This document shows positions 1 through 64,000 of a DNA stretch of 64,000 nt, one piece after another. The stretch lies in the NCBI GenBank assembly GCA_020055645.1, contig CM034549.1, forward strand, positions 25,069,930 through 25,133,929, given 5' to 3'. The position numbers and the translations under genes were made by a program. The first letter of the stretch is position 1. Each line of letters starts with the position of its first letter. This stretch comes from Tomocerus qinae. Taxonomy: Eukaryota > Arthropoda > Collembola > Entomobryomorpha > Tomoceridae. The notes beneath the pieces were generated by a model that saw nothing but the letters and a program-made list of their open reading frames with translations, did not search any database and was not told the origin of the DNA.

Positions 1-3000
1 TATTATAACAATTAATTTTAAGTAGTACTGATTGAATTCCGAGCCGTATCGTAGTAGGCGTATGCCTCCCCGATAAAAGTCCAGTATGATCCTCCCCAAC
101 TAAAATACAACATTTCCATTGCATTAACTTTGAACACAAATAAAAGAATTCTTAGATCTAGATAGAAAGTGAATCTACTTCATAGATTATCATTGTCCTT
201 TAAGGGAAGCTCAAATATTAAGATTCCTTTAGATAGCCACATTTCTTACCAATCATTATCAAATGGTTTTCTAAGTCTTTTCAGGCCTTTATCAAATATC
301 CAGTTGCTTACTTGAATATATTTTTGTAGATATGTTACTTCTGCATCGACGTCCAGTGTCAACTAGACATAAAATTATATATTTATAAACCTATAATTAC
401 ACTCGACTGAAATTTGATTAGATTTTCTTACATCTGAATAGAACTCTTTGACCGCTGTTCGATTGGAGAGCATTTCCGGGAAACCTATGCAGTTTTTCAG
501 ATTTTGCAATCTTCTAGCCGTAGTCATCTTTAAAAATTCGGGGAGCATCTTAGATCTTTCTAGTATTTCTTCAGTAGATGCTTTTAACGATTGTGCAATT
601 GTATGAACCTATAGAATATGAATAAAATTATCATTTTCGTACAAAATGGTAACTAAAATTTAATTGCACCTTTAAATTATTGAAACAGAGCTAGTCAATT
701 AAATGCAATATACAAAATGTACATACAAAACAAAGTGGTTGATTGCTAGAACCAATCAACTAAGAACTAAGGTATGAAATCTATACAGTATTATTAAATT
801 CAATTACATAATGGGATTAATTAATATACCTCTCTCTTTATTGAAGGGTCAAAGTTTCCCTGTATGTACTCCAATCCTATGATTGTCCCAAACTTTTCAT
901 TTACTAACCCTGAGCAGGTCGTTTCCCTGAAATTACATTTATGTTGAATGAATTTAGAAGTTATTGATAATACTCCTGCAGCGGATGATTTATTAATTAC
1001 TGTAAACCGCATACCTGATTGGAGAGCCACGAACTCCGTAAATTTTCTTATTATATTCAAAAATGTAATTTCTCATGGCGGCAGTAGTTCCAGTAGCAAA
1101 TTTAGCAACTACTCTCCAAATCAAATAGTTGGCTAAAGTTTCTTTGGAAGTTTGATTCATTAGTTTAGCCAATCCAATAAAATAGTTACTCTCTTGTACG
1201 ATAACTTGCTCATCAAATTCAATATTTACACCACTTGAGATGAACACTTGATCCAGAAACAATTTCCAGTTTATCTACAAATCAAACAAACTTAAATTAC
1301 TAAGTAAATATTCCAAACATGCAGGAAATAGTTAAGGATGCAAGAACTAATATCAAACCTTGTTGGTTGCATTCTCAGATGAATATGAATCTGTATCTTC
1401 TTGCAAAGCATATATCTTGACATAAACTTTATGTTGATTAAATCTGTTGTCTTCGTCAAAGGATATCAATGCAATACTAGACTCAAACTCGATAATCTCA
1501 TCTGCAACTTTCTTATAATATTGCAAGTCTTCTGCGGTAACAGACTGATTACCTCCTCCCTGTTTATTTGCTTTTGCTAATTCTTGTGCACAATTCACAA
1601 TAAGCGTTCGGTACGCTTCGACGTGCCGAGAATGTTTCTCCATATCAACTAAGTACTCTCGAGACAGGAATAGTGATGGCTGAGTTAACTAATGAGACAG
1701 AGTAGAACAAAGTAGTAGCATGGCATCGCTTTTCGCTCTCAATTTAGGATAATTATATGAATCACATACAAAAATTACAGACGATGATACTTGAGCTATA
1801 TTTTGTTTGATGTCCACTCCAATGATTGTCGGGTTAGACAGTTTTTGTAATTCTGCTATGGTTTTTATCCAGTCGAAATTCTCAGAATCCCAATTCCCAT
1901 GGGAGAAAATTGGCCATCCACCATGCAGTATTAAGATATCGAGTAGGGGATCTAAGCCATCTTTCTCCAATTGATCTGTATTATGGAATAAGACAAGACA
2001 TGGAAAGATTAGTTCATGAAAAAAGAAGATTAAAATATTTAATAGTAATTTTCTTAAATGTTATCTATTCCTTACCCACATTGATACAGTTAGCAAAGAA
2101 TGCTTTCGCATAGCGGAGGGCCTTGCTATCTTTCTCGATTATTGGGGATTTTAAAATAGCTAAACAAACGAAAAATATTTTTTCCATAAAATTGCAATCA
2201 AGCAGTGAAGTTTTATAAGATTAAATAATGACGACCTTTGGTAACTTTTGTCACTTTATCATTGATTGTGTTGAACTGATCACTGGAAATTGAAGAATTA
2301 GCATATGGATTTTTAGTAATCCAATTTCCACAGGAAAATGTGTAAAAATCTTCGCATGGATTCACAGAGAAGTCCATTGACTCCAGTAGAGTAAGAGCTG
2401 CAGTAAATAATTAAATATTTATTGTACGTTTAAAAAACTTTCTCTTTTTCTGTACTAACGCCATACAAAACTTTCACTAGAATTTTCACCAGTCAATATG
2501 GTAGATTTCTCTTAATCTAAATTTATAAGGAATGCATACATGATTGAAGACAAGGTGTAGTGAAACAGGTTTTGTTCTCCACAACTTTCATATCCCTGAG
2601 TAGTTGTACATTCGTAGAATCATTCATCTGTGACATGTCAATAATGGCTTTAACTTTTCTCAAGAGAACAGGCTGCTTCTTCCCCATTGCTTCGCTGTCA
2701 TATTTATAATGCTCTATGTTTAAGTAGACAATTATGCATCCAATCGTTGAGATGACAAAGAGGATCCCTGCAGCACTTCCTATGCAAATGACCATATTTC
2801 TAGCCAGCTTGTTATTAATTGGCCGACGATTAATTATTGCATGGTCAGGCTTATTGTCTAATTCCCTAGAGGAAACAAAAACATGCAATGAAACTTGCGC
2901 TTTGAGATCAACAACACTTTATATTCTTTATAGATTCTTATGATATGATAACTACAAAAATCGCTTACTCCATCTCAGCGAAATCCAACGTTTGTTCTAC

Positions 3001-3093
3001 CGTCAAATTCATAGAAATGGATTGTGTACAGCTCCAGCTGTAATCGATCATATCCTACATTGATTGATATTGAATTTGCTGGTCATCACTCAT
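1..3093 (-). CDS. Neprilysin-like M13 metallopeptidase NEP-A (3' end off window)
   Basis: Type II membrane zinc endopeptidase of the neprilysin family, which cleaves extracellular peptides; partial here. Exons, in transcription order: 3059-3093, 2540-2865, 2236-2397, 2076-2159, 1770-1975, 1359-1688, 1015-1274, 830-926, 432-608, 250-362, 29-99. All junctions are in phase, giving about 620 residues. The start ATG is at 3091-3093. A transmembrane segment lies at about residues 38-62 (VICIGSAAGILFVISTIGC), then the family Cys pair CFTTPC, then NPCEDFYTFSCGNW, the conserved start of the ectodomain. Later blocks match M13: ETLANYLIWRVV, the IGFP block, LRKPF. The zinc site HExxH, the second Glu ligand and the C-terminal CxxW-type end would lie left of position 1. 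The substrate-binding NAFY motif reads AYAYY here, so Asn is replaced. The donor at 2235 (GTCGTC) is weak. Family call is very sure; activity cannot be judged. Confidence 0.9.
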
Positions 3094-6000
3094 TTTCTGA
3101 CTCCTTTCTTCTTTATGTTAATTTCCATTTTCCATACAGGTTTTCCAAATAGATTACAGATTTTCTTTTCCTATGTAAGATAAATTTTGAAAACATTAGC
3201 GAAATAGCATTATTTTTAGCATAAAAACTAGGGAAAAAATTATCGTGATGTTGATTACCTGTAATATTTCATGGAGAGGCAACGGTTCCCATTCAAGTTG
3301 AACACAAAACTTCACGAATTCATAATAAATTTAAAAACCTGCCCATGTAACTGTATTACGCTAATCGCCGAAATTTTCCACTAGAAATCGGCAGGAAATT
3401 GTTCAGTACATAGTAGGTACCACTCATGCTTATCAGATACGTATTTTGCATGGAAATTCTCAGACTCGTTGCTGTTTAACACTAAAATGAGAGAATTTAA
3501 CACAAGATAAAGTGAAAGTGCCGGAAGAAGTAATTTTGTGAGTTAACCCACAAATTGATATTACTTGGAGTTGGAATATAGAGATATATCACACTTGTTG
3601 AACGGAATTGCACTAACTATACATTACATGGTGTATGTAATGGGTACCTATCACAATGAAATTATAGCGAATGCAGTATAAAATAGGGATGGCTATGGCT
3701 AGGTATATGTATAAGATATGATAGCTACTGGAGAAATCCAAAAGCCATGAGTTTCATTTCAATTTCAAGAACAGTCGAGGATGTCACTTTTTATTCCAAC
3801 GAATGTATAGCTTTGAAAAGTGATATAGAAACGGAGAAAGGAGTCGAAAGTAGTTCGGGGAAAGCAAGGCTTGAAATTAGATCTGCCTTCAACTATCGTG
3901 CTTATTCTTACATTAGTAGAAGGTAATAGTAACAGAAAATTTATCAACGGAATAAGTTGGCTGAGCTTGAGTTGCTGGTTTGAGCGCTGATGATGAGAAA
4001 TTGAATTTTTCTGTCGCACAAGTAGATAGTAGTTTATTTTTGGGAGGAATCTAACTCTTTTAAAATTGGATACTCGAAAACTGACAAGTTAGGATAGAAT
4101 ATATTTCAGATAGGTTGTTCCTCACATCACAACGACAACACAACTCTCGATAACACTACGCTATATCGATCTTTCCATTCTCGCCCGGCTCCGCTCACTC
4201 TACAGAATTGAATTCTGAAACTACTCCGCTATATATAACCATAGAATATATGCGTGCTGAATATTAGAGAAAGCTTTCCAACTGGATTCTCTTTCTCTGT
4301 TTTCCACTTTCGACAACCCACCCCAACCGACTCAAATTCTCGTTTCGTATACCGGGAGACTCCGCATGTACGTACAGCTCGTACACCCTCGTACAGCTAT
4401 AGCATCACTGACATGACACTATATGCACACAACTCCCACACACACCGCAGAATCCACTTAATGGGTGAATGAGAAATGCAAACTTAGGCACGTAGCATTT
4501 CTATTCGAATAATATCCATTATACTACTACATGCTAATAGTAAAAAACAAACTAGATTGCACCTGTCCTTGCTTATATAAATAGAACACATTTGTTAGTT
4601 CACCTAAATTAATCAATGTTTGTTAAAATTGTATTGTATTTAAGTACACGAAAACTTATGGAGTATGTATGCTGTATACGCCATACAATTACAAATTGAA
4701 CACTACTCAGTTATTAAGAAAATAAATAGAATTTGTGTAGAATTTTCTAATAAAAGTTATTGATAAATTGATAAACATAGTTTGAAGTTAGGTCATGGTT
4801 TTCCAAGCCACGCGATTGCAGAGCTATCAATGTTAACGGTTACAATTCCTAGAAAATAGATATAGGAACTATAATCGGAGATCTATTTTGACTGTTTGAG
4901 TCAAGTGGTTAATGATGTGGTTAGAGAGTTAGGATGTAACTCATGGAAGGGAATATTATGAACTTAGACTGCAATGAAACTGCACTGACGAAGATTTTCA
5001 GGAATCTGACCACAGATATACGAAGAAGGGGAACCAGAGACAAACATGACTGAGTAGGATCCCTAGTGAATAAAATGAATTTAAAGTTCTTTGCACAAGA
5101 TACAAAGTTATACAACTTCCATTGTTTTATTCCACACCCATTTTTGTACATATTTAAAGCATATTAATGTAGCCACAATTTCTTAGCAAGCATTATATTG
5201 AAGATTGTGAAATACGATTAGAGTATGTACATACACATTTTATTTTACTTAATTAAATACAGAATATTATTAATAATTAATTGAACTATGGCATTTGGGA
5301 TACATGACCGAGAGGGTTTGTTACTTTTTACACACAGATGTTCAATGTTATCTAATTAGCACATTGCTTGTGTATGAATGAGAAAAATTATCTTTATTGC
5401 GTCCAATATTTCCTGTATAAATAGATTGTTCTTATAACTTATTATTACTTTCTATTACGTATAATTGGATTGCTGACATAAAGAAGCTCCATATATCAAA
5501 CAGGGTTATAAGATCTATTATAATATTTATGTGCTTACACATATTTACGTATATATAGTTACATAGAATAGAATTGTCTAACCCTTATTGTGCAGGACAA
5601 AATCCATATAGGACGCATTCAATTTTCAAAGAAGAGAGTAACACAGATTGGTATACTACCTACATTTGAATAGTCGGGATCTACGTATGCATATATTATT
5701 TCCTTCTCTAACGATTAAAAATACATTTAGTTCACACACAATATCATCATATCTTATCATCATAATCTTCCTATTCAATGCACGTTCTTTACAGCTCGTG
5801 CACATAACCAGTATATTATGCAGGTACTGGTTGATGTTACATGACATTCTATTTAATAGAACACTATAGCCTTTTCCCAGACATTTTTCCATTTGCATTT
5901 CTTTATTTAATTTTCTCATTATACATGATGATTACTAAACTACTTTTCTGCTTTGAAGGGCTATATTTGATAAAATTATGTCAAGCGAGATGTAATAACT

Positions 6001-7941
6001 CAGTGGGACAATTACGATTGACAAAAATAATCCACCATCGCCACCTGCTTTTGAGAAAACCTATTAGGAAAATATGGTTAGAATGCATGTCTATCAAGGA
6101 TTTTATTACACCATATTTATTTCGAATAGAAAGGTAATTTCAAAGGTACGATTAATTTCATTTTAAAAAGTTTGTGAACCTAATGTCGCAATTTTTAATA
6201 GGTTAATAATTTGCTACCTGTAAACGTGAAATGAAACATTTTCATATAGGTAAATAGTAATTAAATAGTAAACTCCTTTGGGCACATTCGCATTTGTGGT
6301 AGATAAATGTCAAGCTAATATACGATGAAAAAAATAGTACAGTAACCTAACATGTAAAAAGTTTATGTAAAGCATTACATTAACATTTATACAGACAGGT
6401 GAAACATTTTAAATAATGCTAAAGACTACCCTTTTCTTTGCATATTCTTCTATATAGTTAATACGTTAAAACGAATTAGTTTGAACAAAGACAATTTTTA
6501 TTTGTAGTACAAGTAACAGATGTAAGCTCTTTGCTGCCCTTAATCTTCCCATGAATGATAAAATTGCCCTAGGTCGAGGAAAACCAGCATACGGTCAGCA
6601 ATCAACTAGAGAAGACGACCTTTACAACACCCATCCATATATTTATAGTAATGTAGTTGTACTTCTAGATACATTTAGATATAATACATAATACTCGGCT
6701 ACACACAATTAGAAAATATTAATTAGTACATAATGATGTACTTACACTGGTTAAAATATGGTCAGCGTAGGTTTTCAAGTAATAGAGAAGTACCCTTTAT
6801 TTACTCGTTTTTGAGATGACTTTACTACATCTCCTTTTGTCAGATTTGTGTTAAAGTTTACAGTTTTATGGTGTTTATGTAGGATATTGAGAATGGTTTG
6901 GCTTTTTATTTGCATGTTAGTATATTGAATGTAGAATATTATATTACTGTAGCATAGACTTAGAATATATAGGTTATATAACGTTATAAGTTATGATGTT
7001 AATAATAATCCAACATTTTCCCATTGACATTTTTCCAGTTTCATGCTTACGGGGCATTGTCTGGATTATTTGTTTCGTTTAGAAAAAATCGTGTTTCCAA
7101 ATGCCAAATGTAAAACTTTTACAGAGAATTCGGTATTAGAAAAACATTGCAACATTGTACATTCGCAATATTGACATTAACATTTAAATAACATGATAAC
7201 AATTTTTGAACTAACGAGGATTAAAATTTTCTCCAATCAAATTTGATGATCTTATAAATGGAAAGGGTTCGCATAATTTCTAATATGGTATAGCAATTGG
7301 AAAAAACAAAGTCCAAGAGGTAGAATTGGAAGGTAGAAAATCTCTGAGAGACAACATGAGTAATCCCTCTCCGTGATTGTTTTCTAGTAATAAGATATTA
7401 GTAAATATGACATCTAAGTAATTAGTAGTAGGCTTTCTAAACTAGGATCCGTTTTTGTTACATTTGTTATAGTGTATTTAAGTCATAACACCCACGCAGG
7501 AAATGTCCTTTCTTAAAATGAAATTGTTTCTATTTTCTGTTATAGTTTTGACATTTATTAGAAACGGAAAACCCAAGATATACGAAAGTTTTAGCAACAA
7601 ATGTGGCTGGTTTCTATTGTTCATAAAACATTTTATAAGTTAAAAATAAAATATCGATTTTGTTAGAAGTATAGAGAAAGCACTATAGCTATAATTTCTC
7701 TACCCCTGAGAACTAAACAAGACTGAGATTTTGTGCAAGCACTTGTTGTGAGTGAAGGAAAGTTTTTTGTTTGGAAAAGTAATCTGGTTGTAACTATAAG
7801 TGCATGAAATTTCTGCAAGGATTCGTGACTACGAATGCTGGCTGTTGGTAATGATTCTCAAGTGCTGTCGTATCCAAAATAGTTCTACATATCAGTTGTA
7901 ACATTCGAACTAAATATTCAGATATAGATCGCTGGGACGCT
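3094..7941. other. Intergenic, no gene seen
   Basis: AT-rich DNA upstream of NEP-A. Open frames here are short, overlap on both strands and show no domain or convincing splice pattern. It should contain the NEP-A promoter and 5' UTR immediately right of 3,093, but no clear TATA or initiator could be assigned. Confidence 0.6.
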
Positions 7942-8891
7942 CTACTGATAAGTCTTCAACACTAATAGGACATTTGTAAAGATTTCCATCTTTTGTTCAT
8001 GTGTAACACTTGAAGAACTTTGGAGGAGATACGATTTGTTGATGAACAAATCTTTCTTGTTAACATCTAAAATTAAAGAAGAAAATTAAATACTGAAAAT
8101 AGTTTCAATTCCAACATTCTCAGCAGAATGAGAACTTCTTGTTCTAAAAGTTAATTTTTACAATTCTGACCTTTATGACATTATTCACCTTCTTGTGATT
8201 TTCTCGGGGTAACTCACTCCCAGCCAACTTACCCCGAATTGATTGGATTGGTATTTTACTCATCCGAACATCATTAGCTTTCCAATTTTTCTCAACGTCT
8301 CGTCCGTATTTGGTCATGCGGCGATTCTGATTAATATTTATAGTCAGTCGTCCTATGATTTGGTCTGAACTACAGTTACTCAAGTTTACTTCTCCTTTTG
8401 GCAATTCATGTAACAACTAAAGGTATAAGGCAATAATACATGTAATTACTATTTTGTTTCCAATATTTCATAATTGTTTTTGAATAATTTTATACATAAA
8501 TATGTTTACATTATTCACCTTCTCCTTATTTACAAAATTATCCAAACGAGGTTGGCCATTGCAGAATTTTTGGGTTTCAGTTTCGTCAGTATCACTTTGA
8601 ACATATCTGTGAAGAAGCCTTCGTATTTCCTTGATATTATCTGCAAACATTAAAAAGGCTTTTCAGTATCATCCCATGTGTACTATATAGACTATTGAAT
8701 TTCAAGTACAATAAAAGATCATATTTACATTACAGATAAATAAAAGTACCTGCAATGTATCCTCGCTTCATTTTTCGTCTCTGAAATGGCTTGCTAACCG
8801 TTTCTGTAATAAAACATAAGTTTTTTAATTCTGTGCTACTGATAAATAGGTAATAGTAACCTGCTTCTGATAAGAGTTTCCCAAACTCCAT
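7942..8891 (-). CDS. Orphan five-exon gene, about 171 residues, function unknown
   Basis: No family recognised. Exons in transcription order: 8861-8891, 8750-8803, 8519-8640, 8233-8416, 7942-8066; total 516 nt, all phases agree, ending in TAG at 7942. The start ATG sits in a good context (ACAAAATGG). Donors include a strong GGTAAGT at 8232 and weaker GTTACT and GTGAAT sites; acceptors are pyrimidine-rich. The protein starts MEFGKLLSEAE, is basic early (KPFQRRKMKRGYIA), has an acidic patch (DTDETETQ) and no obvious signal peptide in this form. It lies between NEP-A and NEP-B in the same orientation but shows no M13 motif. A second exon at 9,400-9,652 ends in the same phase and could replace exon 1. 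I am fairly sure that it is spliced coding DNA, unsure of exact ends. Confidence 0.5.
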
Positions 8892-9399
8892 TTTGTAAAT
8901 ACAAGTTAAACAAAATACAAAATGAAGCTTAGGAAAGTATAGTAATATGTAGATCGCAGAAAGTGAAGGCTGGCAGTATGAAGTATAAAAAAGTAGGATA
9001 ACCTTAACCTCTATACTATGATAGATATATAGTCATTTTAATTATAGCTCTCAATGCAGCCTGAAATATATGAATCTGGTACAGATACAGTAGTTCCAAA
9101 TGTACATCAAACAAGAAATAATTTGATGCACAAGTTCGTATTTACTACAAAGAATCTCATGTTCTCTTATCATAAACTGTACTCGGTTACAATAGTTGCT
9201 GAAGTATTTGATGGATTTGTAACAAAGTTGGTTGCTGACAATTTCGTTTTACAATAAAGTTGAAACATGACCTGGATGCATGATTCTATTTTTAGCTACC
9301 ATTATGTTGAGAAGTAAAATTTTAGAGAAAAATAACATTTTATTCTGCATTGGTCCTGGAGTGAAATGAGATATATAGTAATACTTAGAAAAGTAATAC

Positions 9400-9652
9400 C
9401 TTTGAGATAATTTTTATCGTCTCCTGCGAATATGACCGACAGTCCTGCCGCAAAACGTTCTGAAGTTCCTGACTCCCCTGCCAATAATAGACCGGTTCTT
9501 TGGTCGTTCTGTATTTTCTTCATGTGTTCCTGGACGAAGTCTTGTGTGAAAGAAGGCGATAAGACGACGCCAATAGTTATTCCTAATAGCAAAAGAGAGC
9601 CGACCTCCGGTCCGCGAATTATTTCCGGCTCCGCGATGTATTTTCTCCTCAT
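9400..9652 (-). CDS. Possible alternative membrane-anchored first exon of the orphan gene
   Basis: An 84-codon open exon starting at ATG 9650-9652 and ending at a GTATTA donor (9399) in phase 1. This is the same phase that ends the 8,861-8,891 exon, so it can join the exon at 8,750-8,803 without a frame change. It encodes a short basic start (MRRKYIAEPEIIRG), a hydrophobic segment (SLLLLGITIGVVL) typical of a signal anchor, and a hydrophilic tail. It is richer in CpG and G+C than its surroundings, as promoter-near exons often are. An acceptor-like TTTGCAG lies upstream at about 9,705, so a 5' UTR exon may exist further right. Alternatively it is a separate small gene or a chance ORF. No family recognised. 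Confidence 0.35.
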
Positions 9653-9704
9653 CTTGATTCATTAAGACGTGATTCTCCCCTTCCCAGTCCTTTCCGTTCT
9701 GCAA

Positions 9705-12700
9705 ATTATAATTATGGAAAGTAATAAAATTATTCAGAAGTCAGAACTAATTTAAAACCACTCCATTACATCGTGAACAGAAAATCTGAACTATATAATA
9801 TTTGTTTAAGTAAGTGGATGCCGGTTGTGCTTTGCTCCGGCCTATTTTCCTTTACAGCATGTGAAAGTGACTGGGAGATATTTATTTCCTGTTAATCTCG
9901 TCAATTACGTTGGCTTTTCTATTTTTAGACAGAAATGTGTCGTAGTGAAAGTTTGCTTTCACCAAATTAAAGCTAAAAGGAGCTGGAACGTACTACATGG
10001 TACTACTAAAAAGCTTACAATTAGCATTACACCCGAAGCATTATCTACATTGTGTACAAACAGACAATTCGCAACAGAATCCTTTCTTGTTGAATGGAGG
10101 TATAGAGACAGGCACACACCGCACAGTGCAGTTGGAATTAGAATACGATCATCCTTACAAAGTAAACACTAGAAACAGACTGTGGGAGGACGAGAGGGAA
10201 AGTAAGTCAGTGAAAGCTATAATCACTAGAACTCCATTATCAACGTAAAGCTGTGTAATGTAAAACCAAATAATATTGTCATGATACTACCATATAGCCC
10301 ATAGACTCCGAACCATAATTTGCTAGCGTGCTTAAGCATAATATTATGCAAATGTTCACAATGGGCATTGTGTACCGTTCTATTATAAAGTTCAACTTCA
10401 ATTCATGTCTGCACCTACAGCAAAATAACTCTTACGTATCGAATGTTACTCTGCAAAGCGATATGGCATATTTGCAGATTTAACCATCCAACCATTTTAT
10501 CATTCAAAATGTTTGCGTATCCTTACTACCCCTTAAACCATTCCGTTGGTTTAGCATTTTGCATCAATAAATTGTTTCACTCAGTAAATGTCTACTACGT
10601 AAAAGAATCTCTACAAAATTTATTCATCATAAGTATTGTGAAGAGGAACAGAAAGACGTGGGCAACTAAGTACATTACAACTTTTGTTGCCAAATTGGAA
10701 CCTCGAGAAGTAACGAACGAATTAAAAAAACATTTTACTTACAGCTTGTTTTGACTTTTCATCTACATAAAATTGTTTCGACTGAAATAATTCAATTTTG
10801 TAGCATTGATTAGTTTACACAGCAATTTCCTGCCCAGAATTACATTTAAAATAACTTAAAAGCTAAAAAATCCCATTTCTTGTTTGTACTGTTAGTCGGC
10901 ATTGATTTATAACCTAACAATTCTGAATCTAAACTGTATATGAAATGTGGTTTATTTTAGTTACTAGCTTTCACTCTACCCACTCATTGACAAATAGAAC
11001 AAAAGCAATTCTTGCTTTGTTCCTTCGGCCACTTCAAATGAAATAGAGACAATTAAAATATTAGCTATACAGGAGTCTCATTGCACAACTACATGACAAA
11101 GACAAAACACTATATACCAAAAGTATTTCGAATATTTTGTTTATTACAGAGATAGTCTCGATCTCATTGGCGTATAAAACATGCGGTGTGCACAGAGAAC
11201 TGGAAAGAAATTGTAGGGGATCTAAAAAAACTATGCATACAAAATAGGCAGAGTAAAGTGCTGTCGTATGTAAACATGACAGTTGTGGGAGTACAGACAT
11301 CAAACAGTTTTTAATTATCTTCGACTACTAAGAGGAGATCACAGCTACGTGTTCTGAATTTCATTCATTTATGCATGCTCTTGCGCTCTATTAATTAGCG
11401 CTGCATATTAGCAGACCATGGACCTTAAGCAGACAAATAAACCGACTCGACGGTAGAAATGAAAATAGGACAACTCATTTGCATAAAAACTTGTAATTTG
11501 CAAGTATAAGCTATTATTATTCAAACGTACTTTTAGCTTCAATGACACATTACGAAATTCAAATTAATGTTTATCGACGGTGCTTTGACAAATTAAAAAT
11601 GCATCCTCAGGACATTGGCGTTTCAAACCCTTCGTGAACTTTTCTCTTTTCCCTAATTAATGCCATTGAGTGAAATTAACTTTTACCAGTATTAAGGGCT
11701 GGTTAGAATGGAAATGTTAATACATAAAAGTACATTTTCCAATAGTAAAAATACGCCGAATTTTTTACAGTAGTACATTTTAGTGTCATATTGTTTCGGC
11801 CCTTATCAGCATTTCTCCTTAAGTTTAATAAAAACTTATACTGGAAATGAAGTAGTAATGAACAAAACACATTACAAATTATGACTGTGACATTTCGACA
11901 ATAGCTTGTGCAAATATGTATCTACTAGCCTATAGCAGTAGTACTTTCACTAATAACTCATCTACTTCTCCAAATGCTTGTCTTTCTTACAATGGCAACT
12001 TGTAGCACTAATTGTATGTCGCCATTATAGCCGGAAATACTTGCAATACATAACAGGGGCAATTATTTCTACACGCAAAGAACTTTCTACTATACTAATG
12101 TTTATTCTATTATAAATAAATTAAGCTGCAAAAATGTAAAGTATATAGAGAATCAAAAATAGGACAAGTTTTACTAATGCTAAGTACAACCTTTTCCTTC
12201 TATGCACTAATACCATAAGAAGCTTTTCCAACGATTTGGGATTTTTGTTTCGGAGAAAACTATTGGTAAAGGTAATAGAAAGTTTTGATTTTACTCAATG
12301 AAACCTGAACCTAGGATTGTAGCATTAGTTAGTTTTATCTGTTATGAAAACCACATTATAGTGATTTAAAAGAGAATGAAATGAAATAGGTAAACTCTCA
12401 AGTATTTTATGGAAGCATTGCCAGAATTATCAAGTTAAAGGTCGCTTCGTTAGCAAACAGGACGCTGGTTATGGTTACTAGTAAGCATATGTTTCATCCA
12501 GCCATCCGTAATAGAAATAGACGATTTCAATTTAAATATTTAAATTTCTTGGACCTACTTATCTCAAATCTCAAGAGTCGTGTTAGTCAATTTGCAAACT
12601 GCGTCATACCAAGTCAAGGAGATATTTCGACTTAATCTTATTCTGCCAAAAAAAGGAAGCAAATGTTTGAGAGGTAAAACGAAGAAAGGATGCGACTAAG

Positions 12701-15700
12701 TTGAGAAAAATTGATGGATAAAAAAGGGAAAGAACATGGAGTTAGAGGTCTAAAAAATTATGACAAATATAATGCTTAGGTATATTAAATTATACCTTTC
12801 TGCGCCCTAAAACAAGACCATAAATATATGTACTACCTTTGAACTGAAAATAGTTCCCATGATTATAAATACACATTCGATTACTACAGGACATGTCGTC
12901 GTGTGCCAAGACTCAAATTGAACCAAACAGAATTGGACCAAACGGGGACAAATGGAAACGAATGAAGACGAAAGAGGACGAAAAAGGACGACAGAGGACG
13001 AATGAGGACGAATGACTGAATTGGACCACATGAAGGTGTTAATCGAAGTTCTCTTACCTTCTGTCATTGGGCAGCCCTGAAGATGGAAAAATGACAGATT
13101 TTGACAATTGGAATTTTTTCCTTTTGGGCTATCTTAAGTTATGGATTTATGTAACCACTCAAGACAACTGAAGGCAAGAATTGTCGCCGAGGTTGCAAGT
13201 ATTACCCTAATGAAACTCTTTAATGTTCGACTTTTTGGGAAAACCGAATGAAGCAGTTGTAAGTGGTCACATAGAGGATTTGTAAAATTTATGAAATTAA
13301 AGTTTCATGTAAAAATCCCATACTGTCTTAGATGACTAACCCTGTTTGTATGTCAAGACTTACACAAACTTTCACCAACTTTCACCAAAATTTTAAGCAA
13401 CGCCAAGGTATTAGGGGTTTGGTGAAAGTTGGAAATTTTTTCATTGGAGTAAGGAAAGAGAAAGTTGTATTATTTGGCTGATTTGTCGTATACGGTAGCG
13501 AAGAACTAAAAAATCATGTTTTAGGAAAGTAGAAAAATAATTTGCTTATGGCTTGCATGCAGAAGAGGTAAAATGATGATCGATAGAGAAGCACATTGAC
13601 ATAGACATTTACTTACAGAAGCATGAAGATGTAAGACATGGATGGATGGGAGTATTTGTATATTTTCCCTATTGATATTAAAGCAAACATGTAGCTAGAC
13701 CATATACAAACACCTAGAGAGGTCGTTTAATAAATATGTGATGAATTCCTCTGGTTAAGTTTTCTTTTCTGGTAGAATTATCAATATGAGTAGATAAACA
13801 TGCTGTAAGGGAGGAAAGTGGAGTTAGCATTAGTATTCTTCATCTTAGATCTGTAAACTATTTCTATGTGTACATATTTTCTTTTGACGTGACTTGAAAG
13901 TTGGTATATATTGATTCGTTTGCAAGTCAAGTCAACTGAACTCGAGTATATATGTATAAATAGAATGTGAAGAGTTTCAACTGCAACTTGTGGATCTCTA
14001 TGTTAACGAATAGAGGATAGATATATACATAGGATGAGAAAGAGAAGAAAGCAGCAGGAGCTTGGAAGGAAAGGCAAAGGAGGAAAAACATGTGAAAGGA
14101 AAGCGACTTTCACCATGATTACATACATAGGTTGATGTAGGAGGCAAGGGCTATTCCACCCACACAGTGTTTATTATTACACGATATGTAACATGATGGA
14201 GTACATAACTAATGCTTACCTAGCGCCAACCTAATATCATATTTGTGTGCGATACCATTAGAAAACCACGAAAGCATTCTATAAGACACAATGTGCATGA
14301 CATGGGTAAATAGCAAAATCCAAATGAAAGCAAGCTCTTCTAGCTATGCTATTTATCTCTACTTTCTCCTCTCATGAATAGATGCTTTCACCTTGGCTTC
14401 CTTCGTTCTTCGATTCAATTCATCAACAGTCTCTCTCCAAAGATATTATACACCAACACTAAGCACAATACTTTCCCTGTCACACACACAACTCTATTAT
14501 ATTTATTCACGTCCACGATCTAACTTTCTATCATGCTATATACATTTTTATTATGTCCAACTATTACCAACACAAACTCCTGCACGACAAAAAATGTACA
14601 CATTTTGCGTTATCAGAAATCAAATCTCAATTTAGACTGACAAGTTCTTTTCAAAGTTAACTGAAATTTAATTCAATTATTTGTACCTAATTACAGTGAT
14701 GACCAACAGATCTACTATTATTTCTTAGAAATTAAATATTGGCACAGATAAAATTATTAATTTGGCAGCGATTTACAGAAAATGTTAAATAATGATTACC
14801 TTCAATTATCGTCGGAAGTGGATTGGAGTCGATAAATGTGTTGATGAAGAATCAGCAAAAATGAGGTTTTCTTAAATGCGCAGCAGAGAAAGCCAGGTGT
14901 AACAATTGAACAATATTTCTGACGTAATAATGATGAATAGTTTGATTTGTTGATGGATGATGAAGATATTAGAGAAGGTGGCGTGTGCTGTGATTGAGAC
15001 GGAGTAGTGTGAGTATGTAATGGATGTAACAAGCCAAGATGTAAGTCGGTGTTGGATGGATGTACATTTATATATAGAGGAGGTAATGAAAGAGGCAATT
15101 GGAGTGTCAAAGTGAACGCGTCAGTTCTCAAGAGTATTGAGTGATGAACTGAAGAGACTTGACTTGACTCGGCAGAGAGTGTATGCCTGGAAAAAGAAGG
15201 AAGAGACGTGAAGTCTTGCCGGATGCTTCTGGTGTCCTATGGAAATGGAACGCTATCCTATCGTTTCCTCTGCCAAACTATGCCAAAGACAGCCTCGCAC
15301 CGACACAATTCTCCAGTGCAATGGCAAGGCAGGCAGGCAGGTGGGGAGATGACAAAGAGCCACGCAGAGGAAACTAAGGCAAGTATATCCAGCAAACCCG
15401 GCTCTTCCTCCACTCACAATAGGCTACCCCAGTCAAAGAAAATCAGACCAAATGTACAATTACTAGTATTAAAATCTACCTACGTACTAAACGTGTAGCT
15501 TAGCTACCTACCTCCATCTCTAACTACGAACAACAGATTTGACATCTTTACCTGTTCATGTCCATTTCTCCTGTCTGCCGAACACATACAGCTATTGTAT
15601 ACATACAGATATTTTATTATTTAGCATTAGTATGTCTAGCCTTTTAGATTATATGAATTCTTTGTAATAATAGCATAAAGAGAAATACGCGTTTTAGGAT

Positions 15701-17859
15701 AAATCAAGACGCTTCACATTTATGGAAGTATCATGTTCATTTTCCGTTGTTCTTTCCTTTGAAATCCGTAAGTAGCGTAGTTAAGTGGTCGAGTGTAGTC
15801 GAGAATTTACAGTGAAAAACGCTGGTTTTATGACGTTGTCAAGCGTAAGTAAATTGTATAGCACAGGATCGTGTCTCTAATGCTTCTCTTATGACTTAGC
15901 GAGGATTCTAGTAATAAATAGTTATAAGAGATTGACTCTTGCGTATGTAAGCATGTGTAAGTCCTTTAGGTAGCTACGGCGTTATTATGGAGTAGCACTA
16001 CTACAAGTACAAATAAATACAACTCTTCAATCCCTCTGTTCTATAACTTGTCTGAAAAGTTTGAGTGAGAAGGAAAAGTTGACTACCTGTTACTTACACA
16101 TTCAGATAACATGATTGTGCTAGAAAAGGCTTTTGTACTATGTAAGTCTACAGGATGAATCTATATCTGTCCATAGAGCTTTCTCTTTCTTTATGCTAGA
16201 GCTATATAAAACTTTCCCCAGTTAAAAATTAAAAAATTTCTCAATAACTCAGTGAAAGTGATTAAAAAATACAAAATTTTATAGAGGTGAAAGTTTTATA
16301 CGGAAATAGTATATGGAAAGAGAAAGCCTTACAATTACTACTGATAGGCTCATATTATATAGAGCATAGTGAACATTAGTCCTTTTTAACAAAGTGGGTG
16401 GTAGTCGTCCTACTATTTGTACATGAAGTTGGCTATTGAAAGTAAACTTAGTGTAAATCCTGTATGTAGATTCATCTGTGTGTGTAGTATAGACGTATGT
16501 CTAGCTAATGTACAGGATCTGGGCATCTTGTCTTTGTCATGTACAATAGATTTTCCTTGGATAGTGAAGTAAGTGCAGTTGTGCCTTCTCGTTATTTCAC
16601 ACACAGAGACAGTTGGATTGGTTTACTTTGCTTTCCTTCTTCCCCTGTCGAGTTTTATTTCTGGATAATATTAAGAAAGCCTTAGAAGTAGTTTGCCTGT
16701 GGAGCAAGTCATAAGCAGAAAATGGTATAAGAGAGAAGGACAGGTGAGTTCCCTCTTTTCTCTATTCTTCTCAGACTCTAAATTGCATTTGCTGTAACGT
16801 AGACGGAGACTTGTGCCTTTATTGCTTTTCGTTTCGCTCCACTGCCATCATTGCCCTGAAGAGAAAGTCACAGAAAGGAGTAAAGTAACCATATTATGCT
16901 GGTTGTTCCCGAGCCTCTTCCTCTTCGTTTCCCAATATAATATGCTTTCTGTTCTCTCTCCGTCTCGGCCACTCACTTCTTTTCTTCATCTCGACCCTCC
17001 TCTTCTCAAGACCATTCTCTACTTCAGACTCACGTACTCCAGAGTTAATTGACTCATTCTAATGTGTGGGTTGACTTTCACTTCCCTTCTTTCTCTCCTA
17101 ATACCTCCTATATACCCTTTTTTACTTTTCTTGGACAACAGGACGCAACTACTCCAAACTAAGACTGTAACTAACCCACCTCGCCATAACGTTGTTTTGT
17201 TTATACCACTCCAGATGTCCAGTCTCTCCTTACCTTCTCCGCAGATTTTACTAATCGATTCAATACGACATTACAGATTCCTAGAACATTTCTACTCCAT
17301 GATATGGCTTCTATTGATGTTTGTTGTCCAGTTTTCTTCTACGTCCAAATAAAATTACCCAGTCTACAGCGCAGTAATTTTATTTAGCGAATGTAAGAGA
17401 ATATCAATTTTACGATGCAATAGAATCACCAGAATACCTCCGTGTTCCTTATTTAATTTTTATGGCTTCGACCACGCCAGTACAGTCTACGTGCGCTTTA
17501 GTCTCCAGTCGAAAATAAAACTGCCACTTTTCCAGGTAAACTTATGATTAATGTGGTTCTTTGAATAGACTCGCTCCTAGGGCTATGATGCTATTACACA
17601 ACCAAAAATCATTCGAGAAGAAAAATCCACTAGTCCTATATTGTCTTATTAAATCAGGATCATCATTTATTTTCTACAGGTGGCAGAGGTGCCACATGCC
17701 ACTACCTGTTCTAGTATCCTAAAGCTCCAGCGACAGTAATACTTGAGCATTTGAGATTCTTACAGCATTCTTTTGCACCAAACACAAATGGTATTCCTCT
17801 GAAATCTTCTAAATGTGATAACCGTAAAAGCATATACTTATGAAGGCGAGGTAATTACA
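9705..17859. other. Intergenic, about 8 kb, no gene supported
   Basis: AT-rich. Longer open frames at 9,825-10,250, 10,443-10,754, 14,393-14,635, 14,802-15,131, 15,183-15,498 and 16,813-17,352 lack domains. Several arise from purine- or pyrimidine-rich strand asymmetry, for example CT-rich DNA around 16,750-17,340 and GA-rich DNA around 14,040-14,100 and 14,940-15,200. One short minisatellite is listed separately. I see nothing else that can be supported. Confidence 0.6.
12941..13014. repeat. Short 10-bp minisatellite (GAGGACGAAA-like)
   Basis: About seven diverged 10-bp units of the form AATGAGGACG / AAAGAGGACG in strict 10-base register. The apparent Ser/Arg/Val-rich minus-strand open frame here is only a translation of this repeat. 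Confidence 0.75.
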
Positions 17860-17865
17860 TTTATT
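17860..17865 (-). terminator. Poly(A) signal AATAAA downstream of NEP-B
   Basis: TTTATT on the plus strand gives AATAAA on the minus strand, about 110 nt beyond the NEP-B stop codon. Spacing is suitable for its 3' end. Confidence 0.4.
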
Positions 17866-17976
17866 TCAAGAATTACAAACGGTACAAGACAAATTTTCAA
17901 AAAGTATAACAAGAGAGTTGCGTAAATAGTGAATCAAGAAATGTATCTTTAAAAATCAATCTTCTCAAGCAATCTT

Positions 17977-20900
17977 CTACGAATTCGTGTTGTTTTCTGC
18001 ATTAAAAATATCACACTTGGAAATTGGATTCATGTATGATCCCATAGGACATTGCCATGCTTTTGCAAATTCAGGAAAATTTCTCAAACTTCCCAGAACC
18101 CGATATTTCCCAATGGAGTGAGAATCGGCAAGTGCCTGAATCCTCAGCACTTCTTTCGTACTTGCTTCACAAAAATTCTACAAATAATTTGTCATGTAAT
18201 AATGCATGGAAATCCTTGATATAGATCATAACCAAAATCAGTACATTATTTATTTACCTGAGCAAATGCAAGAAAAAACAATTGATCATTAGTAAACGTG
18301 TCCGTTCCCGTAACATAGTCATTATTTTCGGGTATGCTAGTATTAGCATGATATTTATAAGCGTAGTAAGCCATTTGAAGGCCAACATTGTCTGGGAAGT
18401 TTTCTGCTAAAGTAGCGTCGCCAGAGTTGGCTTTCGTGGGTAAAGTCAACGAGTGTGTAGAGGAAGGAAAGCTTTGATACTCGTCTACTATACATTTCCC
18501 AATTTTAGACAGATTTCCCAATACGTTTTCTGTCCAACCTATTCAATTGCATACTATTTTTATTATGCAACAAGACAATGAAAAAAATGATTTCGTTATA
18601 ACTACTATTGCTGTAGCATAGTGTGTATTCAACGTAAACTGTACCAATCTTTGGTAAACTATGAGCAATTTCATGACCCAATGTTGTTCCTAGAGAGCCA
18701 AAATTCATTGCAATTGGAGCATCTTTGGTAAACATGGGTGGTTGTAAAAACGCCATAGGAAAATCTAAAAGTGTATTAATTGTCACAGTCAAAATAGCGG
18801 TTAAAATTGTATTGTGTCCTGTAAGATCCTTAAATAATGAATTACTAATTGTATTGCGAGCCCCATCATAATACGGTAGATATGTCAATCCTCTTTTCGA
18901 AAACGCCCATTCACTAGATATAAAAGTTATTTACTTTCTCCTTCAGAAAAATTTAATATACTTAGATTTAAATTCGAGCTTGCGAGCTCTAAAGTTTCAA
19001 GGCACTTTGTAAAAAGGTTTAAGTGGTATGAGCCTTCTCGTTGCCAAAATAAATATCTGTTAGATACTCATTTCCCTCTTTTTCATTACCAATTTTTCAC
19101 AAATGGTTTTCTTAGTTCCGCTAAGGATAAATCACTGCCTCGTTGTAGTAGCAGTAGAAGATTATCGAGAAATTCAAGGTTTCCAGCATTCTAAAAACAC
19201 AATACAGAAATTAAATACAAGACAATAAGTAAATCTAATATCATCACAACTAACAATTCATAGGAAAATTAACCAAATCTTTGAGCATGTAACGTTTATT
19301 CAACAGGCTAGAGTTTTTTAGCCAGTTAGGGTACCCAATGCATTCAATTATTGCTGAGACTTTACTCAGAGCTTTTAATTTAGTTGGAGCATCCAGAGAA
19401 GATTCTATTATGAATTTATTCGTTATTTTTTCGATGGTTTCTGTAAAATTCTCGATTTGCTCCTTAATCGAAGAATCAAATTGACGCTCTAAATACTTTT
19501 GGGTTACTCCTGATCCATAAGCAAGTGAAGCACATGTATCTCTCCTAAATACAATCATCTTGATATAATAATTTAATTTTAATTTCAGAAATGATTTATT
19601 TACAGCTCTCTACCTTGGTATTTGCTCCTCAGCCCCAACAAAAATGTTTTTGAACTCAAATAAAGCATTATGTAGTGCAGTATTACTGTAGTAAGACAAC
19701 GTTCCAACGACTCGCCAGACAAGGTAATTAGCGACAGTCTCGGTGGGAGTTTTGCTAATAAGATGGAATAGCTTTTGTAGGTACCATTTTTCCAGGACGA
19801 TGATCCTTTCAGACTCCGGCAGATTGACCCCGCTTGTTGAAAAAACTTTATCCAAGTATTTATCGAGTTTTATCTAGTCAATTAGCATACAGGATCTGCA
19901 TTTTATATTCACACTCGACTTACAAAGGTAAGCTACTTAAAAAAGCTGTTAATTAAAAATAGTAATTAGTGACTACTCACGGGAAATGTGGGCATAACGT
20001 ATTGGTAAATCAATTGGACACGTTCAATAGTCGACACAAAAGATCCTGTGTATCTTTCTTCTTCTTTTGTTAAAATTTCTGCCAGATCCATCTCAAATTG
20101 CACTATGTCTGCAATCTTCTTGTCCAAAGATGATGTTTGCACTGCGGAACCTGTCAATTCTTTTGCAATAGTTTTAATCAAGTTTTGGTAGCCTTTAATT
20201 ACCTTGTATTCCACATTCGGCTGTATAAGCAATTCAGATGTGACAAACAAATCTGCTTGATCTAGCTGGATTTGAACAAAAAATTACGATAGAGAAACAG
20301 TGCAAACAATCATCAGCATTATTTTGCAGTTATTACATATATAACATGTCGAGATTTCTCTGGCATCGTAAAATCGTATTTCGCATCCACTTTAAACAAC
20401 ACGGACATCCCGTACTTGCTCTTAATGTTTCCTATAAAATCCCACCAATCGTAAATGTTTGGATCCCAACTTGCATTCAGCATAGGCCAACCGCCAATGC
20501 TGTCGATGATTTCCTGTAATTTTCTTGTATCCTTTGTTTCTGGAATAAATCAAGTCAAAAATCATTAATGTGATTTGCACTCTGGATAATTAAACTTACA
20601 AACTACGTCATTTAATAAAATGGATCTTCTATTCCCCCTGAGTATCAATTACATAGGATTACATTACAACTACATATAAAATGTCATAATAACTTCTAGG
20701 TTTTATATATAGTATCGATGTCGAAACTGTTTTGTAACATTATACCTCTAATAGGTACATGAATCTTTTCTTGTTCGTTTTTATAAAACATGAAGATATA
20801 ACATGGTGTATATACTATAAGTATAAATCATGAAAATGTCAAAAGTAAAGTCTTAGTCTTGCATCACAAATAATACGGACGGCATTATAGGAAAATAATG

Positions 20901-21440
20901 AATAATATAAGCCTACCTTCTTGCATGCATCCTTTAAAAAGCGTCTTAGAAGATTTCAAGGACAATGTGTCTTGGTCTTGTATGGGTTCCTGCAGAATCT
21001 CTGAAATGTGTAAGCTATTCAATAAATATCTGCTTACATCTATAGAATTTATTTCACAACGTAAGGTTATCCTTACCAAGATTTATTTTCTCCATATTGT
21101 TTCCTATCTCTATGAAAGTGCTCCATTGAGGCTCATACCGTGGTTTGGGATGGTAAGTTATCCAATTTCCACAAGCGTAGTCATGAAAATCCTCACAGGG
21201 TTTGCCGTTCCGATTGATCGACTCAGCTATTTTGTTCACTATTGATTCAAAACAATACTTACTGCATTACAAACAGATCCATTATCAACATAAATCCAAT
21301 AGTTAGGTATTACTATAATACTATTATAATTGAATTGAATAAAACTGGCAATAACCTGCTGATTTGCTATATGAAGCACTTGATAGTAAAATGTTATTAA
21401 ATAATGTGTATGCAATCAATATAAAAATGTAAAACTGCAT
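17977..21440 (-). CDS. Secreted neprilysin-like M13 metallopeptidase NEP-B, complete
   Basis: Zinc endopeptidase of the M13 family, predicted secreted. Twelve exons: 21356-21440, 21077-21238, 20917-21000, 20337-20539, 19981-20265, 19614-19873, 19274-19544, 19090-19190, 18846-18913, 18645-18764, 18258-18538, 17977-18177; 2,121 nt, 706 residues, all phases consistent. The first exon encodes a hydrophobic leader (MQFYIFILIAYTLF...SSA) instead of a cytoplasmic tail plus anchor, and the usual N-terminal Cys pair is absent. Motifs: NGKPCEDFHDYACGNW near the start; zinc site HEIAH at 537-541; second zinc-ligand block ENFPDN; DSHSIGKYRV with the conserved His and Arg; C-terminal MNPISKC. The NAFY substrate motif is replaced by LPYYD. 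The donor after MLKDL is GTTAAT and the one after HEIAHSLPKIG is GTACAG, both chosen by alignment with the paralogues. Probably active, with altered substrate choice. Confidence 0.88.
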
Positions 21441-23385
21441 TTTGTTAAACGTGGTAACAAAAACTGAATTTAATAAATACTACGTTAGTTAATGGCAGTG
21501 GAAAGTAAAAGGACCTTGCACTTGATCCTGACTGGAGACTAATAATCATTTTTCTTCTTTTAAAGCCAACATAAATTCCCATATTTATGCAAACAAGCAG
21601 AATATATACAACTTTAATGTACATACTTTGAAATGATGACTTCATTTAATTTTACTACTGGCGATAAGTATCATGTATAGGCGAGTAGACAGTCCATAGT
21701 ACATGTTCATCTCTATCAGTGTAGTATTAGAGTGGTATAACCCATGTAGTACGGAAACTGTAAACTATGTCATGCATAAAATAAGTATAGATGCTTATAC
21801 AGATAGTCATTCTCTTCTAGCTTGCTTCCCATTTGGGATTTGGGATTTTAGACTGTATTAGCAAATAGCTAATTCGTCGGTGCAAATTAAGTTGTATTCA
21901 GTTTCGCTTCTGTCTTTCCTGCTATATGAACTACTATGCGAAGATATTTTGCATTCTTATTACATAGTTAGTATTTATGTTATGTCATTAAGTGTTCAAT
22001 TCATTACTAGTCTGACTGTAAACTTGGACTTTTAAATCCTTAATTTATGGAAGCGGAAGATTTCGTTGTAGAGATAGTCGTTTTTGCATTCTAATGTGTA
22101 ACTAGTATAGCTAATAGAATAGTCCGTAGTCGCAGAACACGTCACTCTATCTGACTAAGTAGCAAGGAGTGCTTTTAGTCATGTCAATGTTTGCATATGT
22201 AGTTAGGAAGCAGTAAAAATAGCAAAAGACAACATCCAAGGTCAGCAATGGATTGGACTAAGAATACAAATATCTTATACACTATTACATCTTGTAATCA
22301 CAATGATTTTCCTCATTATTTCACGACTAGGTGCTATATTTGATGCCAATAATTAATTTATTACAGTGTTTGTGAAATGTGTACAGCTTTTGCAATCTTT
22401 CATTTCTGTAGTGACTATGAAATGATACTTTATTCCTGTATAACTACCTGTATGAATGGGAGATTTTGTATGGTTAAAGTAATTAATTGGAATGTAGCAT
22501 CAGTAATATAGCACTCTCATTTGCACTCGAATAATATGTAATGCACATGTCATTAGACAGCACTATGTCACTGTTGTGACACAAGTAATTAAACCTTCAG
22601 TTTTTATGTCAGATGGAACCAGAGTGATATGATGGCAATAAAACGTATCTAAATGCTATATATATCAGCAAGGTATTCACATTTAACTCAAGTGAACTAT
22701 CTGTGTGTACCTGTCTGTTTACGAAGTAGTACACACATTGGTATTATCATATTATGACTAATTTATTCGCGAAATACCGAAACAAGGTGTACAACTTTCT
22801 AGCAGTAGGTAATATAATTTGCAAGTTGCAAATAAACAGAAGCAAATCAGAATTCAAATGTGCTTAATTTTTTTTACAACACGTAAGTATGAATACCCAA
22901 ATAATGTCGGTACTCAATTCTTGGCTTTTTGTATAATAGTACCTATTACATTTGTGTTTATTACACCATAATGTTTATCTCTTTTATGTGTGACTAGCAA
23001 TTTCTCATTTTGCCACAAACTATTTGTGCTAAACTTAGCTAGCTAATAAATATTCTGCTCCTTTGTTCTTTTTCCTTAGTATTCGTGAAACATCGTACTT
23101 ACGAATCGCTAAGTTTCTTGGAAATGTTTATGTTGTTTAGTGTAATTTTGACCTTCTGTCCCATCTTTGTAATACCAATATCTACTTCAGCATAAATTTC
23201 TGTAAGACAACTTAGACTAAGAATAATTTTAATAAAATGATGATCCAGTAAGTTCTGAATGGGCCTGGATGTAGTTTAACTATTTATACCAATGTGTTCT
23301 CTACTTCTCTACTATCTGTTACTAACAATAACTACAAATAACGTCATCGTGTTTCCTATAATAAGATATCCCTGCAATTTATTAG

Positions 23386-23740
23386 AATCAGGACCAGAAC
23401 ATACAATTGGAAAATGATGAAACTGTCAGAAACATCCTTAAGGATTTTGAATCTTTCGTCAATACTGCTGCAACATACAACATCAACATACAACGAATTC
23501 TGTGCTGTGGAAGATGTTCTCAGCATTATGGAAAGACTATCTGATTCTGGGAATTTGATAAGTAGAGAGAAAAAGACGGAGGAGGAACTAGCAACGAAGT
23601 ATGAAAACATGAATGGGACTGATAGTAATGAGTTTCCTATTCCGCAGGGATCAGTGATATACGGTTCGCCAATTTGTGTATACCAGTGTGTCATTTTGCA
23701 GGTTAGCAAATCCCACGACTCATTCCTTAATCTCATATAA
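23386..23740 (+). pseudogene. Possible frameshifted coding remnant, family unknown
   Basis: After an acceptor-like TTATTAG, one frame reads as a soluble protein-like stretch (NQDQNIQLENDETVRNILKD, continuing to about NINIQRI). The next frame then continues in similar style (CAVEDVLSIMERLSDSGNL and on to a TAA at 23,738-23,740). The switch of good-looking sequence from one frame to another near 23,490 suggests a one-base indel in an old exon or transposon fragment. No family recognised, and a chance effect is possible. Confidence 0.25.
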
Positions 23741-26700
23741 TATTTAATACACTCTACTTATCATTACTATCAATTCTGCTGCATATACTACTACTATGAG
23801 GCATCAGCATTGGGAAAAGTCTTTCCTGACTCTTGTCTTCTGTCCCTTGTGTAGGCGATACAAAGAATTGATACATTTTAAGAAAAGAATATCATAAAAT
23901 GTCTTTTTCCATTTAGAAAAGGCTTTGGGTAGAGTTTCTTCTACATTTAAGTGCGTTAGTGCCTAGTTTCAGTCTTTCCCACTAGAATGTAAATTGTACA
24001 TGAACAAATCCAACATTTGGTTATTCCCTAATATGCTAAATATTTTTCAAACTAAATTGGCAATTTCCTCCGTAGCTAGAACCTGTGGATGACGTCTGAA
24101 AGAAATCAAAATAGAGAATGTTAATGTCATTTTAACTTTTCCGATTTGCTAAGTTCTTGCCAATTATGGTGAGTCTTGGTGAGATAAAGAGTTTTCATGA
24201 ATAGCTTTTATTTCACAAAGATCGGCAAGTGCGTAGAATAAATAAGAATCTTCAAGAATATTCTCTGAACATCTCTTTGATATGTTTCTGGGAATGTGAA
24301 GTTAATTTTCTGAGGAGCTACCGACGGAAGTACATGCTAAATATATTTACTGTTCTAAAAATAATTCTTGTTTTGTTAAATGTCAAAGACAGAAATAGTC
24401 ACAATAGTCATAACTTACAACGTCACATACACTTGTCGTTATACATTTTATATTGTAATTATAAAGAATTTTAAATATGCCTCAGGTGTACTGGGCAGAC
24501 TCGTCGATATCTATTTTGGGAATTCAACTGCCACAGATTCCAACTTTCCCAGAGCCCACGCCTGTGTGCTGGATGTCTACCGATATTTATTACATATCTA
24601 CGTATCTACAACCTATATACATCTTCAATCAGCTAATATTAATTATAGTACTAAATAGATTCGAGCAGGTACATACAGAAACTTAATATCATTCTTTAGA
24701 TGAGATTTTTTGGGCTAAAAATAAAAAAAAGAATTGTTATACATGTTTGTAAAATCCTTGGCTTCTTTTTAATATGCAGATATGGATTTGTTATATGCCT
24801 AACTACATGTATGTAGCATAAATCTTTTGCATGAAATATTCTCCGTGTGTATTTGGAAACAATTAGTACACTTTTAGGCCATGAGCATTATGAATAGCAC
24901 ATCACGTCTTGTATACGTGATATGTGAAGTGATTTCCATTTATCCAGTCAAAGAGTAAGGATTTGCTGTTACAAGGTTTTACATTTCAGTTCCTTTTAAA
25001 CTTCCTGATTACATTTTTTCAAGGCTTCTCTATTGTAAATTAGGAAGCGTGCTTCAACAGTTGAGAGTCGAGACGAACAATATACTTTTTTAGCTTGACT
25101 ATATACTAGACAGGAAATTGGATCTCTTGCCCTAATTTAACAAAAGGTAAATGTAGTAGTTGGCTGAAACTATAGTATACAGCCTTTTAGGTTATGAAAC
25201 AGATATGGCGACCCATTTAGACACTAATATATCATCAACAGTAGCCAATTACAAAAACAACTTTTATGAAAATTGAAATCTTATTCCAAATTAGAAAACA
25301 GCTATTAGTAGCTCAAATATTATATTTCTCGATTTATTTGTATACTTGTACACTCGTAGCTCAAGTTTCGTTTGGAACTACGTTATCTGCCTAGGGATTG
25401 AAAATAATTAGTTTAACCCTGATTTTATTCATGTACTTAATTGCATTGGTACTAGTACGTACATTTGCTACTTATTTAGTACATTATCATCGTAGTAAAT
25501 GTACTAAAAGGGACGAATAATTGAGCCAGTTGTAGAACTAAATGCGAACTTGCATAAATTCTTGACAAAGTTTGCAAATAAACACAATTATGTGCAGCAG
25601 ATGTACGAACATTGTTGATAACGTTTCCATCTGATTAAAAGTGAAATATAAATATAGATTTCACTGGATTTACTACTACCTGTTACATAGCAGATAGTAA
25701 GAAAAGACATGTTTAACTTAAAATGGAATGGCTTGTACAGTTTCATGTTACAAAAGCATTTTAGTACTGTCATTAAAATGGACTACTAAAAATAGCGAAG
25801 TTCTTGGTAGTAGTGAATATGGAGTAGAGAGTTAGAAAGTTTAATAAAGCAACTTTGAGGGGATATAAGTAGGAAGAGAATAATTATAAATCAAGTGAAG
25901 CCCGGAGAATTTGGAGTGGGAGGAAAGAAACAAAGATGAAAACTCATTTAGTCTAGGGAATGAATATTCGAGTTTTAATTTCAAAGCTTTTCTAGTAGCT
26001 GTTGCTTCTCTTGATGACGTCGACTGAGTCAAAACTAAAACTGTTAAGCCGAATGAAGATTAGTACCTAATTGTAGAAATAGGATTTTTGCACGTCATTC
26101 ATTTCTTGTTCCGCTCCACAATCCTCTGATACGTAACTCTATTATAATTTATACGACATTAAATGTACAGCAGGCAAATGCTATAATGAAAATGGAGTAC
26201 TACTACTCTAATGTGACTGTTTGCCTTTGATGTTCGCTCCAACCAGACAAATATTTAATGTTAGAGTTGCATTGGCAGAGTAAGAAATGGAAGAAACAGT
26301 GTAGCAGATTATGCATAAAGAACAGAATTTCAGAGCTGGATTTTGTAGAGTGCATTTGATGATGGTAGTAAGAAGAGCAAATAGATAGCCGAGTCTTTGT
26401 ACTTATGTCTGTCTGGAGGTGTACACACTCTCTCTATCCTGACATAGTCTAGCTATTACATTAAATTGCTGCGTTTTACTTGTGCGTATTATATTACTAG
26501 TATGTATTTGAAGTTGAAATTGAAGCTGGCAGCAGTTTTCCCAGTGAAAATCGATCTTAGAATGCAAGAACTAAGCCATGGCTATCATACACTAAAACTA
26601 GGCATCACTGTATTTCTACTATTATAGACCCATCTTTTTTAACTCTATACTTAATCAAGTCTAAAGAACCTTCATGAATACTTTCTTCTTTGTTACTCTG

Positions 26701-26967
26701 TCTCTACATGTCCCAATAATAATCAACCTAATAAAGTTCTGCAGATTCGCAATTAAATCTAATTTCGGAATATTACCCCATTAGTATCAATTTTCATTAA
26801 AATTCATGTACCTATATAAGAGAACTTTATTAATGCCAGTTTTAATAATAATTAATAACAAAATAGAATTACTAGCTTTTACATTTTTCACTTTAGTAAG
26901 GAGGTATCTAAGAAAGTGTAACAGTTGGTACATTCACAATAAAATATTATTGGCACCCTTAAGTGCA

Positions 26968-27129
26968 ATGAAATGGTTCCTGTACAAAACGGTTGTACTG
27001 TATTGTTTACTTCTGGCTGGTTGCTGTACACCGCATCCTGCTCCAGTCGAAGATACTCAAATGCTAATATATACACAATTCCCATATTTCCGTCAATTGA
27101 AAAGTGACAAAGTAACTAAAAGGAAGTGA
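26968..27129 (+). CDS. Candidate short secreted peptide, 53 residues
   Basis: ATG at 26,968 opens a 53-codon frame that begins like a signal peptide (MKWFLYKTVVLYCLLLAGCC) and ends in a basic KVTKRK tail before TGA. The mature part would be about 30 residues. There is no homology I recognise, no splice evidence, and the surrounding frame extends upstream to 26,806, so this may be chance. Confidence 0.2.
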   Translation: MKWFLYKTVVLYCLLLAGCCTPHPAPVEDTQMLIYTQFPYFRQLKSDKVTKRK

Positions 27130-28072
27130 GGTCAAAGTAGAAACTCTATCAATCTGTATGCTGACTCTTTCATTTATGTCCTAATTAGCTTACATAAGTA
27201 ATTAGTTTTTACATGTGTAAGTAATTTTCTTCGAAAATTGGGAAAAGATTTATCTCATTTTGATAATTAATTAAAAATTTAGAGTGTTTTGAATGAGTTG
27301 AAACGTAATCAGCAGTCTACAGGTGCACTTTCAGTATAAACTCAAATTCTGCACGAGTCATAGCGAAAATTCTCATTTACTACTTGAGTATGCACGTATC
27401 AAATGCGTATTTATTGCTGTTGTCGCTTATACGTGTTCGATAATGCACAAAAGTCTGAGAATGTGTTTTAAATTAGATAGGACGGATAGAGAAACTAATT
27501 CTCCCGAGGGGTTGATGCTACAGTTAATGACTCTGGCCTTGTTCTCTTTCAGAATTAATCAGCACCAAGAGAAACTGGAGAGGAATCCTCTGACGTCTCC
27601 GCCTACCTGTTGCTACAGATTTATAAATAAGCATAAACTCCGAGTTCCCAGTTCGTGGAGTTCGCAATAAAGTAAAGTACCATTATATAATAGCTCTCTA
27701 CAGGAGGCTCTTAAATTTCTTTCAACTTATATACATCTACCTCATCCACTCACCTGATTGCTAACAAACCCAAATTCATTTAAATTATTTACACGATGAC
27801 ACTCGGAAAAATTCATTCATTAAACTCGCAGAGTATCAGTAAGCTGCTGGCTGCACAAAATTATCATGATTTGTCATTTGAGTGCAGGGAAGAGCAGCTT
27901 TGATCACAGAATCCGAAAATACTAGGCCCGTTAGATCATAGACTTCATACAAACCTAGCTTTTCAGGGTTTCCCGTACTTTTGTCACCTTTGCTCTAAGT
28001 TTATTATGTTGCTACCTCGCCAGTGTTCTCAAATCCTGAAGACTAAGGTATCAGTTAGAAAAAAATGAAGAA

Positions 28073-28078
28073 TTTATT
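28073..28078 (-). terminator. Poly(A) signal AATAAA downstream of NEP-C
   Basis: AATAAA on the minus strand about 130 nt past the NEP-C stop codon, a suitable position for cleavage and polyadenylation. Confidence 0.45.
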
Positions 28079-28205
28079 CATAGTAAAATATCACATAACC
28101 ACTTTATAATGAAGAAAACAGGAAGAAAGACTACAAAAATAACGCTATACAATAATTAATAACACGTAGTAAATATAACAACACGTAAATAAGTATTTGC
28201 GGCTC

Positions 28206-31200
28206 TTAAAATATTGAGCATCTATTCATGCTCTCCGGATTCATCTTCGAGCCAGCAGGACAGTTCCACGATCTAGAAAATTCGTCAAAATTCCTTAGCG
28301 CCCCTAAAACACGGAATCTGGCTGGGCTGTGATGATCAGTAAGGATTTGTTCCAATAATGCTTCCTTTCTTGTAGACGAGCACCAATTCTAAATAGATTA
28401 AGGTTATATTATGATGTTTGGTAAGTAGTAAAATAATATAATATGATTAAACACTTGTGGAAATGCAAAGAAAAAGCAAATTAGGAACATATCACTTACA
28501 TGAGCAAAGCTTATAAAAAATAACTGCGTAGAATCATATTGCTCTAGTCCTGGTAGTTTCTGCTCTGGTCCATTTGTATTCAAGTATTCTAGAAAAGCTG
28601 AATATGATTCTAGAAGTCCACCGTTATCGGGAAAATTCTCATCTAAAGTCAACTGCCCATTCAGAGTTGCGTCGGAGTTTACGTCTGGTAACTTAAACCC
28701 ATCGTATTGATCTATGAGACATTGGCTAATGTTGGTGAAATTTCCTTGTAAATCTTGAGTCCATCCTGCAAATAATTTAATAGTCACGTTTCATGTACAA
28801 TTTATTTTTGAGTTGAATTTAAGTGGACTATAAAGTTTGGTGTATATTTACCCGTCACAGTGAAACCGTGTGTGATTTCATGCCCAATTATTGTACCTAG
28901 GGCTCCGTAATTTAAACTGAAAAACCAGATTCATTTATATTGTAGTCAACCCAAATCTGTACTTATACAGAAAGTATGCTTGTTATCAATTTATCATGAG
29001 TGATTTTCTTGGTGAATCCATCTACACTTATTTAGTTATTCTACTTTTTAGTAAGTAAATTAAATTAACACCTTTTTGGTCTGTTTTTGGCGTAAAATGG
29101 ATGCTGCAATACACCACCAGGCAAGCCTATGTGAATCATTAACAAAATTTAATACATACATGCGGAAATAGAAATTCAGAACGAATTTTTGATGTATATC
29201 ATTTAAAGTCATTGAGTGAAACACTTACTGACTGCTTTGCGACGAACATCGTAATAAGCCCCAATTTGGGCAGGAAAGCTCCAACGACTAAATTATAGAA
29301 TATTAAAGATGCAGGTTGATAAAAAAGTATTCATTCATTCACAATGAATCATAAGTTGCAGTAGAAAATTACATACCATTCAGCATCAAAAACTTCTTGC
29401 AAAGATTTTAGCTTTTTGTCCCCTTGCCACTGCTTGACTGCCAACAGTTGTTGAAAGTATCCTAGTTTAGAGTCCAGTTCTAACTACAAAAATTAATTAT
29501 TTTGAGTTACAATTGGATCATTTTAATCAAATTGTTACATAGTCATATAATCAATCCATTACATAGATTTATTAACTTACAGAATCATAATGGCTCTCTA
29601 CGGCAGTTTTGTTTCCTATCCACTCTGGAAACCCGACACAACTCTTTACTGCCCCTGCCTTGCGCATGGTATAATTACGCGTTTCCTCATCCATCCAATC
29701 AATCGTTCCAAGTAAAACTTTAAACGAGGATCTGACTTCTTCGAATAATTTTTCCACCTAAGTATGTATAAACAAATTACAACTATTTAATACCAGAGGA
29801 AGGTATTTTCGCTTCATATTCAGGTACAAAGAATCCTACCTCCGTTTTCACCTCCCTATTGAGAAGATTGTTTTGCATATATTTATATCCCAAGACAAGT
29901 CCGAATTTATCCTCCGCCGAAGACGCACAAGTATACTCTCTATATATAAAAGAATTTGGTCCCAAAATGAAAACTTGTAGAATATTGGAGGTAAATAAAT
30001 AATTGAACTTGAATAAATGAAGATTGAACCTTTCAGTTTTTCCTGCAGTGCCGTAAATGACCCGATGATATTCTAAAACATGATTTCGCATTGCGGAAAC
30101 AGTTCCAGAAGCTAACCAGGCAGCTATTCTGAAATGCAAGTAATTTGCCAACACTTCTTCAGGAGTGGCAGACAAAACTTCAAATATATTACCAATGTAT
30201 TGAACATCGGACATGGAGACTAGTTGTGATCCCGTAATATTCAATCCACTAGATAAGAACAATCTATCCAGCATACTTTTCAAAGAGATCTGTAAATTAA
30301 AAATAAAAATAATCAATTTCCAAATCCGTACTAATAGTCAAAATTTTTACAAAAAAATTGCATACTAGGACTTCAAAATTACCGTAATTGTTGCATTTTC
30401 ATTAGTGTAATTATCAAAGACACCCTGTAGGAAATCTAAAGTAACAGTCGCACTTGCATCTTTCAAATAATATTGAACTTGAGCTTCTCTCGTGACATTA
30501 GCCACGGCCGCTTCAAATTGAATTATGTCTTCAGCTTGTGATTCTATGTATGTGATATTGACCTTGCTTGCTGTCGTAACAGCATCTGTAATATTAGTTT
30601 GTAAGGCGACTTGAGCACGTTTCAGTTCTAGTGCTATATTAGTAATAAACTTCCTATATGCATCTATATGCTCAGGATATTTTTCTTGGTCAACAAGAAA
30701 CGGACGCGACAGGAAAAGTGACGGCTGGTTAAACTAAAATTAAAACATGCAAATCTCCATTATTCATTAATTTTTCCTTGAACTACCTTTAATTCCTCAT
30801 TAGACATGACGTATAGCTTTAACTACCGCTTAGATTGATGGACTGCAGGTACATAAATTTGCCAAAATGATAAATTGTTGTTCTTACGTGTACTGTATTT
30901 AAAGAGCTATTCTGCAGTGTATTTTGGTTGACAAGAATGTCATAAATAGCAGATGTGGAAAATACTCTCTTGAGATCTGCAGTTGATATCATCCAGTCAA
31001 AATTGGAAGAATCCCAAGTTCCTTCATCGTACAGTAAAGGCCATCCTCCATAATCTTCCAAGACTTTTAACAAAGGTTCTAACCCAACTCTGTCAAGCTC
31101 ATCTAAATTGCAAAAAATATGGTAATTAAATACTCTTTGATCAGAAACATCATTTGTTTTGAAGTCTGAAGCATAATATTTTCAATTTACCGACATTAAC

Positions 31201-32978
31201 GCAGGAAGCATAAAAGCCTTTGGCTAAATTCAATGCTTTTGGGTCGTTCTCATCATTCGGCGAACTGAGTATTTCTGTGGTAAGTAAACAAATACATTTA
31301 TAGTATGAGGGCAAATAACGTAATATTGCACAAAAAGTTACACAAAGGAAAAAGGTTTGTTTGGTTTGTCATTTACTTCTTGTTATTTCATTAGTCCTGT
31401 GGTCAAGCACGCTGAAATGACTCCATTTAGATACAGAACTGGGTAAAGGATTATCTACAATCCATCTTCCGCATGCAAACTCATAAAAATCATCACATGG
31501 GTCTACCGAGAAGTTTATAGACCTTATCAAAGAAAATGCTGCAAAACAAAATACAATTTAACTTGCGAATTACGTACATTTACATATCAAGTTGCAAAGA
31601 ACCAGACAGTAAAAAATAGCAAAACACATAATCAACACAAACAAGTCTTGGAAGACAATGTTTATTTAATAAGATCTCACCACTCTGAATACATTCATCT
31701 GTCCTGCAAACAGTTGAACCAGTCTCTTCCTCTATCGCTAATATCCTCGCTCTGATCTCATCGTTTCTTTGTAAATATTTTTCTCGCGAATCATGTGCAC
31801 CCTTTTGACTTGTAGAAACATATTCATAATCTTCAAATTTCTTAAACAATACTGTAAAAAATAGCACCGAGAGTCCAACACCAATGCAAAATCCTCCCAC
31901 CAGAAAAATCCATTTTTTATTCTTCACCCTGCACAAAAAATCAGTCATGTATTTATCACTCTTGTTACACATTTCCACAAATTTTTACTTTCCATGCATT
32001 TCAATACATGTCAAACTAGAGCACAGAAACAGACTTGCACACAAATTAAATAACACAAAACAAAGTCTACAAAAAAGTTTTAAATAGACACACATGGAAT
32101 CTTTGCTCTCTAATCCTTCACGTTATAAAGACCATTAATGACAATTGTAGCAACCACATCTCGGAATATTAATTCCTCTTCAAAGAAAATTGTCAAGAAT
32201 TGGGCAGGAAAATGATAACCACTCCTACTTTGTTATAAAGATCAAGAATGAATTCACAGATAACCTTAATAATACAAAACCCATAAATACAGTCGTTACT
32301 TTAATATGCAAATACAATCTCGCTCCTAAAAGTACATTATTCTTCAACTAACAGTTTTTGTTAACAGTTATTATCAAAACTCGGAGGAAAGATGCAAAGT
32401 GTAACACAAACACATTAAAATTTATAAAGAGATAAGCATAATCATATCTTTGATCTGCAGTACAACTAAAAATAACAAAGAAAGATGCGCAAGCTATTGG
32501 TACTCTACTATTCTACTTATTCCTATTCTTACTAGCAAGTTTATAATTTCATTGTACATGTAAAGAACGAAAAGAAATCTCATAAACAATTCACAGAGTG
32601 GATATAGTCTTCTGTAGATCTTACATGCAAGCTTCCGTTCTACAGCTATCGTATACGTATCTCACATCTTGTGCTTACACATGCAAACTGAATGCATCTA
32701 TGGTAGCTACTGGGAACATGTTCTATATACACAATCATGCGTCCGTAGTCTTTTGATAATGTAATCTGAAGCATGGAAAGCAAACTTGAAAAATTTTGCT
32801 AACTATTCAAGTTATTATTATTATATTTACGCATAAAAGTCAAAATGCTTTTCAACCGCAACTATGCATGTAAATTAGTAAATGTTTAGCATAAAGATTC
32901 TTCTTACCATATTGAATTTTTGCCAGGTATAATATCCTGTACAGCTTGATGATTAGTTATCGCTTCCAAATTCGTCAT
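28206..32978 (-). CDS. Membrane neprilysin-like M13 metallopeptidase NEP-C, complete
   Basis: Type II membrane zinc endopeptidase. Fifteen exons: 32908-32978, 31681-31928, 31377-31538, 31191-31274, 30888-31102, 30383-30733, 30030-30289, 29840-29939, 29581-29757, 29377-29483, 29229-29287, 29072-29126, 28852-28916, 28500-28765, 28206-28388; 2,403 nt, 800 residues, in phase throughout. The first exon (MTNLEAITNHQ...) is separated from the rest by a 978-bp intron. Transmembrane segment at about residues 31-52 (IFLVGGFCIGVGLSVLFF), Cys pair CRTDEC, then DPCDDFYEFACGRW. The catalytic set is present: HEITH at 642-646, ENFPDNGG, NWC, and DHHSPARFRV near the C-terminus. The NAFY motif reads GAYY, so the Asn is Gly. 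The insert between the zinc helix and GWTQDL is short, as in NEP-B, which suggests that B and C are closest relatives. Likely an active ectoenzyme. Confidence 0.92.
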
Positions 32979-35900
32979 AATTATTTATTTATTAAGTAGA
33001 GCACTGAGATTCACAGACATTAATCAAAGGTATCTACTATTATGGACTTTTAATAAGTATCCTATACAGTAGCATACATTAGTAACAAGAAAAACAAAGA
33101 TAAGGAATGGTAGTAGGGAAACTTAATAATGTGGTTAGTCTAAAGCTTGACTTGCGAGTGACTTCAATTATTTGATAAGGTGTAAAGTAAACTGAACTGT
33201 TTTTGAGATTAGCGGACGAAAGAGTTGTTGAAAAAGGTAAATGGGAATCACTACAAGTAATTAACTAGAGTTGCACTCGGAGATTATCACAGGAAATATT
33301 TATAAAGATATTAATTTAGCTAAGTATACGCGTTATAGTTTAATGTAGATAAATTGTTATCTCTGCAGAAGTTTCTTTTTTGACATATTAGTTGAGTTCT
33401 ATGAACTATGAAGGAATTGCATAGGCAAAGTGTGCCGGTGAATCTTGGCAAAAGTTATACTGCACAAACTTTGATACATCTACCCCACAGAGTCGAATGA
33501 AAATAACACTCGCATTACACATGCGGTTAACTTTTCCTTGTGCCTGTTTATGCTAATGAGTAGCTAAAAACACAGAAAATGGGCAATGATTATTAATTAC
33601 CTATATATTTAATGAACACAATAGACGCAATTAGAAAACGGGGAAACCCATGAGAACTGTTGACTGCTGCACTACTACGTATCACTGTGGCTTATTTCTG
33701 CTACACAAACCAAAACATCTACTAAAACTAAACTATCTGGTCTGGAATTGAAAAGGAAACTTTTCATGTTCCACTATTTATACATTTATTGCTATCACAG
33801 ACAATTGAGTGGCTTGCAGAACAGACACCCTGCGATGCAATCCAGTAGAAAATTCTGGGAATTATTAATCTCTATTCCAGTATTATCTGCATTTACGATG
33901 TAATATTAAGTAAGTCGTGACAAAACAAATTGCACTGGAAATTATGTTGTTCGTGAAGAGTATCTTGTTATTTGGTCAACAGGTACCAGGTACATCATGC
34001 TATTGCAAATTCAGAGTACCAGGTACATAACAATAGGTCTTTTTGCGTAAGGCACGTTTTTTTATCATCACTCAAAAATCCTACGTCGTAATTAGTAGAA
34101 CTTCACATCCAAACTTCTGGAGTGGAAATAAATCTTCAAATCTTCACAAAAACAAGATATACACAAAACATACTCCAGTCAGATCAATTTCGAACGATAG
34201 ACAGACTTGAAGAATAAATAGCTAGAGGAAACTTAGTATTTTCTAATGTATTAGGATACGTAATATAATAAACCTTGAAGGAAAGTATACACTAATGCAC
34301 AATGATACACACGCAAGCTATTGTTTTGTACAGACTGAAAACATGAAGTTTATCCTCCTTAGATTTGGTAATCTTATTGTTTCGTATTCTCATCGTTTGA
34401 TTTCCTTAGTCTTTGTATTCCCAGACTGAATTAAATAACTCCAGAGTTAAATCAGTTTACTTCCAGTCCCATCACTAAAGTCGAGTAGTCCGGTGAAATC
34501 CTCAGCACTCAATCTCAATCAAAGTTACACTTGCTACACCTGGAACAACAAAAAAATGTTGCATTGCAGCTTCCTTTTAGTTAATGGATGATACGGTAGA
34601 AACTAAGTATATAAAATCAACAGAAATTCTAGGTAGGTAGTAGACGTACCTAATATTTAATTTACACATATCCTGTCCTGGTATCAACTCTGAACGTTGT
34701 TTGAATGTGAATGAATGCATTTATATGCTTAATCCTCCCTTTTTGCGTTATCCAGCAAATGCCACAGATTCACTTTGTTATTCGAGCCGATTTATCCGAA
34801 CTTCACCTCATCAGTCTTCGTTTATTAAGGAGACAGAGCTTCTGTTCTCTCTATTTCCCTTTTTACATGCACAGAAAACGAGGGAAATGACCAGGGGCAC
34901 TTTCAACTTCAACTAAATTAAAATCAACATCCAGTCAGCTACTTACTACTATGCATTCTAATTCAACACATTCAACGACACTGCCTACTATTTATCTACG
35001 TGATCTGATTCTCATTCAGATGCGTCTGCCTTAATTATAATTTATGAGATAAAACTCAGATTAGACGTGCTAACCCATGTGCTTATAACAGCACATTGTC
35101 TTATACACTACGCACTCTTTTTCTTCCAGACTACTTAAAGGGAATCACCGATAACTTTTTCAATTTCTTAACCCACTGTACCTACAGGGTTGAAATCACT
35201 GTTTAATATAGATACACGTACAATGTAAAACGTGACACTCTTAAATTAGTTAATTACTCACGATTTTAATTGCACTCCTTCAACAACCGTTTAGATTATG
35301 ATTTTCTATGATGTGAGAATGAGCTGAAAAGCTCATAGCTAACAATAACTTTCAATCAAAAGAATGACTAACCAAAAAATAAATAACTGTTTCGCTACCC
35401 TTTTGTTGTCCCAAACAATTATTACAGGACTACGGATCAAAGAGATTGAGATAGTCGCTTTGCAATGTCTCTGGCTAGTCTGGTACTAAACTATTGCATT
35501 GTTATCGTCTGGATTGATGTGATTTGACTGATCTGACACGATGGTTGGCACAATTTCTCGCCAGTAGTAAGCCCTTCTTACCTGAGCTGTGCACACTCAT
35601 AGTGAATACTGAGTCTTCGATCTAAAGACACTCAACGATACAACAACCCATTAAAATAAGCTATTGAATGAACTTAAGTCTGCTTAGCCTAGCCATGCCG
35701 CTGTACCTACTGCCTTTACATAGTGTTAGTATACAATGTACACAACAGTGTAACAAGTTTGTTTACTGTGGGCTGCTGTCTGTACAGGTTCACCTTTTCC
35801 ATTACAGCTATTTGATGTGCTGTTCTTATTGTATCAATTGTGTGTGTAAACTTGTGTAGGTCTTTACCACTTGGTTACTTGCTCCATTCAAGACTCTCAA

Positions 35901-38297
35901 TCTTGTTCTGATAAACTATGTAGAATGAATCAGATAGATTTTCTAGATAATGGAAATATACATCGCTAGTACAAATAACACTAAATTACTCCTACACATT
36001 ATATGTACAGATACTTTGGTAATTACACTAAGTATCTATTTTCTACTTGTTAACAATTTTATGGTGCTCAACTGCGCAATGTACCTATCTATACAATGTC
36101 GCTATTTTTATCACCAAGAAAATTACATCTTAGTACCTTCCAAATTAAATCGGTAACCTGACCTCTGAGCAAGCGCATCTCCAAGAGTAAATTGTTTATC
36201 GTCATCACATCACCTCGTGGATCATTTACCACTCTTAACAATCTCTCTGACTTGATCCTTATCCTACATTGTCTATTCATTGTCCTTATATCAGTATTTT
36301 AGTTGAATACAAACTATAGAGAATTTTCTATATTTAATTATCCAATAGCTAAGTAGGCCAAGTATACCCAACTTTTTTAAACAATACTGTTTCTGAATTT
36401 CATATTTTTATTTATTAAGGCACCTGTTTAAAAGTGTGCTGAATTTGAATTAGTGTCTGTTTGGTAAATATTGGAAGGTATAAGGAAATAAAATTTGTAT
36501 AGTTTAGTAGGTAGATGAAGTCAAACGAGTATGCTTAGTAAGGGAACTTAAGGCTAGTATAAAAATGATGCCCCACGCACAAAACGACAAAGATACATGT
36601 GCATAGGTAATACATTAATTTACAGGTAAATATGATTTACATATTGCAACCTACATAATATCCGTATAAGAAAATGAGTAAATGCTGCATGAGGCAGCTT
36701 GAGACGAAGACCTTGTAGCGTGTGATGTGAATTCATGATCAAATATCATTATTACGTTTGGTCTGAGTGGTCTGGTTTGTGGTGTTAAATACTACACAAG
36801 TAGTACCAAACATAAGATGTATAAGCACTCGTAAATACAACAAAGATTCAAGCATTTCAATTCTTAAACGAATTATATCAACCACTATAGTACCTATGGA
36901 TGTATTGTAATACATAATGCACGATCTCAATAATGTAGCAATACAGGTAGTGCCTATCTACGAGTGTCTACTGCGGCTAGAATTTTATACTATATGTGTG
37001 TGAAGAAACCCTATCTTTACCCATTTTTACCTTGATAAAACGAGTTTATTGTTTTCCGTTTGCAATGCATTATAGTGTTATTCAAGAATATTTGACTTTG
37101 CCAAATGTGGACTTTGTGTTTTATCAAGTAAGATCCATTATGATATTGCAATGAGTCATTTCCTCGTTTTTATTGGATTTTCATAGGAAGCTTCTGGATA
37201 TGTGTACATTACCTAGTACTTACATGCACAGGGGTTTGAGCCTAAAAACTTCCATAGCATACAATGCATGTTACATTATTGCAAAATAAGCCTGTAACTA
37301 TCATTCATGTTCTTTATCACGTTCCAATGTACCTTTGAGATAAACCTAGTTGGACTTGCTTTCATTCTACTTTTTATTCTAAAACATTATTGACTGAGAC
37401 ATTTATAATATTGACTTAGGATATGTGTAATACTGGGAATTATGAATTATGTTTATTGCTACCCGGAAATAAGAGAATTTATGGATTGGAAAATGATGTA
37501 GGAATAAGAATGTTTACTTGGTAAATCCTAAAGTACCTACTGACACTCACGCTTTAGCTACATAAAAATAATCATAAGTAAAATAAATTAAGATTTGGAT
37601 TCTATATATGGCCCATTCGTCCTTATCCATTATAAATGCCATTAAGTAATACAAAAGTCAAGCCTGAAGCATTGTTGTTCAATGTTAAAAAGTTACGAAC
37701 ATGTGTGGGGAAGGTATGCATGCCAAATTCAACTATGCCACTATACTAAACACATTATTGTTTGTATTTACTGTGTGAGTGTGGGGCAAGTCACAACGAA
37801 ATGTTAAGGCTAAGGTAAACTAGATGCCAATTTTCCCATTCAATGGTAAATTCATCTTGCTGTGTCATGAGTCGTGACAAACTCAGAGGTTGAAGGTTCT
37901 GCAGTCCTAATCCATCTACCCTTCAATATAAAAATTTGCATAGCCATTCTACATCATTTGCCCTAACAAATTAAATTGCTCGGTGGGCTATGCATTGTTA
38001 TGCAATAAATCTTTTATTCTCAGCACAATAGACTTTCAATGAACTTGAGGAAATTAGAATATGTGAGTAGCGAATCACTCAGGTTGATTCACGTACAATA
38101 CACAAGCCATTCGATTATCATTAGCTCTCCTTGTAAATTACATCAATTATTCACTATGGACTATTCACAAAAATTCGTATCCTAAAATCAAACGACGTAA
38201 TATTTCATTCATTGCTAGGCTAAGCAATCTGGGGAGTTTAGGTACTAAGGATAAGAATAAACCAAGATAATCAATCTCAGATTTTAGTTAAGGCAAT
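32979..38297. other. Intergenic between NEP-C and NEP-D
   Basis: About 5.3 kb of AT-rich DNA, including the NEP-C upstream region. Open frames at 34,701-34,916, 35,668-36,280 and 36,739-36,930 are short, lack domains and have no splice support. I see nothing else. Confidence 0.6.
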
Positions 38298-38303
38298 TTT
38301 ATT
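38298..38303 (-). terminator. Poly(A) signal AATAAA downstream of NEP-D
   Basis: AATAAA on the minus strand about 230 nt beyond the terminal microexon of NEP-D. Confidence 0.35.
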
Positions 38304-38531
38304 GTCCATTCAAGAAAAGAAAATACTTTATATCAGAAATAACTAGAGATATATTGTAGATAATAGATACAGCATAAATACGCTGAAAGGGTTAACAACT
38401 TACGAGGTAAAACTAGAATCGCTTAAAGCTCACATTGCAATTAATCTCTAAATTACATGGCAGGAATAGTAATAAATAGACAGAAATAATATAATTTGAG
38501 ACGAGAAAGGTTTTGGCTTGGTTGATCATTA

Positions 38532-41500
38532 TTACCAAACGACACACCTACATCAAAGATAATACATTTATATCAGAATGATTTTGATTTGTTTTATAAA
38601 TAATTTAAGAAGAAAATTGAATTTAATTGGATACCTTTCCGCATCTGGAGGTCTCATGTAATCTCCAACTTGGCAACTGTAGGCAGCAGTGAACTCAACC
38701 GAATTCCTCAATGGTCCTTTCACACGGAATTCAGCAGGACTGTGTGGGTCTGAGAGAAGTTGAGCTTCTAATCCAGCAGGAGTGATATTTTCACACCAAA
38801 TCTATAATGAAGTGTCAAAAGATATTTTAATACACAATTGACCTCTGAAAGGAAAAATAAAATTGTAGCTTACATTGGCATATCCTAAAAAGAAGAGTTG
38901 CTCATTTGTGAAATTTTCGAGACCAGGAAGTTTCAATTCGGGACTTGCTTCCAAGTACAATCGGTAGGCGAATAAAGACTCCCGAAGTCCACCATTGTCA
39001 GCAATATTTTCTCCGAGGGTCAAACCTCCATCGACATTTCCAACTGGAGTTACAAATGCACTGTATTGATCTCTTACACAAGTTGTTTTTCTTTCGTATT
39101 CTGCACGAGTTGTAGCGTCCCACCAGTCAGCAACGTTTCCATCACCATCGAATTGGCTTCCTAAACAGACATCGATTGTCATAAATACTTTCAAAATTTT
39201 TCAATTGTTTCAATCTTAACGGTTCACTAAATCCTTTTAAATAAACGCAAACTAACCTTGGTTGTCGAATCCGTGGGTGATTTCATGACCAATGACTACA
39301 CCAATACCTGAATATCATCAAAAACATATATAATGGGTATATCTGTAGGGAAATATTTTTTAAGAATAAGATTGAAAGCATTTAATATTTTATACCTCCG
39401 AAATTTTGTGACATATGACGGCCCTTTCCAAAGAAAGGTGGCTGAAGAATTCCAGCAGGGAATGCTAGATTTACGGGCAAGAAAATTAGCATGAAATTGT
39501 CATAATATCTTTTACTTTCTCTATAAATTATTATGGTGATGCTTTAAGAACTTACTGATGGAATTATGTTCGGGAGAATAGAATGCATTAACAACTCCAG
39601 GGTAAGTTAACCATCTGTAAAGAAGTTTTTAAAATTAAAATTGAGTTTTCAGACATGATCATCATTATAGGACAATATTCATAATAGTCCTATCTACAGT
39701 ACGGCTATAGTACTAAAAATCACGTACTCGTCTTTGCTTGTGGGTTTTCTCAATTCCTTTAGAGATTTGTCTCCAACCCAATTAGAGAGCGAAACTCCGC
39801 TTTCCAAATAGCTTCCAGGGAGAATTACAAGCTAAACATCAGTGAATTAAAAACTTTCAGAAAATTGATCTCTTTGTGACGCTTTCTATTGCAATTGTAT
39901 ATGCAATTAACTGAGTTATCTACTTTAAGTTGCAGTTTTTGTGTAACTATGATTAAAGAATTAAATAGAGTCACTAACACCAGCAAACTCTTCCTCGACT
40001 CTGTCTTTGTCCTCTAGCCATTCTGGAAAAGCCATGAAACTCTTCATTTTAACAGCCTTTTCATCAGCGGCAGCTCGTGTAGTTGGATTCAACATCCAAT
40101 CTGATGTGGTTAGCATATCTCTGAAAGATGTTCTCAGATTTTCTACTAATCCGTCGACTTCACCCTTTGCTTCTAAATCGAACGCAGCAGCAATGTATTT
40201 CACTCCGATGGCCATTCCAAAACCATTATTTGCTGCGTTTGCACACGTAACATTTCTAATTTATAAAAGCAAAGCATTTTTATTGCAAATTAGACAGATA
40301 GAAAAGTATTTTGTTAGAATTCTCGAGAAGTATTTTGTAATTTTAACGCTTCCTTTGGTCCATTTATGTGACAGTTTTATACCTTGGTTGAGGTGCAGTG
40401 GCCCCAGAAAGAACTTTGTTGAATTCAAATCCGATGTCTCTCATTTCCTGAGTGGTATCGGGAATTAATCCTGAAGCTACTCGCCAAAGTAGGTAATTAG
40501 CAATAGTTTCTTTTGGTGTATTATTGAGAATAGTTACAAGTTGAGTCATGTAGTTCAATTCGTACACAATAATTCTCTCATTTGAAGGAACAATTATTCC
40601 TGAGGTGGCGAAAACAGAAGCCAAAAGTACATCTAAATGAATCTGAAAATTATACCGAAACACTTTTAAATACTACATTTCATTCAAATAGACTTGTCGA
40701 AATAAATAAAATAAAATAAATACAAAAGTAGGTCCCATTCAGGTAGTTACATACCGTTTCCAAACTGGCATCTAATTCTGCTTGGTACTCACTAAGAACC
40801 TTGGGGTTGTAAATCCTTTCCATGTCATAACGATCTTCATCGGAACTGGAAGCTTGAGCAAGCAAGATTTCAAAGTTGACAACATTATCAACTGCTGCAG
40901 ATAATGCAGCAGGGGTAAGGTTGGATCCGAATTTAGTTGCGACGGTTGATAAGTATGTTTTGTATGCCGCGATTTGGTTTTGATAATTCTCAGGAGTTAC
41001 AAGCATGCTTCTTGGAATAAAGAAATTTGATTGATCCAACTAGGAAGTAAAATTAAAATGATAAATAATCAAAAATGTATCTAATAAAGCCAACTTGGGA
41101 TAAAAATCACATCATACAAAGGAAATGACATCAACTAACATAAATGGTATTGACGGCAGTATTTTTCAAGTCCTGACTGACGGAAACACCAATAATAGCA
41201 TAGTCCAAAAATTGTCGTCGAATGGTTCCAATAGATTCCATAACATCGAAAGTAGAACCATCCCAGGCAGAATCTAAGATGGGCCATCCTCCTAAATCAT
41301 CTCGTAAAATATCTTTCACTGGGTCCAGTCCCAAAGCTTCAAGAGCAGCTAAAATTTTAAAAATGGCAATTTTTATTAAACACATGCAATGTATGCCAGG
41401 AACACGACTTACGTAAACATATTGCATAACATATTGATCATATTATATAATTGATAAGCGAACCGTACCGACATTAACACAGTCACTGTAAAAATCTTTC

Positions 41501-42766
41501 ACTTGATTGATTGGCAAAGCATCAGCATTGTCCTTTGGAGCATTCAAAATCTCTATAATTATCACAGGTAATATTAACAGAGGAATATAAAGAGGCTAAC
41601 AATTTCATTGTTCACCAATCAATTTATAGAGATAAGAAAAAATGTATCATTACGCTGAGTGATAGTGTTAACTGTGTCACGCAATCGGTTGAATCTGCTC
41701 CATCGGGACTGAGAAGCTGGCAATGGATTTGTGGCCAACCAGCGGCCACAAGCAAATTGGTAAAAGTCGTCACATGGAGCTACGCTTCTGTTCATTGCAC
41801 TCAAAATGTCCAGAGCTACAAACAAAATCATGCACTTCATTCTATTGTACTGAGCCAAATCGATTAAATCACCTCCACCTCACCCAATCATAAAAATAAT
41901 GTTCAGAAAAATACTTGAAGTGATACAGATTTATAATTTAATTAATTGTTAATTAATATTACCTGTATCGAGACAAGCTGATGTGTAGCAAATATCTGCC
42001 CGAATCTCCTCAGGTTCCCCTGTTGACTTCTCTCCTTTCAACTCTCGGATTTTTCTTAACTTTTCAAGTTTCTCAGGTTCCAAAGAATTTGTTTTCGTTA
42101 ATAATTTCCTTGCTTTAAGTAGATTTGCCATTCCATTTCCTTGGGGCTGTACTTCAGCCATCGCAGATCCTCCGATGGAATCAGATCCGACAACGGCAAT
42201 TGTAGCCACGCAAGCTACTACAGCAATCATTCCCAAGAACATACCCACTTTCTTAACAGAAAGTGCATTTTCATGTCTAGCCATCTCGTTATTATTCCTA
42301 TATGGTGAAAATAAAATTACAATTATGGGTTATACATTTCAAAATTTATTTTCTGGCTATCTTTCCCGAAATTTCGTTAATCAAATAGGAAGGGATCGTA
42401 TTACGAAAGTGTTAATGGCACATTATTGAAAAATTTACATTTTATAATGAGCTATTTAATATTTGGAAGATTTAACTTTATTTAATGGATATATAAACCA
42501 ACTTGGTTTTGCATTGTACACTTCCAATAGTTGTACAAATATATTCTTATCCTTATCATTGTACAAATAAAACTGCTAGATGATAAGTACCAAGTTGTTT
42601 TTATTTGTATTTAATTTGCACGTAATAAATGTTCCTATGAATTAGTGTAAAATTTTGAAACCATTTTGTGAGAGAGTGGTGTATATTGGAAAAAGAAAAC
42701 TTACTCGTCTGTAATGATGATGACTCTGTCTTCCCTTAGAGAAAATCTGTTTCTGGGGTTGGCCAT
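38532..42766 (-). CDS. Membrane neprilysin-like M13 metallopeptidase NEP-D, complete, most canonical copy
   Basis: Type II membrane zinc endopeptidase. Fifteen exons: 42705-42766, 41963-42297, 41654-41815, 41469-41552, 41140-41348, 40755-41039, 40383-40642, 39979-40255, 39728-39831, 39556-39614, 39396-39464, 39257-39307, 38874-39160, 38635-38801, 38532-38547; 2,427 nt, 808 residues, in phase. Start MANPRNRFSLRED; transmembrane segment at about 38-59 (GMFLGMIAVVACVATIAVVG); Cys pair CYTSAC; APCDDFYQFACGRW. The substrate motif VVNAFYSPEHNSI is intact, followed by FPAGILQPPFF, HEITH at 643-647, GENIADNGG with the zinc-ligand Glu at 703, WC, DPHSPAEFRVKG, and the typical C-terminal CVVW encoded by a 16-bp last exon. 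The exon at 39,979-40,255 equals two exons fused in A and C, that is, an intron difference. The gene is clearly functional by sequence and probably closest to the ancestral copy. Confidence 0.95.
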
Positions 42767-44940
42767 GCTTTACTCTATTGTCCGCAAAGACAAGTGAGCC
42801 GAAAATTCCGTGGATGAAAGTTTTATTGAGTTTGGAATAAGTGATTGGTTTAAAATATGTTATCGCCTTTCTCGTTCGATGAAGTGTATTAGTTATCACC
42901 ATTAACTGCATTTTGATTTGGCACATTAAACATTCGAGATGCGTATTGAAATGAACTCTTTAGCCTGTCGCTCAGTAGTTGACACTTTTGATGATAATCA
43001 TGGAACGTTTTGTCAGTCTAATTTGTGTCACACTCTTGATCTACCACTTCATGCACTGAATTCATAACAGGATTCTCGTAATTATCGCAATTGTATCTTT
43101 CTGGGAAGTCGATGGAAAAAGGTACTCTGGCAAAATAGAACAGAAAAATAAACCAGATATTCGTTTTCGGTTCGAGTGGTTCCATTCTTCCATTATCTGC
43201 ATTTATTTACCTAGGTGGTAAGTTAGCCATTCCTGTAGACAACGTACAGGTGAGTTAAATAGTAAATGCTTCGTAGAAAACAACCACTCTTATAACCAGA
43301 GCAGTTTTATTTACCTACTCAGACAAATAATTGTGGCCTTCCATTTTATAATGCTGTAATCTGCTAAATAGTCCTATTTAGGACAAATCACATGCATAAT
43401 AGTCATAATAATATTATTATTTATCTCTAGCCTAGTATATGTAATATACGAGCAACAATATACATAGTCAGTTGCAAATAATTAAACCCTTGTTTGTACA
43501 ACAAATATGATGTTAACTTAACTTTGTTAGCCTTCGGCCCAACTATAGTTCAATTTCACTATTGTCTTTTAAACTGCTGAATGCTGAAGAAGACAAAATA
43601 TTATTATTTAATTAGATAATAAGCTTTTTTTAACACGGTAGAAGATTTTCGAATGCATTTGTCATATCAGTTTCCAGCGTATCATTTGCTTGTGTCATTG
43701 TGTATAGTATTATTCACATGTCCATCATTACCCCAATATTAACAATTATTTGTGATTACATAAATAATCCTTTAATACGCAGATTTGTGGTTAGACCGAT
43801 TGTTTATACAAGGCAGTTGTTTCCGTATCAATATAAAAACAGAAGTGGGTAAAGTTATACCGTACCGTACTAATTTGATAAGGGTACCCAAAGTACTATT
43901 ATTAATGATAAGCAGACTGAAACTTTGTTACTAATGTCCAAGTCTTCTGTCTTGTGTTTCAGAATATGAAATGACTATGAAATAGTAAATTAAACCGGAT
44001 AGTACTTTGCTATTTGAAGAGCAGTATGTCTATAGTCTATGAAGTCTATGACATGATAAGAGAGTAGAATAGCTAAAACTGAGCCGACATCTTTTGCATT
44101 ATTTGTCAGGTCAGGGGTCACCCACCTGTCGAATGTCGCAGTTCTTGCGCTCCTCCAGTTTACTGCCGAATCTTTAAAAGTTGCGATCAATGATGACGAG
44201 GGGTATTTTAAATTATGCGTAATCAAAAAAGACCATTGTGCTTGTAAATAGTTTACTACAGCAAGATAATTTTAACGAAAAATTTTTTGAAACACAGTGT
44301 ACAATACTCCATACTCGGTCGAGCTTCTGCTACGGCTTGCTAGGTTTTTATAGGCATTTTTTAGAGTCGACAGCAAGACAATGACAAAACGTGCGAGCTG
44401 GGAGCAAAATCTTTATGCTGTTGGGGCCATTGAACCTCTTGACGCAAAAATTCATATATTCCTGTCATGCATGTCATGACTGTTAATGGTAATCCATTAA
44501 CCATGTCTATAATAAAAATACTTGCCTTTTTTGGATCATTTAAAAAATTTTCTTATTACATTGTAAGTACATATTTCAAAATAACTTAAAATCAATTTTA
44601 ATTAAGTATTCAACAACCGCAGATTCAATGTTTTTGTCCATATACAGTATCATAGTAGTATCGGTAAATTAGCAATTGATTGGTGCATTCCTCGAGGCGA
44701 TACGAAAAATCTTATGTAGTTTCCCATCTTACATGGCTAGATAAAGCTTATTTCACCATTGACGTATTCGGTTGTAATATTTATCTGAGTTCATAAATTC
44801 GCCCAATACTATTTTAAACGAAGCATCAGGTTTTGGACAAATAAATAAATATCTCCTCGTTGTAATAATTATTCATATACACAAGACACAAAGTCCTGAC
44901 GAAAGAAGCGTCCAGACCGATTATCGGATCTCCGTTATCC

Positions 44941-45160
44941 GATTCTATCCGATTCTATCCAATTTTATCCGATTCTATCCGATTTTATCCAATTTTATCC
45001 GATTCTATCCGATTTTATCCGATTTTAACCAATTTTATCCGATTTTAACCAATTTTATCCGATTTTAACCAATTTTATCCGATTTTAACCAATTTTATCC
45101 GATTTTAACCAATTTTATCCGATTCTATCCGATTCTATCCGATTTTATCCGATTTTATAC
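44941..45160. repeat. 10-bp tandem array, 22 units
   Basis: Exactly 22 consecutive 10-base units, mostly GATTCTATCC, GATTTTATCC, AATTTTATCC and GATTTTAACC. In the middle, GATTTTAACC and AATTTTATCC alternate regularly, giving a 20-bp higher-order unit. All units end in CC on the plus strand, apart from the last (GATTTTATAC). The array ends about 80 bp left of the inverted-repeat element. Confidence 0.9.
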
Positions 45161-45240
45161 GATCGTGTCTTAGAGATCTGATTTTATCAGATTTTATTTG
45201 TATTTATCAGAAATATGCTGATATTAGGTTGTACTGTGAG

Positions 45241-45637
45241 CACACATGCTAGTTTCTGGCTCGGCCGAAATTTTTTTATAGACCTGGCTCGGCTCGGCTC
45301 GCTGAAATTTTTTTATAGACCTGGCTCGGCTCGCCCTATTGGATGATGTGGCTCGGCTCGCCCTTGCCTTGGCTCGGCTCGCTCAAAAATTTTCCCGCCA
45401 TTTTTATTTTAAACCTACAGGCTTCTTAACCATTAGTGGCTCGATTTTTCGGCGAGCCGAGCCGAGCCGAGCCATGGACCCGGCTCGGCTCGCCAAAATT
45501 TTTTTTAATTGCTGGCTCGGCTCGGCTCGGCTCGCCAAAAAGTTTTTTGAGGATCTGGCTCGGCTCGGCTCGGCTCGCTCAATGTTGTTGGAGGTCAGTG
45601 GCTCGGCTCGGCTCGCTGACCTAAACTAGCATGTGTG
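45241..45637. mobile_element. Non-autonomous hAT-type (MITE-like) element with GGCTC arrays
   Basis: 397 bp bounded by perfect 15-bp terminal inverted repeats (CACACATGCTAGTTT at the left, its complement at 45,623-45,637). It is flanked by an identical 8-bp direct repeat ACTGTGAG at 45,233-45,240 and 45,638-45,645. An 8-bp target duplication with CA...TG ends is the hallmark of hAT-superfamily insertions. The inside is built of GGCTCGGCTCG runs alternating with A/T-rich spacers; most run in one direction and one block near 45,450-45,475 is inverted, so the element can fold back. It has no transposase. The Ala/Arg/Leu-rich open frames here are translations of the repeat. Confidence 0.8.
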
Positions 45638-48600
45638 ACTGTGAGTGAGTTTTCTGCAAATTCTGAAGTATGAAAATTCTGAAGTCTAAGTCATCAGATC
45701 TTCTGAAACTCTGGCGACAAAAATGTAAGGACTAAGGACGTAGATTCAAGTGAACTCTACAGTGAACCTCTATGGAATATTTCTTTAAAATTTGTTGACC
45801 ACATTTCGGTTCTATGACATATGTATAAAGTGTAAATACTTCTGTCTTAATGCATTTCAGCATGTTTCGATATTGACTGAAGAGTCTTTATAGCTCTCCC
45901 ACAATTATTTCATGTACTTTCAAAATAGCCATAACCCACGTATGTGACTGAGATCTTTACAACTTCTTTCTGGGACATCATTATGATCCAAATGATTCTC
46001 TTCCTCTTCTTCTGCCACTTGACCATTGTCTTTTTATTGCTTAGACGATTTTGTGAAGTGATTTCGTTCTGTGTGGAGCAGTTTCTATAATTGGTCCACG
46101 TAGATCTTCGATCCCCATGAAAATTCTCTCTTTAGATCATGCTTTTCTAGAAAAAATGAGAATATTAATATAATTACCCTGTACAATAGTTTTAAGTGGT
46201 TGATATTCTTCATATTGATAACCAATCTTAGAATATACAAACAAATATTGAAAAATAGATTGGATAATTACTACAACCAATGTAGGTATTTTATCACTAC
46301 CGCTTAAATGGAACTACACATAAATGGAACTACCTCATAGAAATTTATTATTTCTGTAGTATTATCCATATCATAATATGTCTTGCGAGGTCTATCAAAC
46401 ACATATCTAAACTATAGGTATATTAAAGAAATGGTAATGATGATTAAATATTTATAATTTTCTTTATTGAGTGCATGGGTAGACTCACAATCTTTTGCAA
46501 CCACACTTTTGTCAGTCTCATAAAAACACGACATTGTTATTCTAGCTACTTTAATATTAGTGCAACTTCACATAGGTACGTATTATACATGTATTACTTT
46601 AATTAGGTATCTTCTATTAATAAGACACAAGCACATCAGTACGCAGTAAAAACACTAATAAAAGTAAACACCAGGTGAAATACCCACTGAACTTTTCCAC
46701 ATTAGCATTTTAACGCTTGACAAACTCATATGAGCAATATAATAGATAATACCATACAATAGTATCAATAGGTATCACTAAAAGAGTAAACGAAGAGTAT
46801 GAGTAACTATTTAACTATTAGCTTTAGCTCTTTAAATGATTAAGTACCTCTATGGACACAATGTTATTAGTCTTACATGTGATCTTACAATTGAAATTGT
46901 ATAGATTACGTATTCCGTAATGTATTACTATTTATCATAAAGTGACAAAACTAAATAATACATTATTCTTAACACAAGTCACTATAAGATAGAGATAACA
47001 TTATAAAGGCAGTAACATTTTCTGTTTTGTTAAGTAACAAATCTTGAAAGCACTTTTGGATCTAAAGTAAATAAGGTTATGAATAATAATTATTTTAGGC
47101 ACACACAGCTCGTCACACATAAACCAATTTAAAAAATGAGATTGCATTTCGACAATTCAATATTTTTTCTATTATTTCCCTGACATATTTAAAGAATAAA
47201 GGAGGGATTATAAAATAAAGTTTAACTACCACTGCTAAGATTTTAGCATAAGGTAAGACTTTCGACGAATATCATTATCGTTTCTTAGATATACTATAAA
47301 CAATAAATCAGTTGTGTAGAATATAATTTGAATATTGCACGGAAACACAGACATTGTTATTTAGTAGGAATATTAGGTTAAGTTGAAATTGTTGAAACTA
47401 CTTTGTATTAGTTTGTATTGTAGTAAACCTATTAGGGATATGGCTGAGAACGCCAATGGGGAATACAATAAAATATTTATTTCTACAATATAATTATTAA
47501 ATTGTAAGTAAAAGATATTGATAGTATAGTACGAAGAGGTAATTTCATTCATTCAAAGGACAATCTCATAGTAATTCTTAGGCTTAGGTATTTTTGTATT
47601 AAAACATCATATTATCATCTAAAATAACTACTAGATGACTACTGATTATTATTTTATAGTATTCAGTTGTCAACGTATAGGTGTGAAGTGTAAGGTATTT
47701 TATAGACTATGGGTGTGTTGTGTACACTTTTTCAGCTTTTCAATGGCAATACAGTATTATAATGTAACAGGTAACACAGTACAGGGAGACCTAATTTTTA
47801 GGTCGTGCACCGAGGTAATATTTTACAAGAAATAACCTCACTGAGGAGGAATTAACATTTCGCAGTTAGTTTAAAAAATCTTTGCGATTTTAATCTCAGA
47901 AATGTTGGACCTACAACAAGGAAAAAGTTCAATACTCTTAGGTATGTAGTTAGCAGTGCTCACAAGATTTTAAGAGATCAAAACGTGACTTGTTTAACTG
48001 AAACGTCTGGATCATGAACAATTTAACGTAGACTTACGAAAAATTAATGAAGAATTAAATATCACAATAACACATTTCTATTTCCTTCTGCATAATCTTT
48101 TCTCCACCAAAACTGACTTTCCTAGTCAATTTAACGGTTTCTATACGTTCTCATTCAAGTAATGTCTGACTATGACAAAGTTTTTAGTAAAACAGGGGAC
48201 TCCACATGTTATGCATTAATAATGCTTAAAGCAAAAATAACAAATGGATTAAAGTGTTAAGGAGGTCATTTAGATCATCTCTTCCCACAAATCTAACGGA
48301 CAAAAAACAACATGCCTTCATAAATCAAGGATACAACCATTCAGTTTGGAACGCCTCCGTTTCATGGAGGGAAATAAGGCAGGATAGGTAAATAGATTTG
48401 CAAATTCCACAGAATTTTCATTAATTACTATAAAAATATAGTCATTGCACTGAAAATTATTCAGAATCGCTTTGAGCAACCTGTAACTGTCGATTAACTG
48501 CTAATAATATGTTTTAACAGACATGGCATAATAGATTTTTATCCGATATTGGAATCTTTTGGAGAAGAACGACTAAAATGACTAACTGGACACAAATAAC

Positions 48601-48903
48601 TACTTAAGTATAAATCTAGTGACTAAGATCACAAAACAATATTATCATGTCAGTAAACTCAAAAAACTATAGATTCTCTAAATATTACTGTAATATTATA
48701 ACTGCCAACGACCATATAATTGTTAGTTTCAATAAGAGTATAGGATTATGTACGTATAGTATAGTTAGGGGTATTCAGGAAATCGTGGATAGTAGTGCAA
48801 TAAAATGAGAGTAGAATAGCAATAATGTTAAGCTTAATTATCTTGACTGTAGGCACTATCACCAAATATGAAATGCTTTGCAAATGCTTTGATGAGTATT
48901 TTC

Positions 48904-51435
48904 TCAATTATGAGGAGCTCTATTTCCTTCTGTGTAATTGATCCATCTTTCCGCTGTGGCAGAGAAAATAGGGTCTTCGTCAATCGTTGCAAAGGTGAGT
49001 AATTGGTTGATATGTGTGACATGGTAGTCAAGACGAGCCAAGTTTGGAGAAATACCAGGCACAGTGAAATGTCTCAAATCATACATTGTCCCACTTCCAG
49101 TGTCATACAGAGGAAGCATTGTTTTCAAAGACTTGAGCCCTTCGTCATACAACGTGGCAGCTTTTTCAGAAGCTCCAGAAACTCCAATTTTCATAACATC
49201 GTAAAGTCCAAGAAGTGCATACATGAAACCGTTGAGAACAAAAGTACTGGGTGTAGTAGGATACTCTTCATACCAAATGAATTTATCCATAAATACAGCT
49301 CTGACTCCATTTTGGCTTCCAGGCAAATCGAATATCTTCTTCACAGCTTTGGCACAAGCATTTGCGTAGTCGTACCGAGATTTTCTTAGAAAAAATGCTC
49401 TGGAAAGCAAAGACAGAGCGTGGCCCTGACCCATGGCTGAATACCAGCCTGATTCAAGCACAGGGTAAAATTCTGGAGCAAATTTTCTCTTCACTGGAAT
49501 TGGCCATCCTCCATTTGTATCTTGAGAGTTTGCAAACCAATCTGCAGCTTGGAAAAATTGCTCTAAATGTTCATTCGTTGATAGAGTTAAATTATCCAAA
49601 AGTATCTGTCTGTCATGACACTCTAGTGAGAGAGACTCGAAAATTAGTTTTGACTTGGAGATTTTTATGTTTTTTGCAGCTGATTTGCGTGGACTGTTTA
49701 TATTCGAAGGTGACATTGAAATGCCTTTTTGTACATCAACTCCAAGGTCACGGATTATATGTTGCCAAGAAGAAAGACTTCTTAAACCAAGGCCATGATA
49801 TATGTGATTATCCTGAAACAAGCATGATAGACAATTGTTAGATGGTAATTCTCTTAAGAACTATGGAAAGAAATAGGCAATTTTAGAATCTTACTTTCAC
49901 TTTGATGAAAAAATTGTCTGTCACATAATGAAGAAAATAACGTTGACTTTCGTAGCGAAGAGTTGCGGTTATTGTAACGTTCGCAAGTTGAGTGGACAGT
50001 AAGGAGTTCTCAGTCTTCATGTCCCAGCTCATTACCAACATTCTCGGCTTTGACTGTGGTAATTTGCATTCTACTGGTTGTCCACCTTTTAAATTAAATC
50101 AGGCAATATATTACCACAAATTGACAATGGCCATTTGAGAAGAAAATTCCCAGTATTCCCCAAACCGTAATTTTACCTGGAGACGAATTTTGTATTTGTA
50201 TAACATTATTGTTGGAATCTGTTGGATTAGGAATCACAGTTAGCTCGGAACCTTTCTGTACAATCCATTCCCCCCGAACATCTTCACCATTTTCTATTAT
50301 CGTTCTCTCAGGTTCTCCTTCCGCTAAATACTTGCTGTAATGTGACAGTCCAAATTGGGCAATTTGAATTGGATAAAAATATCCGTTAACATCCCATTGT
50401 GTCGATACAGGTACTCCTACACACCAAAATCTTTGTGAATTATGACCGAAGAAATTTTACGTCATTACATAAGTTTTATGTTTTTGTCTCACCTTCTGCA
50501 CCACTCACACACTTTACTCTGTCTCTCACTTCTACATTGTAGTTTTCAAAGTAGGTGAACGCTCCTGTAGGTTTGTAAACTTTTGGTCGGTATATTTTCA
50601 CCTGACTATGTAGCCAAATGAACTTTGTTTCGTCATTTTCAGCCATTTTCCCGAATATCTATTTGTAAAAATATAGTACTCTGATTAGATAGGGTAATAT
50701 AAATAAACAATCTTTTATAATAAAATTCAAAACATTATCTTGCCTCAAAATATTTATGTATGAAGCTAAAAGGAATGTAAACTTCGCTGTTTTCTTTTTT
50801 ACAGTCCAAGACAAACTTGCCATGATTAACATCACACGTTATATCTGTTATGGAATTTTTATCTTTTGTATTAGTGGCTTTAATGACGCTGTTTGCCTGG
50901 TTGTCCTTATTAGTATTAGGTTTCTTTTTCGCACTGGCAATTTTATTAACACTTGTGTAATCATCGGTTTCATCGACTTCTTCCTTCACAGCCTTATTAC
51001 TGTTTATTTCATTATTTGAAAAGTCATCATCAAAAGGATAATCTCCAGGCTGTTCCAATTTTGAGCTTTTCTTCGGCTTTTTCCAGCTACTATGTTCACT
51101 CTTCTTGTCTCTGTTGTTTGTTTCTTCATCTTCGTTGACAGACTGATAATAATTTGGCAACGCAGCTACAGCTGCATCTTCATTCTTAGAAAATAAAACA
51201 CATTTCACAATATGCTGGAACACAATTTTATCTTATGCACTAAGAATTAAAGCAAGTTAAATTGTCTCACCTTAGAATCATAACCTAAGGATCTTAAATT
51301 CGAATTTTTATTTCCGGGCAAAGGTGATGTTTGGCATCTTGAAATGAGAACTATCGTTAACCCCACCACAACCACAATTAAGAAAAAAAGACACGTTTTC
51401 AGACTGAACATACGCCCCATGGCTAATTTTGTCAT
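48904..51435 (-). CDS. Glce: D-glucuronyl C5-epimerase (heparan sulfate)
   Basis: Golgi type II membrane enzyme that converts D-glucuronate to L-iduronate within N-sulfated heparan sulfate chains. Six exons: 51271-51435, 50744-51184, 50493-50658, 50177-50416, 49895-50085, 48904-49812; 2,112 nt, 703 residues, in phase. A signal anchor lies at about residues 12-32 (CLFFLIVVVVGLTIVLIS). Exon 2 encodes an acidic/lysine-rich stem of about 100 residues, longer than in typical relatives (human about 617 residues in total), then EVYIPFSFIHKYFE. The C-terminal catalytic part is well conserved: DTNGGWPIPVKRKF, GWYSAMGQGHALS, WYEEYPTTPSTFVLNGFMYA, LPLYDTGSGTMYDLRHF, LDYHVTHINQLL, ending in APHN. The intron after exon 2 starts with GC (GAG|GCAAGA), a GC-AG intron. 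The gene lies head-to-head with PNPO. Confidence 0.95.
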
Positions 51436-54204
51436 AGGCCCGCAAACTGAAAAGTGATTTTCTTAACTATTATTTTAGAAATTCAAAAGCGACATATTTT
51501 TCACAGTCAACAATTCCAGTGGTCGTGATACTTTCTGCATGATTACTAGGTTATGCACTACAAATCTTCATTTCATCTTCATCGACATCAAGGAGTGTTT
51601 ATTATTCCGTCAGCTGAAGTTGAAGAGCAGACTTAACTAATTATTCTGCTGTCTCCTGCAACATAAATATCATAGAACCATATCATTTAGTGCTGCATAC
51701 ACTATGAAAATTCTCGTTTGAAGTGAATATAATATAAATGATACTAAAATTAATTTAACCATGTAAATATTAAAACAATGTAAATGAATTAAGTAAAGAA
51801 AAAAGAAGAAATTCTGTCTAAGCATTCAAAGATGAGAATACTGTACATTAACATTAGACAGAGTTCAATTAGATATTATGTATTTGAGTGTAAGTGTAGG
51901 AAGAGATATATATTTTTACACATGTACTACTTCAGGTACAACATAACGATAAAAACATTATTAAAGGCTTTAAATTTTTATATCAATCGATAATAAAAGA
52001 GTAATTTTCTAGGGAATACCTTTCTCTAAACAAGTTATAAGACTTATTTGAGGACAGGCTGAAGTAACACAGTGCATGTTAAATCAGCTAACTTAACTAC
52101 AATGCACGTGCAAAGAAATGAGTATAATAAATAACAATTACTTATGTAGATAGGTGCTTACTTATTGGTGATCTTATGTACAACTGTCCTTTCAAACTTG
52201 TCTTGTTTCCTATAATATATCTTGTCTTGTCGGACAAGACGACTTGCCGTTTATATAGACAGAAATAAAACTATATTTACGCGTACATTTGTGAGCACAT
52301 ACCTATTTAATACTTATGTATTAACATGTTCCAGAAATTTTCAGTCCAGTTCCGAAACACTTTCAAATGTCAGTTTTACATTTTTGAATATAATTTAAAA
52401 GTACTTAAAATCCTAACTTATCCTGCTCGTTTTCTACTTCCTTTGTACTTATATAGGCACAACGAACGGTATATTTGTAAGTATATAAAATATAACTCCA
52501 CTACATATGCGCAAATGTCTTAGCTTATATTTACTATTTTGTACAAGACATAGATGTACTTCTTATACGTAGAATATGTATGTAGTGGTCTTTTGGTCTT
52601 GTATTCTTATGTACTCTCTGCTCTATCTACTATGTCTACACTCTAATACGGCTGAATCTTTACTTTACAAATGTTCTCCCTTGTCTATATGTAAAACCCA
52701 GCGAGGTATATTTTCTATTTCATACACACACAAGAGTTCTGTCTGTCCTACCAGCCCTTATACCTACAGCTGTCAGCAGACAAATCAGATAAGATGGAAT
52801 ATTACATTTTTACTGTACATACATAAACAGATCTGCTAAGAGTATCATTTTAGCGCAAAGTGTTTGATTCAATTGCTCCGGTACATGAGTCTTCACGTGA
52901 TACATTTTTTCTGCAGAATCGTTACATAGACTTTATTTGTGTACCTGGACATGAATATACATTTAGGGTTATCAGGACTTGTCTTCTTTCATGGTATATA
53001 GTAACTAACCAAAAAGCTATTAAATATTTTATGAGATTAATGGGCCACAGGTCACTCGAGATAAAATTCAGTATTTGCATTTGGTTAAATCAAAAACTTC
53101 ATCTTCTAAACCTAATCCTAGAGTGTGGTAGACTATCTGCCAATGTTATCAGTTTTTCCCCATGAATATAACTTAATACTTAAATGGGCTGGGACTGGGA
53201 GACTACACAAAATAATTGCTGATCTGGTTTTTGACAATAATTATTCGATTTTTAAATTTTAGTTAACATAGATTTATAGCTTATTGTCCTTTTAGTTTCA
53301 ATATTATTATTATTACTAAATAATATAGTTATGCCCCTTCCTGCAGAGTGCAGATAAATAATATTTAGATTTCTAACACAATTTTAAATACACTACACTG
53401 TATCTCTCTTTCTACTTCAACTTCAATGTGTGTGACGTTTGGTAATTACCAAAGTTTTATAGCAAAAACAAAAAAACTTTATGTCGAGGTATTATTTTTT
53501 CCAGGAAAGCATATTAGAAAATGTAATCATTTGCAGATTGCTTGTAGTGATTTATTACTCTGTTACTATATACTACACTCATAATATAATCCATAATATA
53601 CCAGGGCTAACGCAGCCAAGCAAGAAAAGAAAAAAGGATTTCTATATAAAACATTGGGATTTTGGAAGTCTAAATGAATTATTGAAGTTTCTAGATATCA
53701 CAACTGCCAACCACATACACACCGAAACATAGTGGTACATTACACAACATCCACAACCCATTACGAGTCTGAATTTTCAATTATGCATTTATATTAATTT
53801 GGCTCTACACAGCAAAATGTGTATTTATGTACTACTATGTTTCGTGTACATAATGATAATGCAGGTTACATAAAAATTTACGTGGATAGCAAAACAGTAG
53901 TGTCAAAGTATCAATAGCATCATAAGTTTATAGACATTTTTTGGGTTTTGGGTTACTCTTTTTTAATGTGGAAAACTGTAACCAAATCACTATACCTACA
54001 CGCAAAAGGGCTTAACATTTGTGATAGTAGAATATCTCAAAGTTTAAGTAATCCAGCACTCCACTGTCAAAATCTCAACCTAATTTTCTGTAAAAATATG
54101 GCAATCGATATTGGAGGTTGGTTTTAACACTATCAGCACTTAATTTTCAATTTTATACTATTTTGGTTAATAATTATATGTTTATTACATGTGGTCATCA
54201 ATAG
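51436..54204. other. Bidirectional upstream region between Glce and PNPO
   Basis: About 2.8 kb containing the 5' ends of two divergent genes. The N-terminal exon(s) of PNPO should lie here but I could not identify them. A plus-strand frame ending at 53,732 has a protein-like tail (DFGSLNELLKFLDITTANHI) of unknown meaning. A small palindrome TCTTGTC-G-GACAAGA occurs at about 52,221-52,235 among CTTGTC repeats, possibly a regulatory site. Confidence 0.4.
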
Positions 54205-54307
54205 GCATGAGAAAACCTTACATGGACAAACATTCGGCATTTACTGAAGACATGCTAGTGTCCAAGGAACCCTTTCAACAATTCAAACAGTGGTTCGAGT
54301 TGGCTGT
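54205..54307 (+). CDS. PNPO: Pyridoxine-5'-phosphate oxidase, 5' fragment before the insertion
   Basis: PNPO oxidises pyridoxine/pyridoxamine 5'-phosphate to pyridoxal 5'-phosphate with FMN, the last step of vitamin B6 salvage. After an acceptor (CATCAATAG) this exon part encodes MRKPYMDKHSAFTEDM and then EPFQQFKQWFELAV, the standard N-terminal block of the family. It stops abruptly at 54,307, where the LTR retrotransposon begins. Removing the element and one copy of the 4-bp duplication makes the frame run on into the fragment at 62,926 with no gap. The ATG at 54,207 is in frame and could be the start, but an upstream exon with a targeting or N-terminal sequence is likely. Confidence 0.9.
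54304..54307. repeat. Target-site duplication CTGT, left copy
   Basis: CTGT immediately left of the 5' LTR is repeated at 62,922-62,925 immediately right of the 3' LTR. A 4-bp duplication fits Ty3/gypsy integrases, and restoring a single copy restores the PNPO reading frame exactly. Confidence 0.9.
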
Positions 54308-54720
54308 TGTAACACGGGCTACCTGCAATTCACCAAACTCACTTCCCTTACACCACCCAGACCCCCAACCCACTACGAAGGACTTCAGTGTGCCACAACT
54401 CTCTATCGTCAGTTGCGCCGCAGCTCGTGGACTGATTTCATCTCTCATTTGTATTTGTATACTTAATATCATTTCCTTTCTCATTCCGTAAAGTAATTCA
54501 TTATTCAGTTGTAATCGTAATTTCTCATGTGTTACTAAATTCAATTCTCATTCAATTAACCCAACGTGTATTGATTCTTGATTGCATACAGAGTTTATTA
54601 TTTATTTCAGTCTAATTCGGTAAACGCATAAGTCATAAGATATCATCGTGGAACCTTGTATCACCCATATAGGTAGTCGTTACTATCATACTGGGCATAA
54701 ATAGAGGCTTAGCCTTTACA
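54308..54720 (+). repeat. 5' LTR
   Basis: 413 bp, starting TGTAAC and ending TTTACA (short inverted ends TGTAA...TTACA). I found no difference from the 3' copy on reading both through. A TATA-like GCATAAATAG near the right end may position the start of the R region. Confidence 0.95.
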
Positions 54721-54723
54721 ACT

Positions 54724-54743
54724 TGGTGCTACGAAACCCGAGC
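54724..54743 (+). other. Primer-binding site candidate
   Basis: TGGTGCTACGAAACCCGAGC begins three bases after the LTR. TGG at this point is expected for pairing with the CCA end of a host tRNA that primes minus-strand synthesis. I could not decide which tRNA. Confidence 0.65.
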
Positions 54744-54759
54744 TTCGAGCTTTTACAAC

Positions 54760-54768
54760 GTGGTAAGA
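54760..54768 (+). promoter_or_regulatory. Leader splice donor candidate
   Basis: CGTG|GTAAGA with the cut after 54,762, 20 nt beyond the primer-binding site. This is where retroviruses and errantiviruses keep the major donor used for env. It pairs logically with the acceptor before ORF3 at 60,906. Confidence 0.5.
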
Positions 54769-55312
54769 ATTATTGCGTAATCCGTGTGGTAATAAAAATC
54801 TAATCCGGGATACTACTTGGTGCATATCGAGTGGGGTAATTGAGGATTAGTAAGCAATTAACACTAACTTTGGAAGTTACCAGAGTCGTGAAGTTGCAAT
54901 TGTTCCATCCTGTCCTGACTTGTGGAAAAAGCGGGAGGAAGCGTTGATATCTTATGCGGGGCAATATGAGTATTTTTATTTCATCTTATTAACAACTTTT
55001 AATTTGAATTAGTAACATATTTTTTTTCAATCAACATTTTATTGAGAATAATCATTGATGTTTTATTACTTTAGAGAGAAAAAGGTAACTAAAGACACTA
55101 AAGCTTATGTGATAGTATTGCTGTGTCTTCAGAGGTCCGAAACTAAACTTTAAATTCTACTCTGGAAGTTTTTGGTTAACAATCCTGCAGTAAGGTACGT
55201 AATTTTTTTCGGTATCTCCAGTGTGATATCAGGAGTCGAAAATAAATAGCTTCTAGACGATAAGGTTTTAACCCTAATTTGTAAGAATATTGGTCAATGT
55301 TTCTTTGTTTAA

Positions 55313-55606
55313 ATGAAGGAAGTAGTCATTCAATTAAATCTCCAGCATACAGTAGCTAACGTTCAGATTTTGGAAAAGCAATTAATTGTTGATTTAATTA
55401 AGCAAAGTGCAGTCAATTTGCCAATTGAGGTCGAACAAATTGATAAAAGTTTAACAGTAAGAATAAGTCACTTAGTAACTACTTTTCAGTGTACAACGAT
55501 AATTGACAATATTAGATCAAGGTTAAACCGGGAATTAAAAACGTCTTTTATTAACTTTTCAATTATTCATATTGACAATCGTCTACCTTCCGAATTGGGA
55601 TTTTAA
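55313..55606 (+). CDS. Retrotransposon leader ORF, 97 residues, unknown
   Basis: Open from ATG 55,313 to TAA, upstream of gag and in the same frame. Composition is protein-like (Ile/Leu/Gln-rich, MKEVVIQLNLQHTVANVQIL) and a helical or coiled structure is plausible. No family recognised. Standard gypsy elements have no gene here; it could be an upstream regulatory ORF, or part of an ancestral longer gag now cut by stops. Confidence 0.35.
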   Translation: MKEVVIQLNLQHTVANVQILEKQLIVDLIKQSAVNLPIEVEQIDKSLTVRISHLVTTFQCTTIIDNIRSRLNRELKTSFINFSIIHIDNRLPSELGF

Positions 55607-55618
55607 TAGATACAGTAA

Positions 55619-55750
55619 ATGTCTAATAGGCGACAAAGGTATCTTAGAAGACAGGACCCAGAGTATATACAGGAACAAGAAAGGTTGATAGAGTTAAATA
55701 GAAGGAGAAGACGTAGAAACGGAGATAGAAATTCAGATCCAGGAGTTTAA
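55619..55750 (+). CDS. Retrotransposon small Arg-rich ORF, 43 residues
   Basis: Starts 13 nt after the preceding stop and ends 30 nt before the gag ATG, same frame. It encodes MSNRRQRYLRRQDPEYIQEQ and then a run of six Arg before the stop. Arg-rich short proteins can bind RNA or direct nuclear import, but this is inference. It may equally be a leader peptide or the former start of gag. Confidence 0.35.
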   Translation: MSNRRQRYLRRQDPEYIQEQERLIELNRRRRRRNGDRNSDPGV

Positions 55751-55780
55751 GAGGGGCAACTCTTTCCATTGTTCTTTGAG

Positions 55781-57113
55781 ATGGAAGGGCATGGAAATAA
55801 TGTAGAAAATGTAAATAGACAAGATGCACATAGTGAAGACTCATTTGAGGATGCAGAAGTTCATCAAGAGGGCAATGATAGACATGAAGCAGCTAACAAC
55901 GTAGGTCAACGCAGAGGTAATCAGAGAGGTCAAAACCAACTTGATAGACATACACGGCACCATTTAAATATCATTCAGCAACAGCAAGCACAGATAGCTC
56001 AGCTAATTCAAATACTAAGACCAGAAAGGCGAAACCAGAGGCAAAATGTGAACCTAGAACCTATTAGGCATATTCCACATCCAGGAACCAATGCAAATAT
56101 TCCTATTCCCAAGCATAATTCCAACATGCAAACAGCAGCTAATTACCTTGTAGACGTAGAAGCATATTTTAGAAGTCAGCATTACCCTGAGGAATCTTGG
56201 CTCTATATGATGTCTACGATCATAGCAAAAGAAACTAAATCATGGTATGATTATGTTATACGACCAAACTGGACATGGGACGAGTTTAAGATAGCGTTCA
56301 TTGCAAAGTATGACACATGGCTAGAAAGGAATAGAAGAACTCAATATTTGATTACAAAAGTTCAAGGTGAAAAAGAGAACGTAGAAAAATTTGTATGGGA
56401 TATGGTCACATTAGCTAAGCAGGTCTTTCCAGATGAACCAGAAGCAGAAAGCGTAAGAAGGTGCAGAAGTGCTATGTTACCTAGAGTAAATTGCTATTGG
56501 AGAGTTAGCAGAATATACGGTAGAAAATCTATTGGCTAGAGCAAAGTTGGTCGTCGAGGATTTACGTGCTAGCGATGCAAATGAAGGCAAGCAAAGCGAC
56601 TTAGCAAAGTTACCGGGTGTACAGCTGAAGCAACAGGATAATGGTAAACCACAAGGTACATCCAATAGAGGAAGATATAGAGGTAGAGGTTACCAACGTG
56701 GTAGAGGCAATTTTAGAGGAGGATATGGCTATATGAATAACAACGCATATCACCAACAAAATCAACAAAATGGTAATGTAGAACCACAACCGGCATCATC
56801 TAGTAATAATGCTAATCAAGGTGCATACAATAACCAACCACATAGACAGAGAACGCCAGAAGAAAATAATTATCAACCAAGGCAAGATAACAGAGGTAAT
56901 GGTAGAGGACAAGGTCGTTCTAGAGGTCAAAGAGGTAGGCCGAATCCATCTACAGCACATGCAAATGATACATGTTATGCTTGTGGCAAAACGGGTCATA
57001 GATCATACAATTGCACCGAAACAGGTCAAGCTATGTCTTTACAAAATGAAAATGAATGGCAGGAGCAACATGATAACACAGAAACGGCAGAAAATCATTT
57101 AAACGGGCAGTAG
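55781..57113 (+). CDS. gag: Gag (capsid and CCHC nucleocapsid), with one frame break
   Basis: Structural polyprotein that packages the element RNA. The first part, from ATG 55,781, has an acidic/Gln-rich start, then the retrotransposon capsid fold signature (YLVDVEAYFRSQHYPEESW, WYDYVIRPNWTWDEFKIAF). The frame is lost by one base at a short A run near 56,488; it reopens at 56,490 with IGELAEYTVENLLARAKLV and continues through a Gly/Arg-rich RNA-binding stretch (RGRYRGRGYQRGRGNFRGG) to one zinc knuckle, CYACGKTGHRSYNC. It ends at TAG 57,111-57,113, overlapping the pol frame. The break is either a real mutation or an assembly indel. Confidence 0.9.
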
Positions 57114-59305
57114 GGGAAGTCAACTTTCCTGACTTTTGCCTTCCCCTCAAAAAACAAAAAGATATGGACAAATTGGCAACCAGCGTATCAATATTTTTTA
57201 ATGAAAAAGCTACTATAGCACCAGCATATTTAGATTCAGGTTCAGACTATTCTATAATTAGGAAATCATTTGCTCAAAAATGTGCGAAACGAATCGAATC
57301 ATGTAAACCAATGCCATTAAGATGTGCTAACAATCAGATAGTGCAACCAATAGGAAAAATAGCAGTAGAAATTTGTATTGGACATAAGAAACTCACTCAT
57401 GATTTTTATGTAATGGAGCAATGTGCAGTACCTATATTGATTGGGAGAGATATAATATATGCCACAGATATGATATTTCATTTACGTAACAACTCATTTT
57501 GGTTTGCCGATGACGATAAAAGGCGACAATATGCAATTGTAGGTAAGAAATCAGGCAAGTATTTGTTTGCTATAAATTATGAGGACATAAAGGTTAAGAC
57601 AGATCAGGATGTTGCAAAAATATTTGAAGAACTATTAGATAAGTATCTTAAGGTTTCGGGTCGTAACCGAATTCTGGGACGTACTAGTTTAATGAAGCAT
57701 TATATTGATGCACCAGACACACCGGTCTATACACCTTACAGATATCCAGGTAGAAAGATAGCAGAAGAAATACGCAGACAAACAAAAGAACTATTAAGAA
57801 GAAATTTAATCAGACCTTCACAATCACCGTATAATTCCAATGTAGTAATGGCACCCAAATCGAATGGAAAATTGCGTATGGCAGTAAGCTACAAGAAATT
57901 AAATAAAATTACTAGAAGTAACCGAACTCCAATGCATAACAGCCACCATATACTGAAAGTTCTACCTAAAGCGAAGTGGTATTCGAAGATTGACTGCGAA
58001 TCGGGTTTTTGGCAAACTCCTATGGACGAACGTAGTATAGAGAAAACAGCTTTTACCGTAGATGGTGAACACTACGAATTTTTGGTTATGCCTTTTGGAT
58101 TGAAGAATGCACCAAAGACTTTCGTGGAGTTGATGAATAAAGTTCTAGAAGGGTTGATTGGTAATTTCGTATTCGTTTTTGTTGATGACATAATTATTTT
58201 CTCTCAAGATTTAGATGATCATGTCAAACACGTAGAGACAGTCCTGAAGAGACTAGAAGATGCGAATATTTCCATCAACCGAGAGAAGAGCGAATTTGCG
58301 AAGCATTCTATCACCTTTTTGGGGCACATCATCAGTGAGGACGGTATCAGCATCGATCCGGAAAAGATAAGGGCTATCAAAGATTTTCCCTCACCTAAAA
58401 ACGTATCGGAACTGAGAAGATTTCTAGGTAAAGTCGGCTATTGTCAATCCTTTATTCCACATTACTCAGATGTTGCAGAACCACTTAATTCCTTATTAAG
58501 AAAATCTACTAGTTGGTATTGGGGTACATCTCAGCAGAAAGCATTTGAAAAACTGAAGAATTATATGTGTGAGGACGCTTTACTAAATTCTATCGATTAT
58601 GACTACCCAATTATCATAAAATGTGACGCATCGAACATTGGACTGGGAGCAGTACTCTTACAGATCATCGATGGCAAACATAAGATCATTCAATATGCAA
58701 GTAAGTCATTGAAGCGTTCAGAAAGGCATTTGGACTCTTGCGAAAGAGAGTTACTAGCTATACTTTGGGCGACGGAGAAATTTTATGACTACATATACGA
58801 TGAAGACTTTCACATCTTAACAGACAACAAGGCTTTAGCGCACCTACATCAAAACAAAGAAAATAATTCTAAACTCGGAAGATGGGCATTAAGACTACAA
58901 CCGTATTTAGAGAAGATTAAGCACATACCGGGCGCGAGCAATGAGATTGCAGATGCTTTGTCAAGAGCTCCAGTCGAACCTACAGGCAAAGAATCAGATT
59001 TCATGGAGGATCCAGATGTGATGTTCATTCCTTGTTTCGGTCTTATGTTCAGAGGACCTAAACTATCTCAGATTACAGAAGAGCAGAAATCAGATGATCA
59101 CTGCAAGAAAATTAGAGACGCAATTATGGGTAATTCGCTGGCCACGAAGTACTCAGACTATTGTATCAAGAATGACACACTGTATAAGAAGATAAGTTTA
59201 ATGGAACCAATTGAAGGGCAAGGGATGCATACCGAGTCAGTTCAATTGAAGGATGAGGAAGAAACAAATGGAAGTCAGAACAAAGATGTAAAAGAAAATG
59301 TGTAA
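57077..59305 (+). CDS. pol: Pol: protease, reverse transcriptase, RNase H
   Basis: Frame open from 57,077 and reached from gag by -1 slippage; the first ATG is 57,164. Aspartic protease active site YLDSGSDYS near 57,232, later ILIGRDI. Reverse transcriptase follows: LIRPSQSPYNSNVVMAPK, MPFGLKNAPKTF, and the catalytic FVDD box at about 58,181. RNase H: IIIKCDASNIGLGAVL with its Asp, CERELLAILWATEKF, LTDNKALAHL, and IPGASNEIADALSR at the end. It stops at TAA 59,303-59,305 after an acidic/lysine-rich linker, one frame short of the integrase. All main catalytic residues are present. Confidence 0.95.
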   Translation, partial: HRNGRKSFKRAVGEVNFPDFCLPLKKQKDMDKLATSVSIFFNEKATIAPAYLDSGSDYSIIRKSFAQKCAKRIESCKPMPLRCANNQIVQPIGKIAVEICIGHKKLTHDFYVMEQCAVPILIGRDIIYATDMIFHLRNNSFWFADDDKRRQYAIVGKKSGKYLFAINYEDIKVKTDQDVAKIFEELLDKYLKVSGRNRILGRTSLMKHYIDAPDTPVYTPYRYPGRKIAEEIRRQTKELLRRNLIRPSQSPYNSNVVMAPKSNGKLRMAVSYKKLNKITRSNRTPMHNSHHILKVLPKAKWYSKIDCESGFWQTPMDERSIEKTAFTVDGEHYEFLVMPFGLKNAPKTFVELMNKVLEGLIGNFVFVFVDDIIIFSQDLDDHVKHVETVLKRLEDANISINREKSEFAKHSITFLGHIISEDGISIDPEKIRAIKDFPSPKNVSELRRFLGKVGYCQSFIPHYSDVAEPLNSLLRKSTSWYWGTSQQKAFEKLKNYMCEDALLNSIDYDYPIIIKCDASNIGLGAVLLQIIDGKHKIIQYASKSLKRSERHLDSCERELLAILWATEKFYDYIYDEDFHILTDNKALAHLHQNKENNSKLGRWALRLQPYLEKIKHIPGASNEIADALSRAPVEPTGKESDFMEDPDVMFIPCFGLMFRGPKLSQITEEQKSDDHCKKIRDAIMGNSLATKYSDYCIKNDTLYKKISLMEPIEGQGMHTESVQLKDEEETNGSQNKDVKENV
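57098..57146 (+). promoter_or_regulatory. Programmed -1 frameshift signal at the gag-pol overlap
   Basis: Heptamer TTTAAAC (57,098-57,104) lies in the gag frame as CA[T TTA AAC], which is exactly the X XXY YYZ pattern UUUAAAC used by many RNA viruses. After an 8-nt spacer, GGGGAAG (57,113-57,119) pairs perfectly with CTTCCCC (57,140-57,146), with an inner GTCA/TGAC pair, giving a stem-loop. Slipping back one base moves from gag into the pol frame, which is open from 57,077. Confidence 0.8.
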
Positions 59306-60567
59306 ACAAATTACTACCGGTCATTCCCAAGAGTTTGAAAGAAGATGTCATGTTTGTGTTCCACGATGCACCGGAGGCGGGACACAGAGGTGTAAAGAAG
59401 ACATTGCAGATGTTAAGGTTAAGAGTATATTGGGAAGGTATGGAAAAAGACGTAAAAGGTTATATTAAATCTTGCGAGAGGTGTCAAAGAGTAAAGTCTG
59501 ATACACAGTTGAAAGCAGGTTTAATGGGTTACAGTGAGGTAGCTCCATACGTATTTCATACACTATATGTTGATTTTATGGGCCCTTTACCTACGAGTAA
59601 AGGAGGTAGGAATAATAAGTACATTTTGGTAGTTCAGGATCAATTATCAAAATGGGTAGAAATTATACCTATGAGAAATGCTACGGCAAATCAGGTAAAA
59701 TATTGGTTAGAATGGATATTTTGTCATTTTGGTTCACCAAAACTCTTAATTTCAGACAATGGTTCACAGTTCATTTCAAAAAGGTTGAAAGAATTATGTA
59801 AAGAATGGCAAATAGATCATAGGTTCACTAGTGTATATCACCCTCAACCTAATCAGTCAGAAAGAGTAAATAAAACTTTAAAGCAGATGATTAAATGCTA
59901 TATAGATGAGCAACAATCTTCATGGGATGAATACTTGCAACTTTTTGGTTTAGCTCTAAGGTCAGTTATACATGAAAGCACAAAGGTCAGTCCAGCACTT
60001 TTAAATCTAGGACGAGAGTTGGCATTACCATTTGATAGGTCGCTTATGGAATCTAAAGATATAGACTTCGCTAAAGCGAGGGAGGAAATTGAAAAATTAC
60101 CTACTAAATTGTTGGATATAGTAGAATATGTAAAGAATAATATTACGGAAGCACAAATAACCTATAAGGACAATTATGATAAACATCATAGACAAGTTTC
60201 TTATATTGTCGACCAAGAAGTATTAATACGTAATCATGTTCTTTCAGATGCTGAGTCCAATTTTTCTTCTAAATTAGCACCTACGTGGATAGGACCTTTT
60301 AAAATTAAGCGTCAGATTACTCCGGTAACCTACGAGTTATATTCAGGTATAACAAATAAAAATATAGGTAAAAGACATGTATCCGATATGAAGCCGTATA
60401 TTAGACGTCCGATTAATGAGCGATCTAGTATAGTCTTCAAGTCGCAATTACATTGTCCTAAATTAGGTAAGAAAGCGAGAGGCAAACTTGCATTGCGTTC
60501 TTTACCTATTGACAGACCAAGGCGAAAAACTTATATTCCGGGTCAATATACAAAGTTTCTTAAATAA
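59257..60567 (+). CDS. pol: Integrase
   Basis: Inserts the cDNA into host DNA. The frame is open from 59,257 (-1 relative to RT/RNase H); recognisable integrase sequence starts at about 59,299 with NKLLPVIPKSLKEDV. Zinc-binding HHCC domain: HDAPEAGH then CERC. Catalytic core DDE: Asp in LYVDFMGPL (about 59,572), Asp in LISDNGSQF (about 59,755) and Glu in NQSERVNKT (about 59,860). C-terminal GPF-type module TWIGPFKIKR, then KRHVSDMKPY and a basic tail. No clear slippery heptamer was found at the RNase H junction, so the break is probably an indel. Catalytic residues are intact. Confidence 0.93.
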   Translation, partial: GRNKWKSEQRCKRKCVNKLLPVIPKSLKEDVMFVFHDAPEAGHRGVKKTLQMLRLRVYWEGMEKDVKGYIKSCERCQRVKSDTQLKAGLMGYSEVAPYVFHTLYVDFMGPLPTSKGGRNNKYILVVQDQLSKWVEIIPMRNATANQVKYWLEWIFCHFGSPKLLISDNGSQFISKRLKELCKEWQIDHRFTSVYHPQPNQSERVNKTLKQMIKCYIDEQQSSWDEYLQLFGLALRSVIHESTKVSPALLNLGRELALPFDRSLMESKDIDFAKAREEIEKLPTKLLDIVEYVKNNITEAQITYKDNYDKHHRQVSYIVDQEVLIRNHVLSDAESNFSSKLAPTWIGPFKIKRQITPVTYELYSGITNKNIGKRHVSDMKPYIRRPINERSSIVFKSQLHCPKLGKKARGKLALRSLPIDRPRRKTYIPGQYTKFLK

Positions 60568-60668
60568 TTATTCACTATTATAGGTTAAGGTAACAGTTAA
60601 AACATAGTTAAGATTTCATTCAGTATAAAAGTATAATTAAGCTAACAATATACACATTATGAGATTAG

Positions 60669-60890
60669 GAAAATATTACAAGTTTTTGTGGAGACCATCA
60701 AACGAATGTGGAGACCATCATAAAAACAGTTAAAAATTACTAAGTCAGTAGAAGGTATTATAAGTTTTTGTGGAGACCATCAAACGAATGTGGAGACCAT
60801 CATCCAAACAGTTGAAAATTACTAAGTCAATAGAAAATATTATAAGTTTTTGTGGAGACCATCATAAATATGTGGAGACCATGCTTAATT
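60669..60890 (+). repeat. 82-bp tandem repeat, about 2.7 copies, in the element
   Basis: Copies begin at 60,669, 60,751 and 60,833. Each contains two GTGGAGACCAT motifs, six in all, set in A/T-rich spacer. It fills the gap between the integrase stop and ORF3. It is not coding in a convincing way; it might serve in RNA packaging, transport or splicing control. Confidence 0.85.
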
Positions 60891-60906
60891 CTTTTATCTA
60901 TTCCAG
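60887..60906 (+). promoter_or_regulatory. Splice acceptor immediately before the ORF3 start codon
   Basis: A pyrimidine-rich tract (TTCTTTTATCTATTCCAG) is followed directly by the ATG of ORF3 at 60,907. It allows ORF3 to be expressed from a spliced subgenomic RNA, as env is in retroviruses. Confidence 0.65.
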
Positions 60907-62513
60907 ATGTACAAAAACAGCAGCAGACATAAGGCCACGAGTCATCACGTCAACCGAAACCAGAAGGTCTCACGAATGCCATCGAATGCACGAACTAGGC
61001 AACATGAGTTAATGTTGTCAAATTCAAAGCAGGAGGCACGGAAAACAAAAGACTACAGGGCAAAATGTCAAGAGGCAAATCAAAAATTTGGAATCTCGAA
61101 GTATCGCTCCGTTAGTGGCTGTCCCATGTCAAGACAACATCGACTGAGACTCAACCACCAACAGGTCTACCACCATCTCACGAATCCCAACAAGACAATA
61201 ATCCAAATGTGGGCGCCAACTATCGAATCTCTACAGCTTGTCGAGGAGGAGAAACATACAACCAGCTGGATTGCGAATGTTGCAGATGCTATGACGATGC
61301 TCCTTCATCTGAAAAGGGTTAACCTCTTTGCAATTGATGTCGAAGAAAATCGAAGACACTCGTTTCTCGGAATGATCACTCTCATGCAAATATCTACAAC
61401 AGGAACTACGTACATAATCGACACACTGGCGTTCGGGATGTCAACCTTCATCCGTCAACAAATGAAAACCGTTCTGGAGAACCCAGACATAGTAAAGATC
61501 AACCACGGATCAGCAAATGACATACTCCACCTACAAAGAGACTACGACATATTCATCACGGGCGTAATTGACTTGCAATTTGTCTATCAACATTTCACTG
61601 GCAGCACAGAATTAGTAAGCTTTGACAACTTAGTTAAATGGGCACTTCCACAAACCTAACCTTGGACAAGACTCCGCAATTGTCGGATTGGACAAACAGA
61701 CCACTACATCACCAACAACTCGAGTATGCTGTAAACGACACTCAACTACTTATTGAGGTTTGGCGAGCAATCTTACCGAAGTTTAATGAAGAATATCGTA
61801 AAATACTACCGCTTTGGGACACCTTCATTCCATTAGACAAGTCGATCAACAATACAATCAAGTGTTATACCTACCCCAAATTGAAGTCAGCACAACAAAC
61901 CGCAGACATGTGTAAGGAGTTGAACATAGAACAAAAACAAATATTTATAGATCTATTTCATTGGAGAAGAGATACTGCAAAATTATTAGATGAATCCGAA
62001 GTCGACATAGTGCGCATAAATACTCTCATGAGAATGGCTAAGGACAAACCTAATCAGCAGCAGTTACGCAATCAAAGGTATTATAAAATTGATCCAAATA
62101 TCATACCATTCCTTACAAAGACTCAAGAAATTTTCAGACCACCAAAGGAGGAACACACTGTCGAGTATTATGAGATGGAAGCTTCACAGGATATGGAAGA
62201 GATTGACATCGACATTCTACAACTTCATATTCCCATGAATGAATTCGCGGACACACCATTTTGTGACAAGATTTGCAGTAGATGCCAACAAGCGGGTCAC
62301 GAGAGAAGATTTTGTACTAACGACAAAAATTATGCAGCCATCAAAGCATATACCAGTCAGTTCCCCAATGTACGCGAAAACAGAATCCGAAAAAGGCGAG
62401 AAAGGAGAATAAGAGCTAAAGCAGTAGCAACATTGAAGAAAAGTCTGGAATCTTTTGCAAATCAAACTACAACAACCAGAAGCGTACACACCAACCAGCG
62501 AGGGAGGATGTAA
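60907..62513 (+). CDS. ORF3: Rrp6/EXOSC10-like 3'-5' exoribonuclease, split by one frame break
   Basis: Not a usual gypsy gene. First half (60,907-61,659): poorly conserved basic N-terminus, then TTSWIANVADAM..., exo I motif FAIDVEENRRHSFLG (catalytic Asp 61,336 and Glu 61,342), LMQISTTGTTYIIDTL, exo II NHGSANDILHLQRD. Second half (61,638-62,513, -1 frame): TLDKTPQLSDWTNRPL, exo III YAVNDTQLLIEVW with the Tyr-x3-Asp of the DEDDy class, an HRDC-like block LNIEQKQIFIDLFHWRRDTA followed by LLDESEVDIV, then a zinc knuckle CSRCQQAGHERRFC and a basic tail. DEDDy plus HRDC is the architecture of the nuclear exosome nuclease Rrp6/EXOSC10 (RNase D group). All four acidic catalytic residues and the Tyr are kept. 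The stop codon is made from the first bases of the 3' LTR. Confidence 0.88.
62500..62508 (+). other. Polypurine tract
   Basis: GAGGGAGGA directly abuts the 3' LTR and serves as the plus-strand primer in LTR elements. It is also the coding sequence for the last residues of ORF3. Confidence 0.75.
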
Positions 62514-62921
62514 CACGGGCTACCTGCAATTCACCAAACTCACTTCCCTTACACCACCCAGACCCCCAACCCACTACGAAGGACTTCAGTGTGCCACAAC
62601 TCTCTATCGTCAGTTGCGCCGCAGCTCGTGGACTGATTTCATCTCTCATTTGTATTTGTATACTTAATATCATTTCCTTTCTCATTCCGTAAAGTAATTC
62701 ATTATTCAGTTGTAATCGTAATTTCTCATGTGTTACTAAATTCAATTCTCATTCAATTAACCCAACGTGTATTGATTCTTGATTGCATACAGAGTTTATT
62801 ATTTATTTCAGTCTAATTCGGTAAACGCATAAGTCATAAGATATCATCGTGGAACCTTGTATCACCCATATAGGTAGTCGTTACTATCATACTGGGCATA
62901 AATAGAGGCTTAGCCTTTACA
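62509..62921 (+). repeat. 3' LTR
   Basis: 413 bp, same length as and apparently the same sequence as the 5' LTR, from TGTAAC to TTTACA. It is followed at 62,922-62,925 by the right copy of the CTGT target duplication. Confidence 0.95.
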
Positions 62922-62925
62922 CTGT

Positions 62926-63894
62926 AAAGACTGATGGAATCGAGGAAGCAAATGCCATGTCATTAGCGACCGCGACAAAGTATTATTTAAAGCCAGCCAT
63001 AAAGTTATAACGTTTTCGATAAAAAATAGGACACGAAGTTAATTCATTTTTTTAAAACGCCCACAGAGAAGGTAAACCTTCAGTCAGGATGGTACTTCTA
63101 AAAGGTTACGGAGAGGATGGATTTAAATTTTTTACTAACTATGATAGCCGCAAGGGACGAGAATTGGTACACATCATTCAAAATATCTGTGAAGCATTCA
63201 AATACACTTCTGATTTAAATTAAGTCTAGAGTCTAGTCTAGATGTATTAATAAATAAATTATTAATTAAAAGTAACCTGACTAACTTTTTCCAGAATCAA
63301 AACCCCTATGCTGCATTAAACTTTTATTGGGAGCCCCTGAAGAGATGTGTAAGTATTTTTGACAATTCTTGCTTAAACAATATTACATAATATAGTTTCT
63401 TATTTAAACAGCCTTATGATAGCTTTTTGATAAATCGTTCATAGGTTCGTGTGGAAGGTCACGTTAAGAAATTAAGTGAAAAAGAATCCATGGAATATTT
63501 TGAATCTAGACCATTGGGAAGTCAAATAGGTGCTGCAGTCAGCCCTCAAAGTCAACCAATTTCAAATAGGGATGTTTTACTTGAAAGAGAAAAAGAACTG
63601 ATCGCAATTGGAAACACAGCAAAAATTCGCAAGCCAGAAAAATGGTACTAATAAATAAATATAGTTCATTTTAATTTGCAAACACTTTTCGATGAAATGG
63701 AATGTAAAACGTCAACTCATTTGAACAGGGGAGGTTACATTGTTGTGCCTGACACTGTTGAGTTTTGGCAAGGTCAAACAAATCGTATACATGATCGAAT
63801 ACGCTTTCGAAGACTGAAAACCGGAGAAAAAATTGATGACAAAATCTCCCATAGGGGAGTTAACGGTTGGGCTTATGAAAGACTAGCTCCTTAA
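62926..63894 (+). CDS. PNPO: Pyridoxine-5'-phosphate oxidase, 3' part after the insertion
   Basis: Remainder of PNPO. Exon parts: 62926-62979 (continuation of the broken exon), 63067-63166, 63295-63348, 63445-63644, 63729-63894; all phases agree, and the last codons encode YERLAP and TAA. Family signatures: [38 protein letters not shown] with SRKGREL (FMN and substrate phosphate binding), [47 protein letters not shown] and [10 protein letters not shown]. Residues are typical of active enzymes, so the gene was under selection until very recently. In this sequence it is cut from its N-terminal exon by the retrotransposon. Confidence 0.95.
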
Positions 63895-63956
63895 TGTGGA
63901 CAATTAAACTGTGATTTAATTGGCATTTGACACTTGTCTTTCCTTTCTGTGTTAGT

Positions 63957-63978
63957 ATGGTTAAATTACCAACTGAGG
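63957..63978 (+). other. Possible small exon of a further plus-strand gene
   Basis: A pyrimidine tract ending TTAG is followed by TATGGTTAAATTACCAACTG and, after AGG, a strong GTGAGT donor. It could be a first coding exon (MVKLPTE) or an internal microexon of a gene lying beyond the window, or chance. Confidence 0.25.
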
Positions 63979-64000
63979 GTGAGTAGTCTATAGGTGGTAA

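Follow-up and report, generated by a model that had tools for sequence, protein, structure and literature searches.

Based on all analyses, it was concluded that the window (the whole analysed stretch of 64,000 nucleotides from the collembolan Tomocerus qinae) harbors a member of an arthropod gypsy clade, in which an Rrp6/RNase D-like 3'-5' exonuclease is encoded as a third gene and probably acts as an auxiliary factor in replication. This gene, ORF3, encodes the DEDDy residues, apparently followed by an HRDC-like segment and, in most lineages, by a CCHC knuckle. ORF3 is a part of the element; it was found in nearly all of the close relatives examined, descended largely with the integrase and evolves under purifying selection, its active site being retained.

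Structure of the element

A complete-looking Ty3/gypsy LTR retrotransposon occupies positions 54308-62921 of the window. The LTRs (54308-54720 and 62509-62921, plus strand) are 413 bp each, 100% identical and bounded by TG...CA, and the element is flanked by the target site duplication CTGT (54304-54307 and 62922-62925). A putative primer binding site, starting with TGG 3 bases past the LTR (54724-54741, plus strand), and a putative polypurine tract GAGGGAGGA, located directly 5' of the 3' LTR (62500-62508, plus strand), were read from the letters. A 97-aa ORF (55313-55606) lies in the leader, downstream of the 5' LTR and upstream of gag. The gag gene (55751-57113, plus strand) consists of two overlapping frames in the window copy (55751-56539 and 56490-57113), the second of which carries a CCHC zinc knuckle (Pfam zf-CCHC, E 1.4e-5); the Retrotrans_gag match (E 0.032) was below the cut-off. 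The first pol frame (57077-59305, plus strand) encodes protease, reverse transcriptase (RVT_1, E 3e-36) and RNase H (RT_RNaseH, E 2.5e-31), the protease matches (Asp_protease_2, E 1.1e-4) being below the Pfam cut-off. The second pol frame (59257-60567, plus strand) encodes the integrase, recognized by Integrase_H2C2 (E 2.2e-20) and rve (E 4.7e-16), and a WIGPF (GPY/F) motif was read in the translation at its C-terminus. The domain order PR-RT-RNase H-IN, with the protease below the cut-off, and the GPY/F motif are those of Ty3/gypsy, as are the TG...CA LTRs with a short target site duplication. No Rfam match was obtained at the gathering threshold in the whole window.

The integrase and ORF3 are separated by 340 bases, which include 82-bp tandem repeats (2.6 copies, 60669-60882, plus strand). 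ORF3 is represented in the window by a first piece of 250 aa (60907-61659, plus strand) and a second piece of 291 aa in another frame (61638-62513, plus strand), with the break near 61640-61660. Its frame crosses the purine tract GAGGGAGGA, and the stop codon lies just inside the start of the 3' LTR. The window copy is therefore young but not intact, since the LTRs are identical, yet gag, pol and ORF3 are each broken into two frames.

The element interrupts a gene for pyridoxamine 5'-phosphate oxidase (PNPO) within a coding exon, and the sequences on either side of the element (54189-54307 and 62922-64000) read in frame across the empty insertion site. Later PNPO exons matched PF01243 (E 1.3e-6) and PF10590 (E 3.2e-18). 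A second PF10590 match was located in the genome at C1:45401088-45401249, and thus the host may rely on another copy of PNPO. The window also contains an exon of heparan sulfate D-glucuronyl C5-epimerase (48904-49821, minus strand; PDB match 5.8e-87) and tandem repeats at 44935-45615, where 23 copies of the 10-bp unit TTATCCGATT are followed by units rich in GGCTCGGCC/CGGCTCGGCT.

ORF3 protein

The exonuclease domain PF01612 (DNA_pol_A_exo1) was recognized in both pieces of the window ORF3 over the curated cut-off, with E 3.3e-15 for profile positions 6-125 in the first (~61276-61638) and E 8.1e-8 for positions 129-171 in the second (~61653-61781). Hence, the predicted third gene stood as to its domain, but in the window copy it is spread over two frames and not one. 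Other genomic copies (L002-L006 and L008) have ORF3 as a single open frame of 541-598 aa, stop to stop. In the intact copy L003 the profile was matched over positions 6-171 (E 7.4e-24), and the E values for three intact copies ranged from 7.4e-24 to 9.9e-30. A short patch of changed residues lies between the first two motifs of L003 and is absent from the window copy.

When the L003 protein was compared with PDB sequences, the top match was human EXOSC10 (E 1e-18, residues 96-386, comprising the exonuclease and HRDC region). EXOSC10 and yeast Rrp6 ranked best, followed by WRN (E 3.8e-8), RNase D and mut-7. The original prediction of an Rrp6/EXOSC10-like DEDDy exonuclease encoded downstream of the integrase of a gypsy element was borne out by this match and by PF01612 in both pieces. 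The predicted motifs were also present, as the five DEDDy residues (D-x-E, D and Y-x3-D) were kept in all 13 intact representatives, which include the window family (12 of the 20 retrieved loci described below, and L003). A protein database search with the L003 ORF3 returned only three prokaryotic RNase D-like proteins, the database apparently being without eukaryotes. In trees the ORF3 proteins grouped with Rrp6/RNase D, apart from mut-7 homologues. An exonuclease-domain tree with EXOSC10, WRN, mut-7 and bacterial proteins left both the monophyly of the transposon proteins and their nearest cellular relative undecided, and a single origin of the exonuclease lineages was not proved, as the deep relations are undecided in the tree.

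The HRDC-like segment that had been predicted was recovered in the window ORF3 as a weak match (~61932-62057, E 0.014) below the cut-off (15.7 bits versus 23.8 needed). Among the ORF3s scanned, the cut-off was exceeded in L041 alone (28.4 bits), most others gave weak matches (E 6.1e-5 to 0.057), and L047 gave none. The CCHC knuckle of the same prediction was located at 62274-62315. Its C-x2-C-x4-H-x4-C motif was shared by 9 of the 13 intact representatives, among them the window family, and was missing in L041, L046, L047 and L048. The N-terminal PMC2NT domain was not listed in the Pfam scans of the ORF3s (reporting E up to 1 or 0.05), and no env family was found in any ORF3 scanned with Pfam.

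Distribution in the genome and association with the integrase

The 334 Mb genome (115 contigs) was searched with the second ORF3 piece as the query, resulting in 49 matches. Twenty of these loci were retrieved with flanking sequence, and an integrase of the same type was found upstream on the same strand in 19 of them, the exception being L037. Three copies of the window family are clustered within 25 kb in the same orientation (C1:51213775-51238061).

The association was further assayed from the integrase side. With the window integrase as the query, 909 candidates were obtained, of which the best 102 were scored, so that relatives of lower identity were seen in part; three integrases were split in two by their coordinates and hence counted twice. 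A same-strand PF01612 match no more than 6 kb downstream was recorded for 50 of the 52 integrases with at least 44% identity and for 1 of the 50 with lower identity among these best 102 of 909. The single case below the break had 43% identity and belonged to the L045 locus. In the control, which looked upstream instead, PF01612 was present for 2 of the 102 integrase matches. One distance between integrase and PF01612 was 5.9 kb, and the others, including the single case below 44%, did not exceed 2.2 kb. Of the two integrases with at least 44% identity but no PF01612 downstream, C3:100565 is adjoined by a match to the ORF3 C-terminus (C3:100055-100354); the other is C1:25088803. Within the best 102 of 909, a break at ~44% identity therefore marks the ORF3-bearing clade off from gypsy relatives without ORF3. 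The repetition of the element, the absence of which would have counted against the original prediction, was confirmed by the 49 matches, the 19 of 20 loci and the 50 of 52 integrases, and ORF3 stands well beyond anything expected by chance. The 49 genomic matches, the low dN/dS (see below) and the integrase association ruled out a fragment captured in a single copy.

Genome-wide, PF01612 gave 106 matches, all over the cut-off, and 56 of them had no neighbouring integrase from the best 102 of 909. Some of the latter are cellular genes, two of them mut-7-like (L049 and L050). Four matches of equal score and length (a 181-aa open frame) without a listed integrase nearby, at C1:31817901, C1:114091334, C3:10898901 and C4:3403105, perhaps represent another dispersed element with an exonuclease; one of them was retrieved as L056.

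Chitin_bind_4 (PF00379), a family which we take to mark arthropods, gave 114 matches in the genome, and a bdelloid host for the element was ruled out by them. Insects carry many Osiris genes; DUF1676/Osiris (PF07898) gave one weak match in this genome (33.6 bits), which speaks against a winged insect as the host, provided that this rule holds. Telomere repeats gave no clear signal at the contig ends.

Co-descent and selection

The pairwise distances of integrase and ORF3 were correlated (r 0.83, Mantel p 1e-4) over 18 rows, that is, 17 of the 20 retrieved loci and the window family. L037 was left out for having no integrase, and L042 and L043 for having short ORF3 pieces only; the window row combined the L003 ORF3 protein with the window's own integrase. 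The loci included the near duplicates L038/L040 and L046/L048. Almost identical groups were recovered in the integrase and ORF3 trees; the placement of L041 and of some deep forks was weak.

The dN/dS comparison among copies, also proposed at the outset, gave values below 0.5 (0.076-0.481) in 21 of the 23 measurable ORF3 pairs. The two exceptions, 1.30 for L002-L003 and 0.63 for L038-L040, both had a dS of ~0.01 or less and few changes. No value was obtained for 4 of the 14 between-locus ORF3 pairs and for two window-piece pairs, which were saturated or identical. For the diverged pair L029-L030 the dN/dS was 0.078 in ORF3 versus 0.046 in the integrase, and for L036-L045 it was 0.129 versus 0.058. 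Hence, ORF3 changes faster than the integrase but is constrained.

Expression signals

The ORF3 ATG of the window family is located directly 3' of TATTCCAG, a good-looking candidate 3' splice site that is pyrimidine-rich and ends with CAG (60889-60906, plus strand). YAG was found directly before the ORF3 ATG in 3 of the 11 representatives, compared with 2.7% of 5973 control ATGs; the three YAG-bearing lineages are related to one another. The combined test of splice-site scores gave a p of 0.03, and the same scoring of representatives detected no acceptor signal in the F and H lineages. A spliced ORF3 message is weakly suggested by these signals and is regarded as a lead rather than a result.

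Proposed role of ORF3

It was proposed that ORF3 is translated separately, possibly from a spliced subgenomic RNA like the one used for env in errantiviruses. The knuckle of the protein, together with its HRDC-like part and its basic tail, would bind the RNA of the element. Acting as an exonuclease, the protein would trim or remove the 3' ends of nucleic acids in the ribonucleoprotein of the element, the candidate substrates being the 3' end of the genomic RNA, the primer and aberrant RNA. Such trimming may represent an auxiliary step of replication.

It is conceivable, though doubtful, that ORF3 instead serves in counter-defence, degrading or occupying silencing or nuclear surveillance RNAs (piRNA precursors, siRNA or exosome substrates) and letting the element escape. 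The Rrp6-like architecture with the CCHC knuckle, the purifying selection and the near-constant presence in the clade are consistent with such a role, and the silencing-related DEDD proteins mut-7, EXD1 and Maelstrom are mentioned in the discussion of PMC5408684. The faster change of ORF3 relative to the integrase would fit an arms race, but laxer constraint can equally produce it, and the placement of the ORF3 proteins with Rrp6/RNase D, apart from mut-7 homologues, speaks against this role. The more specific proposal, that a long-lived arthropod gypsy clade is defined by an Rrp6-type exoribonuclease of its own, which is produced from an env-like spliced mRNA and directed against host RNA surveillance or small-RNA silencing, is unlikely. 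If counter-defence were true, a retrotransposon would have turned an exosome-type nuclease into a weapon against its host. A role in DNA processing, with ORF3 trimming single-stranded 3' ends of the cDNA or of the integration intermediate, is likewise rather improbable: DEDDy enzymes are described as acting on RNA or single-stranded DNA (PMC5408684), and the DEDDy domain of Dada DNA transposons was proposed to process cleaved 3' ends (PMC3706591), but the sequence is nearer to the RNA-acting EXOSC10/Rrp6 (1e-18) than to WRN (3.8e-8).

The position of ORF3 is that of env, possibly with an env-like splice acceptor, and a role for enzymatic ORF3s in this sense is called formally possible in PMC5408684. 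Nevertheless, a converted env-like protein, enzymatic by origin but active in the entry or exit of particles, is very improbable, as no env family was found in the scanned ORF3s by Pfam and the catalytic residues are kept. There is hardly any chance that ORF3 is a captured host gene fragment or a functionless passenger of one copy; the broken frame of the window ORF3 would suit it, but many copies in several lineages have intact frames and a kept active site, and 21 of the 23 pairs that could be measured have a dN/dS below 0.5. An auxiliary nuclease of replication is the preferred role.

Comparison with known systems

Extra ORFs in LTR elements are mostly env-like or without known function. 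Errantiviruses are gypsy elements with env, a third ORF downstream of the integrase, perhaps expressed from a spliced RNA. The present element resembles them in the position and possible splicing of its third ORF, but theirs encodes an env glycoprotein, whereas here a nuclease without any env family is encoded. Among cellular proteins the closest likeness is to the nuclear exosome exonuclease EXOSC10/Rrp6 (best PDB match, E 1e-18), in which a DEDDy exonuclease is followed by an HRDC-like region and the active site D-x-E, D, Y-x3-D is that of all 13 ORF3 representatives. In contrast to EXOSC10/Rrp6, the ORF3s lack PMC2NT in the Pfam scans, 9 of 13 have an added CCHC knuckle, and the gene is located inside a retrotransposon.

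The original prediction held that no established family carries an exosome-type nuclease. This was contradicted by PMC5408684 (2017), which describes DEDDy-type ORF3s from bdelloid rotifers, both in the LTR elements Juno and Vesta and in Athena elements; DnaQ-like exonuclease is listed among the well-known accessory domains of LTR elements in PMC6338049. According to PMC5408684, the rotifer ORF3s were acquired at least twice, have the motif altered to DEED, are seemingly swapped and do not deviate significantly from neutral evolution; a part in processing the 3' ends of retrotransposon RNAs was suggested for them, with the activity undemonstrated. As in the present element, the DEDDy exonuclease ORF3 of Juno1/Juno2 and Vesta2/Vesta5 is located downstream of the integrase, a Zn-binding Cys-His-Cys motif occurs in the DEDDy ORFs of Vesta2 and Vesta5, and the LTRs have TG...CA ends (159-551 bp compared with 413 bp). 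However, the rotifer elements, known here by description only, have a dUTPase between PR and RT, which was absent from five Tomocerus qinae pols (not found by Pfam in the window pol at E up to 1, nor in the pols of four relatives at E up to 0.05). They also have DEED instead of DEDD plus Y, swap ORF3 among elements after at least two acquisitions, whereas the clade described here has a near-constant ORF3, and reside in bdelloid and not arthropod hosts.

DEDDy exonuclease ORFs are also described for the Athena Penelope-like elements/Terminons of bdelloids, which belong to another retroelement class and reach 40 kb with many ORFs (excerpts of PMC5408684 and PMC6431247). Dada elements share the DEDDy exonuclease domain and, in some proteins, a CCHC end, but they are DDE DNA transposons with the exonuclease domain within the transposase, as described in part of PMC3706591.

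Searches of freely available papers, outside subscription papers, preprints and Repbase, listed no report of an arthropod gypsy clade with an exonuclease ORF3. The clade supplies many natural sequences for testing the substrates of ORF3. Exonuclease ORF3s in LTR elements are already known from rotifers, and the arthropod clade with a selected ORF3 is a variant of them. Because ORF3 is missing from hardly any member of this clade, follows the pol phylogeny and evolves under purifying selection, the clade shows that retrotransposons can adopt an exonuclease of this type as a lasting component.
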